NCBI GenBank assembly: GCA_944383415.1 | Contig: CALWPK010000003.1 | Coordinates: 1 to 64,000 of the forward strand | Origin: an uncultured Clostridia bacterium | GTDB lineage: Bacteria; Bacillota; Clostridia; Christensenellales; UBA1242 | Reading direction: 5' to 3' | DNA length: 64,000 nucleotides | Part shown: one piece after another, positions 1 to 64,000 of the stretch | How the letters are laid out: each line of letters starts with the position of its first letter | How positions within the stretch are numbered: position 1 is the stretch's first letter | Program-made: the position numbers and the translations under genes | The notes under the pieces: generated by a model | What the model was told of the DNA's origin: nothing | Databases searched by the model: none | The model's input: the letters and a program-made list of their open reading frames with translations, nothing else

Positions 1-935
1 AGAATATGATTACTGGTGCTGCTCAGATGGATGGTGCTATCCTTGTCGTTGCTGCTACTGATGGTCCAATGCCTCAGACAAAAGAGCACATCCTTCTTGC
101 TCGTCAGGTTGGCGTTCCTTACATCGTAGTATTTATGAACAAGACAGATCAAGTAGACGATCCTGAAATCTTAGATCTAGTTGAGATGGAAATTCGTGAC
201 TTGCTTTCATCTTATGGTTTCCCTGGCGATGACACTCCTATCATCAAGGGTAGTGCATTGAAGGCTTTGGAGGCTGCTTCTGCAGGTAATGCTGACGCTC
301 CTGAATGTCAATGCATTATGGAATTGATGGATGCTGTAGACAACTACATCCCAGACCCTGTTCGTGATACTGACAAACCTTTCTTGATGCCAGTAGAAGA
401 CGTGTTCTCAATCACTGGTCGTGGTACTGTTGCAACTGGTAGAGTTGAGCGTGGTGTCGTTAAACTTAATGAAGAAGTTGAATTAGTTGGTATCAAACCT
501 ACTCGTAAGGTTGTTATCACTGGTATTGAAATGTTCAGAAAATCACTTGATGAGGCTCGTTCTGGAGATAACGCTGGATTGTTGCTTCGTGGTATTCAGA
601 GAACTGAAATTGAACGTGGTCAGGTGCTTGCTAAACCTGGTACTATCACTCCTCATACTAAATTCAAAGCTGAAGTTTACGTTTTGAAGAAAGAAGAGGG
701 TGGTCGTCACACTGCATTCTTCAATGGATATCGTCCACAATTCTACGTTCGTACTACTGATATTACTGGTTCAATCAAACTTCCTGAGGGAGTTGAAATG
801 GTTATGCCTGGTGATAACGTTTCTATGGAAATCGAACTTATCCACCCAATCGCTATTGAAAAGGGTATGAGATTCGCTATCCGTGAAGGTGGTAGAACAG
901 TAGGTTCAGGTGTTGTATCTGACATTATTGGTTAA
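1..935 (+). CDS. tuf: Elongation factor Tu, 5'-truncated by the window edge
   Basis: EF-Tu is the GTPase that carries aminoacyl-tRNA to the ribosomal A site. The reading frame is already open at base 1 (K-N-M before [10 protein letters not shown]), so the true start lies upstream and about 90 N-terminal residues with the P-loop are missing. Visible parts are the G-domain segment from [20 protein letters not shown], the guanine-specificity motif NKTD (about residues 45-48 of the fragment), then domains 2 and 3 ([13 protein letters not shown], and the C-terminal [13 protein letters not shown]). An intrinsic terminator follows within 20 bases of the stop. Identification is certain; the in-window ATG at position 6 is internal. 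Confidence 0.98.
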
Positions 936-946
936 TTTTAAAAACT

Positions 947-979
947 AAAAATCTCGCAAATTTATGCGAGATTTTTTTG
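947..979 (+). terminator. Intrinsic terminator of tuf
   Basis: An 8-bp stem (ATCTCGCA at 951-958, TGCGAGAT at 965-972) with loop AATTTA is followed by seven T. The core CTCGC/GCGAG recurs in the two terminator hairpins near 30160 and 30440. Confidence 0.93.
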
Positions 980-983
980 CAAA

Positions 984-1290
984 TGAAAACTCCCAGATTG
1001 TCTGGGGGGGGGGGGGTTCGGTTGAGGTTTACCGATGAAAAAAAACATAAATAAACTGCCAAAATATAATATAAAATTGAGATAATGCAAGTTTAATATG
1101 AAAAGAAAAACAAAATCAAGCAAGAAATGTACACGATTTCACATCGCTTTTATAAGAGGGTTTTACCCGTTATCTAAAAAGCCGGCAGTTTCACCGGTGG
1201 ATTTTTACTTTGATTATATATTTTTTATCTATCAAAATTCAGATAGATTTTTAGCAAATATTATTTTTTATCGGACAGGGGTAATGCAAA
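984..1290 (+). repeat. Diverged dispersed intergenic repeat, copy 1
   Basis: The segment from GTTTACCGATGAAAAAA (about 1026) onward can be aligned by eye with 28868-29130. Shared blocks include TGCCAAAA, TATAAAATT, GCAAGAAATGTACACGATTTC versus a close variant, and GGATTTTTACT. The 5' part (ATGAAAAC, then GGTTGAGGTT) also resembles 62512-62550. The 65-codon ORF inside has no Shine-Dalgarno and no partner ORF in the second copy, so I treat the segment as a non-coding repeat. Confidence 0.5.
1004..1016 (+). repeat. Homopolymer of 13 G
   Basis: Thirteen consecutive G lie 25 bases past the tuf terminator in sequence that is otherwise strongly AT-rich. Such a tract is prone to slippage, and its length here may be an assembly estimate. 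No ORF or promoter that it could switch is evident. Confidence 0.9.
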
Positions 1291-1884
1291 AGTAATATCT
1301 TTTGTAAAATTTTTCTTTTGTGATTTGCAAAATGATTTTATTATAAAATTTCCCGCAATGATAATACCTGTTGCTAATTTCTACTGACCTTCCAAAACTG
1401 GAATTTTCAGCAGATCTCATTGAACCGAAATTGAATGAAAAGACACGAACGACAATTGTATTCAAATTGATAATATTCAACACAAAGTCACATATCATTT
1501 TCCAAACCTCACTACCATAACCTTTCCCTCATTCGTCAATTCCGCCAATGGAACTACCTGCCTCAGTATACTGATGAATCTGTTGAACATTCTACAAATC
1601 GTAGATACATAAAATTTTATCACTATTTTTTCTGACATTATAAAACTGATAGTTATTTATCTTCTTTGACTGACCTTTTAAATATTTACGCTCAGCAATT
1701 TCTGTGTAAAAATTAGGTATTTGTCCCAAGCCTCTAGTCAAAGTTCATCCTTCAGCCGCTTTGTGCAGAGTTCTATATTTTGGTTATCTATTGGTGCGAA
1801 ATATAAATTTTCTCCTTCAAACTTTTTGTATAATGTATGTACTCCTAAATAGATTTTATTTGGCAAAAGATATTTTGAAAGTCA
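1268..1884 (-). pseudogene. Decayed protein gene, family unknown
   Basis: On the minus strand a protein-like reading continues over about 600 bases but is broken several times. The first stretch (SKYLLPNKIYLGVHTLYKKF, then EGENLYFAPIDNQNIELC, up to KRLKDEL) ends at a stop. A +1 shift continues it as TRGLGQIPNFYTEIAERKYL, KGQSKKINNYQFYNVRKNSD and KILCIYDL. Two more in-frame stops follow before a stretch ending FYKRYYFCITPVR. The composition is protein-like rather than random AT-rich translation. I do not recognise the family. TGA-as-Trp recoding is excluded because no intact gene in the window uses it and one interrupting stop is TAG. Confidence 0.5.
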
Positions 1885-1931
1885 AGTCGAAAACAAATCA
1901 ATGATTAATTTTTGAACATAGATCAAATTTA

Positions 1932-1966
1932 TTGACATTTTGTGTTTTTTGTTATAATATAAGATT
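1932..1966 (+). promoter_or_regulatory. Promoter of the 15-aa leader ORF
   Basis: TTGACA at 1932-1937, a 17-bp spacer and TAATAT at 1955-1960. The ATG at 1967 lies exactly 7 bases after the last base of the -10, at the predicted transcription start. The hexamers and geometry are identical to those of the ileS leader-peptide promoter at 59090. Confidence 0.75.
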
Positions 1967-2014
1967 ATGAAAAACAAATTTAATAAAAACGCAAAATACT
2001 GGCATTGCATATAA
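1967..2014 (+). CDS. Candidate leaderless leader peptide MKNKFNKNAKYWHCI
   Basis: This 15-codon ORF starts at the predicted +1 of a consensus promoter and has no room for a Shine-Dalgarno. Its C-terminus clusters Tyr, Trp, His, Cys and Ile. It is followed by competing secondary structures: CATATA (2008-2013) can pair with TATATG (2020-2025); GCTATATG (2018-2025) can pair with CATATAGC (2064-2071); and the latter overlaps the left arm of the terminator at 2054-2097. This is the layout of a ribosome-mediated attenuator. The controlled gene appears to be lost, since only a 25-codon ORF follows. No single amino acid is enriched, so the sensed signal is unclear. Alternatively the transcript is a small RNA. 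Confidence 0.5.
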   Translation: MKNKFNKNAKYWHCI

Positions 2015-2053
2015 CTTGCTATATGTATAGTTTTTTGTTTGTAATTCTCAATT

Positions 2054-2097
2054 AAAATACTGTCATATAGCATAATTCATTGTTGACAGTATTTTTT
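2054..2097 (+). terminator. Terminator/attenuator hairpin
   Basis: A 12-bp stem (AAAATACTGTCA at 2054-2065 with TGACAGTATTTT at 2084-2095) has an 18-nt loop and runs into T-rich sequence. It lies between the 15-aa leader ORF and a good Shine-Dalgarno (AGGAGG, 2103-2108). Confidence 0.75.
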
Positions 2098-2112
2098 GTT
2101 TTAGGAGGAATC

Positions 2113-2190
2113 GTGGTAAAAAATCTGACTATAAAAACCGAATTGGAAATCAAATCCATCATATCAATAGAGATATATTGGCGCAATTAA
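2113..2190 (+). pseudogene. 25-codon ORF behind AGGAGG, possible gene remnant
   Basis: A GTG start 4 bases after a perfect AGGAGG opens an ORF of 25 codons (VVKNLTIKTELEIK, then SIISIEIYWRN) that ends in very AT-rich sequence. The initiation signals are strong but the product is too short to assign. I infer the 5' remnant of the gene once controlled by the attenuator upstream; a genuine microprotein is the alternative. Confidence 0.35.
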
Positions 2191-2700
2191 TTTTTCAAAA
2201 CAAATAAAATATTAAAAATTTTATACTAATAAATAAATTATATAAAATGTATAAAATTTTATAATAATAAAAAACATTTAAAAATTTATAAAAATTTAAT
2301 CAAAAATTATTAAAAATTAATTATTAAAACAATTAATAAATTGTATTATTAAAATAAAAAAATTAAAAGTTAATATATCAGATGAAACACATATTAAATA
2401 TCATTATTTATTAAGCCTAATATTTATTATATAAATAAATATGAAAATTAATTGAATGATTCTTAAATAAAAAATAATTAATAATTATCATATAAACGAA
2501 AAATTAATTGTAACAGATTAAAAAAATAAAAAATATTTATTTATAATTATAAAAAATAATGAAAATCACTAATATTTTTAATAAAATAATAATTTTATAA
2601 TTAAAATAATTAAAAACTATAAAAATATATTTAATATTAAATATCGTTGTATATAAAATTCAAATTTTAATCATTTGCATTTTAATTAAATTTTAGATTA
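2191..2700. other. AT-only-like island (about 500 bp)
   Basis: The stretch is almost entirely A and T, built of short runs such as AATTAATAA and TTTATAA, with no ORF or hairpin-plus-U-run. It resembles the islands at 15690-16200 and 49574-49980. There is no T-box between it and trpS. Confidence 0.7.
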
Positions 2701-2718
2701 AATAAAGAAGGAGAAAAT

Positions 2719-3762
2719 ATGAAAGATATTATTTTGACAGGTGATAGACCGACGGGGCGTTTGCATTTGGGGCATTATGTAGGCAGTTTGAAAAGAAGAT
2801 TGGAAATTCAAAACAAAGGCGAATATGAAAAATTCTATATTATGATAGCAGATTCGCAAGCACTCACTGACAACTTTGGCAATGTGCAAAAGGTTAGAGA
2901 CAATGTGATGGAAGTTATGCTTGATTATTTGGCAGTTGGACTAGATCCGAAAAAGGTGAATTTTTTTATCCAAAGTGAGGTGAGTGAACTGACTGAATTT
3001 ACATTTTATTATATGAATCTAGTGACGCTATCAAGACTGGAGCGAAATCCTACTGTGAAAGACGAGTTGAAACAAAAAGATTTCAACAATTCAATACCGA
3101 TGGGATTTTTGACTTATCCAGTCAGTCAAACGGCAGATATTACGGCGTTCAACGCGAATATTGTGCCTGTCGGAGATGATCAACTTCCAATGATTGAACA
3201 GGCAAGAGAGATCGTTCGCTCGTTCAACAATTTGTATGGAAAGACTTTGATTGAACCCAAAGCAGTCCTTCCAGATAATGAAAATTCGTATCGTTTGGTA
3301 GGGATAGACGGGAAGGCAAAGATGAGCAAAAGTCTGAACAACTGCATATATCTATCGGATGAACCAGATGAAATCAGGCAAAAAGTTTTTTCAATGTACA
3401 CAGATCCCGATCATATACACGTGCAAGATCCCGGTAAGGTCGAGGGGAACACGGTGTTCACTTATTTAGATGTGTTTTCTCGCCCTGAGCATTTTGAAAA
3501 ATTCCTTCCAGAATACAAATCTCTAGATGAATTGAAAGCACATTATTCGCGTGGCGGACTTGGCGATATGAAGATAAAAAAATTCTTGAATGAAATTTTG
3601 CAAGAATTATTGGCACCAATTCGAGAGAGGAGGAAAGAGTTTGCGAAAAATCCTGATGCAATTATGAAAATCTTGTACGATGGAACGATGGAGGCAAGAG
3701 AGGTCGCTCACGAAAATGTTATCAAATTAAAAACAAGTATGGGGATTAATTATTTCAATTAG
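2719..3762 (+). CDS. trpS: Tryptophanyl-tRNA synthetase
   Basis: A class I synthetase that charges tRNA-Trp. The 347-aa product shows the HIGH-type signature LHLGH (residues 15-19, inside GDRPTGRLHLGHYVGSL) and the KMSKS loop (GKAKMSKSL, around residue 200), with the usual Rossmann/anticodon-binding layout. Its length is close to that of bacterial TrpRS (about 330-350). The ATG follows AAGAAGGAGAAAAT, a good Shine-Dalgarno. It is separated from the upstream attenuator-like unit by a 500-bp AT-rich island, so no direct control can be claimed. It appears to be a single-gene unit. Confidence 0.97.
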   Translation: MKDIILTGDRPTGRLHLGHYVGSLKRRLEIQNKGEYEKFYIMIADSQALTDNFGNVQKVRDNVMEVMLDYLAVGLDPKKVNFFIQSEVSELTEFTFYYMNLVTLSRLERNPTVKDELKQKDFNNSIPMGFLTYPVSQTADITAFNANIVPVGDDQLPMIEQAREIVRSFNNLYGKTLIEPKAVLPDNENSYRLVGIDGKAKMSKSLNNCIYLSDEPDEIRQKVFSMYTDPDHIHVQDPGKVEGNTVFTYLDVFSRPEHFEKFLPEYKSLDELKAHYSRGGLGDMKIKKFLNEILQELLAPIRERRKEFAKNPDAIMKILYDGTMEAREVAHENVIKLKTSMGINYFN

Positions 3763-3842
3763 TCTTTTCTTTTTAGTGATGAATGATTCAAACTGATAAA
3801 ATTTTGTTTACTTTTCAATCCTTTTCTGATAATATTGTATAA

Positions 3843-4400
3843 ATGAATGAATGCACATACAACTACACATTAGAGGACAATTTGGCGATGACCAAATATC
3901 TATTTAAGTTGAAAAATAGGAGAAAGACAGGCATAGTCAATCTATTGGTGATAGGTGTCTCAATCTTAGGTCTGATAGTATCTATTGGCGGAATTATTGC
4001 GCGACAAAGTTATTGGACAATAGGTATCGCTACTATTATTCTGATTGTTGGATATTTTATGGTGGACAAAATAGCATTATGGAGAAATCAGAAAAAACAA
4101 AAAGAATTTTTCCTCTCATCCGATCTAGCCAAAGTGACTAAAGTGCGCGTCTCATTCCTGGCGAACGAAATCTGTGAAACGTTTTTAATAAAAGAAAAAA
4201 TTTTGGGTGCCAATAAATATCTAGTGAGCGATTTATCCAATCTAAAAGTCGAAAAAAATTATATATTCTTAGTTTTCAAAGAACAAAATATTGTTTTATT
4301 AAAAAAACAGTGTATGAGCAATAAAACAATGCAAGAATTCAATAAATTGCGAGAAAATTTAACAAAAAGAACTGAAAAAGTCAAAAAAAATAAAAAATAA
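3843..4400 (+). CDS. YcxB-like membrane protein
   Basis: The 185-aa product has two closely spaced membrane helices (about residues 31-52 and 56-76) and a C-terminal cytosolic domain that ends in a Lys-rich tail. This matches the YcxB-like family, whose function is unknown. No Shine-Dalgarno is seen; TGATAAT about 10 bases before the ATG suggests a leader of only a few bases. The stop codon sits inside the loop of its own terminator hairpin. Confidence 0.7.
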   Translation: MNECTYNYTLEDNLAMTKYLFKLKNRRKTGIVNLLVIGVSILGLIVSIGGIIARQSYWTIGIATIILIVGYFMVDKIALWRNQKKQKEFFLSSDLAKVTKVRVSFLANEICETFLIKEKILGANKYLVSDLSNLKVEKNYIFLVFKEQNIVLLKKQCMSNKTMQEFNKLRENLTKRTEKVKKNKK

Positions 4401-4420
4401 TTGACTTTTTTTATTTTTTT
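4376..4420 (+). terminator. Terminator overlapping the YcxB-like gene end
   Basis: AAAAAGTCAA (4376-4385) pairs with TTGACTTTTT (4401-4410), followed by more T. The stop codon lies in the loop. Confidence 0.75.
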
Positions 4421-4473
4421 GCACATAATCTTTATATCTAACGTTTTCTTAGTTAGTGATAAAAGGGGGTAAA

Positions 4474-6150
4474 ATGACAAAAGAAATCGTGAATGAGCAA
4501 CCAGTTGAAACTCAACAAGTTCAAACAGTCGCTCAGAAGAAGTCGGAGAGAAATCACGCAATCGAATTTTGGCGCTTCTTTTTCTCTATCGCAATTCTTG
4601 GCTATCACATAGGCACTATCTTGGCTCCTCGCGCTATGGCAGGAATCATAGAAGCGGCTACGTGGATGGCTGGGGCTGGTGAAATCCTATTTGTATTCAC
4701 CTTAACTGCTGGTTATTTCTTGGTCAAGCATTTCAAAAGATTACAAGCCAATCCTGAATATGCTTCAAGGACTGCCAGTGGACGTGCTTGGGAATACCTT
4801 TGGGGTAGAATCAAAGCATTGCTTCCTGTGCTAGCATTGGGTATTATCTTGGGCGTGATAGCAGTCGCTATTTTCCAAGAAAGCACTTTTGCAGTAGCAA
4901 TCAACTCAGTCTTCAATGGATTGTGGGAATTCTTTGGATTGTATGCTGCTGGTTATCCTGCTGCCTATAGTCAAGCAAATGGCGCTATGTGGTTCATATC
5001 AGGACTTTTGATTTGCTCATACATTATCTATTGGGCAATGTGCAAAAATGAAGATGTATTCGCAGGATTCATCGCACCATTCTTGTTCGTATTCTTAGGT
5101 GGATGGTGGGCTTGGAACGGTACTCGTGCCTCTCAAGCAGCCTTCTCAACTTTGGGTGAACAATATTCAACAAATCCAAGCGTAACTGGTTCCGCTGTCA
5201 GCACTGGAGTCATCGGATTCAACAATGGTCTGTTGTTCGTGCTTATCGGAATGTGTGGTGGTGTCATCATCTATTACGCTGTCGAAAAATTGAAAAAATT
5301 AAATTACAATATTGCTTCAAAAGTTATTTTGACTATTGTATATTTGGCAGTCGCAGTGCTAATTGTAATGTTCACTATTCAACCTGATTGGCTTGCGGGT
5401 GAATATGTCATCAACAATTCAGCGGCTAGTGGAGATGTCCCTTCAGTTGTCACAAACAATTGGACATACAGGACGACAATCCATTTGCTGTGCATCGTTT
5501 TGGTCACTTTGACATTATTAGGAAAAGACTATGTGACAGCATTGTTGAACAACAAATTTACGGCTAAAGTGCTTGATTATCTTGGTGGCTCAGCATTGTA
5601 TATCTATATGCTCCACATGCCTTTCATCTACTTCTATGTCGAGATTAGAGGAAAAAATCCAGCCACTCCATATTCTTGGGCTGAAGTGTTCTGGGTAGTC
5701 ACCGCAATATCTGTGGTACTAGGATGTATTGTCAAATTCTTGATGGACAAGTTCGTCATCAAAAAGAACAAAACCGTCCGAACACAGGTGCTTGCAATGA
5801 ATAATGGTGAAACTGTCTCTGCATCCGCCATTGAATCCAACGAGACAACGAGTGCAGAAGTCGCTCAAAAAGAAGTTCAAGAGCCCAAAGTAGAGGAAAC
5901 TCAGGAAGAAACAAAACCAAAGAGAACATCGACTCCTAAGTCAGTTTCAAAACGTAGTACAACTAGTACAAAATCTGCTCCAAAACAGAATAGTGTAGTA
6001 ACGGCTACAGAAAAAGGAACTGCAAAAACTAGTGTAAAGACTGCAACTAGTAAGTCAGCGACAGCAAAAACTACTGCGACTAAGAAGACTGCTAGTGCTC
6101 CAGCAAAAACCACTAGTGTAAAGAAAACTACTACTAAGAAGACTAAATAA
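4474..6150 (+). CDS. Acyltransferase-3 family membrane protein with long basic tail
   Basis: The first 430 or so residues are a polytopic membrane protein starting with the acyltransferase-3 (OafA/YrhL) signature RNHAIEFWRFFFSIAILGYH, whose His belongs to the usual conserved motif of integral-membrane O-acyltransferases. Such proteins acylate surface glycans; the substrate here is unknown. The last 110 or so residues are a low-complexity tail of Lys, Thr, Ser and Ala (repeats like KTSVKTATSKSATAKTTATK) preceded by an acidic stretch. This resembles histone-H1-like tails and is not part of the family fold. The ATG at 4474 is preferred over an in-frame GTG at 4456 because AAAAGGGGGT lies just before it. 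A strong terminator follows. Confidence 0.85.
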   Translation: MTKEIVNEQPVETQQVQTVAQKKSERNHAIEFWRFFFSIAILGYHIGTILAPRAMAGIIEAATWMAGAGEILFVFTLTAGYFLVKHFKRLQANPEYASRTASGRAWEYLWGRIKALLPVLALGIILGVIAVAIFQESTFAVAINSVFNGLWEFFGLYAAGYPAAYSQANGAMWFISGLLICSYIIYWAMCKNEDVFAGFIAPFLFVFLGGWWAWNGTRASQAAFSTLGEQYSTNPSVTGSAVSTGVIGFNNGLLFVLIGMCGGVIIYYAVEKLKKLNYNIASKVILTIVYLAVAVLIVMFTIQPDWLAGEYVINNSAASGDVPSVVTNNWTYRTTIHLLCIVLVTLTLLGKDYVTALLNNKFTAKVLDYLGGSALYIYMLHMPFIYFYVEIRGKNPATPYSWAEVFWVVTAISVVLGCIVKFLMDKFVIKKNKTVRTQVLAMNNGETVSASAIESNETTSAEVAQKEVQEPKVEETQEETKPKRTSTPKSVSKRSTTSTKSAPKQNSVVTATEKGTAKTSVKTATSKSATAKTTATKKTASAPAKTTSVKKTTTKKTK

Positions 6151-6164
6151 TCATCAGATTATTC

Positions 6165-6198
6165 AATACGAGCATTCTATCAGTGCTCGTATTTTTTT
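6165..6198 (+). terminator. Intrinsic terminator
   Basis: AATACGAGCA (6165-6174) and TGCTCGTATT (6184-6193) form a 10-bp stem with a 9-nt loop, followed by T5. Confidence 0.93.
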
Positions 6199-6329
6199 CG
6201 ATTCAAATACTGTTTTTTGATTTTTATTCACAAGACGCATTGATACTATTCGTTTTTCATTAAGTAAAATATATATATTAGTATGGGGAATTCCGTTTCA
6301 CTATTCAAAAGTGTTATGAGGTCGTTTAG

Positions 6330-6365
6330 ATAATCTGAAAATGAAAAAGATATTTGTCAGATTAT
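6330..6365. promoter_or_regulatory. Inverted repeat upstream of the CoA-transferase
   Basis: ATAATCTGA (6330-6338) and TCAGATTAT (6357-6365) are perfect complements 18 bases apart. They lie just upstream of a candidate promoter (TTGTTT near 6375, TAAACT at 6399-6404). No T-run follows, so an operator or RNA stem is more likely than a terminator. Confidence 0.4.
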
Positions 6366-6426
6366 ATAAATTAGTTGTTTATTTTGTCTAAAATATGGTA
6401 AACTAAACATATTATAGGGGTGAAAT

Positions 6427-7989
6427 ATGAAAGTTGTCAGTGCAGAGCAGGCGGTAAAACTAATTAAATCTAATGATACAATTGGAGTGAGCGGTTCGGG
6501 AGGTAGCGGTTCACCTGAAGCAGTGTTACAAGAGATTCTCAAAAGATATAAAAAAACAAACAGTCCAAAGAATTTAACAGTAGTAGCGGGGATTTCTCCA
6601 GGCAATCTGACTTACGAGGATGTGGGAATGAATTGTTTAGCAGAACCAGGATTGGTAGGCAAAGCGATATGTGCACATTTAGGTATGGGTAAAAAATTTG
6701 GGATTGCAATAGGTGAAAATCAATTTCCTGCTTTTGGAATACCATTAGGTGTGTATACTCATCTTTTACGAGCGATTGCTGGCAAAAAACCTGGAGTCGT
6801 CACACATATTGGACTTAATACTTTTGTTGATCCAAGAATAGAGGGTGCTAGAGAAAATGAAAAAGCAAAAGACGCAGACCCTATTGTTGAATTAGTCCAA
6901 ATCGGCGGAGAAGAAAAATTATTTTTTAAATCGTTTCCTATTCAAGTGGCACTTATCAAGGCAACATATTCGGATACCAAAGGAAATTTATCACTTGAGT
7001 GGGAGCCAATTATTGGGGAACAATTTCAATTGGCAGCTGCGGCACATAATTCTGGCGGTATAGTGATTGCTGAAGTTGAAAAAATCGTTGAATATGGGAC
7101 ACTGAAAGCAAAAGATGTGCTTATTCCTGGTAGACTTGTTGATTTTGTTGTTGTAACCAAGCCAGACAGATCAAAAGGGGATTATAATATACCTAAGCAC
7201 GTTCCGGGATTAGTTGGCAAAAAAAAGATTGAATTAAGTGAGATAAAGCCTGTTGAATTGAATGAACGAAAAATATGTGCTAGACGTGCAATGATGGAAT
7301 TGAATAAAGGTGTGTTGGTAAATTTGGGTGTAGGTATGCCAGAATTAGTAGCCAATGTATTGAATGAAGAAGGCGGTATATCAGACATTACTTTATCTAT
7401 TGAAACGGGCATTACAGGAGGAGTGGCACAGAGTGGAGTAACTTTCGGAGTGGCGTTCAATGCAGATTCAATCATCGGAGATGCAGATATGTTTGATTTA
7501 TATGATGGTGGTATGCTGGACTGCGCTGTGCTAGGGTTGGCTCAGGTAGACAAAGAGGGAAATGTCAATGTTTCTAAATTTGGCAAACGCGTGACTGGTC
7601 CAGGTGGATTTATCAACATTACACAAAACACTCCTAAAATTATCTTTATAGGCACATTTACTTCTGGAGATCTTGACGTTCAAGTTAATAGTCGTGGGCT
7701 GAAGATAAAAAATGAAGGTAAAGCAAAAAAATTTGTGGATAAAGTTCAGCAAATTACTTTCTCAGCAAAAAATGCAATCAAAAATAAGCAAGATATTATT
7801 TATGTTACTGAACGAGCAGTTTTCAAACTCACGCCTAAAGGGGTGGAGTTGATTGAAATAGCACCGAATGTAGACCTCAAAAAAGACATTTTGGGAAATA
7901 TGGAATTCAAACCTATTATTTCAAAAACTTTGAAGACGATGGACAAAAAGATTTTTAATCCAAAAAAGATGGGATATAAATTGATGTAA
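6427..7989 (+). CDS. Acyl-CoA:acetate/3-ketoacid (propionate-type) CoA-transferase
   Basis: A family I CoA-transferase that moves CoA between short-chain acids through a glutamyl-CoA thioester. At 520 aa it has both the alpha and beta halves in one chain, as in propionate CoA-transferase. The N-terminal half has GVSGSGGSGSPEAVL. The beta half holds the catalytic Glu, E326 in LSIETGITGGVAQSG, followed by MFDLYDGGMLDCAVLGLAQVD and GPGGFINI. The ATG follows AGGGGTGAAAT. In an anaerobe with PFOR this would serve acid fermentation; the specific acid cannot be read from the sequence. A terminator closes the unit. Confidence 0.9.
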   Translation: MKVVSAEQAVKLIKSNDTIGVSGSGGSGSPEAVLQEILKRYKKTNSPKNLTVVAGISPGNLTYEDVGMNCLAEPGLVGKAICAHLGMGKKFGIAIGENQFPAFGIPLGVYTHLLRAIAGKKPGVVTHIGLNTFVDPRIEGARENEKAKDADPIVELVQIGGEEKLFFKSFPIQVALIKATYSDTKGNLSLEWEPIIGEQFQLAAAAHNSGGIVIAEVEKIVEYGTLKAKDVLIPGRLVDFVVVTKPDRSKGDYNIPKHVPGLVGKKKIELSEIKPVELNERKICARRAMMELNKGVLVNLGVGMPELVANVLNEEGGISDITLSIETGITGGVAQSGVTFGVAFNADSIIGDADMFDLYDGGMLDCAVLGLAQVDKEGNVNVSKFGKRVTGPGGFINITQNTPKIIFIGTFTSGDLDVQVNSRGLKIKNEGKAKKFVDKVQQITFSAKNAIKNKQDIIYVTERAVFKLTPKGVELIEIAPNVDLKKDILGNMEFKPIISKTLKTMDKKIFNPKKMGYKLM

Positions 7990-8007
7990 AAACTAGTTTT
8001 GAAGAAC

Positions 8008-8043
8008 TTAGCATTCTCTACATTTGGGGAGTGCTAATTTTTT
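8008..8043 (+). terminator. Intrinsic terminator of the CoA-transferase
   Basis: TTAGCATTCTC (8008-8018) pairs with GGGAGTGCTAA (8027-8037) with two G-U pairs, followed by T6. Confidence 0.85.
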
Positions 8044-8224
8044 AGAAAAAACTGCGTTGTTGATTAAAACAGCAACAATTATTCCTGTCATTATTCTGAT
8101 TGTAGGCACCGAGAGCAAGTAATAGCAGTAATAAAAAGGTCGAGTTATTGGCAAGATTTGTGTTCGTTGCTTGTGCGATGATTGAAATTAAAATGGCGAA
8201 TAAAATATAAAACGCTGTGTTCAT
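8042..8224 (-). CDS. Small hydrophobic protein with Cys/Asn-rich tail
   Basis: A 60-aa ORF with a good Shine-Dalgarno (AAGGAGTGAGAAA before ATG, minus strand), which is the main reason to believe it. Residues 1-20 are hydrophobic (MNTAFYILFAILISIIAQAT), a short linker follows, then a Leu-rich segment (FLLLLLLALGAY) and a polar tail NQNNDRNNCCCFNQQRSFF. It could be two short membrane segments, or a signal plus anchor with a cysteine-rich tail. I do not recognise a family. It is divergent from the ArsR-type gene, with about 100 bases between the starts. Confidence 0.6.
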   Translation of the reverse strand: MNTAFYILFAILISIIAQATNTNLANNSTFLLLLLLALGAYNQNNDRNNCCCFNQQRSFF

Positions 8225-8327
8225 TTTCTCACTCCTTGTATATTTTTTTTCGTTTATTTTATTTATTCGTCAAAAATGTATAATGTGAAAAGTTTTTTAT
8301 CATCATTTTATTTGATATCCTTTATTT

Positions 8328-8660
8328 ATGAATTTAGATTGTAAATTAGATTGTAGAGAAGAAATTACGTTGCGTCACTATATGCCGAACAAAACAGATA
8401 TGAAAAATTTGACTTCATTTTTCTATGCTTTCAGTGATGATACTAGGCTTAAAATCATAATACTATTGACGATCAAACCCTTGTGTGTCGGAGATATATC
8501 ATTGATCTTGTCACAAAATCAGACCACGATCAGTCATCAGTTGAAGATTTTGAAATCAATAGATATCGTAGCGTCTGATAGAAACGGAAAGAATATAATT
8601 TATTATATCAAGAATCCGAATATAGAGGCAGTTTTGAACGCGACTGTCGACTGCATTTAA
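8328..8660 (+). CDS. ArsR/SmtB-family helix-turn-helix regulator
   Basis: A 110-aa winged-helix protein. The ArsR core reads AFSDDTRLKIIILLTIKPLC, then a helix-turn-helix region around QNQTTISHQLKILK and a wing around DRNGKNIIYYI. N-terminal cysteines (CKLDC at residues 5-9) and one Cys after LTIKPL might bind metal or sense redox, but no standard ELCVCDL metal motif is present. TATCCT ends 7 bases before the ATG and there is no Shine-Dalgarno, so translation may be leaderless. The adjacent small divergent gene is a candidate target. Confidence 0.82.
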   Translation: MNLDCKLDCREEITLRHYMPNKTDMKNLTSFFYAFSDDTRLKIIILLTIKPLCVGDISLILSQNQTTISHQLKILKSIDIVASDRNGKNIIYYIKNPNIEAVLNATVDCI

Positions 8661-8715
8661 TATAATTATCAATTGCATTGATGTGATAAAACGAAACTAC
8701 TTAGGAAAAATAAAT

Positions 8716-8749
8716 TTGTCAAATTTTATTCTTCGGCATACAATGGTAT
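8716..8749 (+). promoter_or_regulatory. Promoter placing +1 at the start codon
   Basis: TTGTCA (8716-8721), 17 bp, TACAAT (8739-8744); the ATG at 8750 begins 6 bases after the -10. Confidence 0.65.
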
Positions 8750-9265
8750 ATGAAGATTATTTGTGTGGCTGGAGGTAGTTACAAATCATTTTATTTGAAT
8801 TATTTTGTAAAATTGCGTAGATGCGATTTGTTGATATTTAATTTTGGGATTATTTATGACTATGATATTTGCAATGAATTGACACGCTTTGGAATTGTTA
8901 CTCGTGAGTTGATGGCATTATCAAAGAAATTACACTCTGTGGTGGTGGCGGGAGTGAATGTCGTATTTAAGGACAAAGTCAACAAATCAGTAATCGTTTG
9001 CGATGGTGAAAAAATTCATATTAATAAAGTCAAAACGGGGGCGAAGATTTGTATTAAAAAAACACATTTTATAATCGGAGATGAAACCACAGATTACAAG
9101 TCTAGCAATAAGATAATACTTTGCTCTAAACGTATACATCCAAACCTAAAGCGTTGTTCAAAACGAAAAATTTATATATTCTGTGATAAATTTGGCGTTT
9201 ATTTGGTCGAAAATGGGAAATTAAAAAGAAAATTTAATAAATTCTCTAAAATTATTTTGAAATAA
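8750..9265 (+). CDS. Hypothetical protein with faint nitrilase-like features
   Basis: A 171-aa product with no Shine-Dalgarno but a well-placed promoter. The stretch TRELMALSKKLHSVVVAGVN followed by VFKDKVNKSVIVCDGEKI resembles the nitrilase-superfamily region in which a Glu begins a helix before an A-G strand and a displayed strand. The Lys and Cys positions of the Glu-Lys-Cys triad cannot be assigned with confidence, and the protein is far shorter than nitrilases (about 260 aa or more). The C-terminus is very basic (KLKRKFNKFSKIILK). Either a divergent, probably non-catalytic relative or an unrelated protein. It lies immediately upstream of the glycolytic operon. Confidence 0.5.
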   Translation: MKIICVAGGSYKSFYLNYFVKLRRCDLLIFNFGIIYDYDICNELTRFGIVTRELMALSKKLHSVVVAGVNVVFKDKVNKSVIVCDGEKIHINKVKTGAKICIKKTHFIIGDETTDYKSSNKIILCSKRIHPNLKRCSKRKIYIFCDKFGVYLVENGKLKRKFNKFSKIILK

Positions 9266-9330
9266 TTTTAACCTGTGATATAATGAATGCAATAAATACA
9301 CATTGATATTTTTTATTTTTGGAGAAAAAG

Positions 9331-10512
9331 ATGAAAAAAACTATTAGAGACATTGACGTCAGTGGCAAAAGAGTTTTTGTGAGAGTTGACTATAATGTGC
9401 CTATGAACGCTGAGTTGAAAATCGTGGATGATACGCGTATTGCTTCAACTCTACCTACAATCAATTATTTAATTGAACATAATGCCAAAGTTATTTTGTG
9501 TTCGCATTTAGGGAGACCAAATGGTCAAGTTGATCCTAAACTGTCTCTGCGTCCAGTTTTGGCAAGGTTATCAAAACTTCTAGATAAGCCAGTATCTTTT
9601 GCCGAAGACATTTTGGACAAATCTACGCCTGAAATGATCGATAAGATGCACGATGGTGATGTGTTGATGCTTGAAAACATCAGATTTTATAAGGAAGAGG
9701 ATAAAAATGATGAAAAATTTGCGAAATATCTCGCAACTCTTGCCGATGTTTATGTATTAGAGGCATTTGCTACCGCGCACAGAAAGCACGCGTCTACTTA
9801 CGGCGTGGCAAGATTGCTTCCTTCCGCTGTTGGATTTTTGGTAGAGCAAGAACTTTTGATTTTCGATAAAGTTTTGAACAATCCTGATCATCCTTTCGTC
9901 GCAATTTTGGGCGGAGCAAAGGTGGCAGATAAATTGCCTGTCATTGAAAATTTGCTTGACAAAGTGGATACTATTTTGATCGGTGGAGGAATGGCATATA
10001 CGTTCATCAAAGCGATTGGCGGGAATGTGGGAATGTCGATTCTCGACAACACCAAGATAGAGTTGGCAAATGAAATTCTGGACAAAGCGAAGGAAAAGGG
10101 TGTGAAGATAATCCTCCCTATAGATAATGTCGGAGCGAAGGAATTCAGCGAGGATGCGGAAACAAAGTTGTTCAATAGTGGATTCTTTGCAGATGGATAT
10201 CAAGGTATGGATATAGGTCCAAAGACGATAAAAGAATTCAAGAAGATAATCAAAAAAGCAAAGACGATTGTCTGGAACGGACCTTTGGGCGTGTACGAAT
10301 ATGAAAAATTCAAAAAGGGCACCAACAAAGTTGCCAAATATGTGGCAAAAAGCAAGGCGATATCTGTCATAGGTGGTGGAGATAGCGTAGCGGCAATTCA
10401 ATCGTTGGGTGTGGCAAAAAAAGTGACGCATCTATCCACTGGTGGGGGCGCATCGTTGATGCTGTTGCAAGGGAAAAAACTTCCTTGCGTGGAAGTGATT
10501 GATAACGTTTAG
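9331..10512 (+). CDS. pgk: Phosphoglycerate kinase
   Basis: Converts 1,3-bisphosphoglycerate and ADP to 3-phosphoglycerate and ATP. The 393-aa product has the N-terminal signature RVDYNVPMN, the substrate-binding HLGRP and the C-terminal nucleotide-binding GGGDSVAA followed by HLSTGGGASL. The start at 9331 is chosen because TTTTGGAGAAAAAG precedes that ATG; an in-frame TTG at 9319 lies within the Shine-Dalgarno. A -10 (TATAAT, 9279-9284) lies about 45 bases upstream. It is the first gene of pgk-tpiA-gpmI. No gapA is present upstream in this window. Confidence 0.98.
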   Translation: MKKTIRDIDVSGKRVFVRVDYNVPMNAELKIVDDTRIASTLPTINYLIEHNAKVILCSHLGRPNGQVDPKLSLRPVLARLSKLLDKPVSFAEDILDKSTPEMIDKMHDGDVLMLENIRFYKEEDKNDEKFAKYLATLADVYVLEAFATAHRKHASTYGVARLLPSAVGFLVEQELLIFDKVLNNPDHPFVAILGGAKVADKLPVIENLLDKVDTILIGGGMAYTFIKAIGGNVGMSILDNTKIELANEILDKAKEKGVKIILPIDNVGAKEFSEDAETKLFNSGFFADGYQGMDIGPKTIKEFKKIIKKAKTIVWNGPLGVYEYEKFKKGTNKVAKYVAKSKAISVIGGGDSVAAIQSLGVAKKVTHLSTGGGASLMLLQGKKLPCVEVIDNV

Positions 10513-10519
10513 AGGTGGT

Positions 10520-11230
10520 ATGCCAAAGGTAATTGTTGCTAATTACAAGATGAATGGTAGCAAAAAACTTTACGCTACTATAGTGAAAAAAATCAATAAA
10601 TTGAAAGTTATGGACACAAGAATTGTTTTGTGTCCACCTTTTGTTTATCTTGATGAATTTAGGTTGAAAAACAGGTCGGTATCACTAGGTTGTCAGGACA
10701 TCACGAATGAGGATAATTCAAAATCTACAGGACAAATTAGCCCAAGTATGCTATTGGAATTTCGAGTAAAATATGTGATCGTAGGACATAGCGAGCGTAG
10801 AAAACTTGGGGAAAAAGATGAGCAAATCAATGAAAAGGTGAAGATTTGTTTGAATAATGGTTTATTGCCAATAATTTGCGTAGGTGAAGAGAAAAAGTCG
10901 GACAAATTGGATAGCGTTTTATTGCAAGTGGAACAAGCGTTAAAGAGTACGCCGAAAGACACAAGTCCAATCATTGCGTATGAACCCGTTTGGGCAATAG
11001 GTACGGGCAAACTTCCTGAAGTGGCACGAATCAACCGAATGAGCAAAAAGATAAGGGATAAGATTAGGGATTTAGGATATCAAAATTGTGTTGTACTTTA
11101 TGGGGGAAGTGTCAATAAAGACAATTTCAAAGAAATCATATCATCAGAAATTGATGGACTGCTTTTGGGCGGTGTCTCGCTAAGAATTGACGAATTTATT
11201 GAGATAGTAAAAGGGATAGATAATGAATAG
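10520..11230 (+). CDS. tpiA: Triosephosphate isomerase
   Basis: Interconverts dihydroxyacetone phosphate and glyceraldehyde 3-phosphate. The 236-aa protein shows all catalytic landmarks: Asn/Lys in ANYKMNG near the N-terminus, His in VGHSERR, Glu in AYEPVWAIGTGK, and the phosphate-binding LYGGSV and LLGGVSL. The ATG at 10520 follows AGAGGTGG seven bases after the pgk stop; the in-frame TTG at 10499 overlaps pgk and is not needed. The 3' end overlaps the gpmI start by 8 bases, implying translational coupling. Confidence 0.98.
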   Translation: MPKVIVANYKMNGSKKLYATIVKKINKLKVMDTRIVLCPPFVYLDEFRLKNRSVSLGCQDITNEDNSKSTGQISPSMLLEFRVKYVIVGHSERRKLGEKDEQINEKVKICLNNGLLPIICVGEEKKSDKLDSVLLQVEQALKSTPKDTSPIIAYEPVWAIGTGKLPEVARINRMSKKIRDKIRDLGYQNCVVLYGGSVNKDNFKEIISSEIDGLLLGGVSLRIDEFIEIVKGIDNE

Positions 11231-12716
11231 AAAAGGTATTCTAATGATTTTGGACGGGTATGGCGAAGGGAAGGAAAACCCGTATAATGCAGTAAAGAAT
11301 GCAAATACACCCACATTGCACGCACTCAGAAAGCATAGTTTTTCACTTTTAAAGACAGATAGCGAGGCAGTAGGACTTTTCTCAGGCGAACTGGGCGGTA
11401 GCGAAGTCGGTCACACGACAATTGGTGCGGGAAGAGTGGTGCCCTCTACGGCGAAAAAAATCCACGATGATATAGCGTCTCACAAGTTTGAAAAAAACGC
11501 TAAATTGCAAAGAAAAATCAATGCAGTGGAGCGGTCTAATGGAAATCTGCACCTGATAGGTCTAATGAGTGACAAAAATATTCATAGCGATATCCACCAC
11601 GCATTCGAGATAATACGCCTGTTTCAGCACAAAGCAAAAAATATATTCATTCATTTTATAACAGACGGCAGAGATTCTGGAGGAGAAGACAGTCTAAAAT
11701 ATCTCAAATCGTTGAACAAAGTCATAAAAAATATCACAAATACCGAGATTGCTAGCGTCAGCGGGCGATTCTATGCTATGGATAGAGAAAATAACTTAGA
11801 TAGAACGACTCTTGCAGTGCGTACAATGTTCAATCTAGACAATGTGAAGTCGAATTTGAAGAGCAAAGATATAGAGGATTATCTAAAAAGTGAACATAGT
11901 TTAGGCGTTAGTGATGAATATATTCATCCGATTTCAATTGAGACAAAGGCGGATTCTAGTCTCAAGAAAGATGACTTGATTTTCTTTTTCAATTTCAGAG
12001 AAGATAGACTCAGACAAATTGTTGCCGAAACTTATAAATTGAATCAAAATATCATAACTATGTCAAGCGTTGGCGGGACCAAAACGACAGTATTGTATCA
12101 ACCTAAAATTGTCAAAAACACACTGAGTGAGTATCTGTCAAAACAAGGGAAAAGACAGATAAAAATCAGCGAAACCACAAAATATGCACATGTCACATAT
12201 TTTTTGAATGGCGGAAGGGAAGATCCGTTTCCGCTAGAGGATAGAGTACACATTCCGACACTCAAAGTGGACAATTTTAGCAAGACGCCAAAGATGCGAG
12301 CAGGAGATATCACAAAAGAAGTTTTGAAGGCAATCGGTAACGATTACGATGCAATCATCGTCAACTATTCAAATCCCGATATGCTTGGCCATACTGGCAA
12401 TTATGAAGCGACTGTACAGGCGCTAGAATACCTAGACAAATGCGTGAAAAAAGTATTGACTTATGCCAAGCAATTTGGATATTTCGTTTTGATCACCGCA
12501 GATCACGGAAACTCTGAGATGATGCGCACCGAATCTGGCGAGCCACACACTGCTCACACATTCAATAAAGTATTTTGTTTAGCGGTGGAAAAGAATAGGG
12601 ATTATAATTTCAAGGCAGAGGGAGAACTAAAGGATGTGGCACCGACATTTTTAGACTTATTAGATCTGGCTCCAAACAAATATTTTGCTGGCGCTAGTTT
12701 GATAGTCAATTCTTGA
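11223..12716 (+). CDS. gpmI: 2,3-bisphosphoglycerate-independent phosphoglycerate mutase
   Basis: An alkaline-phosphatase-superfamily mutase that interconverts 3- and 2-phosphoglycerate using two metal ions, usually Mn. Within 497 aa are the first metal motif LDGYGEG, the phosphoserine region GELGGSEVGHTTIGAGR, the substrate loop GGREDPFPLEDR and the C-terminal metal motif TADHGNSEMM with GEPHTAHT. The length is typical (about 510). The start overlaps tpiA by 8 bases. The stop codon lies inside the -35 box of the next promoter. Enolase, often next in Bacillota, is absent here. Confidence 0.97.
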   Translation: MNRKGILMILDGYGEGKENPYNAVKNANTPTLHALRKHSFSLLKTDSEAVGLFSGELGGSEVGHTTIGAGRVVPSTAKKIHDDIASHKFEKNAKLQRKINAVERSNGNLHLIGLMSDKNIHSDIHHAFEIIRLFQHKAKNIFIHFITDGRDSGGEDSLKYLKSLNKVIKNITNTEIASVSGRFYAMDRENNLDRTTLAVRTMFNLDNVKSNLKSKDIEDYLKSEHSLGVSDEYIHPISIETKADSSLKKDDLIFFFNFREDRLRQIVAETYKLNQNIITMSSVGGTKTTVLYQPKIVKNTLSEYLSKQGKRQIKISETTKYAHVTYFLNGGREDPFPLEDRVHIPTLKVDNFSKTPKMRAGDITKEVLKAIGNDYDAIIVNYSNPDMLGHTGNYEATVQALEYLDKCVKKVLTYAKQFGYFVLITADHGNSEMMRTESGEPHTAHTFNKVFCLAVEKNRDYNFKAEGELKDVAPTFLDLLDLAPNKYFAGASLIVNS

Positions 12717-12741
12717 CAAATAAGATGTATTTTGCTAAAAT
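12713..12741 (+). promoter_or_regulatory. Promoter overlapping the gpmI stop codon
   Basis: TTGACA (12713-12718), 17 bp, TAAAAT (12736-12741). It drives the small membrane protein at 12766 with a short leader containing AAAAGG. Confidence 0.8.
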
Positions 12742-12765
12742 CATATCAACGAAAAGGAAAACTAT

Positions 12766-12990
12766 ATGTTGAAAAGTTATTATTACCAATTTGTGAATTT
12801 CATTCAAGAGATGAATGCTACTTGGTTTGTTTTGATTTGGCTGGGGTTGGTCGTGGCAATACTTCTGAGTATAATGACCTTTTTCAAGGAGAATAGTAAG
12901 GAAAACAAGAAATTCGTAAAAGGTAGTATGATAATCCTCACCATTTTACTGTTTGCACTATTGGTGTGGTTGACTTATATTAGAAAATAA
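12766..12990 (+). CDS. Small two-helix membrane protein
   Basis: A 74-aa protein with two hydrophobic helices (about residues 20-42 and 53-71) joined by a short Lys/Glu/Asn loop (KENSKENKKFVKGS). No family is recognised. It has its own consensus promoter and lies between gpmI and secG, where enolase is found in many relatives. Two positively flanked helices and the position beside secG would suit a membrane-associated accessory role, but that is conjecture. Confidence 0.65.
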   Translation: MLKSYYYQFVNFIQEMNATWFVLIWLGLVVAILLSIMTFFKENSKENKKFVKGSMIILTILLFALLVWLTYIRK

Positions 12991-13000
12991 TTAAAAAGAC

Positions 13001-13029
13001 TTGTAAATAATATTTTATTATGCTATACT
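13001..13029 (+). promoter_or_regulatory. secG promoter
   Basis: TTGTAA (13001-13006), 17 bp, TATACT (13024-13029), then TTTGGAGGAAAT before the secG ATG. Confidence 0.75.
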
Positions 13030-13050
13030 AATTAAGCATTTGGAGGAAAT

Positions 13051-13353
13051 ATGAATTTTTTATTGGCAACAGTTCCTGCGTGGATGAGTAAAACTTTTCC
13101 TATATTTGAACGTATTTGTTTAGTTATTTTGGCACTATTGGCTCTTATTTTGATCGTGCTGGTGTTTATGCAGATTACGGGTGGGAGCAATACCAGCAAT
13201 GTGATCACAGGCAATCAAGATAGTTATTATGCACAGAACAAAGCAGGTTCGCGTGAAGGTAGAATCACGAGACTTATTTATATCACAATAGGTTTAATAG
13301 CGTTCTTTAGCATTTTGTATTTTGTGTTTATGAAGATCCCTACATTATATTAA
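13051..13353 (+). CDS. secG: Preprotein translocase subunit SecG
   Basis: An auxiliary subunit of the SecYEG channel. The 100-aa protein has two membrane helices (about residues 19-42 and 73-95). The connecting loop is the SecG type, starting right after the first helix (FMQITGGSNTSNVITGNQDS) and rich in Gly, Ser and Asn. It lies directly before rnr and smpB, the conserved secG-rnr-smpB-ssrA order of Bacillota, which strengthens the call for such a short protein. Confidence 0.88.
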   Translation: MNFLLATVPAWMSKTFPIFERICLVILALLALILIVLVFMQITGGSNTSNVITGNQDSYYAQNKAGSREGRITRLIYITIGLIAFFSILYFVFMKIPTLY

Positions 13354-13373
13354 AATTTTGAATTTTATATCAT

Positions 13374-13420
13374 TAAAGCGGAATAATTTGTGATTATTTG
13401 CAAGATTTATCCGTTTTTTT
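13374..13420 (+). terminator. Probable terminator after secG
   Basis: AAAGCGGAATA can pair, with one bulge, with TATCCGTTTT around a 20-nt apical region, followed by T8. Confidence 0.6.
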
Positions 13421-13441
13421 TATTATTTTATATTATTTAGT

Positions 13442-13476
13442 TTGTTATTTATTGAATAAATTGATAAAATAAATAT
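13442..13476 (+). promoter_or_regulatory. rnr promoter; predicted leaderless mRNA
   Basis: TTGTTA (13442-13447), 17 bp, TAAAAT (13465-13470). The rnr ATG is exactly 7 bases after the -10 and there is no Shine-Dalgarno. Confidence 0.75.
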
Positions 13477-15681
13477 ATGGATTTGATAAAAATTATTAGA
13501 GAAAACAAGTTGATCTATTTGAAATTGGATTCGCTTGCAAAGGAACTAGCAAAAATCACTGGCGAGGCAATAGCGGATCTAAAACTTCAGATCAATGATT
13601 TGATCCACGATGGCACGCTCTATTTGGATGGCGAAAACAAAATTTCAATCTCAGCAGACAAAGGCTACTTCAAAGCAAAGATCACGCTGAATCGCAAGGG
13701 CTATGGATTCGCAAGAGTGGATGGATACCCTGATTTTTTCGTGCCAGCATTTGCTATCAATGGAGCGTATGACGGGGATGATTGCTTGGTAGAGATTACA
13801 TCGAGGAAGAGCGATGACGAAATAGAGGGAAGGGTGGTGAAAGTCTTGCGTCACAACACCACACACATTGTAGGTACATATATAATTGGAAAAAGCAAAA
13901 GCGTGGTTTTCCCGGACGATGACAAATTGCCTCAAATTAGGATTTTGAAAAGCAATAGCAAGAACGCCAAGAACAATGAAAAAGTTTGGGTAGAATTGAA
14001 TGCAGAGACTTTAGATGCGAAAGAAGTCTCAGGAAAGATTGTCGAGATTTTAGGTCAGGCAAATACACCCAAGGCAGAACAATTGTCAATCATACGATCT
14101 TTCAAATTGATTGATCAATTCGATCCCGAAACTCTTAGGGAGGCACGTGCCATATCTCAAACTGTGGATAGGAATCAATATAAAAAACGAGTTGACTTTG
14201 CATCTCAACGTGTGATCACTATAGACGGCGAGGATGCTAGAGACTTTGACGACGCCATAGCGGTGGAGAGGTCAGATACGGGATACAAATTATTCGTCCA
14301 CATTGCAGATGTGTCTGAATATGTGAGGGAAAATTCGCATCTAGACAAAGAGGCGTTCAGACGCGGTACTAGTGTATATTTTTCCAACCAAGTGATACCA
14401 ATGTTACCAAAAGAACTATCAAATGGCGTTTGTTCGCTCAGCGAAGGGGTGGATAGATTGGTGCTATCTGTGGTGATAGATTTGAATGATGATTGCGAAG
14501 TGCTAGATAGCAAGATAGTCGAAGGCGTGATACATAGCCATCATAGAATGACGTATACCGAGATCAAAAACATTTTGGAGGGCGATCAACTTTTGATAGA
14601 AAAATATCAGGACGTGTATAATGATATTTTAATCTATCAAGAGATATCTAAGAAACTTCTAAAAAAACGTCACGATCGCGGAGAGATCAGAATGAATATA
14701 CCTGAGCCGTATATTTTGGAAAATGAGGTGGGCGAAATAGTTAGTATTGAAAAGCGAGTTCAGGATGAGGCGCATCAGATCATAGAGAGTCTGATGATCT
14801 TGACCAATGAATGCGTGGCAAAGAGATTCTTTGATCTTAAAATTCCGTTTGTCTATCGTGTGCACGAAAAGCCAGATAGCGAGAAAGTTTTGAGACTGTC
14901 CGAACTGTTGAAAAATATGGGAGTTGCGAATCAGTTGCAAATTGATGGTGACAAACCGATAAGTTATCAAAAAATAATTGAATCCATAAAGGATAATCCT
15001 AGCGAAACCACACTGACGAAACTGATCCTACGCTCAATGATGAAAGCACGATATACTCCGACTTGTTTAGGGCATTTCGGACTCGCTAGTGAATATTATT
15101 GCCATTTCACAAGCCCAATTAGAAGGTACCCAGATCTAATGATCCATAGGATAATCAAAAATTATTTGAACGGCGTACCAGTGCAAGATTTGAAATTGAA
15201 ATACACCTCAATTGTAACCCGTGCTAGTGAGCAATCTAGCGAAACTGAGAAAATTGCAGACGAGGCAGAAAGAGAGGTCGACGATTACAAGAAAGCAGTA
15301 TATATGACCCAGTTCATTGGAGAGCAGTTTGTGGGTACGATTTCTGGTGTGCAAGAATTTGGTATCTTCGTAGAACTAGACAATGGAATTGAAGGATTGG
15401 TTCGCCTAGAAGATCTGCCTAGTGATGAATATGTCTATGATGAAAGTGCAATGACCCTAAAAGGAAAGAAATATCATTATACCATTGGTGATAGCGTGCG
15501 CATAATCGTCGCCAATGCAAATACAAAACTAAGACAAGTCGATTTTGATTTGGTCGGAGTAGAGAAGAATACTTTAGGAAGTTTTGTAGTGAAAAAGAAA
15601 GATAAGAGTTCAAAAAAATTAAGTAAGAAATCTAGCAATATCTTGAAGATAAAAAACTCTAAACGAAAAAAGAAAAGATAA
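13477..15681 (+). CDS. rnr: Ribonuclease R
   Basis: A processive 3'-5' exoribonuclease of the RNase II/RNB family that degrades structured RNA, including defective mRNA released by tmRNA/SmpB. Over 734 aa: an N-terminal winged-helix region, cold-shock/OB domains (GYGFARVDGYPDFFVP), the RNB catalytic core with the Asp cluster in TIDGEDARDFDDAIAVE, and HFTSPIRRYPDLMIHR, then an S1 domain (GTISGVQEFGIFVELDNG) and a very basic tail ending KNSKRKKKR. The length is typical. smpB and ssrA lie downstream, consistent with a shared quality-control role. Confidence 0.97.
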   Translation: MDLIKIIRENKLIYLKLDSLAKELAKITGEAIADLKLQINDLIHDGTLYLDGENKISISADKGYFKAKITLNRKGYGFARVDGYPDFFVPAFAINGAYDGDDCLVEITSRKSDDEIEGRVVKVLRHNTTHIVGTYIIGKSKSVVFPDDDKLPQIRILKSNSKNAKNNEKVWVELNAETLDAKEVSGKIVEILGQANTPKAEQLSIIRSFKLIDQFDPETLREARAISQTVDRNQYKKRVDFASQRVITIDGEDARDFDDAIAVERSDTGYKLFVHIADVSEYVRENSHLDKEAFRRGTSVYFSNQVIPMLPKELSNGVCSLSEGVDRLVLSVVIDLNDDCEVLDSKIVEGVIHSHHRMTYTEIKNILEGDQLLIEKYQDVYNDILIYQEISKKLLKKRHDRGEIRMNIPEPYILENEVGEIVSIEKRVQDEAHQIIESLMILTNECVAKRFFDLKIPFVYRVHEKPDSEKVLRLSELLKNMGVANQLQIDGDKPISYQKIIESIKDNPSETTLTKLILRSMMKARYTPTCLGHFGLASEYYCHFTSPIRRYPDLMIHRIIKNYLNGVPVQDLKLKYTSIVTRASEQSSETEKIADEAEREVDDYKKAVYMTQFIGEQFVGTISGVQEFGIFVELDNGIEGLVRLEDLPSDEYVYDESAMTLKGKKYHYTIGDSVRIIVANANTKLRQVDFDLVGVEKNTLGSFVVKKKDKSSKKLSKKSSNILKIKNSKRKKKR

Positions 15682-15689
15682 AATTTTGT

Positions 15690-16210
15690 TTATAAATTTA
15701 TATTAAGATTAAAATTCTTTGCTTCAAAAATTATAAAAAAAATAAAAAATCAAAAAAATCATTAAAATTATAAAGTATTCTAATTAATTTTAGAATATTT
15801 TATTTTTTATATAATTATTAAATATCAATAAATAATTTGAATTATTAAAAATAACTGATTAATATATGTTAAAAAATAATTAAAGTATAAATATTAATAA
15901 AATAATAAAAATCAATATTAAAATTTAATTAAATAATAAAAAATTAAATAAAATTAATGAAATAAACAGATAATAATGAAAAATTAATAATATAAAAACA
16001 AAATGAAAAATTAATAAAATAAAAAACAATCTGATTGTTAAAATCAGTAATATAAATAGTATTTTTTATTAAAAATGTAAAAAATATTTCAATGATATTA
16101 AATTAAATTTATATGAAATTATTTATGATATAGCGAATCGAAGCAAATAAAATTAAGTTGAAAATTTAGATAAATATAGTATAAAAAAGTAATATTAAAA
16201 ATTGCAAACA
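15690..16210. other. AT-rich island between rnr and smpB
   Basis: About 500 bases almost entirely of A and T (for example AATAAAATTAATGAAATAA) with no ORF, terminator or recognisable repeat unit. It is similar in character and size to 2191-2700. Less extreme AT-rich sequence continues to the smpB promoter. Confidence 0.7.
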
Positions 16211-16426
16211 ATTGATATATTTTCTTTACAATAATTCATTCATATCATTTGTCTATTGGTTTTGTGCGCAATTAAATTAAAAAAATTTAATTATATAAAA
16301 TTTAGTGCTGAAATTTTCAAGATATATGCAAAATTCAATAATTCAATTTTTTGATAATAGAAAATATTTTTGGTTTTGATTGGAAATTTACGATGTGAAA
16401 ATTTATTAAATATCAATTGCTTGAAT

Positions 16427-16461
16427 TTGCAATTGGATAGAATTTATGATATAATGAAATT
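16427..16461 (+). promoter_or_regulatory. smpB promoter; predicted leaderless mRNA
   Basis: TTGCAA (16427-16432), 17 bp, TATAAT (16450-16455). The smpB ATG is exactly 7 bases after the -10, with no Shine-Dalgarno. Confidence 0.8.
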
Positions 16462-16905
16462 ATGAAAATTGTAGCAGAAAACAGAAGAGCAAGATTTGAA
16501 TATGACTTGCTTGACAAATACGAGGCTGGAATAGTGTTGACGGGTGACGAAATCAAGTCGATTAGACTTGGTCATTTTTCGATCAACGATTGTTATGGAT
16601 TTGTGAAAAACGATGAATGTTTTTTAAGGAATAGTTATGTTAAGGAATATGCCAATTCTTTCGATTCGACGAGGAACAATGAGACTACCAAGCGAGATAG
16701 GAAACTTTTATTGCACAAACAAGAGATTGAAAAGATCAAGAAGCAGATAGAGACAGAGCATCTCACACTAGTTCCAACGAAGGCATATTTTGTGGGTAGT
16801 AATCTGAAAATTGAAATCGCGGTAGCGCGTGGAAAAAAATTATATGATAAGCGTGAGACGATCAAAAAAAGAGATATTGATAGACGAAATAGAAATATTG
16901 TATAA
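16462..16905 (+). CDS. smpB: SsrA-binding protein
   Basis: Binds the tRNA-like domain of tmRNA and brings it to stalled ribosomes. The 147-aa protein matches SmpB from ENRRARFEYDLLDKYEAGIV through LTGDEIKSIRLGHFSI, the central LLLHKQEIEKI and the basic C-terminal tail containing VARGKKLYDKRETIKKRDID, which enters the mRNA channel. The length is typical (about 150). The tmRNA gene is immediately downstream on the opposite strand, the two being convergent across a shared hairpin at 17020-17048. Confidence 0.97.
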   Translation: MKIVAENRRARFEYDLLDKYEAGIVLTGDEIKSIRLGHFSINDCYGFVKNDECFLRNSYVKEYANSFDSTRNNETTKRDRKLLLHKQEIEKIKKQIETEHLTLVPTKAYFVGSNLKIEIAVARGKKLYDKRETIKKRDIDRRNRNIV

Positions 16906-17019
16906 ACGATCATTGGCTCACTTTAAAACTAAAAAATGAAATCATATTTGAAAAAAATTTGATAGGCTACCATCTATAAACATCAAACGAATCCCATACT
17001 GTCTGAGAGTTCTCATTTG

Positions 17020-17048
17020 AAAAAAATACCACGTATGTGGCATTTTTG
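17020..17048. terminator. Bidirectional terminator between smpB and ssrA
   Basis: AAAAAATACCAC and GTGGCATTTTT flank the loop GTAT (one G-U or A-C position depending on strand). Runs of A and T on the two sides allow termination in both directions. Confidence 0.75.
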
Positions 17049-17050
17049 TT

Positions 17051-17400
17051 TGGTGGAGATGACGAGAGTTGCACTCGTGTCCTAACATAAATATAAATCA
17101 TACACTACACGCTTAGTCAATGACTACATTCACCAATATTCACTAACATTGACACTGAATATTGACTATCCTATCATTCATCCCTATGCACTAGGAAAAG
17201 CATAAGGACGTTCCCCGATATCTGACGCCAGACTTTAACGTATCGGTACCGCTAAACTGACGGCTACGCTTAAGCAGCGTATGCTAATTTATTTTGGTTT
17301 GCGTTTATTTTAATTCGTCTTAACGAATCGTGTATTTTACGTGCCACCACACGGCGTGCATATAATTTAGGTTTATATCAGTCGAAACTAATTCATCCCC
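17051..17400 (-). ncRNA. ssrA: Transfer-messenger RNA (tmRNA), tag ANQNKLAYAA
   Basis: Rescues stalled ribosomes by acting as tRNA-Ala and then as mRNA for a degradation tag. On the minus strand the RNA starts GGGGATG (17400) and ends CATCTCC-A-CCA (17051). These ends form a 7-bp acceptor stem with one G-U. The T arm is ACGAG-TGCAACT-CTCGT and the 5' domain has the expected TTTCGAC. The tag frame reads GCA AAC CAA AAT AAA TTA GCA TAC GCT GCT TAA, giving A-ANQNKLAYAA with the charged Ala. The end AYAA differs from the commoner ALAA. The 350-nt length is typical. Confidence 0.96.
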
Positions 17401-17402
17401 AT

Positions 17403-17438
17403 ATATTATATTATACAATAATAGTAAAAATTTTGCAA
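17403..17438 (-). promoter_or_regulatory. tmRNA promoter
   Basis: On the minus strand: TTGCAA (17438-17433), 17 bp, TATAAT (17415-17410). Transcription would start a few bases before the mature GGGG 5' end. Confidence 0.8.
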
Positions 17439-17692
17439 TACTCTGCCAAAAATTTATGATTTTCTTTCTTAAAAAAAATTGAAAAATTATAAAAAATATC
17501 GGGTTTTTCACAAAAATTATTGAAAATTCTAGATAATCAATGATTTTATATAGAAATTATATGTTTTTCTCAAAATTTTTTGATTTTTCGCTAAATTTTC
17601 ATCGCTCAATTTCGGACTATTGTAGATATTTTGATGAGTGCCATACAAGAATTTCAACTGCACCAGAAAAATTCACCTTGTATAAATATGCT

Positions 17693-18008
17693 CTATTTAG
17701 TTGTGTTATCGGCTACGCAATGGTCATCTGTTTTGATGTTGCATAAAATATTGAATAAGGACAAATCAATCGAATAGTTGCCCGCAAGAATGATATCTTT
17801 CACATCTGAAAATTGAGTGAATCTATCGTTTGACATTATGGCAAATTTCTTTGCTTCATTCAAAATTTCTTTCACCGTTTGCTCAGAAAAACTGTGACGA
17901 AAAAAGTAGTTGAACAAATCTGACTTTGCGTTCTCGTCATAATATCTTTCTTAGCCACGAGTCCTCAAAATACTGTTGAATTGAATTCTTGAAATGACAT
18001 TTTTCCAT
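17693..18008 (-). pseudogene. Small protein gene with one frameshift, family unknown
   Basis: A good Shine-Dalgarno (AGAGGTAA) precedes an ATG at 18008 on the minus strand, which opens MEKCHFKNSIQQYFEDSWLR, KIL, then a stop. Shifting by one base near 17940 continues directly as YDENAKSDLFNYFFRHSFSE, QTVKEILNEAKKFAIMSNDR, FTQFSDVKDIILAGNYSIDL and SLFNILCNIKTDD, to a stop at 17693. Together this makes a roughly 105-aa acidic protein. I do not recognise the family. The frameshift may be real decay or a sequencing/assembly error; programmed shifting is less likely because there is no slippery heptamer. 17401-17690 and 18020-18400 hold no other gene. Confidence 0.55.
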
Positions 18009-18449
18009 AAATTACCTCTTGATATCAGATTAGCATGCAAAGGGTGATTTGTTAATATGGGGCAACGAAAATAGAGACAATCAAACTTTCAAACCTAGTC
18101 TCAAAAACTAGATATATGAAAATACAATAGATCTTATGTTTATATAGATTTCATCTTGAAATGTCGCCTTTGGGATGTGGTATTTTTGTCTATCTAAAAT
18201 AATTGTTAAATAAGTGATAATTTGACACAATTGCAACAAAGTGCATAACTATTATTGAATAAATAGACGTTGAAATTAAATTCTGGCAAACATTGATTTG
18301 TATATTAAGATGATTATATAAATATAAAAATCAGAAAAACAAAATCGATATCAAACTATTTTATATCAAATACGAATTTAGAGACAGTATTCATTTTATT
18401 TTTTGAAAAAATATGATATAATATGCAGTGTAACATATTGAGGAGTGTT

Positions 18450-19859
18450 ATGAGGAAAACAAAAATTATAGGCACCATTGGTCCAGCCAGCAATTCGTAT
18501 GACGTGATGAAAAAATTGGTCACGGCAGGACTGAATGTCGTCAGGATCAATCTTTCGCACGCAAAAATTGACGATATGGAAAAGATTTTAAGCAATGTGA
18601 AAAAGTTGAGAAAGGAGATGAAAGTCCCTCTTCCTATCATTTTGGATACTCGCGGACCAGAAGTGCGAGTCAAGACGTTTGAAAATGACAGCGTCCAGAT
18701 CAAGAAAGGGCAGATTTTCACTTTCACTGGACGAGACATAATTGGCAATAGTCAAGAAGTTAGTTTCAATACGCCAGAGATAGTACATTGTATAAAAACA
18801 GGAAATAGAATTTTGGCAGTAAATGGTTTGCTCGCATTCAAAGTCTTGGAAGTAAATGGTCTAGATGTCATAACTAAAGCAATGAATTCGGGTGTTTTGT
18901 CAAATAGAAAAAGTTTAAGTATTCCCAATATCAAATACAGCACTCCATATCTAAACGACCAAGACAAGCAGGATATTTTGTGGGGAATCAAAAATGATAT
19001 AGAATGGATTGCGGGAAGTTTCGTCAACGGAAAAGAGGATGTCATCGCTCTTAGATCTTTTATTGAAAAGAATGGCGGAGATATGAAAGTGATATCCAAG
19101 ATTGAATCTAGTTGTGGAGTCAAAAACCTAGATGAAATCATAGACGTGTCAGACGGAATAATGGTGGCACGTGGAGATTTGGGGGTGGAAGTGCCTGTTG
19201 AAAAATTGCCAGAATTACAAAAGACTATAATCAAGCGAAGCAAGGAAAAAGGAAAAGCGGTCATCACTGCCACAGAAATGCTAGAGAGTATGATTTACAA
19301 CAATCGTGCTACGCGTGCAGAGGTCAGCGATGTTGCCAATGCAGTATATGATGGGACGAGTGCGGTGATGTTATCTGGCGAAACTGCGATGGGCAAATTC
19401 CCTGTTCAAGCAGTGGAGACAATGGCAAAGATTGCACGCGAAACTGAAAAGCATATCAACTACTCAAAGAGATTTTTATCGAGCAATTTCAAAATCACCA
19501 ATACTACAGATGTAGTCTCTCACAGCGCAGTGAATGCGAGTTTGATTCAAAATACAAAGGCAATAGTTGTGTTCTCTCAGTCTGGCACCAGTGCGCAAAT
19601 GATCAGCAGATTCCGTCCCTTCGTGTCGATTATCGGCGCGACTCCGAATGAAAAGGTGTATAGGCAACTAGAACTATCTTGGGGTGTGATCCCTGTGCTC
19701 ACCAGCGAATACAATTCTACTGATGAGATGTTCAAGATCGCCAACGAGATCGTGAAGAAGAAAAAGTTTGCCAAACCAAAAGATACGATTGTGATCACTT
19801 GTGGCACTCCTAAACGAAACGGATGCACGAATCTAATCAAGATTGACACCGTGAAATAA
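18450..19859 (+). CDS. pyk: Pyruvate kinase
   Basis: Converts phosphoenolpyruvate and ADP to pyruvate and ATP. The 469-aa protein begins RKTKIIGTIGPASNS and shows VRINLSHA, LDTRGPEVR, the catalytic Lys motif VISKIESSCGVKNLDEI with the metal-binding DGIMVARGDLGVEVP, and the C-terminal domain. It lacks the extra PEP-utiliser domain found in many Bacillus and Clostridium enzymes. ATG 18450 is chosen because TTGAGGAGTGTT precedes it; the ATG at 18423 is in frame but sits right at the -10 (TATAAT, 18417-18422). It is monocistronic here. Confidence 0.97.
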   Translation: MRKTKIIGTIGPASNSYDVMKKLVTAGLNVVRINLSHAKIDDMEKILSNVKKLRKEMKVPLPIILDTRGPEVRVKTFENDSVQIKKGQIFTFTGRDIIGNSQEVSFNTPEIVHCIKTGNRILAVNGLLAFKVLEVNGLDVITKAMNSGVLSNRKSLSIPNIKYSTPYLNDQDKQDILWGIKNDIEWIAGSFVNGKEDVIALRSFIEKNGGDMKVISKIESSCGVKNLDEIIDVSDGIMVARGDLGVEVPVEKLPELQKTIIKRSKEKGKAVITATEMLESMIYNNRATRAEVSDVANAVYDGTSAVMLSGETAMGKFPVQAVETMAKIARETEKHINYSKRFLSSNFKITNTTDVVSHSAVNASLIQNTKAIVVFSQSGTSAQMISRFRPFVSIIGATPNEKVYRQLELSWGVIPVLTSEYNSTDEMFKIANEIVKKKKFAKPKDTIVITCGTPKRNGCTNLIKIDTVK

Positions 19860-19941
19860 TTTCGTTCACGAATAGGTAGGTGAAAATATCCTATTATAAA
19901 AATATGGCTGAAATACAATTCTCGTTTGATATAATCTAAAA

Positions 19942-19992
19942 ATGATGACTAGTCAATTTGGCACAGCACTGACTTATAGTGAGACTTTATAA
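19942..19992 (+). CDS. Possible leaderless 16-codon ORF
   Basis: TATAAT (19930-19935) ends exactly 7 bases before an ATG that opens MMTSQFGTALTYSETL and a stop. The -35 is poor (CTGAAA-like, 16-bp spacer). An inverted repeat (ACTTATA...TTATAAGT) covers the ORF end but no strong T-run follows. The rest of 19860-20154 is empty. Listed only because the geometry matches other leaderless starts in this window. Confidence 0.25.
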   Translation: MMTSQFGTALTYSETL

Positions 19993-20154
19993 GTTTTACG
20001 CATAATAATTTAAAATATAGAATAACTGATGACAATAGTTTCAAAAGAAATTCAAGGTCGATACCGCAATTGATTTACAAATTTGACTAATTTTTATATT
20101 ATTATATTTAATTACACAAATTAATTATGATAGGATAGAATATAATAAATTAAG

Positions 20155-21300
20155 ATGAAAGATAAGATTAAAAAATTATTTGATACCAAGACAACTCGTG
20201 GCAAGATAATGCGAACTGGTCTGTTTCTGCTCATTCTTGTGCTGATTTTTGTCGTGACATATTCCATTTTGAAAGTCACAGGTGCGTGGGAAAAGGTGAA
20301 TTCTATAGATAAAATTCGAGACATCGTGCAGAGTGGTGGGGTGTTTAGTTTTTTGATATTTATTATCTTTCAAATCTTGCAAACCACTATCTTGCAGATT
20401 CCTGCTATTTTCGTGACTATTGCAGGAGCGGTGATATTCGGCAGATGGCCAGCATTTATTATGAGTTATATCGCTGTGATGATAGGTAGTTTAATAATGT
20501 TCTGGGTTGGCAGGAAGGCTGGTAGAAAATTTCTAAACTGGATGATAGGCAAAGATAGCAGTGAAAAATGGATAGATAGAATGAGTAGAGGTAAATATCT
20601 ATTCTTTCTAATGATGTTATTCCCAATGTTTCCAGACGATATACTATGTGTGGTGGCGGGACTCACTAATATGAGTTTTTCGTTTTTCTTCTGGACAAAC
20701 ATCCTCGCTAGAGGTGTGGGGATTGCCTGCACAGTATTTTTCGGAAGCGGAGCGATAATTCCTTTTCACGGCTGGGGACTCATCGTTTGGGCAATCATAA
20801 TAGTAGTGATAGCGATTTTGTTCTATCTAAGCGTACGGTACAAAAGTAAAATTGATGATATTATAAAATTGTTATTCAAACGAAACAGAAGTGACGAATC
20901 AAAAAAAGATTTCTCTCAAGTCGAAGATAAAAAAGATTTGACCACTACGAATGATAAAAATGAAGAAAAATCTACCATTATAGACCAAAATGTCAACAGC
21001 GAATCTATCGACAATGAACAACAGAGCGAAAATCCAAATATCAATGCTGTCCTTGTAGAAGAAGTTTTGAAATCGACGAATATTAATGAAACTTCAACCG
21101 ATACAAATAAAATTGAAGATCAGGAAGTTCAGATTGAAGTAGGGAGCACAAATCTTGAAAAAGACCAACCTAAAAAGGAAATTGAAATAGAGGTTGATGA
21201 GGCGGAAATTCAATTAGCCGACACAAACGAATCAAATCAAAATCTAAAAGGATCAAAATCTGATGCAAAATTGGCGTCTAAAAATGGAGACAAGGCATAG
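20155..21300 (+). CDS. TVP38/TMEM64 (VTT/SNARE-associated) membrane protein with acidic tail
   Basis: Residues 1-230 are a DedA/VTT-type membrane protein: one N-terminal helix (about 20-42), then several helices with the family-type segment GAVIFGRWPAFIMSYIAVMI, GSLIMFWVGRKAGRKF, and MLFPMFPDDILCVVAGLTNM. VTT proteins are thought to be lipid scramblases or transporters. Residues 245-381 are a hydrophilic, repetitive tail rich in Glu, Asp, Asn, Ser and Lys with no predicted fold, unusual for the family. TATAAT (20141-20146) lies 9 bases before the ATG and no Shine-Dalgarno is seen. Confidence 0.83.
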   Translation: MKDKIKKLFDTKTTRGKIMRTGLFLLILVLIFVVTYSILKVTGAWEKVNSIDKIRDIVQSGGVFSFLIFIIFQILQTTILQIPAIFVTIAGAVIFGRWPAFIMSYIAVMIGSLIMFWVGRKAGRKFLNWMIGKDSSEKWIDRMSRGKYLFFLMMLFPMFPDDILCVVAGLTNMSFSFFFWTNILARGVGIACTVFFGSGAIIPFHGWGLIVWAIIIVVIAILFYLSVRYKSKIDDIIKLLFKRNRSDESKKDFSQVEDKKDLTTTNDKNEEKSTIIDQNVNSESIDNEQQSENPNINAVLVEEVLKSTNINETSTDTNKIEDQEVQIEVGSTNLEKDQPKKEIEIEVDEAEIQLADTNESNQNLKGSKSDAKLASKNGDKA

Positions 21301-21399
21301 TAATATTGATCATATAAAATGCCGAGATTATAAGTAGTCGCAATAAATTGCAAATTAACAAAAAATATTATATTATAATACAAAATTTAGAGGTGATAA

Positions 21400-21660
21400 A
21401 TGGAAGAAAATGCAAAGGATAAAAAATATTCAGGCAAATGCAAGAGTTGTGGAGCAAGTATTAAACAAAATGAAAAGGTGTGTTCGTATTGTGGCACGCC
21501 AAATATAGAATATGTTGAACCTGTGGTGAAAGATATCACTCCACCGAAGAATGATAATGATGATTTTGATTTCGGTGGTATGTTGGGTCCAATGATGGGC
21601 GGTATGATGATGGGCGGAATACTAAGAGCACTAAGAGGCGGTCCTAAAAGACGCAGATAG
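21400..21660 (+). CDS. Zinc-ribbon protein with Gly/Met-rich tail
   Basis: An 86-aa protein. The N-terminal zinc ribbon is CKSCGASIKQNEKVCSYCGT (two CxxC pairs). After an acidic linker the C-terminus is FGGMLGPMMGGMMMGGILRA, ending in GGPKRRR. The start follows AGAGGTGATAA. It lies directly upstream of the SPFH/zinc-ribbon gene and may act with it. Function unknown. Confidence 0.7.
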   Translation: MEENAKDKKYSGKCKSCGASIKQNEKVCSYCGTPNIEYVEPVVKDITPPKNDNDDFDFGGMLGPMMGGMMMGGILRALRGGPKRRR

Positions 21661-21716
21661 TCTTATTTGCTTGACGAAATTAAAATAATATGGAATAATA
21701 TAGATAAGGAGAGAAT

Positions 21717-22838
21717 ATGGGATTTTTTAAAAAACAATTTTTGTCAGTGATAGAATGGAAAGATAGTAGCAACGATATCATAGTCTATCGTTATCCACTG
21801 ACAGATCGAGATGAAATTATGAATAGTTCTACTTTGGTGGTAAGGGAGAGCCAGGTGGCAATGTTCATCCACAAAGGTGAAATCGCAGATGTGTTCGGAC
21901 CAGGCACGTACAAACTCTCTACTGAGAATATTCCATTTTTGACTAAATTGCTTAGTTTGAGTACTTTGGGCAACTCTAGGATAAAAGCGGAAGTGTATTT
22001 TGTGAACACAAAACGATTTATGGGTCTAAAATGGGGCACACAAAATCCTATTATGATGCGTGACGTAGATTTTGGGAATATTCGTTTGCGTGGATATGGT
22101 ACTTTTGCATTTAAGGTGGAAGATGCATCAAAATTTATGAAAGAGGTATTTGGCACAAATGCTATATATAGAGTGAACGATATTGCCACGCAATACAAAT
22201 CCACTCTTATTCAATTATTGACCGATGCGATTGGCGAAAGCAAATTGTCGGCATTAGACCTTGCTGCTCATTATAGTGATCTTGCAGATATTGTAGAGAA
22301 AAATAGTGCGGAAGAGTTCGCTCCTATCGGACTCAAATTATCAAATTTTGTAATCGAAAATTTATCATTGCCAGAAGATGTTGAAAAAATGCTAGATGAA
22401 CGTACCAAAATGGGTGTCATTTCTGATAAAATGGGTACATATACGCAATACAAGGCGGCAAACGCTATGGGAGATATAGCAAAAAATCCTAGCGGTGGTG
22501 GCTTGGCAGGTTTGGGTGTTGGCTTAGGTGCAGGATATAATATGGGCAATTTGTTTACTGAGTCGATTGCTGGAGCGAAGGATAGCAAGCGTCAACAAGT
22601 CATTCAATGCATTAACTGTGGGGCTAGCATTCCAGGCAAATCGAAGTTCTGTCCAGAATGTGGGGCTACTCAAGCGCTGTCTTGTCCAAAATGTGGCGAA
22701 CCAATCTCAAAAGGTAGCAAGTTTTGCGTAAATTGTGGCGAAAAACTTGATATTAAGAAAAAAGTGTGTCTAAAATGCGGAAAAGAGTTGGGAGCCAAAG
22801 CAAAATTCTGCCCTGATTGTGGTGAGAAAATAAAATAG
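21717..22838 (+). CDS. SPFH-domain protein with three C-terminal zinc ribbons (YdjI-like)
   Basis: A 373-aa protein of the YdjI/virion-core-like SPFH group (stomatin/flotillin relatives). Residues 1-240 form the SPFH-like domain (STLVVRESQVAMFIHKGEIA, GPGTYKLSTENIPFL, LRGYGTFAFKVED). A Gly-rich linker follows (GGGLAGLGVGLGAGYNMG). Three zinc ribbons then follow in tandem: CINCGASIPGKSKFCPECGA, CPKCGEPISKGSKFCVNCGE and CLKCGKELGAKAKFCPDCGE. In Bacillus, YdjI acts with PspA-like envelope-stress proteins. The start follows AAGGAGAGAAT. The next gene, 14 bases downstream, also ends in zinc ribbons. Confidence 0.88.
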   Translation: MGFFKKQFLSVIEWKDSSNDIIVYRYPLTDRDEIMNSSTLVVRESQVAMFIHKGEIADVFGPGTYKLSTENIPFLTKLLSLSTLGNSRIKAEVYFVNTKRFMGLKWGTQNPIMMRDVDFGNIRLRGYGTFAFKVEDASKFMKEVFGTNAIYRVNDIATQYKSTLIQLLTDAIGESKLSALDLAAHYSDLADIVEKNSAEEFAPIGLKLSNFVIENLSLPEDVEKMLDERTKMGVISDKMGTYTQYKAANAMGDIAKNPSGGGLAGLGVGLGAGYNMGNLFTESIAGAKDSKRQQVIQCINCGASIPGKSKFCPECGATQALSCPKCGEPISKGSKFCVNCGEKLDIKKKVCLKCGKELGAKAKFCPDCGEKIK

Positions 22839-22851
22839 GGGTAGGTGATTT

Positions 22852-23301
22852 ATGGGATTGTTTAGTTATAGAGAAAAAAGATATGGCAAATTCACTTTCG
22901 TCCTAATCGCTTTGATCATTATTGCTCTGGCAGGTGGCGCGATATATGGAGGTATATACGCTGTCTTGAATATGGAGCATTGGGCAAAATATGTGATCAT
23001 TACTGTAGCCAGCATTGTAGGGTTGTTGCTAGCGATTTTAGGCATCTTCTTGATATTATTTTCATTTAGTCTTATAGGTTCATCAAAAAGCGTGCGTGAT
23101 GGCAATAAAGCAAAAGGAATTGCCAATACTCGCCTGTGCGATAAATGTGGTAGAGTGATCACGAAAAAAGCGGAATATTGCGAACATTGTGGTGCCAAAC
23201 AACAGACGGGATTGGGTCTGAAAACTTGTCCTAATTGCAAAACGAAAAACAGCGGTGCTGCAGCGTTTTGTGAAAAGTGCGGTTATGAATTTAAAGAATA
23301 A
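22852..23301 (+). CDS. Two-helix membrane protein with double zinc ribbon
   Basis: A 149-aa protein with two membrane helices (about residues 14-35 and 43-70) and a cytosolic C-terminus of two zinc ribbons: CDKCGRVITKKAEYCEHCGA and CPNCKTKNSGAAAFCEKCGY. It follows the SPFH gene by 14 bases with GGGGTAGGTG as ribosome-binding site, so it is in the same operon. The shared ribbon architecture of three consecutive genes suggests one membrane-associated system. Confidence 0.75.
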   Translation: MGLFSYREKRYGKFTFVLIALIIIALAGGAIYGGIYAVLNMEHWAKYVIITVASIVGLLLAILGIFLILFSFSLIGSSKSVRDGNKAKGIANTRLCDKCGRVITKKAEYCEHCGAKQQTGLGLKTCPNCKTKNSGAAAFCEKCGYEFKE

Positions 23302-23303
23302 TT

Positions 23304-23331
23304 AGGTGTAGAGTATCTACATCTTTTTTTA
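23304..23331 (+). terminator. Terminator of the zinc-ribbon operon
   Basis: AGGTGTAGA pairs with TCTACATCT around GTA, followed by T7. Confidence 0.8.
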
Positions 23332-23537
23332 TTTTGCATTAGTTGAATGTATAATACACGATACGAATTATAAGTATTAGATCCTTTTTCATGAATGAAT
23401 TGAAAATCTAATTTTTCAATATCGAAACAACACTAATAATGTATTATAATTATAAATTAGACAAAAAAAGACAAAATTATTTATAGATTTTGTTTTGAAT
23501 ATATTTATTTTTCTCGTATCCTAGATCGTAGGGGGAA

Positions 23538-23885
23538 ATGAAAATGAGAAGAAAAATCAAAGGAAAATTGTATTTTATGGCACGAGATGCCAAGTCACGT
23601 ATGAGAAATTATAACAAGGAAAAATCAATATTCAATCAGATACCATATTCAAAAGTTAGTTTCAACGTCTATGATCAGGAATTATATGAACGAGTGTGCA
23701 AGATGCTGTCACGAGATGAAATAGTGATCAATCCCATAAAAGAATTGATAGATAACAAATATTATAATACTCTGACATTAGAAGGTAAACAAAAATACAT
23801 ATTTGATCTAAGCGAAAAATACAAAGAAATGAAGTTAAGATTCGAACAAGAACGTGCAAATCTTGCAAAAGTTTCGAGCATTTAA
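23538..23885 (+). CDS. Hypothetical basic protein
   Basis: A 115-aa protein behind TAGGGGGAAATGAAA. The N-terminus is highly basic (MKMRRKIKGKLYFMARDAKS), followed by a mixed helical region (VYDQELYERVCKMLSRDEIV) and a C-terminal amphipathic helix (DLSEKYKEMKLRFEQERANL). No signal peptide or membrane helix. Family not recognised. It stops only 4 bases before the first TTTTGTACAAAA palindrome of the next gene's promoter. Confidence 0.55.
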   Translation: MKMRRKIKGKLYFMARDAKSRMRNYNKEKSIFNQIPYSKVSFNVYDQELYERVCKMLSRDEIVINPIKELIDNKYYNTLTLEGKQKYIFDLSEKYKEMKLRFEQERANLAKVSSI

Positions 23886-23888
23886 TAT

Positions 23889-23933
23889 TTTTGTACAAAA
23901 TTATTTGACTTTTGTACAAAAATATTTTATATT
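23889..23933 (+). promoter_or_regulatory. Promoter with two TTTTGTACAAAA palindromes
   Basis: Perfect 12-bp palindromes at 23889-23900 and 23910-23921, centres 21 bp apart. They flank a -35 (TTGACT, 23905-23910); the -10 is TATATT (23928-23933). Relative to a start at about 23940 the centres are near -45 and -24. The same palindrome occurs at 52263, 52284 and 53106. Confidence 0.75.
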
Positions 23934-23941
23934 ATGGAAAT

Positions 23942-24367
23942 ATGAATAATGCAGTTTGTAAAATAGAAAGAAATTTGCAATCAACTGAGGAAATTGCAAA
24001 TAAAGTATGTAAATTTATGAATATGGACAAACCTGTCTTGTTTAGCAAAACGAGCGTAGAAACTATCAAAGAAATATGTGTGGCAAAATTATGCAAAGTC
24101 TTAGGGATAAAATGCGCTTACAATTATAAAAATGAATTCTTCAGTGTTTTTTCATCTCTAGCGGGTGAGGCGGTCGTTCGAATTTTAGATATAAAGATTA
24201 GTATTGCACCCTATTATCTAGGTTGTGTGAGATTTGATGGCATTAATTTTATAGAGAGAATGATAGAAATTTTAAACTCTCCAAACAAAGAAAAGGCAAT
24301 CTTTGATGCCTTCAATTTCGTGAATAAATACAAACATTTAATTCCAAATTACAACAAAAAAGTTTAG
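23942..24367 (+). CDS. Hypothetical protein of the TTTTGTACAAAA group
   Basis: A 141-aa mixed helical protein without signal or membrane segments; it contains several Cys and the stretch VETIKEICVAKLCKVLGIKC. Family not recognised, and unlike the other two genes with this promoter palindrome it shows no clear Spo0A-C similarity. The ATG is 9 bases after the -10, leaving almost no leader. The upstream in-frame TTG at 23912 lies within the promoter and is rejected. The stop codon lies inside a terminator shared with the convergent lipoprotein gene. Confidence 0.6.
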   Translation: MNNAVCKIERNLQSTEEIANKVCKFMNMDKPVLFSKTSVETIKEICVAKLCKVLGIKCAYNYKNEFFSVFSSLAGEAVVRILDIKISIAPYYLGCVRFDGINFIERMIEILNSPNKEKAIFDAFNFVNKYKHLIPNYNKKV

Positions 24368-24389
24368 ATAAAAATCTAAACTTTTTTTG
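24357..24389. terminator. Bidirectional terminator containing both stop codons
   Basis: AAAAAGTTTAGAT and ATCTAAACTTTTT form a perfect stem around AAAA. The TAG stops of both convergent genes are within it. Confidence 0.92.
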
Positions 24390-25062
24390 CAATCACATCA
24401 CCAGTGGATGCGTCTATCAAAATTCCCAATGTGTCTCCATTCGTGGATACTACTCCTACATACCAATAGTAATTTCTGGTTTCACTATTCGAATAGTCCT
24501 TCAAATTTTTCATCACGACTTCTATCTTGACATTCTTGTCGGATGTAATGTTGTCCAATTCTTCTTTCAACTCTTCATTTGCCATTTCAAGTGCTTTGTC
24601 TGCACTGATTGCGAATTGACTAGAGGTGTTTATTAGTTCCTCGTTGAAACTATATCCTGTGAAAGTGATTTGAATTTTAACTGTTGCATCCATTGGGGCA
24701 GAGGCGCCAACATCTGCTAGATAAGAATTGTCTACACTGCTTTTTTCCAAAAATCCTGTGTAGGTTTGATCGTTTATCTGCACTGTGTAAGTATATGTAT
24801 CATCTGCAAGAGGAGCATTGTCTAGTCTTGATAGAGTGACGATGCCGAAATCTACCATTTCTCCAACGACACCATCCAATTCATAATCTTGTTCACGAGT
24901 TCCTGAGGAGAATGTCACAGCATACAATTCATCTTCGGCAGTATATAGTGTGGTGCGTTTTTCAATCAAGTATTTGGATAAATCTATCTTTGAACTTCCA
25001 CAAGCAGACAAAGAGATCAAGCCCACAAAGAGCAACATAAACATTAAAATTTTCTTTTTCAT
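24376..25062 (-). CDS. Lipoprotein with PepSY-like C-terminus
   Basis: A 228-aa secreted lipoprotein: signal peptide MKKKILMFMLLFVGLISLSA with lipobox LSAC-G, so Cys21 would be lipidated and the protein anchored outside the membrane. The middle is beta-rich and not recognised. The C-terminal 60 residues end YYWYVGVVSTNGDTLGILID, ASTGDVIAKKV, the pattern of PepSY-like domains (strand-turn-strand with D-x-x-T-G-x-V). The start follows TGAGGTAATTGAT, with TATAAT further upstream. Function unknown. Confidence 0.75.
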   Translation of the reverse strand: MKKKILMFMLLFVGLISLSACGSSKIDLSKYLIEKRTTLYTAEDELYAVTFSSGTREQDYELDGVVGEMVDFGIVTLSRLDNAPLADDTYTYTVQINDQTYTGFLEKSSVDNSYLADVGASAPMDATVKIQITFTGYSFNEELINTSSQFAISADKALEMANEELKEELDNITSDKNVKIEVVMKNLKDYSNSETRNYYWYVGVVSTNGDTLGILIDASTGDVIAKKV

Positions 25063-25113
25063 ATCAATTACCTCAGTTCATTATATGTACAAGCGGTCTA
25101 TGTTAGAACATAG

Positions 25114-25148
25114 TTGACAAAACTAAACGAACAAATTAAACTTATACT
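25114..25148 (+). promoter_or_regulatory. Promoter; predicted leaderless mRNA
   Basis: TTGACA (25114-25119), 17 bp, TAAACT (25137-25142). The ATG at 25149 is exactly 7 bases after the -10, with no Shine-Dalgarno. Confidence 0.75.
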
Positions 25149-26009
25149 ATGAAATGCAATTTATGTCCAAGAAAATGTAATGTAGATCGAAAAAAAGATC
25201 TAGGATTTTGCGCCCAAACTGATGAACTGAAGATCGCAAAAGTAATGCTACATAAATATGAAGAGCCTATAATTAGTGGTTCAAATAAAGGAAGTGGAGC
25301 AATCTTCTTTTCAGGATGCAATCTAAAGTGTGTCTTTTGCCAAAATCATCCCATTAGTCAAGGCGGGAAGGGAAAAATTGTCACAATTCCTGAATTCATT
25401 GATATGATTAAAAAATTGGAAAAACGCGGTGCACACAATATCAATCTAGTGTCTCCTACGCAGTTTGCTTTTCAGATAGCCTCCGCTCTCAAGATATACA
25501 AGCCAAAGATTCCAGTGGTTTGGAATTCGAATGGCTATGAAACTGAAGAGATGCTAGAGATGCTACGTGGACTCGTGGATATTTTCCTTGTAGATTTCAA
25601 ATATTCAGACAATTCTCTTGCGCTAAAATATAGTGGAGCGCTAGATTATGTGGAGGTCTCTACAAAAGCACTGATCAAAATGAAATCACTTCAACCAAAT
25701 GACGTCATCGAAAATAGTCTTATGAAAAGGGGTGTCATTATCCGCCACCTAATTTTACCAGCGCATACATCGGATAGTGTGAAATGTTTGGAGTTTATCG
25801 CAAACAATTTAGGAAAGGATAGTATCGTTAGCATAATGAGCCAATATGAACCCAGATATGACGCGAAACGCTATCCCGAAATCAATCGAAAAATCAAGCA
25901 TATAGAATACAAGCGCGTGGTCAACTATGCTCTAAAATTAGGACTCAAAAATGCATACGTTCAAGATCTGTCAAGTGCGGATTCGAAATACACCCCAAAG
26001 TTTAGATAG
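25149..26009 (+). CDS. Radical SAM protein, PflX/PflA-like
   Basis: A 286-aa radical SAM protein. An N-terminal CxxCxxxC (CNLCPRKC) precedes the SAM/4Fe-4S motif CNLKCVFC in SGCNLKCVFCQNHPIS, followed by the partial TIM-barrel (NINLVSPTQFAFQIASALKI, then VVWNSNGYETEEMLEML). This matches the COG1313 'pyruvate-formate lyase activating enzyme-like' group, whose members mostly lack a proven target. No pfl gene is in the window. It appears to be a single leaderless gene. Confidence 0.85.
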   Translation: MKCNLCPRKCNVDRKKDLGFCAQTDELKIAKVMLHKYEEPIISGSNKGSGAIFFSGCNLKCVFCQNHPISQGGKGKIVTIPEFIDMIKKLEKRGAHNINLVSPTQFAFQIASALKIYKPKIPVVWNSNGYETEEMLEMLRGLVDIFLVDFKYSDNSLALKYSGALDYVEVSTKALIKMKSLQPNDVIENSLMKRGVIIRHLILPAHTSDSVKCLEFIANNLGKDSIVSIMSQYEPRYDAKRYPEINRKIKHIEYKRVVNYALKLGLKNAYVQDLSSADSKYTPKFR

Positions 26010-26409
26010 TGCACACCGCACACTGCTCACATCACGCTCGACCAAAGCATACTGGCACGATTAGTGCGTTGCATCCTCCTTGCATAACCTGCGGAATAAT
26101 GAAAAAACAAATATAATAAAGGTTTAAAAGATTAAAAATTATCAAGAAGAGTGTTTTCACTAGTGAATGCTTTGATATTTCTTTTATTATTCCAATTTTC
26201 CAGTACATACGATTTTCGCGGAATGATCTTGAAAGGTTTTTTAGCAAAAGTAATTTTTTTGTTTTGAATAATGATTGAATCATAACTCAAATAAGCACTC
26301 TAAAATTTGAGGATGGCGAAAGCGATTTGGTATAAAGACACAAAAATATAGTCAGATCTTAATGTAAAATGAAAATTAAATTTCAAATAGGTTTTTGTAA
26401 AAAATACTA
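26010..26409. other. Intergenic region without a supportable gene
   Basis: It begins with a short GC-richer, repetitive stretch (GCACACCGCACACTGCTCAC) and then AT-rich sequence. An 83-codon minus-strand ORF (26032-26283) has no Shine-Dalgarno or promoter and is not recognised. Confidence 0.5.
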
Positions 26410-26832
26410 TCAATATTTAGCGATGCGTCTAGAGTGTCTGCCTCCCTCGAATTCGCTAGTCAAAAACACTTTCACGATCTTCAACGCAGTCCTAAAAGAG
26501 GTGAGTCTGCTACCCAAAGTCAGCACATTTGCGTCCTCATCTTTTCTGGCAAGATATGCTACGGTATAGTCGTATGCGCACACCGCTCGAATGCCTTTAT
26601 TGCGATTGGCGACAATATTTGCCCCAATTCCGCTACCGCAGATGAAGATTCCCCAATTATTTTTGTCTTTCAGCACTTCTTCGCTGGCTGGCTGAATGAA
26701 ATCCGGATAATCATCGTCTTTGTCATAAACTGCTGGTCCCATATAATTGTATTCTACCTGAGTTTTATCAAAATATGCCATCAGTTTTTGAGCGAAATCG
26801 TATCCTGCGTGGTCACACGAAATAATAATCAT
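26410..26832 (-). CDS. rpiB: Ribose-5-phosphate isomerase B family (RpiB/LacAB)
   Basis: Interconverts ribose 5-phosphate and ribulose 5-phosphate. The 140-aa protein has the N-terminal SCDHAGYDFAQKL, the active-site Cys in FICGSGIGANIVANR and the conserved ARKDEDANVLTLGSR; the C-terminal GGRHSRRI is also standard. The length is typical (about 145). The start follows ATAGGAGACAAATT. With the transketolase at 40596 it supplies the non-oxidative pentose phosphate pathway. Galactose-6-phosphate isomerase is less likely because there is no lac operon nearby. Confidence 0.92.
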   Translation of the reverse strand: MIIISCDHAGYDFAQKLMAYFDKTQVEYNYMGPAVYDKDDDYPDFIQPASEEVLKDKNNWGIFICGSGIGANIVANRNKGIRAVCAYDYTVAYLARKDEDANVLTLGSRLTSFRTALKIVKVFLTSEFEGGRHSRRIAKY

Positions 26833-26904
26833 AATTTGTCTCCTATAATAATAGTGTACAATAAAATGGAAAAAAAATCTAGTGTTATAAAGATTTTTCT
26901 ACTC

Positions 26905-26939
26905 TTTACAAATATTATAGTATATGATATAATAAATAT
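26905..26939 (+). promoter_or_regulatory. Promoter; predicted leaderless mRNA
   Basis: TTTACA (26905-26910), 17 bp, TATAAT (26928-26933). The ATG at 26940 is exactly 7 bases after the -10. Confidence 0.8.
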
Positions 26940-27413
26940 ATGAGGATATTTGAAAACAAACGTTGCCCAAGATGCAATTTGAAGATGCCGAAAGAGGTGA
27001 TGACCTGTCCGAAGTGCAGACTAAATTATCTGAAATTCGACCTTGCCACCAATGTAGAAGGAAAGAATGCATTGAAACTTGGAGAAACTGATCGAGTGGT
27101 GTATCGATCGGGGTGTCCTAGTGATATTGTTAGGTGGAAATTGCTATTACTGACGATTTTTTTAGGGTTCATCGGAGTGCACAACTATTATGTCGGCAGG
27201 ACAAAACGCGGAGTGTTTTTCACTATATTCTGCATAATAGGAATTGTCAATGCTATCATTACTGGGATTTTGAGAGTTGAACCTAGCGGTGAATTGTGGG
27301 AGATATTTACCTTTTTGGTATTGATATGGGGAATTGTGATCTTCTTGTGGATAATTGATATATTCAAAGTGGCACTAAATAAATTCAAAATACCAGTAAG
27401 CCTGCCTAGATAG
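26940..27413 (+). CDS. Zinc-ribbon TM2-domain protein
   Basis: A 157-aa membrane protein. The N-terminal zinc ribbon is CPRCNLKMPKEVMTCPKC. The C-terminal half is a TM2 domain: first helix LLLLTIFLGFIGVHNYYVGR (with the family G-x-x-G-x-H-x-F/Y-Y pattern), a tight turn TKRG and further helices. The function of bacterial TM2 proteins is unsettled. No Shine-Dalgarno; the promoter puts +1 on the ATG. Confidence 0.82.
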   Translation: MRIFENKRCPRCNLKMPKEVMTCPKCRLNYLKFDLATNVEGKNALKLGETDRVVYRSGCPSDIVRWKLLLLTIFLGFIGVHNYYVGRTKRGVFFTIFCIIGIVNAIITGILRVEPSGELWEIFTFLVLIWGIVIFLWIIDIFKVALNKFKIPVSLPR

Positions 27414-27601
27414 AGATCATTTTATAGATTTAAACATTTTTGGAAAATATCCTTGATGTGAAAGATTTTGATTTGAAAATAGTATTTATCTAGCGAATCT
27501 TGGCGATTTAATTATTATCAACCTAATGAGTAAAAACTTGATTGGATAAATAATTTTGGTAAATAAAAAACGAAATAGTCAAAAAATTGAGGTGAAAATA
27601 T

Positions 27602-28681
27602 ATGAAAACTGTTGTAGTAGGATTGAGTGGAGGAGTAGATTCATCCGTTGCGGCATATTTGCTGAAAAAGCAAGGGTATAATGTCGTAGGTCTTTTTATG
27701 CTCAATTGGGAAGAAAAGGACGAGAATGGCTACTGCACGGCAGAGCAAGATTTTGAGGACGTGAAGCGAGTGGCGAACAAGATTGGCATACCATATTATA
27801 CAGTCAATTATTCCAAGCAATATCAAGACAGAGTTTTCAAATACTTTTTAGAAGAATACAATCGGGGCAGGACTCCTAATCCTGACGTAATGTGCAACAA
27901 AGAGATCAAATTCGGACCATTTTTAAAATATGCATTAGAACTAGGTGCTGACTATATCGCTACAGGGCATTATTGCAAGCGTGTAGATAGGGATGGCAAA
28001 GTATATTTATACAAATCACACGACAAGAATAAAGATCAGACATATTTTCTCAATCAATTGAGTCAGGAGCAATTGAAATACACCCTTTTCCCGCTCGCAG
28101 ATATAGACAAAACTGAGGTGAGAGCAATTGCGAAAGAATTAGGTTTAGTCACGGCTGAGAAAAAGGACAGCACGGGTATATGTTTCATCGGGGAGAGGAA
28201 TTTCAGACAGTTTTTGAAGAATTATCTACCTGCCAGTAAAGGAAAAATCGTGGATCTGAAAGGCAACGTAGTGGGTGAGCACGAAGGAGTGATGTACTAC
28301 ACAATAGGTCAAAGACGCGGATTAAATATTGGCGGAAAAGATGGATACGACAATGCTAGATGGTTCGTTGTAGATAAGGACGTCAAGTCGAATACACTGA
28401 TTGTGAATTGCGGAGAATGCGAAGAGATGTATTCGCGCGGTTGCATAGTGCGAGACTTCAATTGGATCACGGACAAATTGATCGAGCCCTGCACAGTCTA
28501 TGCAAAACTGAGATATCGTCAGCCCGATCAAAAGGTCCATTTGAGAGTCATTGACGATACCACAGTAGAATTGATGTTCGACCTTAAACAGCGTGCCGTG
28601 ACGTTGGGTCAGTTTGCAGTGCTGTACGACGAGGATGGGATGTGCTACGGTGGCGGAAAAATTGATGAAATAATACGATAA
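27602..28681 (+). CDS. mnmA: tRNA-specific 2-thiouridylase
   Basis: Forms 2-thiouridine at the wobble position of tRNA-Lys, -Glu and -Gln. The 359-aa protein has the PP-loop GLSGGVDSSVAAYLL (residues 8-22), the first catalytic Cys in NPDVMCNKEIKF, DYIATGHYC, the second catalytic Cys in DSTGICFIGERNFRQF, and the C-terminal beta domain. The length is typical. The start follows TTGAGGTGAAAATAT. It appears monocistronic. Confidence 0.97.
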   Translation: MKTVVVGLSGGVDSSVAAYLLKKQGYNVVGLFMLNWEEKDENGYCTAEQDFEDVKRVANKIGIPYYTVNYSKQYQDRVFKYFLEEYNRGRTPNPDVMCNKEIKFGPFLKYALELGADYIATGHYCKRVDRDGKVYLYKSHDKNKDQTYFLNQLSQEQLKYTLFPLADIDKTEVRAIAKELGLVTAEKKDSTGICFIGERNFRQFLKNYLPASKGKIVDLKGNVVGEHEGVMYYTIGQRRGLNIGGKDGYDNARWFVVDKDVKSNTLIVNCGECEEMYSRGCIVRDFNWITDKLIEPCTVYAKLRYRQPDQKVHLRVIDDTTVELMFDLKQRAVTLGQFAVLYDEDGMCYGGGKIDEIIR

Positions 28682-28867
28682 TTTATTGTGTGAAAGTTTG
28701 TTTATGATAGATGGCAAAATAAAAAGAGCGAGCACAATTCGTAAGAAAATTAATATTAAATATAAAAGATCGAAAATTTATATTAGATTTGTTCAAATAT
28801 CCAATTTAAAATTGCGATATAATTTTGTTCTAGATGAAGGTTCCAAGAAAATCTTAGCATTCGTTTT

Positions 28868-29130
28868 ATGTTTACCGATGAAAAAATCAATAGAGTGCCA
28901 AAAATGCATTATAAAATTATAATAACAAAAATATATTGAAAAATTGAAAAAGCAAAATTTTAATATAAAACAAAATATGCAAGAGATATACACAGTTTCG
29001 TGTTTCATTCAAAAGAAGGTTTTTCTCGTTACACGCAAATTCATTAGGTTGACTGCCAGATTTTTACTCAATTTTAATTTGTAAGATATATAATTTTAAT
29101 CTATACACGAAAATTTTGTCTATCATATTC
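28868..29130 (+). repeat. Diverged dispersed intergenic repeat, copy 2
   Basis: Aligns by eye with 1026-1290. It begins GTTTACCGATGAAAAAA and shares GTGCCAAAA, ATTATAAAATT, GCAAGAGATATACACAGTTTC and CCAGATTTTTACTC. Many substitutions and small indels separate the copies, so the element is old. The preceding 28682-28868 holds no convincing gene. Confidence 0.5.
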
Positions 29131-29169
29131 GCAAATGTGAAACTTTTTTCTAATAACACCTAAAAATGA

Positions 29170-29198
29170 TTGACTTATATGAATTTATTTTTTAAAAT
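29170..29198 (+). promoter_or_regulatory. Promoter of the first TasA-like gene
   Basis: TTGACT (29170-29175), 17 bp, TAAAAT (29193-29198). It leaves a leader of roughly 219 nt before the ATG at 29424. Confidence 0.7.
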
Positions 29199-29204
29199 AA
29201 AATT

Positions 29205-29415
29205 ATATAAATATCCGATGTCGATGTAGGATGTTTATAGAGTGAAAACTCACAAATAAATTTGCAAATTTGTTTGGTACTCCAAACATTGAATATGTTA
29301 AATGCATTAACATATTCGAATAAGATTTCAAAATGTTTGCGATTCAATTTGTAAATAATGAAATCTGTCCGAAAGGACAATGGTTAGTCGAAAACCATAT
29401 AAAATTTTATAAGGG
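29205..29415 (+). promoter_or_regulatory. Structured 5' leader (candidate cis-regulatory RNA)
   Basis: Predicted stems: GAGT-GAAA-ACTC near 29240; a long hairpin with CAAACATT (29283-29290)/AATGTTTG (29332-29339) enclosing the perfect 11-bp GAATATGTTAA (29291-29301)/TTAACATATTC (29307-29317); GTCC-GAAA-GGAC (29367-29378); and ATGGTT (29380-29385)/AACCAT (29393-29398). A Shine-Dalgarno (AAGGGG) follows. It does not match a riboswitch class I can name. Confidence 0.55.
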
Positions 29416-29423
29416 GTAAAAAA

Positions 29424-30152
29424 ATGACAAAAACTAAGAAAAGAAAAATGTCTAAGTCAACCTTTGCTATCATTATAATGGCAGTCGTTATGGTCGCTAT
29501 GCTCGCTTTCGGTGGCACTTACGCTTACTTTACTGCTACTGCTACTAAGAAAACTACTGGAAAATTTACCACTGGTAGTATCAAGTTGGAATCTAATGAT
29601 GATGCAACTTTCGTATCGGGATTAACAAACGTAGTTCCGGGTGATGCATTGACCACTGGAGTATTGACTTTGACTACGACATCTGCTGGTACAGATTCGT
29701 ACATAGCAATTAAAGTAACGATTGAAGCGACTGATGCTAAGGGTGCTACATTGGATTTGACTGGTACATCACTGGAATCAGCGATTGGACTATTGGCAAC
29801 TGAGCCAACTACAGGATCTAAATGGGTGGCTGGTACCGGAAACTATACTAATGTCTTTGTATTGGCTGCTACTAAGACTCCTACCAAAGTTGCTACGGCT
29901 CAAACAATCAAAATCACAGATGAAGCATTGATTTTCCAAGCGGACGACGATTGGAATCAAACCACAGCAGATGGTAGCCCAGATGATTACATCAGTGATA
30001 GTAAATTGATGGGTGCTACGCTCAATATTACTATTGAGGCTAGATCTGTTCAATCAGACAACTGGAACGATGGTGGTGATGCTCAAGTTGGCGGTACTGC
30101 TGCTACAGTTGATAAAATCGCAGCATTCTTATTCCCACATAGTGCTGGCTAA
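29424..30152 (+). CDS. TasA/CalY-like secreted protein (SipW-type signal)
   Basis: A 242-aa exported protein. A basic start (MTKTKKRKMSKS) leads into a hydrophobic core FAIIIMAVVMVAMLAFGG and the sequence GTYAYFTATATKK, typical of TasA/camelysin proteins cleaved by SipW-like signal peptidases. The mature part is a Thr/Ala/Gly-rich beta-sandwich type (GDALTTGVLTLTTTSAGTDS, YIAIKVTIEATDA). TasA relatives form extracellular fibres or biofilm matrix. The start follows AAGGGGTAAAAAA. No sipW is visible. A second TasA-like gene lies at 53353. Confidence 0.8.
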   Translation: MTKTKKRKMSKSTFAIIIMAVVMVAMLAFGGTYAYFTATATKKTTGKFTTGSIKLESNDDATFVSGLTNVVPGDALTTGVLTLTTTSAGTDSYIAIKVTIEATDAKGATLDLTGTSLESAIGLLATEPTTGSKWVAGTGNYTNVFVLAATKTPTKVATAQTIKITDEALIFQADDDWNQTTADGSPDDYISDSKLMGATLNITIEARSVQSDNWNDGGDAQVGGTAATVDKIAAFLFPHSAG

Positions 30153-30156
30153 GGAT

Positions 30157-30181
30157 AAAAACTCGCATTAGCGAGTTTTTT
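30157..30181 (+). terminator. Terminator of the TasA-like gene
   Basis: AAAAACTCGC-ATTA-GCGAGTTTTT, perfect stem, then T. Confidence 0.93.
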
Positions 30182-30432
30182 CATACTTTTTATATTAATT
30201 TGCTAGTCGACCGCTACAGATTCAGATATGTACTTATGTGCATAATTTGCAAGTTCTTATAATAGAAATTTACAAATATAAACTTATCACAATCAATCGG
30301 AAAATTTTAATATGGATTTATACACTACTGAATATTTCTCCTTGTTTATTGGAGTAAAACTAAATATTTTATAATAAATACAAATTACGGTTGACACTTT
30401 TTCAATATATGATAGAAATTTTTGATTTTGAT

Positions 30433-30462
30433 AGCAAAAACTCGCGTTAGCGAGTTTTTGCT
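30433..30462 (+). terminator. Second, orphan copy of the same hairpin
   Basis: AGCAAAAACTCGC (30433-30445) and GCGAGTTTTTGCT (30450-30462) form a perfect 13-bp stem with loop GTTA. The core equals the terminator at 30157. No gene precedes it; TTGACA at 30391 is the only promoter-like element nearby. 30182-30590 holds no other feature. Confidence 0.7.
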
Positions 30463-30593
30463 GTTTGCTTTAACGTTCAAGTGGCGTTGAGAACGATTCT
30501 TATTGTATTTATAATGAAATCAAATATTAAATTTTAACATATTAAAGGGGTTATTTTAATAATTTATAAATTGTATTAATAAAATGATTGAAA

Positions 30594-31160
30594 GAATCAA
30601 TTTGTGACGAATGATTGACTGAAAGAGAAGTTTTTCGCTTGCCGAAAAACGATAATAAAGGTCAAATCACATTTAACAATACTTATGAAATACAAAGGGG
30701 GAGTAATGAGAGGGAAGTTAGTTTGCCCCTATTTATGGGGACCCCGCGAAACGGAGTTGAGGAGGGGGAGAGGAACAACTGATGAAGAGAAGAATTTGCC
30801 AACATATTGGCAAATGAATAAAGAATCAAGTTGTGACGAATGATTGACCGAAAGAGAAGTTTTTCGCTTGCCGAAAAACGATAATAAAGGTCAAATCACA
30901 TTTAATAATACTTATGAAATACAAAGGGGGAGTAATGAGGGGGAAAGTTAGTTTGCCCCCTCATAAAAGAGAGATGATCGCCTAAAAAAGAAGTTTTGCG
31001 AAAGCAAAACGATAATAGAAGGCGAATCACATCTAACAACACATACCAAATACAAAGGGGGAGCAATGAGGGGGAAAGTTAGTTTGCCCCCTCATAAAAG
31101 AGAGATGATCGCCTAAAAAAGAAGTTTTGCGAAAGCAAAACGATAATAGAAGGCGAATCA
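30594..31160 (+). repeat. Tandem array of structured repeats (four units)
   Basis: Units start at about 30594, 30823, 30969 and 31100 (the last is partial). Each has an outer stem (TGATTGACC/GGTCAAATCA in units 1-2, with GACT in unit 1; TGATCGCC/GGCGAATCA in 3-4) enclosing GAAG-hairpin-CGATAATA. The inner hairpin is GTTTTTCG/CGAAAAAC in units 1-2 and GTTTTGC-GAAA-GCAAAAC in 3-4, so pairing is kept while sequence changes. Units 2 and 3 continue with ACAAAGGGGGAG and a G5/C5 hairpin (ATGAGGGGG/CCCCCTCAT). Unit 1 has an insertion containing CCCCTATTTATGGGG. Confidence 0.85.
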
Positions 31161-32102
31161 TCTCTCTATCTCGACTATTTTCAAATCCACCGCATCCTGA
31201 TACACGATATAGTATCCCTCACTCAAAGGATCTTCCTGATCCAATGGCACCCATTGATAATTTTTGCCCAATTCTTCAGGAGCGGGAGAATTGTAGTTGC
31301 ATTTTACAGCATAGCAAATATATTTGATTTGGTCATTTTCATAGATCGCACCGATAGAATATTGTTCGCCATCTTCACTCATCTTTACGAATTTGCTGTT
31401 TGAGATCAATCTATTCAGATCTTCATCTGCAGGATAGTTTTCAAATATATATTTGAATTGCGGAATGATCGCATCCAGTATATTTGGGATCTGTCTTTCC
31501 ATTTCTTCTTTATTCTCTTCCAAATTTTCTATGTTATTTAGACTGTTGATGGTGCTTACCTCTTTTTCCTCCACATTTTCTATTATGTGATCGTTGGAAT
31601 TGTTGTCGACTTTTATATTTTTATATTCCTGAAATGAATTATCATAAAAGCATTTTTTGTATTCGCAATTTGCACATTTGTCAATGTTAAAATCGTTTGC
31701 ATTTTGATTTTCTCTATCTAGATATTGATCATCTTTGTGAGTGCTGTCTTTGTCAGAGAATACAGAAGTGTCGTCAAAATAGAATCCAGCGTAAGTACCA
31801 CCTGCTAGTAGCACTTTGTTGTCTGATGAGGTATCTATAATCGCGGTGTAAAAATCTGAATTCATATCAAAGTTTCCGAATAAGGAACTTTCATAACAAT
31901 CTCCCTTATCTATCAAATTGGCAGAATACACTTGATCGTTATGATAAATTCCCAATTTGCAAAATCTATTCAGTTTCTCTATTTGATACAATCTTAGTTT
32001 GCATTTCACTGAATTGTCATTTTCTTGATACAAAGTCAATATTCCTCTGCCAGACGAAGAGGATTGATCGACATTTGAAATTATAATAGTTTTGCTTCTC
32101 AT
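31158..32102 (-). CDS. Clostridia-type uncharacterised protein
   Basis: A 314-aa soluble protein. The N-terminal part (LTLYQENDNSVKCKLRLYQI, then GIYHNDQVYSANLI) and the C-terminal part (EQYSIGAIYENDQIKYICYA, ENDING with YQWVPLDQEDPLSEGYYIVY) match from memory a conserved Clostridia protein of unknown function. They are joined by a low-complexity Asn/Glu-rich linker with a Cys cluster (CANCEYKKC). A -10 (TATAAT) ends 7 bases before the ATG, so the mRNA is predicted leaderless. The stop codon overlaps the outer stem of the last unit of the repeat array, whose hairpin plus T-run on this strand could serve as terminator. Confidence 0.65.
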   Translation of the reverse strand: MRSKTIIISNVDQSSSSGRGILTLYQENDNSVKCKLRLYQIEKLNRFCKLGIYHNDQVYSANLIDKGDCYESSLFGNFDMNSDFYTAIIDTSSDNKVLLAGGTYAGFYFDDTSVFSDKDSTHKDDQYLDRENQNANDFNIDKCANCEYKKCFYDNSFQEYKNIKVDNNSNDHIIENVEEKEVSTINSLNNIENLEENKEEMERQIPNILDAIIPQFKYIFENYPADEDLNRLISNSKFVKMSEDGEQYSIGAIYENDQIKYICYAVKCNYNSPAPEELGKNYQWVPLDQEDPLSEGYYIVYQDAVDLKIVEIER

Positions 32103-32401
32103 ACTGATATTATAACATCAAAAATTTTTATATATGACAAGAAATTTGTTGAAATTGATAAATTTTAGCGAAAAAATTAAGAAAAAAATATTTTTTTGTA
32201 TTTTTTGCATAATGTGAAATTTTTTTGAATATATTAAATATTTGTTCGCTAAATTAATTTCATAAAAAGAAAAATTTTCCCAAAATTCGCGCAATAATAT
32301 AATAAAGATTTTATTTTTTTGAATGCTAAGGAATTGACATAAAATTGTCAATATGGTATTATTAATCTATCTATTTGGCAATAATTTTTACGAGGACGGA
32401 A

Positions 32402-33820
32402 ATGAAAAATTTGAATTTGAAATTAAAAAATTTTATTAAAATATTTGTATGCTTAATTTTGTGTCTATTTGCATTCTGCTTATCCGCCTGCGGTAAGGGA
32501 TCAAATGACAATTATGTTTATCCTACATCTAGTGCGGAGACGTCTGGCAACGGAGGCTTGACGGTCAGAAAGGGTGATTATATTTATTTTGTCAATGGTT
32601 ACCAATCATCTGAAGATATGGAAGACAAAAATGATAGTTATACCTTAGGTGCGTTGATGATAGCAAAACTCGACAATAATGGTGACGTGATCTTGAATGA
32701 GGACGATTTGCTAGACGATGAATATTATCGCACTATGAGTGACAAATTGTGCGGATTCGAAGCGACTGGTTTGTATATTTTCGGAGATTATTTGTATTTT
32801 ACTAGTCCGTGTCAGGAGAATGAGTCAGGCGATGAAGTTTGGGCGAAAAACCGTGTGGATTTCTACCGCATTAGATTGAACAAGTCTGGAGATGTAGAAA
32901 GGCTGTATCAGACAGAAGTTGAGCACTCGAATTTGGAATATGAATATTATTACGACAATTCAAGGGTGTATTTGTTAGTTTATGAAAAAGAGACAAATTT
33001 GGATCACTCAGATATTAGCAATCGCTTGCTTAGAATTGATGCCAATTCGAAAGATGTGAAGACTATTGCGACAGATGTCAGCAGTGTAGTGATGCCAGAC
33101 TCAAGCAATGAATATATCTCTAATGCTTATGAAAAAATCTTTTATGTAAAAGATGATACAGAAAACAATTCATATAGTTTGATGAAATACGACATTGCAT
33201 CAAATTCTTCATCAACATATATGACATCTTCTGAGAGTTTGACTGCCTCTTTTGTCACGAACAACTATATTTATATCACAGATAATGCGAATAGTCGCAA
33301 CATTATGATGCGTTCGAATTTCTCAAGTGGGTCTTTTGAGCGAAGCGGTCCTGTTGATGCGAGTTTGTATTCGAGTTTGGATGTGACTCCAGAAGGTAAT
33401 TGCATCGTTGCAGTGACAGACAATACAATTGAATTTTTCATCAATGGCGATACCGAACCTGCTATTAGGACGGTGGTCGACAGTGAGGACGACGTAACGG
33501 ATATCAATATCATAGGATTTTCGAACGGATATATCGTGTATTATGACAACAACGACGCTATCAAAATGGTGAGTTATGCCAATTTGATCGCGGGAAGCGA
33601 GGCGGAAATTATTACGTTAGCGACCATTACTGATATTAGCGAAGATTACTATTTTGATTTGGACGATGAATACGTCTATTTCTACAAAACTGTAGGTAGC
33701 AACCTCTATCTTCATAGACTGGCGATAAACAACAATTTTGACGAAACTGAAGAGATGATCGGCGTCTATCTAGAGGACGACATTCCAGAAGAAGAGGAAG
33801 AGGAGAGCGAACAAGAGTAG
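32402..33820 (+). CDS. Lipoprotein, probable beta-propeller
   Basis: A 472-aa lipoprotein. The signal peptide (IKIFVCLILCLFAFCLSACG) has lipobox LSAC-G. The mature part has repeated short blocks of the type DYIYFVNG, DYLYFTSP, NYIYITDN and EYVYFYKT, with intervening Asp-rich turns, which suggests a DUF5050-like beta-propeller. It ends in an acidic tail (EEEEEESEQE). The ATG at 32402 follows ACGAGGACGGAA; the in-frame upstream ATG at 32375 is rejected. Role unknown, presumably extracellular binding. Confidence 0.72.
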   Translation: MKNLNLKLKNFIKIFVCLILCLFAFCLSACGKGSNDNYVYPTSSAETSGNGGLTVRKGDYIYFVNGYQSSEDMEDKNDSYTLGALMIAKLDNNGDVILNEDDLLDDEYYRTMSDKLCGFEATGLYIFGDYLYFTSPCQENESGDEVWAKNRVDFYRIRLNKSGDVERLYQTEVEHSNLEYEYYYDNSRVYLLVYEKETNLDHSDISNRLLRIDANSKDVKTIATDVSSVVMPDSSNEYISNAYEKIFYVKDDTENNSYSLMKYDIASNSSSTYMTSSESLTASFVTNNYIYITDNANSRNIMMRSNFSSGSFERSGPVDASLYSSLDVTPEGNCIVAVTDNTIEFFINGDTEPAIRTVVDSEDDVTDINIIGFSNGYIVYYDNNDAIKMVSYANLIAGSEAEIITLATITDISEDYYFDLDDEYVYFYKTVGSNLYLHRLAINNNFDETEEMIGVYLEDDIPEEEEEESEQE

Positions 33821-33927
33821 ATCGAATGCACGTGCTATATAGTGCTGAGAGATCATTGTCACAACACGTAATTTGGAGACGTGAATATCTAAATTTGATA
33901 TTTTTAAGCCTCAATTTTGCTATACTA

Positions 33928-34022
33928 TCACAATCTAATGCGATTTACCATAAAATGCGATCTAAAAAACGATAATATGAATGATGTCACAACCTAATGC
34001 GATTGACATTAAAATCTGATAT
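33928..34022 (+). repeat. Short direct repeats upstream of the FtsK-gamma-like gene
   Basis: TCACAATCTAATGCGATTTA (33928) and TCACAACCTAATGCGATTGA (33987) are near-identical, 59 bp apart, each followed by a similar A-rich segment. They could be operator sites or a relic duplication. Confidence 0.5.
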
Positions 34023-34082
34023 AACTAAAAAGACAATGAGATTGATATCAAAAGACAATATGACAGACATAGAATAGGCAAT

Positions 34083-34349
34083 ATGACTGATACGAAAAGA
34101 AGAATACCAGTATCTGCAATAGATATTATAGAGCATTGCATAAAGGAGCAAAATTTTTCGTGCGCTTATATTCAGAAAACATTTCAAATTTCTTATCCTT
34201 TGACTTCGAGGATCATAGAGACCTGTGAAGAGATGGCAATAATAAAAGATGGCAAAGATGGGCGAGAATATATTACACTTGAAGAGTGGGAAGATTCTAA
34301 AAAATCTATGAAAACACTCATTGAAAAGAATTTATTTTCTCATAATTAA
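34083..34349 (+). CDS. Stand-alone FtsK-gamma-like winged-helix protein
   Basis: An 88-aa protein whose core FSCAYIQKTFQISYPLTSRI-IETCEEMAII-KDGKDGREYI follows the FtsK gamma winged helix (helix, recognition helix beginning after ISYPLTSR, E-x-x-G/A-I wing). In FtsK/SpoIIIE this domain reads KOPS/SRS; here it is free of any motor domain. A TAGAAT lies 8 bases before the ATG and there is no Shine-Dalgarno. It probably binds DNA as a regulator. The direct repeats just upstream are candidate sites. Confidence 0.6.
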   Translation: MTDTKRRIPVSAIDIIEHCIKEQNFSCAYIQKTFQISYPLTSRIIETCEEMAIIKDGKDGREYITLEEWEDSKKSMKTLIEKNLFSHN

Positions 34350-34430
34350 AGTTAAATATATGTCTGAAACAATTTACAAAAAATGAGATACTATAGATTG
34401 TAAAATTTAAGTTATAATACGAAAGATTAC

Positions 34431-34490
34431 AAAAAAGATGCAGGAACTTGCTCATAGACAATTTGAGAAACAAATTCTTGCATCTTTTTT
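34431..34490. terminator. Terminator between convergent genes
   Basis: AAAAAAGATGCA (34431-34442) and TGCATCTTTTTT (34479-34490) pair perfectly around a long apical loop; both strands end in T. Confidence 0.75.
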
Positions 34491-34522
34491 ATTAGTTCGT
34501 TTAAATCCGATGGGTCAATTAT

Positions 34523-35275
34523 TTACTTCTTTTTCTTTTTATCCTTTGAATTCTTTTTGTTGGTCTTGGCGTCTTTGCTTGTCGGAATTGCTCTTGTTGC
34601 AGTCATCCGCCTTGCTATCATAATTTTCGTCTCTTTTGTAGGCGTCAATTCCTTTAGATATCTAGTCAATTTACTAATCAGATCTTCAAAATCTTCGTCA
34701 GTATTTAGTGCACTATGTTGATATATTGTGAGTATGTTTGCATTTGCCTTTTGATTGTTGAAAAAGTTTGTATATTTATCTTTATCGAATGAATATGTTA
34801 TTTTCAGTCCAGTCACATTAGCACTGCGATACTCTGTGCTGGTCGTTTGGATCACATAAGCAACTTGCAGTTTTTGCATCAAAAATTCCGGATCAAAATT
34901 TATAGATGACATAAACATTGCTTTGAAATTGTTTATCAAAAAGTCTTTGTGCTTTAATATCCTATCATAAGGTTTGATAATTTTTGTGAAATGTTTATAA
35001 TTTGTGCGAAGTGTGTATTTATAATTTGTATTGATTTTTTCAGTAGCCATATTCAGTTCGGTGAATTTACCTATCTGAGTCTTATATAAAACTATATTTG
35101 ATTTTTCTAAATCGTGGTCGGGTGTGTCATAATATGTAAAAGTCTTTTTGATTTTTTCTTCAAAATTCATATTATATTTGGAAAAAAACGTGTTTAGTTC
35201 TAGCACTTTTTCTTTGGTCTTTTCACTAAACATTTCAAATCTACGTTTCTGTCTTATGATATCTAATGCTCGCAT
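34523..35275 (-). CDS. CYTH/VTC-like protein with basic tail
   Basis: A 250-aa protein. The stretch FTYYDTPDHDLEKSNIVLYK resembles the YYDT-(D/P)-(D/N)-L-x-L-x-x-x-G-x-x-L-R strand pair of CYTH/triphosphate tunnel proteins, and alternating-charge strands follow (TLRTNYKHFTKIIKP). The N-terminal E-x-E-x-K signature is not visible, so catalysis is doubtful. The C-terminus is a Lys-rich tail (KDAKTNKKNSKDKKKKK). The start follows AATAAGGGGTGAAATT. A divergent TTM-fold protein is my best guess. Confidence 0.5.
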   Translation of the reverse strand: MRALDIIRQKRRFEMFSEKTKEKVLELNTFFSKYNMNFEEKIKKTFTYYDTPDHDLEKSNIVLYKTQIGKFTELNMATEKINTNYKYTLRTNYKHFTKIIKPYDRILKHKDFLINNFKAMFMSSINFDPEFLMQKLQVAYVIQTTSTEYRSANVTGLKITYSFDKDKYTNFFNNQKANANILTIYQHSALNTDEDFEDLISKLTRYLKELTPTKETKIMIARRMTATRAIPTSKDAKTNKKNSKDKKKKK

Positions 35276-35367
35276 AATTTCACCCCTTATTAATATAGTG
35301 TAGATAAAATTTAAAAAAAAATCAAGAAAATGTGGAAATATTTTTATTCATTTGCTATAATTTCAAT

Positions 35368-36675
35368 ATGATAAACCTTGAAAATACATTTTTACAGCGT
35401 ATGCGCAATATTTTGGGCAATGAATATGGTGAGTTTTTATCAAGTTTAGATAAAAATGAGCAAAAGGGCATATTCATAAATAACCATAAGATTAATACTA
35501 AGAAATTTGAGGAAATTGTAGATTTTCCTATATCTCCTGTGCCCTATGAAAAGTCGGGATTTTATATTGATAATATAAAACTTGGTAGGCATCCTCTTCA
35601 CCATGCGGGCGCTTTTTATGTGCAGGATCCTAGTGCGATGTTCACTGTAAATGCACTGAACTTCAAAGGAGATGAAATGGTGCTGGATATGTGTGCTAGT
35701 CCAGGCGGGAAATCTATCCAAATTGCCAACAGAATCCCTAACGGCATTTTGATCAGTAATGAAATCGTCAAATCGCGAGCACAAATTTTATATTCAAACG
35801 TAGAGAGAATGGGATTAGATAATGTATTGATTACCAATGAAGAACCTAAAAATATAGCACTTGCGTATGCGGGCGAGATTGATGTCTGCCTGGTGGATGC
35901 TCCTTGTAGTGGTGAGGGGATGTTCAGACGCGGAGAAGAGATCACAAAATCGTGGAACGCCAACCTACCCAAAATGTGCAGTATTAGACAGTTGGAGATT
36001 TTGGAAGAAGCAAACAAATGCTTGAAAGAAAACGGATATCTCATTTATTCCACTTGCACATATTCGATAGAAGAAAATGAGGATGTCGTCCGTGCGTTTA
36101 TGGCAAAACACGATTATGAATTGATAAATATAGAATATCCCTTTTCAAGAGGTGTGGGACTGAATGAGACGGTGCGTTTATATCCACATAAAGTAAAAGG
36201 AGAAGGACAATTTGTAGCACTGATGAAGAAATTGGAAAAAAATAATTTGTGTTCAAACGATCGATTGAATTTAAAAGAAAACAAAAACATTGAAAATTTT
36301 TTAAAAAAAATTACAAATTTCAATAAAAAAGTGTATAATTACAAAAATTTTTCATTTATTATCAAAGATTTGAATATAGTCAAAAAAGACATAAATTATT
36401 TGTCCATAGGAGTCTTAATAGGTGTAGATAAGAAGAATTATATTGATATTAATCATTATTTATTTTCTGCATTTGGTGCCGAATTCAAGAATCATATTGA
36501 GTTTGAATACAATGATCCTAACGTATTAAAATATTTGCGTGGAGAGACGATTGACGTTAGTGGAGATGAAGGCTTCGGTGCTATTATTGTCTCAGGTTGC
36601 CCACTGGGCGGGTATAAGATAAGCAATGGCAAATTTAAAAATTTGTATCCTAAAGGGCTTAGAAATTTTAATTGA
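35368..36675 (+). CDS. rRNA/tRNA cytosine-C5 methyltransferase (NOL1/NOP2/Sun, RsmF-like)
   Basis: A SAM-dependent m5C methylase. The 435-aa protein has motif I VLDMCASPGGKSIQIANRI, the Pro-Cys motif IV VDAPCSGEGMFRR, and the catalytic Cys motif VI YSTCTYSIEENEDVV. A C-terminal extension (after residue 310) resembles the RsmF/PUA-like region. TATAAT (35356-35361) ends 7 bases before the ATG at 35368, with TGGAAA 17 bp upstream, so the mRNA is predicted leaderless. The longer in-frame start at 35332 would lie upstream of the transcription start. Confidence 0.92.
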   Translation: MINLENTFLQRMRNILGNEYGEFLSSLDKNEQKGIFINNHKINTKKFEEIVDFPISPVPYEKSGFYIDNIKLGRHPLHHAGAFYVQDPSAMFTVNALNFKGDEMVLDMCASPGGKSIQIANRIPNGILISNEIVKSRAQILYSNVERMGLDNVLITNEEPKNIALAYAGEIDVCLVDAPCSGEGMFRRGEEITKSWNANLPKMCSIRQLEILEEANKCLKENGYLIYSTCTYSIEENEDVVRAFMAKHDYELINIEYPFSRGVGLNETVRLYPHKVKGEGQFVALMKKLEKNNLCSNDRLNLKENKNIENFLKKITNFNKKVYNYKNFSFIIKDLNIVKKDINYLSIGVLIGVDKKNYIDINHYLFSAFGAEFKNHIEFEYNDPNVLKYLRGETIDVSGDEGFGAIIVSGCPLGGYKISNGKFKNLYPKGLRNFN

Positions 36676-36811
36676 ATTCAAAATATTGGCAAAAAATTGC
36701 AATTTTTCCCTTATTTTTTATTTTTTTTGAAAAATTTTATGAAAAGGTATTGAAAATTTGTTTTGATTGCTGTATAATAAATAAAACTAAAGTAATAAAG
36801 GAGAATTTATT

Positions 36812-38032
36812 ATGGACGCGTGGATGGCTTTTGTTAGCATTATAGCAATCGTGGCTATTGTCGTAATCGCCGGTGGTATCATTGCATTTTTAGGACACAT
36901 GATAATTGGTGTGTTTGACAAAGATAGACAGACGACTAGCACAAAAACTGAAACTCTAGATTATAGCCAATATAAGCAACTGGACAATGCGAATTCGAAA
37001 ATTAATGAATATGATTTTTCTACCATCAATCTTGCTAAGGCGCAAAAAGAAAAAGAGGAAGTTCAAAAGAGTAATGACGAAGAAATATTCAAATTGCTAG
37101 AAAATAATGATTCCGATGACGATATCAAAGAGATTGAGGAAAGATTGAAAAATCAAGAGCAATCAAAGCCTGTTCCAGCACCTGCTCCTGTTGTCAATAC
37201 TACAGAGGAAGAGAGTGTGGATGAGGATCTAAATAGTTTGATTGATGAAATATCTGGAGATGTTGTAGACGAAGAAAAAGATAGAATCAATGAAGAAAAT
37301 AGCAAAACCTCAATGCTTGCTAAATACAACATCGACGACATCTTGAATGATATGGATAATGACGAAGAGGAAGAAGAAGTCGTAGAAGAGCCAGTTGAAG
37401 ATGAGATAGAAGAAGGGCCTGTAGAACCAGTCGCCCAAATTCAAGAGATTCAAGATAATAGCGAAGAACTGGAAAAGGCAAATCAAGAGATAGAAGATTT
37501 GAAAGCACAACTTGCTGAGATGAATCAAAAACTTGAAGAGGCAATGACTGAAAAAGAAGAAGTCTCTGTCAATATGACTGAGGATGAATGCCTAGCACGT
37601 TTGGCGACACTCGAAGAAAGATTGAAATCGGCAAAGAAAGATTATAAGACCAATATGAAAGAGTTTCGACCTCTTCAAAGAGTGATGAAGCAATATGAAA
37701 AATATATTAGAAAATTGAGAAAGAAAGATGCTCAACTCGCCAACAAGAAAATATCATTATATGGCGTAAACAACTATGTAGACCTTGACAAAGAAAAAGC
37801 CGAAAATGTCTTGAACGAATCTGAATTGGTAGAAGGACTTAGATTGAGCGTTAGCCATTGCGAAGAAGTGATCAACGCCAATAAAGATAGATATCCAATC
37901 CTTGAGCATACCAATAATATTCTTGAAAATCAAATTTCGAACTTGGAAGAAGATATAGAAACTACGAAACAAATCCTTGCAAAAATTCGTGAGAAGAAAG
38001 GTTCTGGATCGAACGAAGATCAAAATAAATAA
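36812..38032 (+). CDS. Membrane-anchored coiled-coil protein
   Basis: A 406-aa protein with one N-terminal membrane helix (about residues 5-35, AFVSIIAIVAIVVIAGGIIA) followed by a long hydrophilic region. Acidic stretches (NDMDNDEEEEEVVEEPVEDE) alternate with Lys/Glu heptad-like coiled coils (around ELEKANQEIEDLKAQLAEMN and the last 150 residues). No family recognised. The topology suggests a cytosolic coiled coil tethered to the membrane. The start follows AAAGGAGAATTTATT. Confidence 0.7.
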   Translation: MDAWMAFVSIIAIVAIVVIAGGIIAFLGHMIIGVFDKDRQTTSTKTETLDYSQYKQLDNANSKINEYDFSTINLAKAQKEKEEVQKSNDEEIFKLLENNDSDDDIKEIEERLKNQEQSKPVPAPAPVVNTTEEESVDEDLNSLIDEISGDVVDEEKDRINEENSKTSMLAKYNIDDILNDMDNDEEEEEVVEEPVEDEIEEGPVEPVAQIQEIQDNSEELEKANQEIEDLKAQLAEMNQKLEEAMTEKEEVSVNMTEDECLARLATLEERLKSAKKDYKTNMKEFRPLQRVMKQYEKYIRKLRKKDAQLANKKISLYGVNNYVDLDKEKAENVLNESELVEGLRLSVSHCEEVINANKDRYPILEHTNNILENQISNLEEDIETTKQILAKIREKKGSGSNEDQNK

Positions 38033-38034
38033 TG

Positions 38035-38060
38035 AAAAATCCTGAATTTCAGGATTTTTT
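38035..38060 (+). terminator. Intrinsic terminator
   Basis: AAAATCCTGA-ATT-TCAGGATTTT with a following T-run. Confidence 0.92.
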
Positions 38061-38255
38061 CAATTTTGCTAACGTTTTGTATATTAAATAGAAAAAATTG
38101 AATAATTTTGAGAAAAGTTGTTTTAATAAATAATTTTAACCATTTATTAATGATTTTTCAATTATTTTTGAAAAAAATTAATAAAATATGTTATTAAAGC
38201 AAAAAAATGATACAAATCAGTACCTAAATTTTATATATTAGTTTATAATAATTTT

Positions 38256-39086
38256 ATGAAATTGAGAGAATATTTTAAAAAACGCAAACTTAATCGATTC
38301 AAGAAAAAATACAAAGTTGGATTGTGTCTTAGTGGAGGAGGGACGCGCGGGTTTGCTCATCTTGGTGCATTCAAAGCGTTTGAAGAATGTGGTATTGAAT
38401 TCGATGCGGTGGCAGGCGCGAGTGCTGGTAGTCTTTTCGGAGCGCTATATGCTACAGAAATGAAATATGAACAAATGTACAAATTATCAAAAAATGTGAA
38501 AAATAGCGATTTTAGAAAATCAAAATTAGGTTTTTTGCCATCAAAAATGGACAATTTGCAAACTTTGATCAAATCGATAATGCCAGTTAAAAAAATTGAG
38601 GAATTAAAAATTCCATTTTATGCTGTGGCGGTAGATTTGAAGACAGGCAATGAAATACATTTCAATAAGGGAGATATCGCAAGTGTGGTTTCTGGAAGTT
38701 GTGCAATACCAGGTGTATTCTATCCTGTCAAATATCGCAATATGACATTGATTGACGGTGGGGTCAGAAACAATATTCCTGCCGACGTATTGAAAATGAA
38801 TGGCTGTGATTTCGTGATCACTGTAGATTGCAATTGCACACGTGGAGGAGGAACAAATAGTGATAGTTTTTTCACCCAATTCACAACGAGCATAGGCATA
38901 ATGTCGGTAAATAATTCAAAACGAGGAATTGAATGTAGTGATATAGTAATATGTCCAGATATGAAAAAGTTTGCTTCATTGAAAGTGCAAGGAAAGGACG
39001 AAATGATCGAGGCGGGTTATCAAGCCACAATGACAATGATGCCTGAAATAAAGAAATTATTTCTAGGTGAATTTAAAAGAAAATAG
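38256..39086 (+). CDS. Patatin-like phospholipase (RssA-type)
   Basis: A 276-aa serine lipid hydrolase. The oxyanion loop is SGGGTRGFAHLGAFKAF, the nucleophile elbow is G-A-S-A-G in VAGASAGSLFGALYA, and the catalytic Asp is in LIDGGVRNNIP, so the Ser-Asp dyad is complete. A basic N-terminus (KKRKLNRFKKKYK) precedes it. The substrate is unknown. TATAAT (38244-38249) ends 7 bases before the ATG; no Shine-Dalgarno. The next gene starts 4 bases after the stop. Confidence 0.9.
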   Translation: MKLREYFKKRKLNRFKKKYKVGLCLSGGGTRGFAHLGAFKAFEECGIEFDAVAGASAGSLFGALYATEMKYEQMYKLSKNVKNSDFRKSKLGFLPSKMDNLQTLIKSIMPVKKIEELKIPFYAVAVDLKTGNEIHFNKGDIASVVSGSCAIPGVFYPVKYRNMTLIDGGVRNNIPADVLKMNGCDFVITVDCNCTRGGGTNSDSFFTQFTTSIGIMSVNNSKRGIECSDIVICPDMKKFASLKVQGKDEMIEAGYQATMTMMPEIKKLFLGEFKRK

Positions 39087-39090
39087 AGTT

Positions 39091-40107
39091 ATGGAACCTT
39101 TACAGAAGAAAAATAAAATTATTATTTTGTTAATTCTTATGCTCATTCTTTCTTTGAGTTGTGTTTTTGTTAAATCTATTAATGAAGGGTTGAAAAATTT
39201 TTTGGTCAATTATTTTTCTATAATTGAGTGTAATGATAGGTTGCTTGTTCATTTTATATCCGTTGGTCAAGGCGATGCGATAGCCATCAATACGCCGAAT
39301 GATGAGGTCATTTTGATTGACACAGGTCCAAATGATGCTACAGTGACATTCTCAACTTATATAAAAGAAAAAGTTATAAATAATCATTTAGACAATACCA
39401 TAGACTACTTGATTTTGACCCACGCTGACGCGGATCATATAGGAGGTGCGTTACGTTTGTTGAATGAATTTCAGGTGGAAAATATCTATCTCCCAATTAT
39501 TGATTCGACCACCCAAACATATTTAGAACTTATAGATTTCATAGAAAAAGGGGATTATAATTTGATAACAGACTTGATAGATTTATCAAACGACATATAT
39601 GATATACAAATCTTTGGTCCGTATGATGCATCAGATGAGAATGATACCTGTCCAATCATTAAACTGGAGTATTTAGATGTGAGTTTCTTGTTTACCGGAG
39701 ATATCTCTACAGACATTGAAGAACAATTGATTTTGGATTATTTCAACGAGATAGATTCTGATATAATCAAAATCGCTCATCATGGTAGCAAATATTCTTC
39801 AAGTTTAGAATTTTTGGAAGCAGTTTCTCCAGAATATGCGGTGATTTCTTGCGGAAATAATAGTTATGGGCATCCTACAGATGTGGTAATTAATAATATA
39901 AAAGAAGTCGGTGCAAACCTACTTAGAACAGATATAGATGGTGATATACTTTTTTCAGTTAGTACTGCCAATTCCTATGATGTTTTAACTAACGAATACA
40001 ATATCACGGGGCTTATGATTGATTATCGATTTTTTGTTTTGGTGATAGATTTAATTATAATCGTTTGTATTTTTATGATTTTATTAAAAAAGGAAAAACA
40101 CAAATAA
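39091..40107 (+). CDS. ComEC/Rec2-like metallo-beta-lactamase protein
   Basis: A 338-aa protein: N-terminal membrane helix (about 9-29), then a metallo-beta-lactamase domain of the ComEC type (FISVGQGDAIAI, ILIDTG, the metal motif LTHADADHIGG, and KIAHHGSKYS), and a C-terminal membrane helix (about 310-330). It lacks the ComEC channel domain, so it is a stand-alone extracytoplasmic hydrolase, possibly a nuclease. ATG 39091 is chosen over a GTG at 39067 inside the patatin gene. It is probably co-transcribed with the patatin. Confidence 0.85.
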   Translation: MEPLQKKNKIIILLILMLILSLSCVFVKSINEGLKNFLVNYFSIIECNDRLLVHFISVGQGDAIAINTPNDEVILIDTGPNDATVTFSTYIKEKVINNHLDNTIDYLILTHADADHIGGALRLLNEFQVENIYLPIIDSTTQTYLELIDFIEKGDYNLITDLIDLSNDIYDIQIFGPYDASDENDTCPIIKLEYLDVSFLFTGDISTDIEEQLILDYFNEIDSDIIKIAHHGSKYSSSLEFLEAVSPEYAVISCGNNSYGHPTDVVINNIKEVGANLLRTDIDGDILFSVSTANSYDVLTNEYNITGLMIDYRFFVLVIDLIIIVCIFMILLKKEKHK

Positions 40108-40176
40108 CGAAAATTCAAAAAATACTTGTTTATTGCGTATTTTTTTGCTAGAATTAAAATAACTATGGAGGACAAT

Positions 40177-40593
40177 ATGAAAAATATAACCATAGTAGGC
40201 ATAGATAACGCATTTGTCAAAAAGTTTGCACAAAAAATAGCACGTGAAATTGGCTATAAGTACATTGATGCAAACGAAAAGTTTGACAAAGATTTGCTTG
40301 CTAATATTAATTATCCAATGATTTTAGTAGACGAACTGCTTGATGAAAAAGAAAATCGACTGATTGAAAAGTTGACAAAAAATGATAATACTGTGATCAG
40401 TATATCGGATGATATGTTTTTGTCAAACGAACATTATAAAATATTAGAAGAAACTACGGTTATTTTAATTTTGGATGAAAATGTAGGTAAAATTAAAAAA
40501 AATATAGAAAAAATGATAGAAAAACACGCAAACTTTGTATTTAATAAAAATGAAATTAAAACAAATGATATAATAAAAATAGTTAGAGGATAA
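40177..40593 (+). CDS. Shikimate-kinase-like protein lacking a P-loop
   Basis: A 138-aa protein. The N-terminus MKNITIVGIDNAFVKKFAQK-IAREIGYKYIDANEKFD follows the shikimate-kinase/NMP-kinase pattern (strand, loop, helix, then a Y-x-D strand), but the GxxGxGK(S/T) P-loop is replaced by GIDNAFVKK, so ATP binding is unlikely. Promoter TTGTTT (40126), 17 bp, TAGAAT (40149). ATG 40177 has GGAGGA before it; an in-frame ATG lies at 40165. It stops 2 bases before the transketolase start, so the two are co-transcribed. Confidence 0.5.
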   Translation: MKNITIVGIDNAFVKKFAQKIAREIGYKYIDANEKFDKDLLANINYPMILVDELLDEKENRLIEKLTKNDNTVISISDDMFLSNEHYKILEETTVILILDENVGKIKKNIEKMIEKHANFVFNKNEIKTNDIIKIVRG

Positions 40594-40595
40594 AT

Positions 40596-42521
40596 ATGAA
40601 TTTTGATCAAAAAATATCAAATGAATTAAAAATTTTGGCGTTGGAGGCAATTTCAAATGCGGGTAGCGGACATTCGGGCTCGGTTTTGTCTGCTGGTGAC
40701 ATTTTGTATACCTTATATACCAAACATTTATTGTCAGACTCAAAAGGCGAGGCGATTGATCGCGATAGATTTGTGCTTAGCAATGGTCACGCTTGCGCTA
40801 TTTTGTACGCTATTTTAGCAGGGCTAAAATATTTTGATATTGCAGAACTCAATAGATTTAGGAAATTTGATGGGCTTTTGACTGGTCATCCTGAGATCGA
40901 AATACCTGGAGTGGATGCTTCCACAGGTCCATTAGGTCAAGGTGTGGGTAACGCCGTTGGTATGGCGATTGCTGAAACGATATTGAACGCACGATTCAAT
41001 CTCTCGCATTACACCTATTGTATGGTTGGAGATGGGTGTCTTGAAGAGGGGGTTGGCTTGGAAGCTCTTTCAATTGCCGGCTTATATAAATTAAATAAGT
41101 TTATATTATTGTATGACAAAAATGATGTGACGCTTGATGGCAAATTGGAGAAATCGAACACGGATGATATGGTGATGAAATTCAAGTCAATGAATTTTAA
41201 TGTGCTGGAATGCGATGGCCACAGCATTGATGAAATAAATAATGCGATCACTCGAGCCAAGCAAGAAGAAAGCAAACCAACTGCAATAATATTTCATACA
41301 ATCATAGGCAAAGACACATCGCTGGCTGGCAGTAATTTAAGTCACGGAAAAGTGTTCAGCAAGGAAGATATCACAGATCTTAGGCATAAACTAAACGTCA
41401 CTAGTCCGTTTTTGAATCTTTCGGATGATGTGAAACGCCGACTGAATAAAATTCAACAAGAAATTTCTAAAAAATATCAAAAAAGAGCGGACAAATTTTC
41501 AAAATTTTTAGATAAAAATAAAGATTTACAAAAAAAATATTTTAAATTTATAAATAACGAATTTAGTTATATAGAAAGAGAATTTGTAGAGAATGACTCG
41601 ACCAGACAGATAAACAACAAAGTTTTGAATGAGATTGCCAAAAAAGTAGAAAATATCCTAGTGCTATCCGCAGATCTATCAAGCAGTACAAAAGTTAAAA
41701 TTGAACAAGACTCGGAATATACTGCTACCAACCGTTTGGGTAGAAATATTGCAGTAGGCATTAGAGAGCACGCAATGGGAGCGATCGCAAACGGAATCGC
41801 CTTACACAAAGGATTTAATGTGATATGTTCAACATTTTTGACATTTTCAAATTATATTTTGCCTGCGATTCGTATGGCGTCAATTATGCATTTGCCTGTA
41901 ATGTTTGCGTTTTCTCATTCATCAATTTATGACACTCCAGATGGCATTACGCATCTTCCAGTGGAGCAACTTGACCAATTACGTCTGATTCCTGGCATAC
42001 TGGTGAGTAGACCTTTTAATAGTACCGAAATTTATCAGACGTACAAATGGCTTTTTACTCGCAAGCAACCTGTTTGCTTATGCTTGTCTCGCGGAAATAT
42101 TGAATATTGTCCGTCAAGTGATGAAGTTGTTAGAGGGGGATATAAACTATTTTATGACAATTTTGCTGACGGGTATATTCTTTCATCAGGGAGCGAAATA
42201 CCTCTTGCCATTGAAGTGATGGAAAAATTGGAGGATAAATTCAATCTCAACGTAATCAGTATGCTGAGTATCGAGATATTCGAGGAACAAACCGCTAGAT
42301 ACAAAAATTCAATATTATCAAAACCGATATTTGTGATAGAGAGTAGCACGGCAGTTAAATACCTGAAATATACAGATGAAGATAAAATATTCGCAGTCAA
42401 GGAATTTGGATCGACTGGCGATGAAGCAAATTTGAAGAAAAAATATGGCTTTACTTCAAATATAATTGCAAGAAAAATATTGAAAATAATGAATAATATC
42501 AAACAAAACAATGAAAATTAA
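40596..42521 (+). CDS. tkt: Transketolase
   Basis: A TPP enzyme that transfers two-carbon units between sugar phosphates. The single 641-aa chain has the substrate His region GHSGSVLSAGDILYTLY, the TPP motif VGDGCLEEGVG (GDG followed by a shifted N/K region), LSADLSSSTK for the pyrimidine domain and the active-site GIREHAMGAIANG. The N-terminal half fits the short transketolase type. The start follows AGAGGATAAAT. No transaldolase is in the window. Confidence 0.93.
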   Translation: MNFDQKISNELKILALEAISNAGSGHSGSVLSAGDILYTLYTKHLLSDSKGEAIDRDRFVLSNGHACAILYAILAGLKYFDIAELNRFRKFDGLLTGHPEIEIPGVDASTGPLGQGVGNAVGMAIAETILNARFNLSHYTYCMVGDGCLEEGVGLEALSIAGLYKLNKFILLYDKNDVTLDGKLEKSNTDDMVMKFKSMNFNVLECDGHSIDEINNAITRAKQEESKPTAIIFHTIIGKDTSLAGSNLSHGKVFSKEDITDLRHKLNVTSPFLNLSDDVKRRLNKIQQEISKKYQKRADKFSKFLDKNKDLQKKYFKFINNEFSYIEREFVENDSTRQINNKVLNEIAKKVENILVLSADLSSSTKVKIEQDSEYTATNRLGRNIAVGIREHAMGAIANGIALHKGFNVICSTFLTFSNYILPAIRMASIMHLPVMFAFSHSSIYDTPDGITHLPVEQLDQLRLIPGILVSRPFNSTEIYQTYKWLFTRKQPVCLCLSRGNIEYCPSSDEVVRGGYKLFYDNFADGYILSSGSEIPLAIEVMEKLEDKFNLNVISMLSIEIFEEQTARYKNSILSKPIFVIESSTAVKYLKYTDEDKIFAVKEFGSTGDEANLKKKYGFTSNIIARKILKIMNNIKQNNEN

Positions 42522-42571
42522 AAAAAATTGAAAATTTATGCATAATTATTTTGCTTCTTCACAATATAACA

Positions 42572-42718
42572 ATGTAAGGTAAATCCTTACATCTAGAGAG
42601 ATAGTTCTATGCTCTATAAAAATCGTAATATTTGTTCTAATATTGATTGTCAATATTATTACTTAGATGATTTGCGATTTCGAGTATAAAAAACGTCTCT
42701 CTTTTTTATTGATTGAAA
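42572..42718 (+). ncRNA. Candidate structured RNA with terminator-like end
   Basis: Between tkt and rpsI: a perfect hairpin ATGTAAGG-TAAAT-CCTTACAT, then a long imperfect hairpin closed by AGAGAGA and TCTCTCT. It contains AAATCG/CGATTT, GTAAT/ATTAC and the apical AATATTG-ATTGT-CAATATT, and ends in T6. TATAAC near 42565 could be a -10 but no good -35 is seen. No ORF. I do not recognise the family. The overall shape (closed rod with internal loops and terminator) is 6S-like but unproven. Confidence 0.5.
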
Positions 42719-42719
42719 C

Positions 42720-43010
42720 ATAAAAAGGTTGTGGTCATATAATTATGACGAATGTAGCATTATGAATATGGCAAATTCTCATTCATTTAGATAAGAAACA
42801 CCATTAGTCTATAAAAAACCTTTCAAATTTGTATTGTTATATCAGTAAAATCTGATAGTTCAAAGGCGGATTTTTGTAGGCAGACGGCATAGCAATCAAC
42901 GCCAATTTATGTTTTTAGTTAATTTGTCACAATAATATATATTGCAATTTTCAATTGTTATTTGCTCTTTTGTTTTATCAAGAAACTTCAATCTACATAG
43001 GTTGACCAAC
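42720..43010. other. Intergenic region without recognised features
   Basis: AT-rich sequence between the candidate RNA and the rpsI terminator. No ORF with initiation signals and no further hairpin followed by T. Confidence 0.5.
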
Positions 43011-43041
43011 AAAAAAGACAACACAAAAGTGTTGTCTTTTT
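43011..43041 (-). terminator. Terminator of rplM-rpsI
   Basis: AAAAAGACAACAC-AAAA-GTGTTGTCTTTTT, perfect stem; read on the minus strand it ends in T6. Confidence 0.94.
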
Positions 43042-43045
43042 GATA

Positions 43046-43570
43046 TTAACGTTTGCTAAATTGAGGAGCCTTACGCGCTTTCTTGAGTCCGTATTTTTTA
43101 CGCTCTTTCTTTCTAGCATCACGAGTAATTAATCCTGCTTTTTTCAATTCAGGGCGAAGTTCTGGTCTGAATTCGATCAATGCACGAGCGATTCCGTGAC
43201 GTAATGCACCTGCCTGCCCAGATTTTCCACCGCCATAAATGTTTGCCACAATGTCGACACTGTTGATAGTATCAGTCAAAACAAGAGGTTGACGAACGAT
43301 TGCTTTCAATGTGTCAATGTCAAAATATTCATCCAATTTCACACCATTGACAGTGATTTCACCACCACCTGTAGTGATTCTAACGCGAGCAACCGAGCAT
43401 TTCCTTCTGCCTGTGCCTAAGAATTCTTGTGCTTTTGATTTGCTTGCTTTTGATTTCGTTGATTTTTTCACAACTTTTGTTTCGCTATCTTTTGCTACAG
43501 TCTTTTTAACTTCAGTTTTTTCGGCTGTTTTTTTAGCAGTTTTCTTAACTTCTTTAATCTCTTCAGTCAT
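43046..43570 (-). CDS. rpsI: 30S ribosomal protein S9 with N-terminal basic extension
   Basis: The 174-aa product ends with a complete S9: [40 protein letters not shown], and the C-terminal tail [14 protein letters not shown] that reaches the P-site tRNA. About 45 extra residues of Lys/Glu/Thr/Ala ([20 protein letters not shown] and on) precede it; ordinary S9 is about 130 aa. The start overlaps the rplM stop (TAATG), so the extension is anchored by coupling, and no alternative start exists at the S9 core. Confidence 0.97.
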
Positions 43571-44007
43571 TAATTGTTACCTCCGTTCCAAACTTCTGGT
43601 TTTTGTGCTTGGTTTTCGTGCTCGGCACCTTTATATATATGAACGTGCTTAGCCATAGTTCTGCCTAGTGAATTTTTTGGAAGCATACCCTTGATTGCAC
43701 GAAGTAGAGCAACGTCACTATGATCTTTCATCATAATTTTGTATTGAGTCAAATGCAATCCAGATTGGTAACCAGAATATCTCTTGAAATATTTTTGTTC
43801 TTCTTTTTTGCCTGTCAAAATAAGTTTGTCACTATTTAAAATAATAACGTTATCCCCACAGTCTACATTTGGAGTAAAACTAGGTTTGTGTTTGCCACGA
43901 AGCAATTTGGCAGCCTCACTAGCAACTCGACCTAATGCTTTCCCTTCGGCATCGATGATGTACCATTTTTTTTCAACTGTGGCGGGTTTTGCCATAATTG
44001 TTTTCAT
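43570..44007 (-). CDS. rplM: 50S ribosomal protein L13
   Basis: A 145-aa ribosomal protein of the large subunit: [40 protein letters not shown], and [20 protein letters not shown]. The length is typical. The start follows AAGGAGAAATTT. It is first in the rplM-rpsI operon, the universal pairing. A leader of about 98 nt precedes it. Confidence 0.98.
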
Positions 44008-44140
44008 AAATTTCTCCTTATATAAATTAGCCTTTATTTCGCGTTCAGGCTATGATAGATTTCAATTCTTCCGTGTGGCAAAAGAATCAAATCTTCGAGC
44101 AATACTTTTTTAGTATATAAAAAAATAAATTAATTGTCAA
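44008..44140 (-). promoter_or_regulatory. rplM promoter and possible L13 leader
   Basis: On the minus strand: TTGACA (44140-44135), 17 bp, TATACT (44117-44112), giving a start near 44105. Just before the Shine-Dalgarno the RNA can form TAGCC/GGCTA (around 44032-44060). Ribosomal protein L13 leaders in Bacillota autoregulate this operon; this stem is a candidate, but I cannot match the full consensus. Confidence 0.6.
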
Positions 44141-44311
44141 TAGAATTTGCTAAAATAATTCCCAAATATAATTATTTTACAAACCATTCCTTGAATATAC
44201 GACAAGGCAACTTTTGCAATCTAAAATATCAAGCATATTATTGAAAAATTCAAAGGCGATATTGACAAGAAAATGACGTGGTGATATACTAACAATATTT
44301 GGAGGCGGGAT

Positions 44312-45178
44312 GTGAAAAGACTAAATGATTTAGACAATGATTATATAACATTGTACACGAGAAAATATTTGAATTGTCCACAAACTGACATTCTAAAAGA
44401 CTTCGTATCCCTTGCAGAATTGGGGCAGATTAATGCTATCATATACTACTTTCAAATGCGCGGAAGAAAGAAGATACGACTCAGGATGGACAAGAAAATA
44501 GAAACATCTATAGACAAAAAGACCGTCACCACATACTTTGAAAAATATGCTTATTTCAACAAATTGTCTGCAGAGGTTAGATTGGGGAAGAATAAGAAAA
44601 TTTTAGAATTGATAGAAAATTATAATGCAGAAGTCCATGAATTGTCCGAAATCAAAAGAGAACTTGAAAGCGATGTACAAAAGTCTGCAAATGGAATCAA
44701 AACTTTGGAAAGAAAAAGTTTGGACAAACAGATGGAATGCGATCTTATAGTCAGTGAGTTGTGTGGGACGGAATTTATAAAGACGGTCATAGATGTATGC
44801 AAAACCGCAGAAATGAAACTGACTTCACCATATACAAATTTTTCAGATAGGTTGACGATTTTGTTGCAATTGAAAAAGATGTATTTTAAATATGGTTCAA
44901 TTTTGGAAGGTAAGTGGAATGAAAAATTGCTCGTAGATTTTGGTAGGAAAATTAAATCGGCATACGAAAAAAATCCTGACAATATAGACATAAAATTCGC
45001 TTTCGCAAAATATGCTCTAGAAGTGAATTCAAGTTATCTAAATAAAACTTTGGCAAACAAAATTTTTGAGGAGTTAGCGAACCGAAGTTTTAGTCAAAAA
45101 TTATCAGAACATATAGAAAAAAAGATGAAAAAATCAAAAAAGAGCATTAGGAAATTAGAAGATGTGGCCAACACATAA
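44312..45178 (+). CDS. Hypothetical helical protein
   Basis: A 288-aa all-helical, charged protein without signal or membrane segments. It starts with GTG after a strong GGAGGCGG. The middle (EVHELSEIKRELESDVQKSA) is predicted coiled coil; the second half (KFAFAKYALEVNSSYLNKTL) is TPR-like, and the end is Lys-rich (EKKMKKSKKSIRKLED). Family not recognised. Confidence 0.6.
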   Translation: MKRLNDLDNDYITLYTRKYLNCPQTDILKDFVSLAELGQINAIIYYFQMRGRKKIRLRMDKKIETSIDKKTVTTYFEKYAYFNKLSAEVRLGKNKKILELIENYNAEVHELSEIKRELESDVQKSANGIKTLERKSLDKQMECDLIVSELCGTEFIKTVIDVCKTAEMKLTSPYTNFSDRLTILLQLKKMYFKYGSILEGKWNEKLLVDFGRKIKSAYEKNPDNIDIKFAFAKYALEVNSSYLNKTLANKIFEELANRSFSQKLSEHIEKKMKKSKKSIRKLEDVANT

Positions 45179-45331
45179 TTTAATTTTTCAAAATGGTCAA
45201 CTGCAAAATGAACATAATTAGATATAGTCCATTTATCAATTTGGTTGTTTGAAATTCATTGATTTTTAGTTTAAGGCATTTTCCAAACTCTCATATCCCA
45301 AAATTATAAGAAGAGAGCGAACAGCAAAAGT

Positions 45332-46051
45332 TTATCTATATTTCACTTGCAACAAATACAAATATTCTGGTTTTGCGGTATGGGTGGATTTGAACGTTTT
45401 GAAAATTGTCTTTTTCAGATCGCTCAAGGCGAGCCGATTTGCACCAACTTCGAGCATTGTGCCTACGATGTTTCGTACCATTTTATATAGGAAGCCATTG
45501 CCCGTGATGTAGAAATAGAGATACGGACCGATTCTTTTCAATTTTGTGTCGTAAATCGTGCGGACAGTGGATTCGTTTTGTGCGTTGCTTGCACGGAAGC
45601 CCAAGAAATCGTGTGTCCCGCGAAGAAGTCTGATAAATTTTTTCATTTTATTAATATCAACATTTGGATCGACTCTTAGCGCATCAGAAAAGAGTGGCAA
45701 TTCAATGGTGGATGGATACATTTTGTATAGATAAGTCTTCTTCTTCGCTGAAAAACGTGCGTGCAAACTGCTTGGTTCAATGGACAACACTTTTATGCTA
45801 TTGGGAAGGAGTGCGTTTAATGAATTTTTCATTTTTTCAGCATTGAAATCCCTCTCGCACTCAAAATGAACAGGCTGAAAATATGCTGAAACCTTAGCAT
45901 CCGTCCTGCCACTTGCGGTACATTTTATATTTTCCTTTAGTAGAAAGGTCAATTTATCTTCAAGTACTTCTTGAATACTATTTGAATTCTTTTGACGTTG
46001 CCAGCCAGAAAATTCCCTTCCATTATAGGTAATAATCATCAAATATCTCAT
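45332..46051 (-). CDS. truA: tRNA pseudouridine synthase A
   Basis: Makes pseudouridine at positions 38-40 of tRNA anticodon stems. The 239-aa protein has the catalytic Asp in CTASGRTDAKVSA (normally AGRTDAGVHA), the N-terminal YNGREFSGWQRQKNS, and FRASNAQNESTVRTI and GNGFLYKMVRNIVGTMLEVG. The catalytic motif is slightly variant (A-K-V-S for A-G-V-H) but the Asp is kept. TATAAT (46063-46058) ends 7 bases before the ATG; no Shine-Dalgarno, so the mRNA is predicted leaderless. Confidence 0.94.
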   Translation of the reverse strand: MRYLMIITYNGREFSGWQRQKNSNSIQEVLEDKLTFLLKENIKCTASGRTDAKVSAYFQPVHFECERDFNAEKMKNSLNALLPNSIKVLSIEPSSLHARFSAKKKTYLYKMYPSTIELPLFSDALRVDPNVDINKMKKFIRLLRGTHDFLGFRASNAQNESTVRTIYDTKLKRIGPYLYFYITGNGFLYKMVRNIVGTMLEVGANRLALSDLKKTIFKTFKSTHTAKPEYLYLLQVKYR

Positions 46052-46135
46052 ATATTTATTATAACATATTTGAAAATTATCGCAAACATTTGCTAAATTA
46101 AAAAACTTGTTTTATACTAAACTTGAGGGGAAAAT

Positions 46136-49100
46136 ATGAAAAAATTGACTGTAGATGGAAATTTTGTCGCATCCAACATTGCATATATGTTCAACGATGT
46201 GGCGTGCATTTATCCAATTACACCTAGTAGTCCTATGGCGGAAAATTGCGATCAGTTTGCTTATGAAAACAAACAAAATATTTTTGGCAACAAGTTGTAC
46301 ATAACGCAAATGCAGAGCGAGGCGGGTGTTGCGGGTGCAGTGCACGGAAGTTTGATGGCAGGGGCAAAGACGACAACTTTTACTTCCAGTCAAGGTTTGA
46401 TGCTGATGCTTCCAAATATGTATAAAATCGCAGGAGAAGGGCTACCTACAGTCTTTTACGTGGCTGCTAGGACTGTGGCGACTCAGGCTCTCAGTATCTT
46501 TTGCGATTATAGTGATATATATGCGTGTCTTAAGACGGGATTTAATATCATAAATTGCTCAAGCGTGCAAGAGGTGAATGATATTGCTATAGCGACAGAA
46601 CTTGCGAGTATGAAATCAAGCACGCCATTTATTTGTTTCTTTGACGGATTTAGGACTAGTCACGAATTGAATACCATATATGTTTCTGAATTGGATGATG
46701 TGAAAAAGGTGGTGGATTACAACGATATTACAGAGTTCAAAAAACGTGCTATGAATAATTTTGAGCCGTTTTCGGCAGGTACAAATCAGAACCCAGACGT
46801 ATATATGCAGAGCAGAGTGCGTGCACTCAATAGATATAGAGATGTGGTGGATATAGTGAAATCTTCGCTAAAGAAACAGAGCGAGATCACGAATAGGACT
46901 TACGATACGGTCGAATATTATGGAGATGCGAACGCACGCGATGTGGTAGTGGCTATTGGTACGGCTTGCGATGTGCTGACTTTGGCGAAAAAACAATACA
47001 AAGGAAAAGTTGGAATATTAAAAGTAAGACTATTAAAACCTTTTGATGAAAAAACATTTATAGAAAAATTACCTAAACAGGTGCGCAATATTACAATACT
47101 AGAGCGAAATTTAGACGTAAATGGAGTGGACACGTTGACTAGTTTCGTGCTATCCGCTCTTCAAAAATATAAAATTAATGCAAAGACATATACCGGATCT
47201 TATGGATTGGGTGGAAAAGAATTTACTCCAGATATGGCAATGAGCGTATTTGACAATATGTTGGGTAGGAAAAAGGAATTTTTCACGCTCGGAGTGTATG
47301 ATAATATCAATCAAACGAACCTAGAAGTGAAAGACAGATTTGTAGATAACATTTCAGATTTCAGTATGCGAGTGTATGGACTAGGCAGTGACGGAAGTGT
47401 TAGTTCTGTGAAAAATATAATCAAAATTTTAGGCGAAGAGACCACTAGTTATATGCAGGGATATTTCGACTATGATTCCAAAAAATCGGGAAGTCTCACC
47501 ATATCACACATGAGGAGTTCATTTTTGCCTATAGTCGCACCATTTAATCCCAGAAAGGTTGATTTCGTGATGAACAACAACGTGGGATACATTCAGAAAT
47601 ATGATCTGACAGATTGTTTGAAAGATAATGGTACAATGCTGATCAATTCGAATTATTCGTTTGAAATGCTTGACAAAAAAATGCCAAACAAAATGAAGAT
47701 GGACCTAATTGAAAAGCATATCAAACTATATTCTATTGATGCCAACGAAATTGCACACGCAAGCGGACTGGGTGGAAAGATAAATACAATAATGCAGACG
47801 GCAATGTTTTATATTTCAAAAATCCTACCAGAAGATGTGGCGATGAAAAATATACAATCATCAATTATCAAGACCTATTCAAAGAAAGGAGACAAGATAG
47901 TGAAAGCCAATCTGTCCGCGATAGAAAACATACAGGACAAAATACAAAAGATTGATTGCACCCGTTTCACATTGAACGATGCATTGGTGTGCAAAGTGCG
48001 ACAATCTGATTATTATGAAGATGTTATAGTGCCAACCAGCAATCAGGAAGGGGATGAAATTCCGGTCAGCAAATTCAGCGAAGATGGTAGGATGCCTACA
48101 GACACGGCAAAATTTGAAAAACGCGCCTTAGCGACCGAAATGCCAAATTGGATTAGTGAAAAATGCATCCAATGCGGTAGGTGCACGCTTATGTGTCCGC
48201 ACGCAGCCATCCGTCCCATAATTTTTGATCCTAAAAACAAAGTGCCAAAAACTTTCACGAGCAGAAAAGCCTTTGTTTGTGATGGAAATTATCGTATGCA
48301 AGTGAATACACTCGATTGCACAGGGTGCGGAGTGTGTAGCGAAGTGTGTCCAGTGAAAGCGTTGATTATGACAGAGAGTGAGAAGATCAGAGACAAAGAG
48401 ATAGCGAACGAAGAATTTATGCTCACTCTTCCTACAATTACACCATTTACTCCAAACACTGTGAAAGGTGTGCAATTCAAACGTCCTTATTTTGAATTCA
48501 GTGGAGCGTGTGCGGGATGTGGAGAAACGCCATATATCAAACTTGCTACACAACTTTTTGGCGACAGAATGTTGATTGCCAATGCGACTGGATGTTCAAG
48601 CATTTACGGCGGGACGTTCCCGACTTGTCCATATAGCAAGGATAAGGACGGTTTCGGTCCTACTTGGGCGAACTCTCTATTTGAAGACAATGCAGAATTT
48701 GGCTATGGAATAGCGGTGGCGAAAAAGAATGAACGAAAAAATTTCATTGAACACTTGAGTACAAAAAAATTCAGCAAAAAACTAGAAGAAATGATGACAC
48801 CTTTTATGAAAAATCCTGAAAATCACGATTACAACAAAAAACTCATTCTCGAATTGAAGAAATACAAGAAAGGGCATATTCTACGTGGAGATGACAAATA
48901 TATTTATGACAATCTCGCACTGATCACCAGCCCTAGCGTATGGATAATTGGCGGAGATGGTTGGGCGTATGATATTGGCTTTGGCGGACTTGATCACGTA
49001 GTGGCGAGTGGTGAGAATGTGAACATTCTCGTCCTAGACACTGAGGTGTATTCAAATACTGGTGGACAGACCAGCAAAGCCACTCCTAGAGGAGCAAGCG

Positions 49101-49573
49101 CAAAATTCAATATGATGGGCAAATCGACTAAGAAAAAAGATCTAGCAAGTATGTTTATGACATATAAAGATGTATACGTTGCGACAGTGGCAATGGGTGC
49201 AAATCCAGACCAATGTGTGAGTGCTTTTGTCGAGGCGGAGAAGTACGATGGACCTAGCGTGATCATCGCGTATGCTCCGTGCATTAATCACGGATATGAT
49301 ATGCGTTATAGTGAAAATCATTCTTTCAATTCGGTAAAGAGCGGATATAATACATTATTTAGATACAATCCAAATGATGATGAACCAATGCATATAGACA
49401 GTTTTGATCCAACTATGAATTATCGAGACTATATTGAGACGGAGAATAGATTTTCAATTCTTGAAAAAGTGAATAAATCAAACAAAAACAAACTATTAAA
49501 ACAAAGCGAACAAGATGCGATTGATAGAAGAAAATCTTATAAAAATCAAGAAAAATTTGATAATAAAAAATAG
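46136..49573 (+). CDS. nifJ: Pyruvate:ferredoxin (flavodoxin) oxidoreductase
   Basis: Oxidises pyruvate to acetyl-CoA and CO2 and reduces ferredoxin. The single 1145-aa chain is the homodimeric type. Domains in order: TPP-pyrimidine domain (VACIYPITPSSPMAE), the gamma and transketolase C domains, a two-cluster ferredoxin domain (CIQCGRCTLMCPHA and CTGCGVCSEVCPVKA), and the TPP-binding domain (CAGCGETPYIKL, GDGWAYDIGFGGLDH, and VYSNTGGQTSKATPRG). The start follows TTGAGGGGAAAAT, with TATACT upstream. It indicates strictly anaerobic pyruvate metabolism. Confidence 0.97.
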   Translation: MKKLTVDGNFVASNIAYMFNDVACIYPITPSSPMAENCDQFAYENKQNIFGNKLYITQMQSEAGVAGAVHGSLMAGAKTTTFTSSQGLMLMLPNMYKIAGEGLPTVFYVAARTVATQALSIFCDYSDIYACLKTGFNIINCSSVQEVNDIAIATELASMKSSTPFICFFDGFRTSHELNTIYVSELDDVKKVVDYNDITEFKKRAMNNFEPFSAGTNQNPDVYMQSRVRALNRYRDVVDIVKSSLKKQSEITNRTYDTVEYYGDANARDVVVAIGTACDVLTLAKKQYKGKVGILKVRLLKPFDEKTFIEKLPKQVRNITILERNLDVNGVDTLTSFVLSALQKYKINAKTYTGSYGLGGKEFTPDMAMSVFDNMLGRKKEFFTLGVYDNINQTNLEVKDRFVDNISDFSMRVYGLGSDGSVSSVKNIIKILGEETTSYMQGYFDYDSKKSGSLTISHMRSSFLPIVAPFNPRKVDFVMNNNVGYIQKYDLTDCLKDNGTMLINSNYSFEMLDKKMPNKMKMDLIEKHIKLYSIDANEIAHASGLGGKINTIMQTAMFYISKILPEDVAMKNIQSSIIKTYSKKGDKIVKANLSAIENIQDKIQKIDCTRFTLNDALVCKVRQSDYYEDVIVPTSNQEGDEIPVSKFSEDGRMPTDTAKFEKRALATEMPNWISEKCIQCGRCTLMCPHAAIRPIIFDPKNKVPKTFTSRKAFVCDGNYRMQVNTLDCTGCGVCSEVCPVKALIMTESEKIRDKEIANEEFMLTLPTITPFTPNTVKGVQFKRPYFEFSGACAGCGETPYIKLATQLFGDRMLIANATGCSSIYGGTFPTCPYSKDKDGFGPTWANSLFEDNAEFGYGIAVAKKNERKNFIEHLSTKKFSKKLEEMMTPFMKNPENHDYNKKLILELKKYKKGHILRGDDKYIYDNLALITSPSVWIIGGDGWAYDIGFGGLDHVVASGENVNILVLDTEVYSNTGGQTSKATPRGASAKFNMMGKSTKKKDLASMFMTYKDVYVATVAMGANPDQCVSAFVEAEKYDGPSVIIAYAPCINHGYDMRYSENHSFNSVKSGYNTLFRYNPNDDEPMHIDSFDPTMNYRDYIETENRFSILEKVNKSNKNKLLKQSEQDAIDRRKSYKNQEKFDNKK

Positions 49574-50007
49574 ATTAAATTGAAATTCTGTGTTTGTAGT
49601 TAAATTTAGTTTCATAAAAAAATTAAAAATTTTATAAAAAACATTAAAAAATATCAAATTTAATGAAGAAAATTGAAAGAATTAAAAATTTTCTTCATTT
49701 TTTATTAATTTTTATGAAAATTTTTAATTAATAAATATATGAACTCCAAAAATAATTTTTCCTTGAAACAAACAATCTGATAATCGTATAAAAAATTGAT
49801 AAAGTTGATGAAATGAAAATGGACTATTTAAAAGAACTTAATTTTTATAACAATTATACAAATAGTTTTGTTTGCTACATTTATACCTTGTTGCATTCAA
49901 TGGAAATTTCAATATAATCTTTTTTAATTATATAAAAGTTAAAAAGTGTTTGGAAAAAATAAATTAATTTGATATAATTAATTTGTTTATACTTAAAAGG
50001 AAAAATT
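49574..50007. other. AT-rich gap with the nifJ terminator
   Basis: Mostly A and T. It contains a stem AATGAAGAAAATT (about 49662-49674) pairing with AATTTTCTTCATT, followed by T-rich sequence (to about 49704), the probable terminator of nifJ. The tex promoter (TATAAT-like, near 49970) is at the end. No ORF. Confidence 0.65.
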
Positions 50008-52161
50008 ATGGAATTACAAAAACAATTAGCGTATGAATTTAATCTGAAAGAAGTCTATGCAGAGAACATTATCAATCTCATAGACGAAGGCAACACTATA
50101 CCATTCATTGCCCGATACAGAAAAGAGATGCACGGTGCGTGTGACGACCAAGTGCTTAGGGATTTTGCAGATAGGTTGAACTATCTTAGGAATCTGAACA
50201 AGGAAAAGGAAAAGGTAGAAAAAGTCATCCGAGAGCAAGACAAGTGGACTCCTGAGATTGAAAAGGCGCTAGCAGATGCGCTTACTCTGACCGAAGTTGA
50301 AGATATCTACAGACCATACAAACCTAAGAGAAAGACTCGTGCTACAGTTGCTATTGCTAAGGGCTTGGAGCCATTGGCGGGTATAATTTTGGCTCAAGAT
50401 TTGACCAAACCGGCTATAGAATACGCCGTTGAATATGTGAATGAAGAAAAGGGTGTGAATTCTCCAGAAGAAGCATTATCTGGTGCAAGGGATATCATTG
50501 CCGAGCGAATCAGTGATGACGCAAATTTGAGGAAAATTTTGCGTGAAATCATTGCCAAGAAAGCACAGATCAAAGCGGTGTGGGACGAAGAGGCAGACGA
50601 AAATAAGACGTATGAGAATTACAAAGATTTTTCAGGCGAAGTGGCGAAGATCCCTAGCCATAGAATACTCGCACTCAATCGTGGGGAGAAAGAAAAATGT
50701 TTGAAGGTGAGTATTGAAATCAATCCAAAACTCACCCTCAGCGAGATAGAGAAAGCATACAAAAAAGATTGCGAATATACGAACGAGATTATGGACGAAA
50801 CTATATTGGATAGTTATGATAGACTTTTGTTCCCTTCTCTTGAACGTGAGTGTAGAACCTCACTGACAGATAGAGCGAACGAGCAAGCGATCAAGATGTT
50901 TGAAGTGAATTTGAAGCCTCTTTTATTGCAGGCTCCACTCAAAAATAATGTGATAATGGGATATGATCCCGGATATTATAATGGCTGTAAAATTGCAGTA
51001 ATTGACCAAAAGGGTGATGTGTTAGACACCGCAGTTGTGTATCCTACTCCGCCACAAAACAAAGTGGAGGAGGCGAAGAAGAAACTTACCGATATGATTG
51101 TGAAAAATAGCGTGGACATTATCGCAATAGGCAATGGAACTGCCAGCAAGGAAAGTGAAATCTTAGTGGCAGACCTTATCAAAACCTGCCCTAGAAAAGT
51201 GAGTTATGCTATGGTGAACGAGGCGGGAGCGTCAGTGTATAGTGCGTCCAAACTCGCTGCTAAAGAATTTCCTGATTATGATGTGAACTTGCGTAGTGCG
51301 GTATCAATTGCACGCAGACTGCAAGATCCTCTTGCTGAACTCATCAAAATTGACGTGAAATCAATAGGAGTAGGGCAATATCAGCACGATATGCCTCAAA
51401 ATAGATTGACAGAAGTGCTCAACAATACGGTCGAGGACTGTGTCAATAGCGTGGGTGTAGATCTGAACACTGCTTCAGTCAGCCTTTTAAGTTATGTATC
51501 TGGCATATCGGGAAGTTTAGCCGAAAACATAGTAGATTATCGTTCTCAGGTAAAGTATATCAACAATAGGAACGAACTGTTGAAAGTGAAGAAAATGGGA
51601 CCAAAAGCATACGAGCAATGTGCAGGTTTCTTGCGTATCACTGATGGCGAAAATATTTTGGACAACACCGCTGTGCATCCAGAAAGTTATGATGCGGTGG
51701 AAAAATTGTTGAAGATATTTAATCTCACCGATTCTCAAATCAAAGAGGGAGGATTGACACTTTTGCCATCACTAATTGAAAGCAAAGGCGAAAGTAAAGT
51801 GGCAGAAGAAATCGGAGTTGGTATACCCACATTAAACGATATCGTGACAGAATTATTAAAGCCAGGTCGTGATATTCGTGAAAATATGCCTCTTCCAGAA
51901 CTTAGGAGTGATATCTTGTCTATGGAAGATCTAAAGCCTGATATGGTGCTAGATGGTGTGGTTAGAAATGTCATTGATTTTGGAGCCTTTGTAGATATTG
52001 GAGTCCATCAAGATGGCTTGGTTCATATTTCTCAAATTAGCAATTCATACATTTCTCATCCTAGCGAGGTATTGACAGTAGGTCAAAAAGTAAAGGTAAA
52101 AATTCTTTCGGTCGACTTGCAGAAAAAACGTATATCTCTCACAATGAAAGGAATAGATTAA
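50008..52161 (+). CDS. tex: Tex-family S1 RNA-binding transcription accessory protein
   Basis: A 717-aa nucleic-acid-binding protein related to eukaryotic Spt6. Domains in order: the N-terminal helical region (YVNEEKGVNSPEEALSGARD), a YqgF/RNaseH-like domain (VIMGYDPGYYNGCKIAVIDQ), helix-hairpin-helix modules (SVGVDLNTASVSLLSYVSGI) and a C-terminal S1 domain (DGVVRNVIDFGAFVDIGVHQ, DGLVHISQ). The length is typical (about 720). The start follows AAAAGGAAAAATT. A terminator follows. Confidence 0.96.
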   Translation: MELQKQLAYEFNLKEVYAENIINLIDEGNTIPFIARYRKEMHGACDDQVLRDFADRLNYLRNLNKEKEKVEKVIREQDKWTPEIEKALADALTLTEVEDIYRPYKPKRKTRATVAIAKGLEPLAGIILAQDLTKPAIEYAVEYVNEEKGVNSPEEALSGARDIIAERISDDANLRKILREIIAKKAQIKAVWDEEADENKTYENYKDFSGEVAKIPSHRILALNRGEKEKCLKVSIEINPKLTLSEIEKAYKKDCEYTNEIMDETILDSYDRLLFPSLERECRTSLTDRANEQAIKMFEVNLKPLLLQAPLKNNVIMGYDPGYYNGCKIAVIDQKGDVLDTAVVYPTPPQNKVEEAKKKLTDMIVKNSVDIIAIGNGTASKESEILVADLIKTCPRKVSYAMVNEAGASVYSASKLAAKEFPDYDVNLRSAVSIARRLQDPLAELIKIDVKSIGVGQYQHDMPQNRLTEVLNNTVEDCVNSVGVDLNTASVSLLSYVSGISGSLAENIVDYRSQVKYINNRNELLKVKKMGPKAYEQCAGFLRITDGENILDNTAVHPESYDAVEKLLKIFNLTDSQIKEGGLTLLPSLIESKGESKVAEEIGVGIPTLNDIVTELLKPGRDIRENMPLPELRSDILSMEDLKPDMVLDGVVRNVIDFGAFVDIGVHQDGLVHISQISNSYISHPSEVLTVGQKVKVKILSVDLQKKRISLTMKGID

Positions 52162-52176
52162 TTATATAAATCAATT

Positions 52177-52229
52177 AATTCTCTCATTTATATGTTCCAA
52201 TTCATATCGTTATGAGAGAATTTTTTTTG
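52177..52229 (+). terminator. Terminator of tex
   Basis: AATTCTCTCAT (52177-52187) and ATGAGAGAATT (52212-52222), then T7; the 24-nt apical part can fold further. Confidence 0.88.
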
Positions 52230-52262
52230 TTATTTTTTATTAAATTTATCACCATTAAATAT

Positions 52263-52328
52263 TTTTGTACAAAAATAACAGAATTTTGTACAAAAATATT
52301 TGACTTGAGAAAAAAATAGTGTTATTTT
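52263..52328 (+). promoter_or_regulatory. Promoter with a pair of TTTTGTACAAAA palindromes
   Basis: Perfect palindromes at 52263-52274 and 52284-52295 (centres 21 bp apart), just upstream of TTGACT (52300-52305), 17 bp, TATTTT (52323-52328). Relative to a start at about 52335 the centres are near -66 and -45. Confidence 0.75.
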
Positions 52329-52359
52329 CTTAATACAACAAAAAAACAAGGGGAGAAAA

Positions 52360-52722
52360 ATGAAAAAAACACTAAAGTATGAGGACATAGTGGCACCTAA
52401 CTATTACGTTATGGGTAAGATGCGTGAATTGGGTATAACGGATCAATATACGGGGTTTTATTTTCTAGTGGATATTTTGGATCAATTGATTAATGAATCT
52501 AAAGTGGTGCGTTCATTTTCGCGCGAGGTGTACCCAATGCTCGCTAAGAAATATCATAAAAATGATTGTACAATTGAGCGTGATATTCGAAACATTATAA
52601 ATGTATTATGGGATTATCGACTAAAAAGCAAACTTTCATTATTTTGGCAAAAAAATGAAAAGCCAAGTTGCTGTGAATTTATCTATATTATTAAAAATTA
52701 TCTAGTTATGAACATTGCCTAA
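52360..52722 (+). CDS. Stand-alone Spo0A C-terminal-domain-like regulator 1
   Basis: A 120-aa protein that follows the Spo0A DNA-binding domain over nearly its full length: MRELGITDQYTGFYFLVDIL, YPMLAKKYHKNDCTIERDI (position of YPDIAKKFNTTASRVERAI), RNIINVLWDYR, and KPSCCEFIYIIKNYL (position of KPTNSEFIAMVADKL). No receiver domain is present, so it cannot be phosphorylated as Spo0A is. The start follows ACAAGGGGAGAAAA. Its promoter carries the TTTTGTACAAAA pair, and its 3' end overlaps that of the convergent regulator by 21 bases. Confidence 0.8.
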   Translation: MKKTLKYEDIVAPNYYVMGKMRELGITDQYTGFYFLVDILDQLINESKVVRSFSREVYPMLAKKYHKNDCTIERDIRNIINVLWDYRLKSKLSLFWQKNEKPSCCEFIYIIKNYLVMNIA

Positions 52723-53067
52723 AGTGGTCAAAATATATGATTTAATCACTCGGATTTTATTCAATGTGCTATTGTTTGATAGTTGATATTGAATTCTAGA
52801 TTTTATCAATTCGGTATTGCACATCTTGAATAGTTTATTTATACCATTAATAATGGTACGCTCGCCTATATTAAATCTTTTTTCAACCATTGATAGTGCC
52901 GTACGAAAAGCCTCGATACTATCTGTATCATTTTTCAACATATATACAAGGATCATAGTCAAATATTCAAATGAGTTGTATCTTTCATTCATTCCTAAAG
53001 TTGAAATGCAAACTTTTACTTTATTGGTAAGCAAATCAATAGGCATTTTGGTAAAATCACTTAGCAT
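52702..53067 (-). CDS. Stand-alone Spo0A C-terminal-domain-like regulator 2
   Basis: A 121-aa protein, a more divergent version of the same domain: CISTLGMNERYNSFEYLTMI, then MVEKRFNIGERTIINGINKL as the helix-turn-helix, and NKIRVIKSYIL at the position of the last helix. ATG 53067 is preferred to the ORF start at 53121 because TATAAT (53079-53074) ends exactly 7 bases before it, with TTGATT 17 bp upstream; the mRNA is then leaderless. A perfect TTTTGTACAAAA lies at about -45 and a degenerate copy at about -24. Confidence 0.75.
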   Translation of the reverse strand: MLSDFTKMPIDLLTNKVKVCISTLGMNERYNSFEYLTMILVYMLKNDTDSIEAFRTALSMVEKRFNIGERTIINGINKLFKMCNTELIKSRIQYQLSNNSTLNKIRVIKSYILTTLGNVHN

Positions 53068-53117
53068 AAAAAAATTATAAAACATTATTTTACAAAAATC
53101 AAATATTTTGTACAAAA
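53068..53117 (-). promoter_or_regulatory. Promoter with a TTTTGTACAAAA site (minus strand)
   Basis: TTGATT (53102-53097), 17 bp, TATAAT (53079-53074). The palindrome is perfect at 53106-53117 and a 10/12 match lies at 53086-53097, with centres 20 bp apart. Confidence 0.7.
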
Positions 53118-53304
53118 ACACGACTAAAAATTTTAATTATACTATTAAATGCTGTTATTATTCAATAATAAACTTGATATATGAAAACTGTATGTGAATT
53201 TAATTTGAATATTTTAGTTGATATTTTGATTAATGACAAATTTAATTGTACCGCGAGATTAGGTCAAATAATATGCCAAATTTTTCAAATTATTCAAGAT
53301 TTAT

Positions 53305-53333
53305 TTGACAATTAATTTGTTATTATATACAAT
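53305..53333 (+). promoter_or_regulatory. Promoter of the second TasA-like gene
   Basis: TTGACA (53305-53310), 17 bp, TACAAT (53328-53333); AGGGGT precedes the ATG at 53353. Confidence 0.82.
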
Positions 53334-53352
53334 ACTTGTTATAGGGGTATCT

Positions 53353-54054
53353 ATGGTAAAAAATCGACTTAGCGGGCAGACTATCGCTATTATTATATTA
53401 TCTGTATTATTATTGTTGACTGCTTGTTTTGGTGGGGTATACGCATATTATAGCACCAATACAAGTAAGGTGTCTGGAAGAATTGTTATGGCGAACCTAA
53501 ATATTAATTTGCAGGCGGGGATAGGTGAGAGTGCTTCCAGTGAAATATTGGTATCAAATGGCGTATTTGTGCCTGGTCAACCATTAGAGAACACTCCACT
53601 TGTAGTGGTCAATGAATCTAACACTCCTATTTACCTTTCTATAATATACAAAGTAAATGCATCCAATATTGAGACTGGTGAACCTTTAGAAAATTACGAT
53701 GATACCAATCCATTGATAGATATTGGAATTGATGATGATAGTTTATGGTATGATTATTTATTTGTGACAACGGGCGAAGATGGACAAGAGGATAGATATA
53801 GGTGCCTGATCACAAAGACTCCTCAATATCCTACAGAAACCAATGAATATATTACCGTCATAGAAGAAAATGCTCTATCCATTCCAAGAACGTGGGGAGA
53901 CGAATTTCAGAATATGCAGATTAGTTTCTTGTTTCAAGCGTATGCTATTGGCTCAAATACATTCACTTTTTCAAGTGAAGATACTATAGATTTTAGATGT
54001 CAAGAGATTATGACTGCCATATACGAGGCGTATGAAGGGAAAATCAATATTTAA
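53353..54054 (+). CDS. TasA/camelysin-like secreted protein 2
   Basis: A 233-aa exported protein. The signal (LSGQTIAIIILSVLLLLTAC) runs into FGGVYAYYSTNTSKVSGRIV, the same GG-x-YAY(F/Y)-S/T junction as the protein at 29424. The mature domain includes VPGQPLENTPLVVVNESNTP and IYLSIIYKVNAS, the usual TasA-like beta pattern. ATG 53353 is chosen because ATAGGGGTATCT precedes it; the longer ORF start at 53305 is the promoter itself. It lies beside the Spo0A-C-like regulators, which in Bacillus-type logic would fit matrix control, but that is inference. Confidence 0.75.
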   Translation: MVKNRLSGQTIAIIILSVLLLLTACFGGVYAYYSTNTSKVSGRIVMANLNINLQAGIGESASSEILVSNGVFVPGQPLENTPLVVVNESNTPIYLSIIYKVNASNIETGEPLENYDDTNPLIDIGIDDDSLWYDYLFVTTGEDGQEDRYRCLITKTPQYPTETNEYITVIEENALSIPRTWGDEFQNMQISFLFQAYAIGSNTFTFSSEDTIDFRCQEIMTAIYEAYEGKINI

Positions 54055-54078
54055 TCCACATTTTTGTGGATTTTTTTA
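54053..54078 (+). terminator. Terminator of the second TasA-like gene
   Basis: AATCCACA-TTTTT-GTGGATT, then T6; it overlaps the stop codon. Confidence 0.9.
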
Positions 54079-54275
54079 TCAGATACTTAAATAAATAATG
54101 TATATAAGATCAAACAAGCAACACATTTTCTTTAGAAATTTAAAAAATCTGATATTTTGATATATTGTCTATAATTAGTGAAAATTATCAAACTTGACTG
54201 ACTTCATTTCAACAAATCAAACTGGTTTATGTACAACTTGAGTTATTATTTTATATTTTTAGCATAGATTATTTT

Positions 54276-54842
54276 ATGAGTAAAATTTGGATAATAATGA
54301 TAATATCCAGTCTATGTATGTTGGCAATTTTTTCTCCATCTGACGTTGTCGGCACGATGATGGAGGCATCAAAAATGGGGATCACGATGTGCATAGAATT
54401 TATTGGCATATATGCGGTGTGGATGGGGATAATGCAAGTAATGGATGATTGCCGTCTCAGTCACAAATTGTCAAAGATTTTGTCACGTCCAGTACAATAT
54501 ATTTTTGGCAAAACGGACGCAGAGACAGAGAAAAATATTTGCCTCAATATTGCCTCAAATATCATTGGAATAGGTAGCGCAGCCACTCCGTATGGCATAA
54601 AAGCAATGCAGGGATTAGACAAGGGGGACAAGCGTGCCACACGTGCTATGATAATGCTCGTAGTGATCAACTCTACAGGTATTCAACTATTGCCAACGAC
54701 AGTCATTGGTATGCGGGCAATGGCTGGAAGCGTGAGTCCTAGTTGCATCCTTTGGCCAACCATTGTGTCCACATTCTTGCCAACAATTTTAGGTATATTG
54801 TTAGTTGCGGTGATTTATAGAAGGCGGAAGAAAAATGGCTGA
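54276..54842 (+). CDS. spmA: Spore maturation protein A
   Basis: A 188-aa membrane protein of the nucleoside-recognition (Gate) family: SGIGTAATPYG-type motif in IIGIGSAATPYGIKAMQGLD and LVVINSTGIQLLPTTVIGMR. In Bacillus SpmA/SpmB affect spore core dehydration; homologues also occur in non-sporeformers. A TAGATT ends 6 bases before the ATG without a Shine-Dalgarno. It overlaps spmB by 8 bases. Confidence 0.92.
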   Translation: MSKIWIIMIISSLCMLAIFSPSDVVGTMMEASKMGITMCIEFIGIYAVWMGIMQVMDDCRLSHKLSKILSRPVQYIFGKTDAETEKNICLNIASNIIGIGSAATPYGIKAMQGLDKGDKRATRAMIMLVVINSTGIQLLPTTVIGMRAMAGSVSPSCILWPTIVSTFLPTILGILLVAVIYRRRKKNG

Positions 54843-55341
54843 TCTATTTATACCTATATTAATTGCATTTATTATGATATTTGCGCTCGTCAAGGGGGTG
54901 GACGCTTATTCGGCGTTTGTGAATGGTGCAAAGGGCGCACTTCCGCTTATGGCATCACTTATGCCTTATATCATTGCGATGTTCGTTGCGGTAGAGTTGT
55001 TTAGGAATAGCGGACTCAGCGGATATCTTTGCGATTTTTTGTCTCCCATATTTAAGGTCATCGGAATTCCTCCCGAAGTGTGCGAACTCACTCTGATCCG
55101 ACCATTTAGTTCGAACGCCGCTTATGTGCTTTTGCGAGACATTTTTTCAACATACGGCGTGGATAGTTATATAGGAAAATGCGCGAGCGTAATTATGGGC
55201 AGTAGTGATACGATATTCTATGTCAGCAGTATCTATTTCGCCTCCACGAGCGTGAAGAAAACTCTCCTCACCATCCCTATTGCATTAGTATGCAATGTGG
55301 CTTGTGCGATTTTGGCTTGTTTTTGCTGTAGATTTATTTGA
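54835..55341 (+). CDS. spmB: Spore maturation protein B
   Basis: A 168-aa membrane partner of SpmA: FVNGAKGALPLMASLMPYII, ELTLIRPFSSNAAYVLLRDI and the conserved MGSSDTIFYVSSIYFAS. It starts inside spmA with GGCGGAAG as ribosome-binding site, so the two are translationally coupled. The pair is presumed to form a membrane complex. Confidence 0.93.
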   Translation: MADLFIPILIAFIMIFALVKGVDAYSAFVNGAKGALPLMASLMPYIIAMFVAVELFRNSGLSGYLCDFLSPIFKVIGIPPEVCELTLIRPFSSNAAYVLLRDIFSTYGVDSYIGKCASVIMGSSDTIFYVSSIYFASTSVKKTLLTIPIALVCNVACAILACFCCRFI

Positions 55342-55352
55342 TATGAAAAAAC

Positions 55353-55387
55353 TTGATTTTTATTCAATTTTGATATATAATACGCGT
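55353..55387 (+). promoter_or_regulatory. Promoter of the 27-codon ORF
   Basis: TTGATT (55353-55358), 17 bp, TATAAT (55376-55381). The ATG at 55388 is exactly 7 bases after the -10. Confidence 0.8.
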
Positions 55388-55471
55388 ATGAAGATTTTGA
55401 AAATCATTTTGCTATTCATCATATTGGTGGTGGTGTTTAGCGTTTGCTATCAATGCGGGTTTATAGGTTAA
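55388..55471 (+). CDS. 27-aa hydrophobic peptide, leaderless, before a terminator
   Basis: MKILKIILLFIILVVVF, then SVCYQCGFIG. One membrane helix with a basic N-terminus and a CxxC near the C-terminus. It starts at the predicted transcription start and its stop codon is 2 bases before a hairpin-plus-T terminator; the metal exporter follows 40 bases after that, with a Shine-Dalgarno but no evident promoter of its own. Either a regulatory leader peptide whose translation decides read-through into the exporter, or a small membrane partner (CxxC could bind metal). Not recognised as a known family. Confidence 0.65.
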   Translation: MKILKIILLFIILVVVFSVCYQCGFIG

Positions 55472-55473
55472 TG

Positions 55474-55498
55474 TTCTTGCTATGCAAGAATTTTTATT
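55474..55498 (+). terminator. Terminator/attenuator before the metal exporter
   Basis: TTCTTGC (55474-55480)-TAT-GCAAGAA (55484-55490), then TTTTTATT. A ribosome at the stop codon of the 27-aa ORF would cover its left arm. Confidence 0.82.
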
Positions 55499-55535
55499 CA
55501 AAGTTTATTCAAAATAATTTCATATTAGGAGAACT

Positions 55536-56576
55536 ATGGAAGAGTATTGGCACGTGATATTGGAGGCTCTTATCGATACGGCAAAATTGTTGCCGATTCT
55601 TTTCATTGTGTATTATTTGATCGAATTGATTGAATTCAAGTATGCTATCAAATTTCAAAACAACAAACTTTTGAAGGGCAAAGCAAGTCCAGTGATAGGT
55701 GCAGTGATAGGATGTATTCCGCAGTGTGGCTTTTCTGTGGTGACTACAGATCTATTTACCAAGCGAGCAGTTTCAGTAGGGGCATTGATAGCAGTCTACA
55801 TTGCCACCAGCGATGAGGCGATACCTCTGATGATCTCAGAGCCGTCCAGCATTCCGTATTTATTAGCGTTGATTGGAGTGAAGGTCGTGTTCGCTATTGC
55901 CGTTGGATATCTTTCCATTTGGCTATACAATTTAATATTCAAGAGATCAAGAGCCGAAGCGGATAGCGAGCAAAGGTTAGAGAGCGAAAATCTTGACAGC
56001 GAACGAAATAATGAAGAAAAAACGATTAGAGCATCGCACCTTGAGAGTGAAGAGATAGATGAACCGAAAGCACATTCTCATATCCACGAGAATGAGGCTG
56101 AAAAAGAAAACGTTTCTCTCGCAACAGCCGAAAACAAGGTGGAGATGCACTCACACGGAGGGTGTTGCCATCATCACGTTAGGAGCAAATCATTTGATTG
56201 GCTACATCCGCTGTTGCATTGCTTGAAGATTAGTGCATTCATTTTGATCATCAACATCATCTTCGGCTGTATCACTCATATATGGATAGGCGAAGAGGCG
56301 TTGACGAATTTTTTGTCTCAAAGTCTGTATCTACAGCCATTGCTAGCAGTAGTAATAGGTCTAATCCCAAACTGTGCATCAAGCGTAGTCTTGACGCAAC
56401 TGTTTTTGATGGGAGGACTCTCATTTGGGGCACTGGTGGCAGGGCTGTCTGTCAATGCTGGTTTAGGTTTGATCATTTTGATCAAACAAAACAAGAATTG
56501 GAAAGAAAATCTCTTCATTTTCATTATGCTCATTGTACCTAGTTTGATTTTGGGTTACGCTCTGAACTTTATCTAA
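55536..56576 (+). CDS. Putative 10-TM heavy-metal exporter (ArsP_2/putative Mn transporter family)
   Basis: A 346-aa membrane protein with two homologous halves. Each has the same re-entrant motif: GAVIGCIPQCGFSVVTTDLF, TKRAVSVGALIA in the first and VIGLIPNCASSVVLTQLFLM, GGLSFGALVAG in the second. The halves are joined by a hydrophilic loop (about 145-225) with many acidic residues and a His/Cys cluster (HSHIHENE, MHSHGGCCHHHV) that looks metal-binding. This matches the family annotated as putative 10TM heavy-metal exporter or manganese transporter; the metal is not proven. The start follows TTAGGAGAACT. Confidence 0.83.
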   Translation: MEEYWHVILEALIDTAKLLPILFIVYYLIELIEFKYAIKFQNNKLLKGKASPVIGAVIGCIPQCGFSVVTTDLFTKRAVSVGALIAVYIATSDEAIPLMISEPSSIPYLLALIGVKVVFAIAVGYLSIWLYNLIFKRSRAEADSEQRLESENLDSERNNEEKTIRASHLESEEIDEPKAHSHIHENEAEKENVSLATAENKVEMHSHGGCCHHHVRSKSFDWLHPLLHCLKISAFILIINIIFGCITHIWIGEEALTNFLSQSLYLQPLLAVVIGLIPNCASSVVLTQLFLMGGLSFGALVAGLSVNAGLGLIILIKQNKNWKENLFIFIMLIVPSLILGYALNFI

Positions 56577-56807
56577 TGTGCTATATCAAAAATATGAATA
56601 TAGTTTGTATTACGGAAAAGATAGAAATTTGAAAATCTGAAATAATGAGAACTAAAATTTGTAGACTTTGATAAATATTGAAATTTTCACATAATGGCAA
56701 ACTTTTATGTGAAATTTTACGTAATATGATCAATTTTATATAATTTCATACTATTTTTTTTGCATTATAAAATTTGCACAAAAATTGAAGATAAAATATC
56801 TATTTAT

Positions 56808-56836
56808 TTGACAAAAAAATTCAAATATCTTATTAT
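56808..56836 (+). promoter_or_regulatory. Promoter of the 2-enoate-reductase-like gene
   Basis: TTGACA (56808-56813), 17 bp, TATTAT (56831-56836), with AAAAGGAGAATGGT before the ATG. 56577-56807 is otherwise empty. Confidence 0.8.
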
Positions 56837-56859
56837 CATATAAACAAAAGGAGAATGGT

Positions 56860-58914
56860 ATGAACAAAAAATATGAAGCACTTTTTACACCTTGGAAGAT
56901 CGGCAATCTTGAAATCAAGAATAGAATTGTATTGTGTCCTATGGGAGGGACTTCGCTTTTCGGCTGGATGGAGCCACATCACTTAGATAAGGATGCGTGC
57001 GACTTCTTTATGGATCTTGCGAAAAACAATGTAGGACTCATCATACCCGGCATCGCTCCGCTACGCAATTTGATCGGCGGACAGTGGCTGTACAAGAAGA
57101 AGAGTATGTTCAAGCAACTCAAAGCCTATATGGAGGAATTCCACAAAACTGGTGCGAAGATGATCGTGCAGTTGACTGCGGGATTCGGTAGATCATTTTC
57201 CATTCCTAACTCTATGGCACCTATTGTCAAAAACAAATTTTTGTCTACCATTTTAAAACCTATTATCAATCTGCCTTATCTTTGCGCGTCTCCTAGCAAA
57301 TTGCCATCACGCTGGCTAGAGGATTATGAGTGCAGGGAAATCACAATAAAAGAGATCAAAGATATGATCAAAGCCTTTGCTCTCACGTCAAAACTATTGA
57401 AAGATGCAGGAGTCGACGGTGTAGAGGTTCACGCCGTGCACGAGGGGTATCTATTGGATCAATTCACTCTCGAATATACGAATCATAGGACGGACGAATA
57501 TGGTGGTTCGTTCGAAAATCGCTATCGTTTCCCGGTGGAAATAGTGCGTGCCATCAAGGCGGAGTGCGGGAAAGATTATCCTGTCACACTGCGTTACTCT
57601 GTCGTCAGCAAGACGCGAGATTTCTGCGAGGGTGCACTGCCGGGTGAAAAATTCATCGAGATCGGTAGAAATATGAAAGAGAGCGAGGTCGCTGCGAAAT
57701 ACCTGCAAGATGCCGGCTATGATATGCTAGATGCAGACAACGGCACTTATGATGCGTGGTATTGGGCTCATCCGCCACTTTATATGCCTAAGAATTGCAA
57801 TTTGGATGATGTGGCGCATATCAAGAATTTTGTAGACATTCCTGTCGTGTGTGCAGGGAAAATGGAGCCAGAGACTGCCTCAAAAGCAATAAAAGACGGC
57901 AAAATTGACGCAATGGGAGTGGCTAGACAATTTTTGACCGACCCTCATTGGGTGACCAAACTATTGGAAGATAGACTTGAGGATATCCAACCTTGTATTT
58001 ATTGTCACAATGCTTGTCTTACTATGGCACACTACAAGGGAGTAGCCAACGATCAGGCTATGGAGGACTCGAAACACATGTCTAGGTGTGCATTGAATCC
58101 TATGACTATGGACGGGGGCAAATATGACCTCATTCCAGCGAAGGTGAGCAAAAAAGTGGCTGTCATCGGTGGCGGTGTCGGCGGAATGGAAGTGGCTAGA
58201 ATTGCCACAATGCGTGGGCACAAAGTGACCATTTACGAAAAGACTGATAGACTAGGTGGTGTGTTCATACCTGCAGGTGCGATGTCGTTCAAAGGACAGG
58301 ATAGGAAGTTGTTGGATTGGTATCGTAGACAGATTGAGAAACTGAACATAGAAGTGAAATACAATACCGAAATCAAGGACATCACCACGCTTGACGCGGA
58401 CGAGGTGGTGATAGCGACTGGCGCTGTGGCGAAGAAACTGAATATCAAAGGAATAGAACATTCTATCGAAGCGATTGACTTTTTGAACAAGACCAAGACT
58501 GTGGGTGAGCGTGTGGCAATCATCGGCGGAGGGCTCACTGGATGCGAAATCGCTTATGAATTGAGCCTGAATAAGAAAAAACCTATTATCATTGAAGCAA
58601 AGCAAGATTTGATGGCTGTGCGTGGACTGTGCCTAGCGAATTCGTCATATCTGCGTGATTATTTCAAGCATAATGATGTCCCTGTGTATCTAGAGAGCAG
58701 TGTCAAAGAGATCAGAGATGACGCTATCGTCATTGTGGACAAAGATGGCACAGAGCACACCGAACCTGTGGATAGCGTGATCACCTGCGTGGGCTATGAT
58801 CCGAACCCTATCGCTAAGGAGAATAAGCACGTCCACATCGTGGGAGACGCATTGAAAGTGGGCAATCTGCGCACTGTGGTTTGGCGCGCTTGGGAAGTGG
58901 CAGAGAAGATTTAG
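56860..58914 (+). CDS. 2-enoate reductase / NADH:flavin oxidoreductase (FldZ/BaiCD type)
   Basis: A 684-aa flavoenzyme of the 2,4-dienoyl-CoA reductase family. It has an N-terminal OYE TIM barrel (LFTPWKIGNLEIKNRIVLCP, GVEVHAVHEGYLLDQFTLEY), a 4Fe-4S Cys set (PCIYCHNACL, then RCALNP), and a C-terminal FAD/NAD domain with two dinucleotide folds (VAVIGGGVGGMEVARIATMR and VAIIGGGLTGCEIAYELSLN). Such enzymes reduce activated C=C bonds (cinnamate, enoates, bile acids) with NADH. The substrate is not readable. Its terminator is at 59003. Confidence 0.88.
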   Translation: MNKKYEALFTPWKIGNLEIKNRIVLCPMGGTSLFGWMEPHHLDKDACDFFMDLAKNNVGLIIPGIAPLRNLIGGQWLYKKKSMFKQLKAYMEEFHKTGAKMIVQLTAGFGRSFSIPNSMAPIVKNKFLSTILKPIINLPYLCASPSKLPSRWLEDYECREITIKEIKDMIKAFALTSKLLKDAGVDGVEVHAVHEGYLLDQFTLEYTNHRTDEYGGSFENRYRFPVEIVRAIKAECGKDYPVTLRYSVVSKTRDFCEGALPGEKFIEIGRNMKESEVAAKYLQDAGYDMLDADNGTYDAWYWAHPPLYMPKNCNLDDVAHIKNFVDIPVVCAGKMEPETASKAIKDGKIDAMGVARQFLTDPHWVTKLLEDRLEDIQPCIYCHNACLTMAHYKGVANDQAMEDSKHMSRCALNPMTMDGGKYDLIPAKVSKKVAVIGGGVGGMEVARIATMRGHKVTIYEKTDRLGGVFIPAGAMSFKGQDRKLLDWYRRQIEKLNIEVKYNTEIKDITTLDADEVVIATGAVAKKLNIKGIEHSIEAIDFLNKTKTVGERVAIIGGGLTGCEIAYELSLNKKKPIIIEAKQDLMAVRGLCLANSSYLRDYFKHNDVPVYLESSVKEIRDDAIVIVDKDGTEHTEPVDSVITCVGYDPNPIAKENKHVHIVGDALKVGNLRTVVWRAWEVAEKI

Positions 58915-59002
58915 GATATCAATTTGAATTTTCTATTTAGTCTCAATTTCCATCATTATTTCATTAGGTGAAAATGATATATAAATTTTTAATTATCGAA
59001 AT

Positions 59003-59037
59003 AAAAATGAAGTGATTTGATGTTCACTTCATTTTTT
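59003..59037 (+). terminator. Terminator of the 2-enoate-reductase-like gene
   Basis: AAAAATGAAGTG and CACTTCATTTTT pair around ATTTGATGTT, about 90 nt past the stop codon. Confidence 0.9.
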
Positions 59038-59089
59038 CCTCTCCTTCATAAATATGAATATCAATAATCTATTTTTTATTTCAAGATAT

Positions 59090-59124
59090 TTGACAAATGT
59101 TTGACTATATGTTAATATCATATT
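59090..59124 (+). promoter_or_regulatory. ileS operon promoter
   Basis: TTGACA (59090-59095), 17 bp, TAATAT (59113-59118). The leader-peptide ATG at 59125 is exactly 7 bases after the -10. Confidence 0.85.
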
Positions 59125-59175
59125 ATGAAAATGAACATAATTATTGGCAAAATCATTGTATCGTCAATCATTTGA
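59125..59175 (+). CDS. ileL: Ile-rich leader peptide of ileS (MKMNIIIGKIIVSSII)
   Basis: A 16-codon ORF at the predicted +1, with no Shine-Dalgarno, encoding MKMNIIIGKIIVSSII. Seven Ile codons (ATA ATT ATT, ATC ATT, ATC ATT) fall in 16. It is followed at once by TTGCTG (59184-59189), which can pair with CAGCAA (59206-59211); the latter is part of the terminator stem at 59201-59222. Slow translation at Ile codons when charged tRNA-Ile is scarce would favour the antiterminator and expression of ileS. The symbol is descriptive. It is inferred from sequence, but the composition and layout are those of a classic attenuator. Confidence 0.82.
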   Translation: MKMNIIIGKIIVSSII

Positions 59176-59200
59176 TGAGCGTTTTGCTGTAATTAAACGA

Positions 59201-59227
59201 AATGTCAGCAAGCGCTGGCATTTTTTA
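59201..59227 (+). terminator. Attenuator terminator upstream of ileS
   Basis: AATGTCAGC (59201-59209) pairs with GCTGGCATT (59214-59222; one G-U) around AAGC, then T-run to 59226. It is 50 bases before the ileS ATG and 25 after the leader-peptide stop. Confidence 0.88.
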
Positions 59228-59275
59228 AGATTATTTCAAATGAGATATTAAAATTTTTGATTTTTAGGAGAAAAT

Positions 59276-62200
59276 ATGAAGAAAGAAAGTGCGAATCTAA
59301 ACTATGTGAAAATGGAAGAAGAAATATTGAAATTTTGGCAGGATAGAGATATCTTCAACAAGATGAAAGAAAAGAACAAGAAGACTGGCAAATATTTCAC
59401 CACTCTTGATGGTCCTATCACGGCAAACTATACTATGGGACTTCATCACGCCTATGGTAGGACGTTTAAGGACGCTATGATCAAATTCGAGGCAATGCGT
59501 GGGTGCGATCAGCATTATCAAAACGGCTTTGACGCACATGGACTACCTGTGGAAAAGAAAGTCGAAGAGGCGCTTGGTCTCGATAGCAAACGCGACATTG
59601 AACGCTACGGAATTGATAAATTCGTCAAGGCGTGTATGGACTCTGTGGAGAAATATTCTGCACTGCAAACTCAATCTTCCATCAGGCTCGGTCAGTGGAT
59701 GAATTGGGAGGATAGTTATTACACCAATAGCGATGAAAATATCACGGCTATATGGTATTTTTTGAAAAAGTGTCACGAAAAAGGTTGGATCAAACAATCT
59801 TATCGTCCCACTCCGTGGTGCACGCGATGCGGTACCAGCATAGCAGAGAATGATATGTCTGGAGATGACGTATATCGCGATGATACCTGTCAGGCAATCT
59901 TCTTCAAATGTCCTATCAAAAATTCGAATGACGATATCCTCGTTTGGACCACTACTCCTTGGACACTATGTGCCAATGTGGCTGTGGCTGTCAACCCAGA
60001 ATTTGATTATAATATAGTAAAGATCAAGTCAAGCGACAGGAATCTGATAGTGATGGCGAATCTTATGAAAGTCTTGAAAGACGATGTGGATCACGTCATC
60101 AAGACAGTGAAAGGAAGCGAATTGGTAGGCAAGGCGTATGAAACCTGTTTCCCAGAACTAGATGAACAGCAATTCGAGCATAAAATTGTGGCGTGGGATA
60201 TGGTGGACGCTAGCGAAGGATCTGGAGCGGTGCATATTGCTCCGGGTTGTGGAGAGAGCGACTATGATTTGGGCAAATCGATTGGACTAAAAAATATTAT
60301 TCCTATTGATGAGGCGGGATATTTCTATCCGAATTTCGGAGTGTTGGCGGGCAAAGATGCCAACAATGACGAAACTCGCGATTTCATATTCGATGTGCTG
60401 AAACTGCGCGGAAAAGTTTATTACACTCACAAATATACTCACAGATATCCACATTGCCACAGATGCAAACGCCCTTTGGTGTACAGGCTGATCAGTCAAT
60501 GGGTCATCAAAGTGGATGAGGTGAGACCTCAATTGATCAAGACGATTGACGACGTCGAATTCCAGCCAGATTTTATGAAAAAACGTATGCTAGATTGGCT
60601 CAACAATATGGGAGATTGGTCAATAAGTAGGAATAGATATTACGGACTGCCACTACCTTTCTATCCTTGTAAAAATTGCGGAGAATTGACTGTGGTTGGC
60701 TCAATTGAAGAGTTGAAAAACCTATCGAGTGCAGAAGAGGTGGACAAGATTCCTCATCTTCATAGACCATATATAGACAATGTGAAGATTACTTGTCCTC
60801 ATTGCGGGAGCAAGGTGGAGAGGATCAAAGAAGTGGGAGATGCTTGGCTAGATGCTGGTATTACTCCGTTCAGCACAAACAAATATTTCACTGATCAAGA
60901 GTTTTTCAAGAAAAATTTTCCAGCAGAGTGCGTGATCGAGGGAAAAGAGCAGATCAGATTGTGGTTCTATTCCTTGCTCATTATGAGTGTCGTCATTTTG
61001 GGCAAAGCACCATACAAGAAGATCTCCACCACTCCAATGTTGCTCGCTCAAGACGGGAAGAAATTGTCAAAATCTAGCCCTAATAATATTCCTCTTGATA
61101 CCGCATTTGAAGAGATTGGCGCAGATATCATAAGATACAATTTCGTCAATACTCCGCTTATCAACGATGTCAAGTTTGGACGCGAAACGTGTGATGAAGT
61201 GAAAAGAAAACTTTTGGGTCTTTGGAACGCGTATGTATTCTTGAACACTTATGCATATATAGACAATCCAGACCTCACAGATTACAAGCCTAAGGAAAGC
61301 GAACTTTCGTTCATAGACAGATGGCTAATCAATCGTGTAAATGAATTCTCTTCCAATGCCTATACTGCATATTCCCATCAAAATTTCGGTGCGGTCGCTA
61401 AAGATTTTGAAATCTTGGTGGACGAACTGACCAACTGGTATATTAGGAATAATAGACGTAGATTCTACAAGAGCGAAAACAATATTGACACTCTCAATGC
61501 ATATTTCTGCTTGAATTATGCTATCAAGAATATCAGTATGACGATGTTCCCTATCATACCATTCATTAGCGAATACTTGTGGCAAAATGCGGTGCGTGTT
61601 TTGGACAAAAAAGCACCGGAAAGTGTGGCATTAAACGGTTTCGTTTTGAATGAATATGAGGTGAAAGATTTAGGTTTGACTCACAAAACAGATATTGTGC
61701 GCGATGTTTTCGCACTCACTAGCAAACTGAGAAACGAAAATCAGATCAAAGTGAAACAACCTCTCAAAACTCTATATATCAACGGCAATGACGATGTCGC
61801 TCAGGCGGTGGAAATCTATAGAGAAATGATAGAGAGTGAGTTGAATATAAAAAATGTCGTGATGGAAAAAGACAATTCCAAATTCAATATAGAGTTTTTG
61901 GTGCTTGACTTCAGAAAGGCGGGTGCAGTACTGAAAGGTGACGTCCAAAAAGTAAAAGAATTGTTGCTTTCTGCTGGCGAGAAAGAGATGGCTAGAATGG
62001 TGGGAGAATTCAAAGCGGGCAAGGTAAATGTCGGCGAATTTAAGAATTTGGATAGTTCATTGTTCAATATTTCCACCAAACCAAAAGACGACTTTGTGAT
62101 CGCCAACGATGAAAGTCTGACAGTCGTTCTCGACATCACCATTGATAGAGAACTTATGCTTGAAGGATTGTCGAGAGAGTTGATCCGTACGGCACAAGTT

Positions 62201-62416
62201 TTGAGAAAAGAAGCCAATTTCAATGTAGAAGATAGAATATATTTGGATTTTGAGACTGAAAGTGAGGACCTGAACGAAATCATTGACAAATTTGCTGACA
62301 AAATCAAGAGCGAACTTTTGGCTCTAGATGTGATGAAATTGAGCGATCCTGAAGTGGAAGAGAAATGTGAAATCGCTGATGAAAAAATTGTAATCAAAAT
62401 GAAAAGAGCAAAATAA
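59276..62416 (+). CDS. ileS: Isoleucyl-tRNA synthetase, eukaryote-like (type 2)
   Basis: Charges tRNA-Ile. The 1046-aa enzyme has a HIGH-region variant in GPITANYTMGLHHAYGRTFK, GLPVEKKVEEALG, the editing domain (VWTTTPWTLCANVAVAVNPE; GSGAVHIAPGCGESDYDLG), the KMSKS variant AQDGKKLSKSSPNNIP, and a long C-terminal part with the anticodon-binding domain. The length and the C-terminus fit the eukaryotic-like type 2 enzymes, which in bacteria are often linked to mupirocin tolerance. The start follows TTAGGAGAAAAT. It is controlled by the leader-peptide attenuator upstream rather than a T-box. Confidence 0.95.
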   Translation: MKKESANLNYVKMEEEILKFWQDRDIFNKMKEKNKKTGKYFTTLDGPITANYTMGLHHAYGRTFKDAMIKFEAMRGCDQHYQNGFDAHGLPVEKKVEEALGLDSKRDIERYGIDKFVKACMDSVEKYSALQTQSSIRLGQWMNWEDSYYTNSDENITAIWYFLKKCHEKGWIKQSYRPTPWCTRCGTSIAENDMSGDDVYRDDTCQAIFFKCPIKNSNDDILVWTTTPWTLCANVAVAVNPEFDYNIVKIKSSDRNLIVMANLMKVLKDDVDHVIKTVKGSELVGKAYETCFPELDEQQFEHKIVAWDMVDASEGSGAVHIAPGCGESDYDLGKSIGLKNIIPIDEAGYFYPNFGVLAGKDANNDETRDFIFDVLKLRGKVYYTHKYTHRYPHCHRCKRPLVYRLISQWVIKVDEVRPQLIKTIDDVEFQPDFMKKRMLDWLNNMGDWSISRNRYYGLPLPFYPCKNCGELTVVGSIEELKNLSSAEEVDKIPHLHRPYIDNVKITCPHCGSKVERIKEVGDAWLDAGITPFSTNKYFTDQEFFKKNFPAECVIEGKEQIRLWFYSLLIMSVVILGKAPYKKISTTPMLLAQDGKKLSKSSPNNIPLDTAFEEIGADIIRYNFVNTPLINDVKFGRETCDEVKRKLLGLWNAYVFLNTYAYIDNPDLTDYKPKESELSFIDRWLINRVNEFSSNAYTAYSHQNFGAVAKDFEILVDELTNWYIRNNRRRFYKSENNIDTLNAYFCLNYAIKNISMTMFPIIPFISEYLWQNAVRVLDKKAPESVALNGFVLNEYEVKDLGLTHKTDIVRDVFALTSKLRNENQIKVKQPLKTLYINGNDDVAQAVEIYREMIESELNIKNVVMEKDNSKFNIEFLVLDFRKAGAVLKGDVQKVKELLLSAGEKEMARMVGEFKAGKVNVGEFKNLDSSLFNISTKPKDDFVIANDESLTVVLDITIDRELMLEGLSRELIRTAQVLRKEANFNVEDRIYLDFETESEDLNEIIDKFADKIKSELLALDVMKLSDPEVEEKCEIADEKIVIKMKRAK

Positions 62417-62473
62417 TTTTTGTTATAGACTTGATAAACGAACCGCAAATATGTCACTTAAAATAAAACTTGC

Positions 62474-62508
62474 TAGGAAGAAATCTTAATTTCTTCCTAT
62501 TTTTTTTA
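62474..62508 (+). terminator. Terminator of ileS
   Basis: AGGAAGAAAT-CTTA-ATTTCTTCCT, then a T-run. It is nearly identical to the hairpin after the tRNA gene. Confidence 0.93.
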
Positions 62509-62509
62509 C

Positions 62510-62800
62510 GAATGAAAACCTATTGATTATCTAGTATTGCGGTTGAGGTTAATTTTTGATTAAATAAAATAAATGAGAAAATAAAGTTTGATATTTAAAA
62601 ACGGAATATAAAATATTATCAGTACAACGTGTTTATATTATGCAGTAGGTGATTGCAATTTTGCATTACTGAGGATTGGATCTTAATTTTGTATTGTATT
62701 AGGTGTCAGTATTCAGGCATTAAATATTTCAATCTATTTATATGTCAAAATTCTTAAAAAATATATATGAAATCTAGAATAATAGGTTGAATTTCATTTT
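62510..62800 (+). repeat. Intergenic region, possible third copy of the dispersed repeat
   Basis: The first 40 bases (ATGAAAACC...GATTATCTAG...GCGGTTGAGGTT) resemble 984-1030, in the same position relative to a terminator. The rest is too diverged to align by eye. No ORF with initiation signals. Confidence 0.3.
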
Positions 62801-62805
62801 GATAG

Positions 62806-62834
62806 TTGATTTTTAGTTGAAGATATGATATACT
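62806..62834 (+). promoter_or_regulatory. tRNA-Arg promoter
   Basis: TTGATT (62806-62811), 17 bp, TATACT (62829-62834), about 26 bases before the mature tRNA. Confidence 0.8.
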
Positions 62835-62860
62835 ATCATAGTTTGAAATTTTATCGTAAA

Positions 62861-62936
62861 GATCTCGTAGTAAAACTGGATATTACGGAGCCCTCCTAAG
62901 GCTTTGTTCTGGGTTCGAGTCCCGGCGGGGTCACCA
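62861..62936 (+). tRNA. tRNA-Arg (CCU anticodon, reads AGG)
   Basis: Complete cloverleaf: acceptor GATCTCG/CGGGGTC (two G-U), D stem GTAA/TTAC, anticodon stem GAGCC/GGCTT with loop CTCCTAA (anticodon CCT), a 4-nt variable loop, T stem CTGGG/CCCGG with loop TTCGAGT, discriminator A and encoded CCA. Confidence 0.93.
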
Positions 62937-62992
62937 TTATGAAAAGACTACTTTGATTGAAGTGAATCACGATGTGGTCGCTCAAAAAACTT

Positions 62993-63025
62993 AGGAAGAA
63001 ATTTTGGATTTCTTCCTATTTTTTT
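62993..63025 (+). terminator. Terminator of tRNA-Arg
   Basis: AGGAAGAAAT-TTTGG-ATTTCTTCCT, then A and T7. Same stem as at 62474. Confidence 0.92.
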
Positions 63026-63187
63026 GATCTTTTCTATTGTAAAATTCTATCAAATCTTCAACTAATATTTGATATTATATTAGTCTATTAACATTTTTAT
63101 ATGAAAAAATATTAATAATTGTATACATTATGTAATCTATCAATGATCAATCTATTCAAATAGAAATTTATAATGAAATGCAGTATT

Positions 63188-64000
63188 TCACATTTGTGCT
63201 ATTAAGGATTCAATTTGCTCAAGTGTTGTGTATTGGAGAATTTGCTGTTTTAATAGGGTGGCGTTGTTTGTTGATTTTACGTACCACATAAGATGTTTCT
63301 TGAAATATGACACGAGTGTACGCTCAGTTTTGTAATAACTTTTCAGCAATTCGAGGTGAGTTTTGACCGCATCCTTTTTTGAATATGGAGGATTTATTTC
63401 TTTCAAAATTGAAAAAATTTCAGGATTACCTATAGCGTTCCTTCCTATCATCACGCCCGCACAACCAATAGATCTAGCGTATTCAACATCGTCTTTAGTC
63501 TTGATATCGCCACTCCAAAATACTGGAATTCGTACACTTTCCACCAATTTTTTATATGCCGTTTTATCAACGGCACCGGCATATCCTTGCTCTCTTGTGC
63601 GCGCGTGAAGAGTGATGAAACTAACTCCCGCTTGTTCACACATTTTTCCGAATTCAATATAGTTTATATCTCCATCAATACCTAGACGAAATTTGACCGA
63701 AACAGGCCTGTTGCTAAACTTCACCAACGCAGAGATAATTTCCCTAGTTTTCCCAATGTCTCGCATCATTGCCGATCCGTCATTGTTTTTTACAATCTTC
63801 GGAGCAGGGCATCCGCAATTAAAATCAATAATGTCAAAGTCTTTTAAAATGTCAGATGATATAACCTTAATTAAACTTTCTTTTTCGTGACCGAAAAGTT
63901 GAACGGCACGAAGAGATTTGGATTCTTCCCTGAGCATTTTTTGCGATGTCTTTGAATTGTGTTCAAGTGCTTTAACACTGATCATCTCGCTGACCACCAT
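63188..64000 (-). CDS. dus: tRNA-dihydrouridine synthase, 5'-truncated by the window edge
   Basis: A flavoenzyme that reduces uridine to dihydrouridine in tRNA. The 270 residues in view show the DusB-like pattern: AVQLFGHEKESL, the active-site Cys in DFNCGCPAPKIVKNNDGSAM, SVKFRLGIDGD, ITLHARTREQGYAG, and the phosphate-binding GVMIGRNAIGNPEIF. The frame runs off the window's end, so about 50 or more N-terminal residues are missing. It is convergent with the tRNA-Arg gene. Which Dus subfamily is not certain. Confidence 0.95.
   Translation of the reverse strand: MVVSEMISVKALEHNSKTSQKMLREESKSLRAVQLFGHEKESLIKVISSDILKDFDIIDFNCGCPAPKIVKNNDGSAMMRDIGKTREIISALVKFSNRPVSVKFRLGIDGDINYIEFGKMCEQAGVSFITLHARTREQGYAGAVDKTAYKKLVESVRIPVFWSGDIKTKDDVEYARSIGCAGVMIGRNAIGNPEIFSILKEINPPYSKKDAVKTHLELLKSYYKTERTLVSYFKKHLMWYVKSTNNATLLKQQILQYTTLEQIESLIAQM

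Follow-up and report, generated by a model that had tools for sequence, protein, structure and literature searches.

MITEs of the ERIC and RUP type are short, gene-less, palindromic and intergenic. BOX elements, organised as boxA-boxB(n)-boxC, are gene-less short interspersed repeats that are modular, vary in tandem number and form stem-loops, and in one Streptococcus strain 36 of 58 overlaps with coding sequences lie at gene 3′ ends where the BOX supplies the stop codon, according to the available part of the source (PMC3049150). REP, BIME and REPIN sequences, in the accessible sections of the reports on them, are intergenic palindromes arranged in mosaic clusters, with subfamilies that carry alternative complementary stems, with bulges, and with termini that give a TAG stop codon to flanking ORFs (PMC3733652, PMC8266576). 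The attC sites of integrons, as far as the available portion of one account goes, fold into imperfect hairpins that have paired boxes and a bulged base, with a spacer left unpaired in the centre and a top that varies (PMC8946536). The best-studied repeats of such kind have an identifiable mobiliser, whereas the genus described below, with gut genomes of about 1 Mb, keeps many copies of a palindromic repeat without a recognised one.

The DNA analysed here, referred to as the window, comprises 64,000 nucleotides (G000:C3:1-64000) of a draft genome of 1.09 Mb from the order Christensenellales. An array of hairpins lies between a TasA/camelysin-like gene (29424-30152), which matches Pfam Peptidase_M73, and a convergent gene for which a Pfam search gave no match (Table 1). 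A second TasA/camelysin-like protein can be recognised by eye at 53305-54054 and, unlike the first, has no Peptidase_M73 match. The initial annotation had described four repeated units within 30594-31160, and all four are present, interspersed with other hairpins between 30612 and 31167. Covariance-model matches fall at 30612-30668, 30841-30897, 30975-31028 and 31106-31159, with unit-to-unit spacings of 229, 134 and 131 nt. The stems had been quoted correctly, including GACT in unit 1, as had the switch from GACC/GGTC with GTTTTTCG..CGAAAAAC, which is also the apical hairpin of unit 1, to GCC/GGC with GTTTTGC..GCAAAAC in units 3 and 4. The right arm of unit 1 is short. The last unit is longer than had been proposed, its arms AGAGAGATGA..TCATCTCTCT reaching to about 31167, so that its right arm and the convergent gene's stop codon overlap; the G5/C5 hairpins are found at 30935-30964 and 31066-31095, ahead of units 3 and 4. 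The 573-nt array stretch folds far better than shuffled sequences on both strands (z -9.2 and -9.5), and the pattern GAAGTTTTNCG..CGNAAAACGATAATA occurs twice in the window against an expectation of 0.00.

Table 1. Positions of the hairpin modules and of the adjoining convergent gene in the window
Feature	Position	Strand	Description
H2 (type-B) unit 1	30612-30669	+	Proximal stem GACT/GGTC; 9/9-nt internal loop
Degenerate H1 (type-A) hairpin ATGAGAGGG..CCCCTATTTAT	30706-30736	+	AAAGGGGGAGTA just before; read from the sequence by comparison with the type-A family
E-like hairpin module GGAACAACTGAT..ATCAAGTTGTGACGA	30772-30839	+	Between units 1 and 2; read from the sequence, resembles modules in other arrays
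H2 (type-B) unit 2	30841-30898	+	Proximal stem GACC/GGTC
H1 (type-A) hairpin ATGAGGGGG..CCCCCTCAT	30935-30964	+	
H2 (type-B) unit 3	30968-31029	+	Left distal arm AGAGAGATGAT; right arm short
H1 (type-A) hairpin, second clean copy	31066-31095	+	
Terminal H2 (type-B) unit 4	31099-31167	+	Full-length distal arms AGAGAGATGAT..ATCATCTCTCT
Convergent protein gene, 314 aa	31158-32102	-	Array docked on the 3′ end of the gene

In the Rfam searches no family attains its gathering score over the array: the window yielded only tmRNA and tRNA above threshold, and 12 array loci yielded only tRNA, with a best sub-threshold E of 0.29 that falls outside the units. A DNA search gave matches in 22 of 99 genomes, the window's own included, and all of these belong to the same genus, which we infer to be Candidatus Onthoplasma, a member of the family UBA1242 in the available text of PMC12306168. 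The apical-hairpin pattern was found in 21 stretches of a named genome collection and in none of the viral contigs searched; 16 of the 21 are from MAGs called uncultured Clostridia or Candidatus Onthoplasma, and the other five (two from Buttiauxella and one each from Litoribacter, Paenibacillus and Oscillospiraceae) may be chance hairpins. The covariance model R1, built from 18 units, detected units at E<=0.01 in 27 of the 34 genomes of the genus, with 18 copies in G001 (the maximum), 16 in G020, 14 in G019 and 10 in G000, and no match at that threshold in the other seven. At E<=1e-5 the count was 23/34 within the genus versus 1/213 among family genomes outside it, and the array modules are thus almost wholly confined to this genus. 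The sole unit matches beyond the genus in the family search are two in G110 (C39:173-230 and C59:10664-10721). The Onthoplasma and repeat-element literature searched holds no description of these repeats that we could find, although one may still be in print; the word "repeat" is absent from the available part of PMC12306168, and the accessible text of PMC8040213, a study of structured RNAs of human microbiomes, makes no mention of them outside its supplements.

Applied to 88 loci, R1 identified 132 units, 123 of them distinct. The unit, termed H2 or type B, consists of variable arms, a 5-bp stem, a symmetric A-rich internal loop of 9/9 nt and an apical GTTTT..AAAAC hairpin, and it usually carries a 1-nt bulge on the 3′ side. 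The internal loop measures 9 nt on the 5′ side in 113/123 units and on the 3′ side in 111/123, with consensus sequences AAAAATGAA and GATAAAAAA-like, respectively. Two copies at L133 (1596-1654 and 1336-1394) have a wholly different apical hairpin (GTCCGCCTATG..) and keep the 9/9 loops. Since the four units of the window, with two stem variants, could not alone prove covariation, the wider set of copies was needed. Across the 123 distinct copies two-sided changes are seen in 13/13 pairs, and 92.2% of cells are paired versus 71.5% in shuffles and 37–60% in slid structures, figures that come from an alignment fitted to R1, which favours the structure, and from shuffles that ignore relatedness. 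A seed alignment made without the model agrees, with 91.1% paired against 73.7% when shuffled. The claim that structure is preserved by covariation is thereby borne out in the relatives, where the signal remains strong in the larger alignment and the copies are not merely recent duplicates of one sequence; the description of the element as paired, repeated and non-coding is likewise supported.

Beyond the 5-bp proximal stem, pairing is best when one extra base is allowed on the 3′ side, the next three positions then pairing in 0.78–0.84 of units, versus 0.36–0.64 without a bulge and 0.27–0.37 with a 5′ bulge. The 3′ bulge is the best single model in 81/122 units, ten of the 132 matches having been left out because they lacked flanks or stem columns or were duplicates, and exactly one 3′-side bulge is present in 54 of the 65 full-arm units. 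The distal arms pair within each copy and vary in sequence between copies. Wobble asymmetry was considered as proof of an RNA strand and rejected: a first count on the model-fitted alignment looked clear, but a symmetric recount of G.T versus A.C found an excess only in the proximal stem (31:10), with 7:5 in the apical and 21:26 in the distal stem.

The arrays are head-to-tail mosaics. Their typical module pair opens with H1, a short hairpin rich in GC (type A or C), and continues with H2, which is long and imperfect (type B, D or E); modules D and E are also found in the arrays. Array-terminal units have full arms, and the right arm is often short in inner units. Loose patterns place a type-A hairpin 5′ of the unit in 52 of 122 cases and a type-C hairpin in 36, while 5 cases match both patterns and 29 match neither, and a hairpin upstream was scored in 97/120 units compared with 47–60 of 114–118 in shifted controls, which is a weak test. 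Type A also covaries (34 rows, 97% paired versus 87.6%, double changes in 5/7 pairs), and type C combines short arms with an AA/GNA-like internal loop and with apical stems that vary in sequence (67 distinct by pattern). We rejected the reading of H1 as a Shine-Dalgarno sequence, ATG and short ORF (AAGGAGTAATGAGG...), because several copies have ATT, ATC or ATA together with the matching change in the opposite arm; pairing is kept where the apparent ATG is lost, so it is the pairing and not the codon that is preserved.

The units contact genes from one side. With convergent ORFs of at least 100 aa considered and two of 122 units near locus ends dropped, 46/120 units have their 3′ end no more than 15 nt from a tRNA end or a convergent stop codon (18 at tRNA 5′ ends, 7 at tRNA 3′ ends and 21 at convergent stops), a count that includes orthologous sites and does not represent 46 independent events. 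The 5′ end is docked likewise in 1/120, and shifted same-side controls gave 0–6 of 116–120. Of the 28 units that have a tRNA or tmRNA no farther than 40 nt away, 27 point their 3′ end toward that gene, and only 10/122 units are wholly contained in a mechanically called ORF of 100 aa or more. At six units the adjoining sequence matches at least 10 nt of a tRNA end without a complete tRNA having been called there, and four of the matches are only 10–25 nt long; such fragments lie directly 3′ of a unit at L116 (near 2260), L114 (2352 on), L124 (5417 on) and L136 (523 on).

Sites of this kind differ in occupancy between genomes. In 25 of 30 loci the 3′ end of the gene convergent with the window's array could be read (five gave no C-terminal motif); there, a unit with arms AGAGAGATGA is present in G000, G028, G005 and G004 and in part in G030, a unit with other arms is present in G020 and G010, and the site is empty in G025, G008, G014, G015 and others. 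The site formed by tRNA-Gln, a small gene and tRNA-His has an array in G000, G004, G028 and G019 and none in G025, and the arrays between the small gene and tRNA-His differ in the tRNA-proximal module. The filled and empty sites, none of them from near-identical strains, show TA|G junctions at several host stop codons and 10–25-nt tRNA-end fragments at a few. Contigs C10 and C1 of G001 share a 189-nt match that is 96.8% identical, one copy being cut at its 5′ side and without most of the 5′ hairpin, and two loci of G000 have in common an array end plus 10 nt of the tRNA-Leu 3′ end. Older array ends look decayed or cut at the 5′ side and the docked end is intact, a pattern that could mean either that arrays grow at the docked end or that copies are truncated on the 5′ side as they insert.

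Dispersal, polymorphic sites and mosaic arrays together argue for mobile DNA, and constant loops combined with stems that are free to change but remain paired argue for recognition of a folded strand. The array is thus probably a cluster of non-autonomous mobile palindromic repeats of the BOX/REP kind; of the two possibilities raised in the initial annotation, repeated ncRNA domains or a REP-like or transposable hairpin, it is the second that fits best, and the RNA reading did not gain support. Recognition of the folded single strand would fall to an enzyme that is either encoded elsewhere or supplied by the host, presumably through the strand's fixed features, namely the 9/9 internal loop, the 3′ bulge and the GTT..AAC foot of the apical hairpin, and the stem sequence could then drift freely so long as pairing holds. 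New copies would be inserted at gene ends with fixed polarity, and arrays would subsequently change through insertion, exchange and loss of modules, chiefly at the docked end; some copies, such as those over the tatD start site described below, may have been co-opted. Against mobility, the arms vary between copies, unlike ordinary terminal inverted repeats, and no clean target-site duplication has been established. Contact with gene ends could result in part from selection against other insertions, which does not however predict its one-sidedness.

Covariation is equally compatible with a folded single strand of DNA, and template-switch correction of palindromes can also produce it. Covariation cannot by itself decide among RNA, folded DNA and palindrome correction, and an RNA need not lie behind strong covariation in the intergenic DNA of bacteria. 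A functional RNA, in which the units are transcribed as read (+ strand) and work either in cis or as small RNAs, for instance by flanking tRNA precursors or covering ribosome-binding sites, would account for the strong covariation, the constant loops, the proximal-stem wobble excess and the sense docking at tRNA 5′ ends. It would also suit the start of tatD in G012, G019 and G021, where the unit covers the RBS and the TTG start codon, both in its right arm (L149:926-984; L104:1398-1456 and 1501-1559; L162:916-974), and in each species the left arm is complementary to the start region of that species; Pfam identifies the L162 protein as TatD, and the hairpin at this site is possibly a translational leader. 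We nevertheless consider a functional RNA unlikely as the general explanation, given that the wobble excess is absent from the apical and distal stems, type-B units stand both sense and antisense to their neighbours, no common gene function was seen among these neighbours, seven genomes of the genus have no match at E<=0.01 and neither does Rfam.

A bolder form of the mobile reading supposes a gene-less system whose strand-specific folded hairpins are recognised not by sequence but by internal loop and bulge and inserted with fixed polarity exactly at tRNA ends and at stop or start codons, with arrays extending module by module from their docked end along a route unlike any known for single-strand transposition or integrons; we hold this to be quite unlikely. 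It is very improbable that the units are terminators of the opposite strand, in which the apical hairpin and a following T-rich stretch would end the transcript of the docked gene. Four of the seven terminator-like sites on the - strand of the region (0.7 expected) are indeed apical hairpins, with tails TTCTTTTTTA or TTCTCTTTC, and docking at convergent stops and tRNA 3′ ends is as expected, but 18 docked units are sense-upstream of tRNAs, where termination makes little sense, the 7-bp A+T-rich stem is weak, and mosaic arrays, constant 9/9 loops and the bulge would be superfluous. An integron-like cassette array, in which a tyrosine recombinase would join the units as folded single-strand recombination sites, is most improbable: the architecture is attC-like and the arrays are polar with turnover at one end, but no attC-like conserved end box was seen among the unit flanks listed, nor were an integron or gene cassettes, the units are scattered over many sites, and G005, G029, G003 and G032 carry units with a single tyrosine recombinase, presumably Xer (counted together whatever their type, tyrosine recombinases occur in 32/34 genomes).

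Returning to mobile palindromic repeats, the units have most general traits in common with BOX and REP, among them intergenic palindromes in mosaic clusters and the provision of stop codons to adjacent genes (PMC3049150, PMC3733652). The traits that set these units apart are covarying arms around constant internal loops, one-sided docking at gene ends and the lack of a recognised mobiliser. Compared by general architecture, they differ from BOX in modules, order and lineage, and the available part of PMC3049150 mentions neither arms that covary around constant loops nor docking at tRNAs nor docking confined to the 3′ side. The GTAG/CGTC tag found at the foot of REP palindromes is present in only 2/65 (+ strand) and 5/65 (- strand) full-arm units, which are moreover longer than REP, stand in same-orientation tandems and have no matching Y1 transposase (TnpA-REP/RAYT). 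As the tests for the REP tag and transposase failed, the units constitute a separate variant of short interspersed palindromic repeats. Like ERIC/RUP-type MITEs they are short, gene-less, palindromic and intergenic, and some of their junctions read TA|G at host stops, but their arms do not form a terminal repeat conserved between copies. Should the docking reflect a preference in insertion, it would be a new way for mobile DNA to avoid harming a compact genome, and if it is a function, it would place a covarying hairpin beside tRNA processing sites and start codons; under either reading, the 123 aligned copies and the model make the question directly testable.

Genes for Y1 transposases, reverse transcriptases and IS630-type transposases do not track the units. 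IS630 was discarded as mobiliser, IS630-type DDE_3 being found in 0/34 genomes, as was retroposition by a resident reverse transcriptase, which is present in 8/34 and was not found in G000 or G001. Y1 transposase occurs in 7/34 genomes of the genus but in neither G001 nor G019, both rich in copies. IS200 was rejected as mobiliser because the Y1 genes at the seven loci read are flanked by end hairpins of their own and not by these units. These loci (L056, L057, L058, L059, L060, L061 and L062) are IS200-type, and several are broken or lie near contig ends.

Follow-up and report, generated by a model that had tools for sequence, protein, structure and literature searches.

A conserved 27-codon gene for a predicted membrane microprotein upstream of an ArsP_2-type exporter in a Clostridia genus

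AcrZ, KdpF and CydX are short single-pass proteins that are encoded near a large membrane protein or act on one. MifM, TnaC, SecM and MgtL are leader peptides that work by stalling or attenuation. A pairing of a small protein, MntS, with the manganese exporter MntP is outlined for Escherichia coli (PMC4361602). The locus reported here, from an uncultured Clostridia bacterium, has a 27-codon ORF for a predicted single-helix membrane microprotein directly ahead of an exporter gene, and would resemble MntS/MntP in having a small protein whose function is linked to a metal exporter. MntS, however, is unlinked to mntP, longer than the 27-aa microprotein and regulated by MntR, whereas our ORF appears to be cotranscribed with an exporter of another family (ArsP_2). 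AcrZ, KdpF and CydX are alike in being short single-pass proteins near a large membrane protein, but their partners belong to other families and our microprotein is restricted to one genus. The leader peptides share with it the order of a short ORF, an RNA hairpin and a membrane-protein gene; in contrast to them, the microprotein lacks the hairpin in 14 of 23 exporter-linked copies and also occurs without a linked exporter, and the exporter occurs without the microprotein. Searching the literature on Onthoplasma, ArsP, leaderless genes, runaway transcription, MntS/MntP, SpmA/SpmB and leader peptides, we found no description of this microprotein. It would represent a family of tiny membrane proteins not recorded before, in a size range usually skipped by gene finders, that is kept in most species of a genome-reduced gut genus beside membrane-transport or tRNA genes.

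Layout of the locus and leaderless starts

The window, that is, the whole stretch of DNA analysed, comprises 64,000 nt (positions 1 to 64,000 of contig CALWPK010000003.1, assembly GCA_944383415.1). Its host genome (1.09 Mb, Christensenellales) is related to Ca. Onthoplasma, and NCBI places the genus in Christensenellales. An article on reduced gut genomes lists Onthoplasma under the family UBA1242 and mentions sporulation genes in UBA1242 (PMC12306168). The locus contains the following features:

54276..54842, + strand: SpmA-like "Gate" protein (family search)
54835..55341, + strand: SpmB-like "Gate" (nucleoside recognition) protein, the upstream neighbour (family search, gene neighbourhood)
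55353..55381, + strand: promoter with -35 box TTGATT (55353-55358), 17-nt spacer and -10 box TATAAT (55376-55381) (sequence reading, scan)
55388..55471, + strand: leaderless ORF of 27 codons plus TAA, predicted single-helix membrane microprotein MKILKIILLFIILVVVFSVCYQCGFIG (reading, conservation, purifying selection)
55474..55495, + strand: intrinsic-terminator-like hairpin TTCTTGC-TAT-GCAAGAA (55474-55490) followed by T5 (55491-55495) (reading, scan)
55527..55531, + strand: Shine-Dalgarno sequence AGGAG of the exporter (direct reading)
55536..56576, + strand: ArsP_2 / NF037962 exporter of 346 aa with a His-rich loop (HSHIHE...HSHGGCCHHH) (family searches)

Direct reading confirmed the whole layout given in the original prediction (TTGATT-17-TATAAT-6-ATG, the 27-codon membrane ORF, a 2-nt gap, the hairpin with T5, the Shine-Dalgarno sequence and the exporter). 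The ATG lies at 55388, 6 nt past the -10 box, and 2 nt separate the TAA (55469-55471) from the hairpin stem. The promoter scores 10/12 in a promoter scan, and the scan found no promoter-like site between the hairpin and the exporter ATG at 55536, including 55498-55535, in agreement with the earlier claim that the exporter has no second promoter. The sole other nearby promoter-like site on the + strand lies inside the ORF (55397-55425) and scores 9/12, a level common by chance. Microprotein and exporter thus stand in single-transcript order. The promoter geometry recurs among relatives: by script, 20 of the 23 exporter-linked copies have a -10-like box whose end lies 5–7 nt ahead of the ATG, and the remaining three have overlapping candidate -10 boxes, one of which, by eye, is at 6 nt.

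The exporter is of the ArsP_2 type by family score (PF11449, 95.1 bits, cut-off 32.5) and matches NF037962, "arsenic efflux protein" (263.7 bits, cut-off 100). The two Gate proteins (54276..54842 and 54835..55341) we name SpmA- and SpmB-like from their tandem arrangement; the second had no NCBIfam match above cut-off. Further upstream on the + strand are a 120-aa protein with a stand-alone Spo0A C-terminal DNA-binding domain and no receiver domain (52360-52722, 72.4 bits) and a 249-aa ORF without a family match (53305-54072), whose own terminator hairpin contains the end of the ORF.

Leaderless starts extend beyond the microprotein gene. We scanned for extended -10 boxes (TGNTANNAT, where both N stand for A, C or T) ahead of possible start codons in the 47 ORFs of the window that reach 100 aa; these boxes peaked exactly 6 nt before the start, with 6 cases compared with 0–3 at any other distance. 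Other genomes of the genus also show leaderless examples, presumably genes for TrpS, a RarA-type ATPase and exonuclease III. As judged from sequence, genes of this Clostridia lineage regularly start leaderless, and start-site or small-gene annotation that relies on Shine-Dalgarno sequences will therefore miss genes here. To our knowledge, frequent leaderless genes are unusual for Clostridia. The leaderless-type starts in the window are at 13477, 16462, 17950, 26940, 31899 and 35368 of the scanned strand (17950 and 31899 being minus-strand coordinates).

The microprotein family and selection on its 27 codons

The exporter was searched in 60 relatives, and the genus set consisted of 34 genomes. 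A microprotein pattern run on 33 stretches around exporters gave the microprotein in 23 genomes, each time directly upstream of the exporter. We aligned 21 distinct sequences, the three sister-clade sequences described below not being among them, into a profile (A1) that recovered the same 23 genomes in whole-genome searches (E 7.7e-17 to 2.5e-11); because these sequences were already in the profile, the matches report location and copy number and are not an independent discovery. Weaker A1 matches in G022 (E 0.0012), G027 (E 0.0038) and G003 (E 0.28) proved to be relatives, peptides of 24 residues that start 6–9 nt past a -10-like box (by eye). With the sister-clade sequences added (profile A2, 24 rows, holding sequences of all 26 carrier genomes), 26 of the 34 genus genomes carried the family with E values no higher than 3.3e-5, and the next match was at 0.024. 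There is one confident copy per genome, at a fixed location in most genomes.

An order-level search of 396 genomes gave ten that passed E 0.005. Three are known members of the genus, and the other seven matches were judged false, being short matches inside open frames of 372–1249 aa. By these sequence searches the family is restricted to the genus: the believable matches among the 396 genomes were genus members only. Searches of viral contigs and of plasmids revealed no relative, and 42 loci of more distant exporters showed no convincing similar short ORF ahead of the exporter. The microprotein matched no Pfam or NCBIfam family above cut-off; a weak hydrophobic match of residues 1–21 to PF13153 (DUF3985; 16.5 bits, below the cut-off of 25; E 0.0087) does not amount to membership. 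Among solved structures, no match to the microprotein profile was found, and the exporter gave only a chance-level match.

The 27 codons are a genuine gene under strong purifying selection. Summed over nine genome pairs, pS was 0.733 and pN 0.107, in line with the coding constraint for which the original prediction had proposed a Ka/Ks test; with pS nearly saturated, the resulting ratio of 0.04 is to be read only as far below one. pN was clearly below pS in eight of the nine pairs, the weak-constraint pair being G007/G019 (pS 0.44, pN 0.31). In 19 copies of exactly 84 nt, each codon position comprised 513 letters, of which 101 at the first, 45 at the second and 214 at the third position differed from the majority. 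Four pairs that lack the hairpin (G010/G020, G009/G012, G006/G024 and G021/G031) had pN of 0.06–0.10 compared with pS of 0.69–1.02, and the protein is therefore under selection where no attenuator exists. Within the sister clade, pS was 0.69 and pN 0.085 for G022/G027, and the two pairs involving G003 gave pS of 0.41–0.60 and pN of about 0.24. This constraint suggests that the microprotein is translated.

Multiple alignment of the A1 sequences showed invariant M1, K2 and second Cys, and nearly invariant K5, F10, V14, V16, Y21, Q22 and G24. The conserved residues thus cover the N-terminal lysines and the helix, beyond the C-terminal end alone. Metal sensing through the CxxC motif, which had been suggested for the peptide, was not supported: the first Cys varies within the 21 A1 sequences, the second being invariant there, and the whole QCG tail is missing from the sister-clade peptides, so a CxxC metal site is not a feature of the family. 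A lipoprotein signal was also considered, but the fit to a lipobox was poor, with Q or S preceding the conserved Cys and only 2–5 residues after it (by eye).

Neighbouring genes and the hairpin

The exporter was found in 31 of the 34 genus genomes and is missing in G003, G014 and G026. The 23 exporter-linked microprotein copies lie 4–201 nt upstream of it, and 19 of them are 40–152 nt behind spmB, the other four (G007, G009, G021 and G024) being 490–837 nt behind it. In a tree of SpmA and SpmB, G003, G022 and G027 group together (bootstrap 93), and rooting on the outgroups G034 and G042 makes them sister to the rest of the genus (split 100). None of the three has an exporter adjacent to the microprotein. 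Two of them, G003 and G027, share with our locus the position of the SpmB-like gene upstream of the ORF: the microprotein is directly behind spmB and is followed by tRNA-Ser, which also follows it in G022 (tRNAs by eye). G003 has no detectable exporter, which may be an assembly gap because this genome is an 88% complete draft. As one clade keeps the microprotein with spmB and the other keeps it with the exporter, linkage alone names no partner.

The family is missing in eight of the 34 genus genomes, and this repeated absence indicates that its function is dispensable or replaceable. G014 and G026 have no microprotein, spmB or exporter, and G001 has the microprotein only as a broken-looking remnant. 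In the five other genomes without it (G011, G017, G018, G032 and G033), a promoter lies directly ahead of the exporter (by eye). For example, G033 has a TTGATTTTTT...TATAAT promoter similar to that of the microprotein directly before the exporter, and the exporter of G032 is itself a leaderless gene. The exporter can thus do without the microprotein, since it has its own promoter where the microprotein is missing. Between microprotein and exporter, G012 (L042) and G009 (L052) have a repeat-like stretch resembling TTCTTCACTCAC..GTTCAGAATGACA, perhaps a dispersed repeat.

The order of ORF, hairpin and exporter, for which the original prediction had proposed a search in relatives, was recovered in part: ORF and exporter occur together in 23 genomes, whereas the TTCTTGC/GCAAGAA stem follows in only nine of them (G000, G004, G005, G008, G023, G025, G028, G029 and G030). 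In this genome order the stem begins 2, 2, 3, 2, 3, 2, 2, 8 and 2 nt past the stop codon; this distance is steady while that from hairpin to exporter ranges from 26 to 181 nt, and the hairpin therefore belongs to the 3' end of the microprotein gene. Loops are 3 to 5 nt and predicted energies -7.8 to -14.7 kcal/mol in the nine carriers. A stable stem-loop and a T run are present in the window, and since the stem has only 3 G-C pairs and -7.8 kcal/mol, this putative terminator is possibly leaky. Seven of the 14 hairpin-less copies (G002, G006, G007, G010, G015, G019 and G020) have the exporter start 4–23 nt past the stop codon. A hairpin without the ORF was not seen: the intergenic regions of G001, G011, G017, G018, G032 and G033 are without it, as are the stretches ahead of the G022, G027 and G034 exporters.

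The window contains the exact motif just once (shuffles predict 0 occurrences). An exact-pattern search of 34 genomes, comprising 21 of the genus (its own included) and 13 others, found it in four, always at the microprotein locus; five of the nine hairpin carriers are outside this set. Within these genomes, this confinement speaks against a generic genome-wide terminator. On the SpmA+SpmB tree the hairpin carriers do not form one clade, and we claim no number of hairpin losses or gains because the inner branches are poorly supported.

Possible roles of the microprotein

The observations are best explained, in our judgement quite probably, by a genus-restricted single-helix membrane microprotein that acts in trans and is usually co-transcribed with the exporter, a terminator trimming read-through in one subset. 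Its own promoter would yield a leaderless mRNA, and most often the microprotein would head a two-gene operon whose second cistron encodes an ArsP_2-type exporter. The predicted topology is a single pass with the lysine-bearing N-terminus inside and a short Cys-bearing tail outside. In the hairpin subset, which includes this species, most transcripts would end after the stop codon and only read-through would reach the exporter, giving a high ratio of peptide to exporter. In the membrane, the microprotein would most plausibly assist or modulate a membrane protein encoded nearby, either the exporter or the upstream Gate-domain pair. The exporter is a tentative choice of partner; the SpmA/SpmB pair, or a general membrane role, is possible and somewhat less favoured, and roles other than these take up the remainder. 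An exporter-specific role in cis is still allowed in the A1-type clade because all 23 copies are 4–201 nt upstream of the exporter. If the microprotein modulates the exporter, it would offer a compact model for how a single helix regulates metal efflux.

The original prediction had preferred a regulatory leader peptide, in which translation or stalling on the 27 codons, governed by metal or membrane state, controls termination at the hairpin before the exporter. Several observations are in its favour: the order of promoter, ORF, hairpin and exporter with no second promoter, the stem sequence kept in nine genomes with the exact motif confined to this locus among the 21 genus genomes searched, and a hairpin never seen without the ORF. 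However, we consider it unlikely. Most exporter-linked copies have no hairpin, half of these with the exporter almost directly past the stop codon; three copies (G003, G022 and G027) have no exporter beside them; where the microprotein is missing, a promoter immediately precedes the exporter; and constraint persists without the hairpin and spans the N-terminal lysines and helix, not just a C-terminal stall motif. A single-sequence fold also showed no competing antiterminator. The 2-nt gap had been taken as a sign that a ribosome at the stop codon blocks the hairpin. Among window ORFs of at least 80 aa, ten end with a terminator-like hairpin in a simple scan, at stop-to-stem distances of 14, 18, 5, 2, -9, 6, 16, 5, -11 and -2 nt, so that seven of ten are at 6 nt or less. 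In Bacillus subtilis, too, terminators sit a few nt past stop codons, which is taken in a review as transcription outrunning ribosomes (PMC7858274). Because such spacing is ordinary here and in B. subtilis, it is no evidence for ribosome-gated attenuation. The fallback of the original prediction, a new small partner protein, proved the better-supported half, the gene being conserved, constrained and independent of both hairpin and exporter linkage.

Two other explanations fare worse. Size, hydrophobicity and a lysine-bearing N-terminus are like those of type I toxins, membrane-active peptides silenced by an antisense RNA, but such an identity is very unlikely given one confident copy per genome at a location fixed in most, no relative in the viral contigs or plasmids searched, third codon positions that are free to vary, and a consensus-like promoter with a leaderless start that suggests constitutive expression. 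Chance hydrophobic ORFs are common in AT-rich DNA, and the ORF might then be a by-product of an AT-rich 5' untranslated region in which only promoter and hairpin matter. This is hardly credible: it is refuted by protein-level conservation, by third-position variation in the 19 full-length copies and by a family found in 26 genomes, and the microprotein persists without hairpin or exporter.

RNA signals ahead of the exporter were also considered. At the locus, Rfam searches produced nothing close to the gathering score, and at 17 related loci nothing that reached it, which speaks against a riboswitch ahead of the exporter. In the single-sequence fold, bases at the 5' end of the mRNA are able to pair with those of the spacer that precedes the exporter Shine-Dalgarno sequence. 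For six related genomes (G000, G004, G005, G025, G028 and G030) the true assignment of 5' ends to spacers was equalled or beaten by 1 of 719 others; dinucleotide shuffles gave 0.014–0.29 per genome, and other windows of equal length sometimes pair as well or better. The other hairpin genomes, G008, G029 and G023, showed no such pairing. This pairing was noticed after the fact, and we treat it as a lead only. It could belong to an either-or switch, in which terminated transcripts make only the microprotein and read-through transcripts hide the leaderless start by spacer pairing and make mainly the exporter, with inverse output and a microprotein that restrains the exporter; we regard this as quite improbable.

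A different 5' hairpin, its stem being TGCACC/GGTGCA or AGCACC/GGTGCT and its loop differing in length, was observed at more distant ArsP_2 exporters, immediately ahead of the Shine-Dalgarno sequence and within about 60 nt of the start (L090, L091, L095, L096, L101, L114, L115, L122, L124, L126 and L144). An Rfam search of four of these 11 loci gave no match, and the hairpin could be an uncatalogued regulatory RNA or an operator.

Follow-up and report, generated by a model that had tools for sequence, protein, structure and literature searches.

The ileS leader region

The analysed window comprises 64,000 nt and belongs to contig 3 of a 16-contig assembly of 1.09 Mb from an uncultured Clostridia bacterium, an organism known from metagenome assemblies only. 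Its close relatives are also metagenome-assembled uncultured Clostridia, including Candidatus Onthoplasma. The window carries a gene for isoleucine--tRNA ligase (ileS), whose unit is set apart from the upstream gene by a terminator-like hairpin. The following features were assigned to this region:

59006–59037, + strand: terminator-like hairpin of the upstream gene, AATGAAGTGA/TCACTTCATT and T-run (sequence reading)
59090–59095, + strand: -35 box TTGACA (sequence; kept in relatives)
59113–59118, + strand: -10 box TAATAT, preceded by TG (sequence; kept in relatives)
59125–59175, + strand: putatively leaderless leader ORF MKMNIIIGKIIVSSII*, ATG at the predicted +1 (sequence; conserved in relatives; codon test)
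59138–59153, + strand: region 1, the Ile-codon arm of the anti-antiterminator P0, pairing with 59181–59195 (fold, homologue duplexes, swap test)
59161–59178, + strand: P1 hairpin, which contains the stop codon and lies within P0 (covariation)
59179–59195, + strand: region 2, GCGTTTTGCTG and flank (fold, alignment, swap test, covariation)
59201–59226, + strand: terminator P3, AATGTCAGC-AAGC-GCTGGCATT and T-run (sequence, fold, covariation)
59206–59215, + strand: region 3, CAGCAAGCGC, the 3' arm of the antiterminator P2 (fold, swap test, covariation)
59266–59270, + strand: Shine-Dalgarno sequence AGGAG of ileS (sequence reading)
59276–62416, + strand: ileS, isoleucine--tRNA ligase, 1046 aa (NCBIfam TIGR00392, score above the cut-off)

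The promoter, the ATG, the leader ORF of 16 codons including 7 for Ile, the 9-bp terminator with its T-run, and ileS were all found where the initial annotation had placed them. It had further proposed a competition between TTGCTG/CAGCAA and the terminator. The competing pairing is present, but these motifs are only the core of a longer antiterminator of 10 bp with one bulge, P2, in which 59179–59189 pair with 59206–59215 (GCGUUU-(U)-GCUG with CAGCAAGCGC). Two elements were added to that description, namely the P1 hairpin and the long-range helix P0, an anti-antiterminator that involves the Ile codons.

A 17-nt spacer separates TTGACA from TAATAT, and the -10 box is followed by CATATT and then the ATG at 59125, leaving a gap of 6 nt that places the first base of this ATG at the expected +1. 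A search with the leader families of Rfam 15 gave no match above the gathering threshold at the ileS leader, and the matches within the window were a tmRNA and one tRNA. A simple terminator scan did not call the terminator of the ileS leader (9-bp stem at 59201–59222, T-run to 59226), presumably since some of the T-run is taken up by the stem, which is a limit of the T-run rule.

Conservation of the leader within the genus

The layout of a leader followed by ileS recurs in all 34 genomes of the genus. Thirty-one of them, including the window genome, fit one covariance model with a single copy per genome, and this model matched 0 of the 263 genomes examined from outside the genus. In a further named relative (L026), ileS belongs to an operon that the leader precedes. 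No match was obtained in three genus-mates, whose leaders before ileS are unrelated in sequence, encoding MKTINANIIINIIRA, MKTIIANIIIIINT, and MKTINANIIIII*, the last of which was read by eye. Their hairpin sequences are entirely different (antiterminator core GCUAUAUG/CAUAUAGC, CUACCAUA-type terminator), with the Ile codons and the logic kept; in the third, additional DNA also separates the leader from the terminator.

Two further observations concern this region. At L185 (G027), the Ile leader and the terminator belonging to it are about 150 nt of extra DNA apart. L006 (near 3704), L007 (near 3701), and L023 (near 3726) each show, some 110–140 nt upstream of the ileS leader, another leaderless ORF that ends in LPIKF or a similar sequence; it is like the ILPIK-type leaders of other members but poor in Ile, and is perhaps a decayed tandem copy.

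The short ORF is rich in codons for the amino acid of the downstream gene, and this enrichment is specific to its frame. Over 29 distinct leaders, Ile accounted for 186 of 507 in-frame codons (36.7%), against 21 and 37 codons in the other two frames (4.1% and 7.3%) and 64 ± 7 after shuffling each ORF, a comparison that leaves some relatedness in. The Ile codons are a mixture of ATT, ATA, and ATC; IleRS itself contains 7.3% Ile. Every ORF among 22 aligned leaders, window included, has 5–8 Ile in 14–23 codons. One divergent leader (L179) has only 3. The initial annotation had proposed an alignment of related genomes in which Ile codons, hairpin, and antiterminator should be conserved and the rest should drift, and this is the pattern that was obtained, with the ATG at the predicted +1 conserved as well.

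In the aligned leaders, TTGACA or TTGACT, a spacing of 17–18 nt, and a -10 box precede the ATG, with a gap of 6 nt between -10 box and ATG in 19 of the 22 and of 5, 7, or 8 nt in the other three. Behind consensus promoters in 301 kb of DNA from the genus, 29 ATGs lie exactly 6 nt after the -10 box (20 ileS leaders and 9 other ORFs), forming a single sharp peak, and all other distances up to 39 nt account for 0–5 cases each. The promoter-N6-ATG pattern occurs 20 times in the window genome versus once for the reversed pattern, and an excess was found in 34 of 34 genomes of the genus. This promoter geometry strongly implies that the start codon lies at, or a few nt from, the transcription start, and leaderless starts would be a lineage trait of the genus. 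Strict leaderlessness does not hold throughout, as the three divergent leaders have their ATG 7–11 nt after the -10 box. Judged by the model matches, the Ile content relative to shuffled ORFs, and the 6-nt peak, the layout of the ileS leader is far beyond chance.

Elsewhere in the window, a consensus promoter with an ATG 6 nt after its -10 box (25114–25151) was noticed at the start of a long gene (MKCNLCPRKCNVDRK...), which looks radical-SAM-like by eye and is a candidate long leaderless gene.

Alternative pairings, the attenuation model and its competitors

Region 2 has two partners, as 59179–59189 pair with region 3 (P2) and 59181–59195 with region 1 (P0). In P0, which is part of the minimum-energy fold, the Ile codons and GGCAAAA pair with UUUUGCUG and a variable flank, and comparable duplexes are possible in the homologues. 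The antiterminator P2 and the terminator P3 share 59206–59209 and 59214–59215. Region 2 is common to P0 and P2, and region 3 to P2 and P3, which makes the pairings mutually exclusive as in classical attenuators: an antiterminator excludes an intrinsic terminator, and a 1:2 pairing that acts as anti-antiterminator overlaps the codons for the sensed amino acid. The predicted energies of P2 and P3 are alike (-11.3 and -11.8 kcal/mol), and the outcome therefore depends on co-transcriptional order.

For P1, P2, and P3, changes were found on both sides of pairs, and pairing collapsed if the partners were slid by a few columns. When partners were swapped between species, P0 became less stable, averaging -10.1 instead of -12.3 kcal/mol, and 0 of 20,000 permutations equalled the true pairing; the corresponding count for P2 was 8 of 20,000. 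These permutations leave some relatedness in and treat related sequences as exchangeable, and the counts are not p-values.

Based on conservation, codon bias, covariation, the exclusive pairings, and the promoter-to-ATG geometry, ileS is very probably controlled by a ribosome-mediated transcription attenuator, whose leader peptide, translated from a leaderless 5' end, would sense the supply of Ile-tRNA. The actual start site, translation, stalling, termination, and the response to Ile are the parts of this reading that we infer. An attenuator had already been proposed in the initial annotation; conservation, codon bias, and covariation support that proposal, and P0 extends it.

RNA polymerase would start at the first base of the leader ATG, so that a ribosome would load directly on the 5' AUG. 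When Ile-tRNA is short, the ribosome would stall on the Ile codons, which form one arm of P0, and would thereby open this helix; region 2 could then pair with region 3, the terminator would be blocked, and ileS would be transcribed. When Ile-tRNA is ample, the ribosome would reach the stop codon. There it would cover much of region 2 in leaders of the window type; in types with a stop further upstream, and at leuS, it would leave and P0/P1 would refold. With region 3 free, the terminator would form, giving an RNA of about 100 nt.

The same sequences could also act by masking only, in which case P0 would not be functional, a ribosome at the stop codon would block region 2, and read-through would be the default of an untranslated leader. 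In a geometry test with an assumed ribosome footprint of 13 nt, counted from the start of the codon in the A site, stalling at 140 of 143 Ile codons left region 2 free. Under the same assumption, 15 of 22 leaders have 6–8 nt of region 2 covered by a ribosome at the stop codon, the window-type leader about 7 nt, which would suit masking, but in the other seven none is covered, and the stop step must therefore differ among members. As the stops of the leuS leaders also lie too far from region 2, and as P0 belongs to the minimum-energy fold and withstood the partner swap, we regard masking alone as unlikely.

It is highly improbable that the peptide itself is the functional product, as a nascent-chain arrest sequence or a small membrane peptide with Ile serving hydrophobicity. 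Its sequence is indeed hydrophobic and ends in a conserved ILPIK in some members; however, the residue enriched before ileS is Ile and not Leu, Val, or Phe, and before leuS it is Leu, peptide length and non-Ile residues drift among relatives, and the stretch with the codons both pairs with region 2 and coevolves with it.

Control by a T-box, or by another tRNA- or ligand-binding riboswitch with the short ORF being incidental, would have been the conventional expectation. That T-boxes are usual at ileS in Bacillota, as assumed beforehand, was borne out in most relatives outside the genus, where 14 of 17 tested loci have an RF00230 T-box directly upstream of ileS. T-boxes also serve other synthetase genes in the window genome, where they precede genes reading as thrS, glyS, valS, serS, and pheS (named from N-terminal sequence and Pfam; the pheS T-box is a partial match). 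For ileS of the window, a T-box was rejected and a riboswitch of any such kind is scarcely credible, since no Rfam family, RF00230 included, matches there, none of the five T-boxes of its own genome lies at ileS, only about 76 nt of transcript, mostly ORF, precede the terminator, and in-frame Ile codons are conserved at ileS as Leu codons are at leuS. In this genus of uncultured gut Clostridia, ileS appears to be controlled by an attenuator with a tiny Ile-rich peptide translated from the first base of the mRNA.

Related leaders, known systems and a probable exchange with T-boxes

In the window genome, a predicted leaderless ORF encoding MWNKLLALLL* lies before leuS (L104 1501–1650, G000:C3:103438 onward; gene identified by TIGR00396, above the cut-off), with an antiterminator GGUUGUGCUG/CAGCAUAACC and a terminator GACAGC...GCUGUC followed by a T-run. 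About 22 leuS loci of the genus were examined, and 10 of these have Leu-rich leaderless leaders, e.g., MIKKELALLL, MNKFLLALL, MKNKFLALLLQ, MNKSLALLLL, MKSLNLLLTI, and others, with a P0-like pairing. Because the amino acid matches the synthetase at two genes, ileS and leuS, sensing is strongly supported.

Two other leaderless elements were noticed. At 1932–2100 of the window, downstream of a tuf-like gene and about 0.6 kb upstream of a trpS-like gene (2719), a short leaderless ORF MKNKFNKNAKYWHCI* is accompanied by the pairing TGCTATATG/CATATAGCA and a terminator ACTGTCA...TGACAGT, and is followed by a 25-codon GTG ORF; it is possibly another attenuator. At L109 255–433 (G000:C7), a leaderless ORF MRYHTVLAYVKD* and a hairpin precede a gene of the ABC-F family, reminiscent of antibiotic-responsive leader peptides.

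In a tree of IleRS sequences, the leaderless group forms one well-supported cluster plus L028, whose IleRS is placed with strong support among T-box-bearing relatives and whose genome carries the attenuator. Identical places of leader and T-boxes identify L028 as the genus-mate G033; the simplest reading is therefore that ileS was replaced behind the resident leader.

The mechanism class is already known elsewhere. The E. coli pheST attenuator also places a synthetase gene under a leader peptide of its own amino acid, but that leader is Shine-Dalgarno-led, rich in Phe, and from Proteobacteria. T-box leaders (RF00230) hold the same position and the same physiological task at ileS in related genomes; they sense uncharged tRNA directly, with no peptide. 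In the ilvBNC leader of C. glutamicum (MTIIRLVVVTARRLP), transcription starts one nucleotide from the leader ATG, and regulatory codons for branched-chain amino acids are combined with anti-antiterminator, antiterminator, and terminator hairpins, as is predicted here (PMC11857589); that system, however, serves biosynthesis in Actinobacteria with codons for three amino acids, whereas the present one serves ileS in Bacillota and is almost purely Ile. Classical attenuators, i.e., leader peptides at aminoacyl-tRNA synthetase genes, were also predicted for leuS and trpS of Streptomyces, again in Actinobacteria, where ileS has T-boxes and not attenuators; for Firmicutes, the T-box-rich comparison group of that study, T-boxes and no classical attenuation were reported (PMC1262725). 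Mycobacterial Cys-rich short ORFs upstream of cysteine genes were likewise proposed as attenuators in Actinobacteria with common leaderless mRNAs, the mechanism being left open (PMC4633059); they share with our leaders the enrichment of one amino acid before related genes. Within Bacillota, a leader-peptide attenuator is described for ilv-leu of S. aureus (PMC5794164) and others are predicted for his operons of Firmicutes (PMC9413887), both being biosynthetic, and leaderless leaders are not described in the available part of either source.

The initial annotation had stated that no ileS example of this form was known. In an open-access literature search, no leader-peptide attenuator that is leaderless or directed at ileS was found described for Bacillota, but the leaderless leader peptide itself is not new, given C. 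glutamicum ilvBNC. What appears to be new is that such an attenuator targets ileS, that synthetase genes of Bacillota have leaderless attenuators, and that these exchange with T-boxes.

A wider idea, to which we give somewhat less than even chances, is that leaderless attenuators form a lineage-wide platform (ileS, leuS, probably the ABC-F gene, and the element upstream of trpS) standing in for T-boxes; with the sensor ORF first, a ribosome could load once the 5' end emerges, allowing a tighter coupling of transcription and translation in Bacillota. The ileS attenuator would be a compact amino acid sensor (about 100 nt) at a gene where T-boxes rule in the phylum, and as the neighbours of the clade still use a T-box, a swap of RNA sensors with the same input and output may be traced here. 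The gene history of L028 and the three unrelated hairpins around conserved Ile codons suggest that sensor logic is separable from sequence. The leaderless start would also make it testable how initiation at the 5' end supports attenuation in Bacillota.
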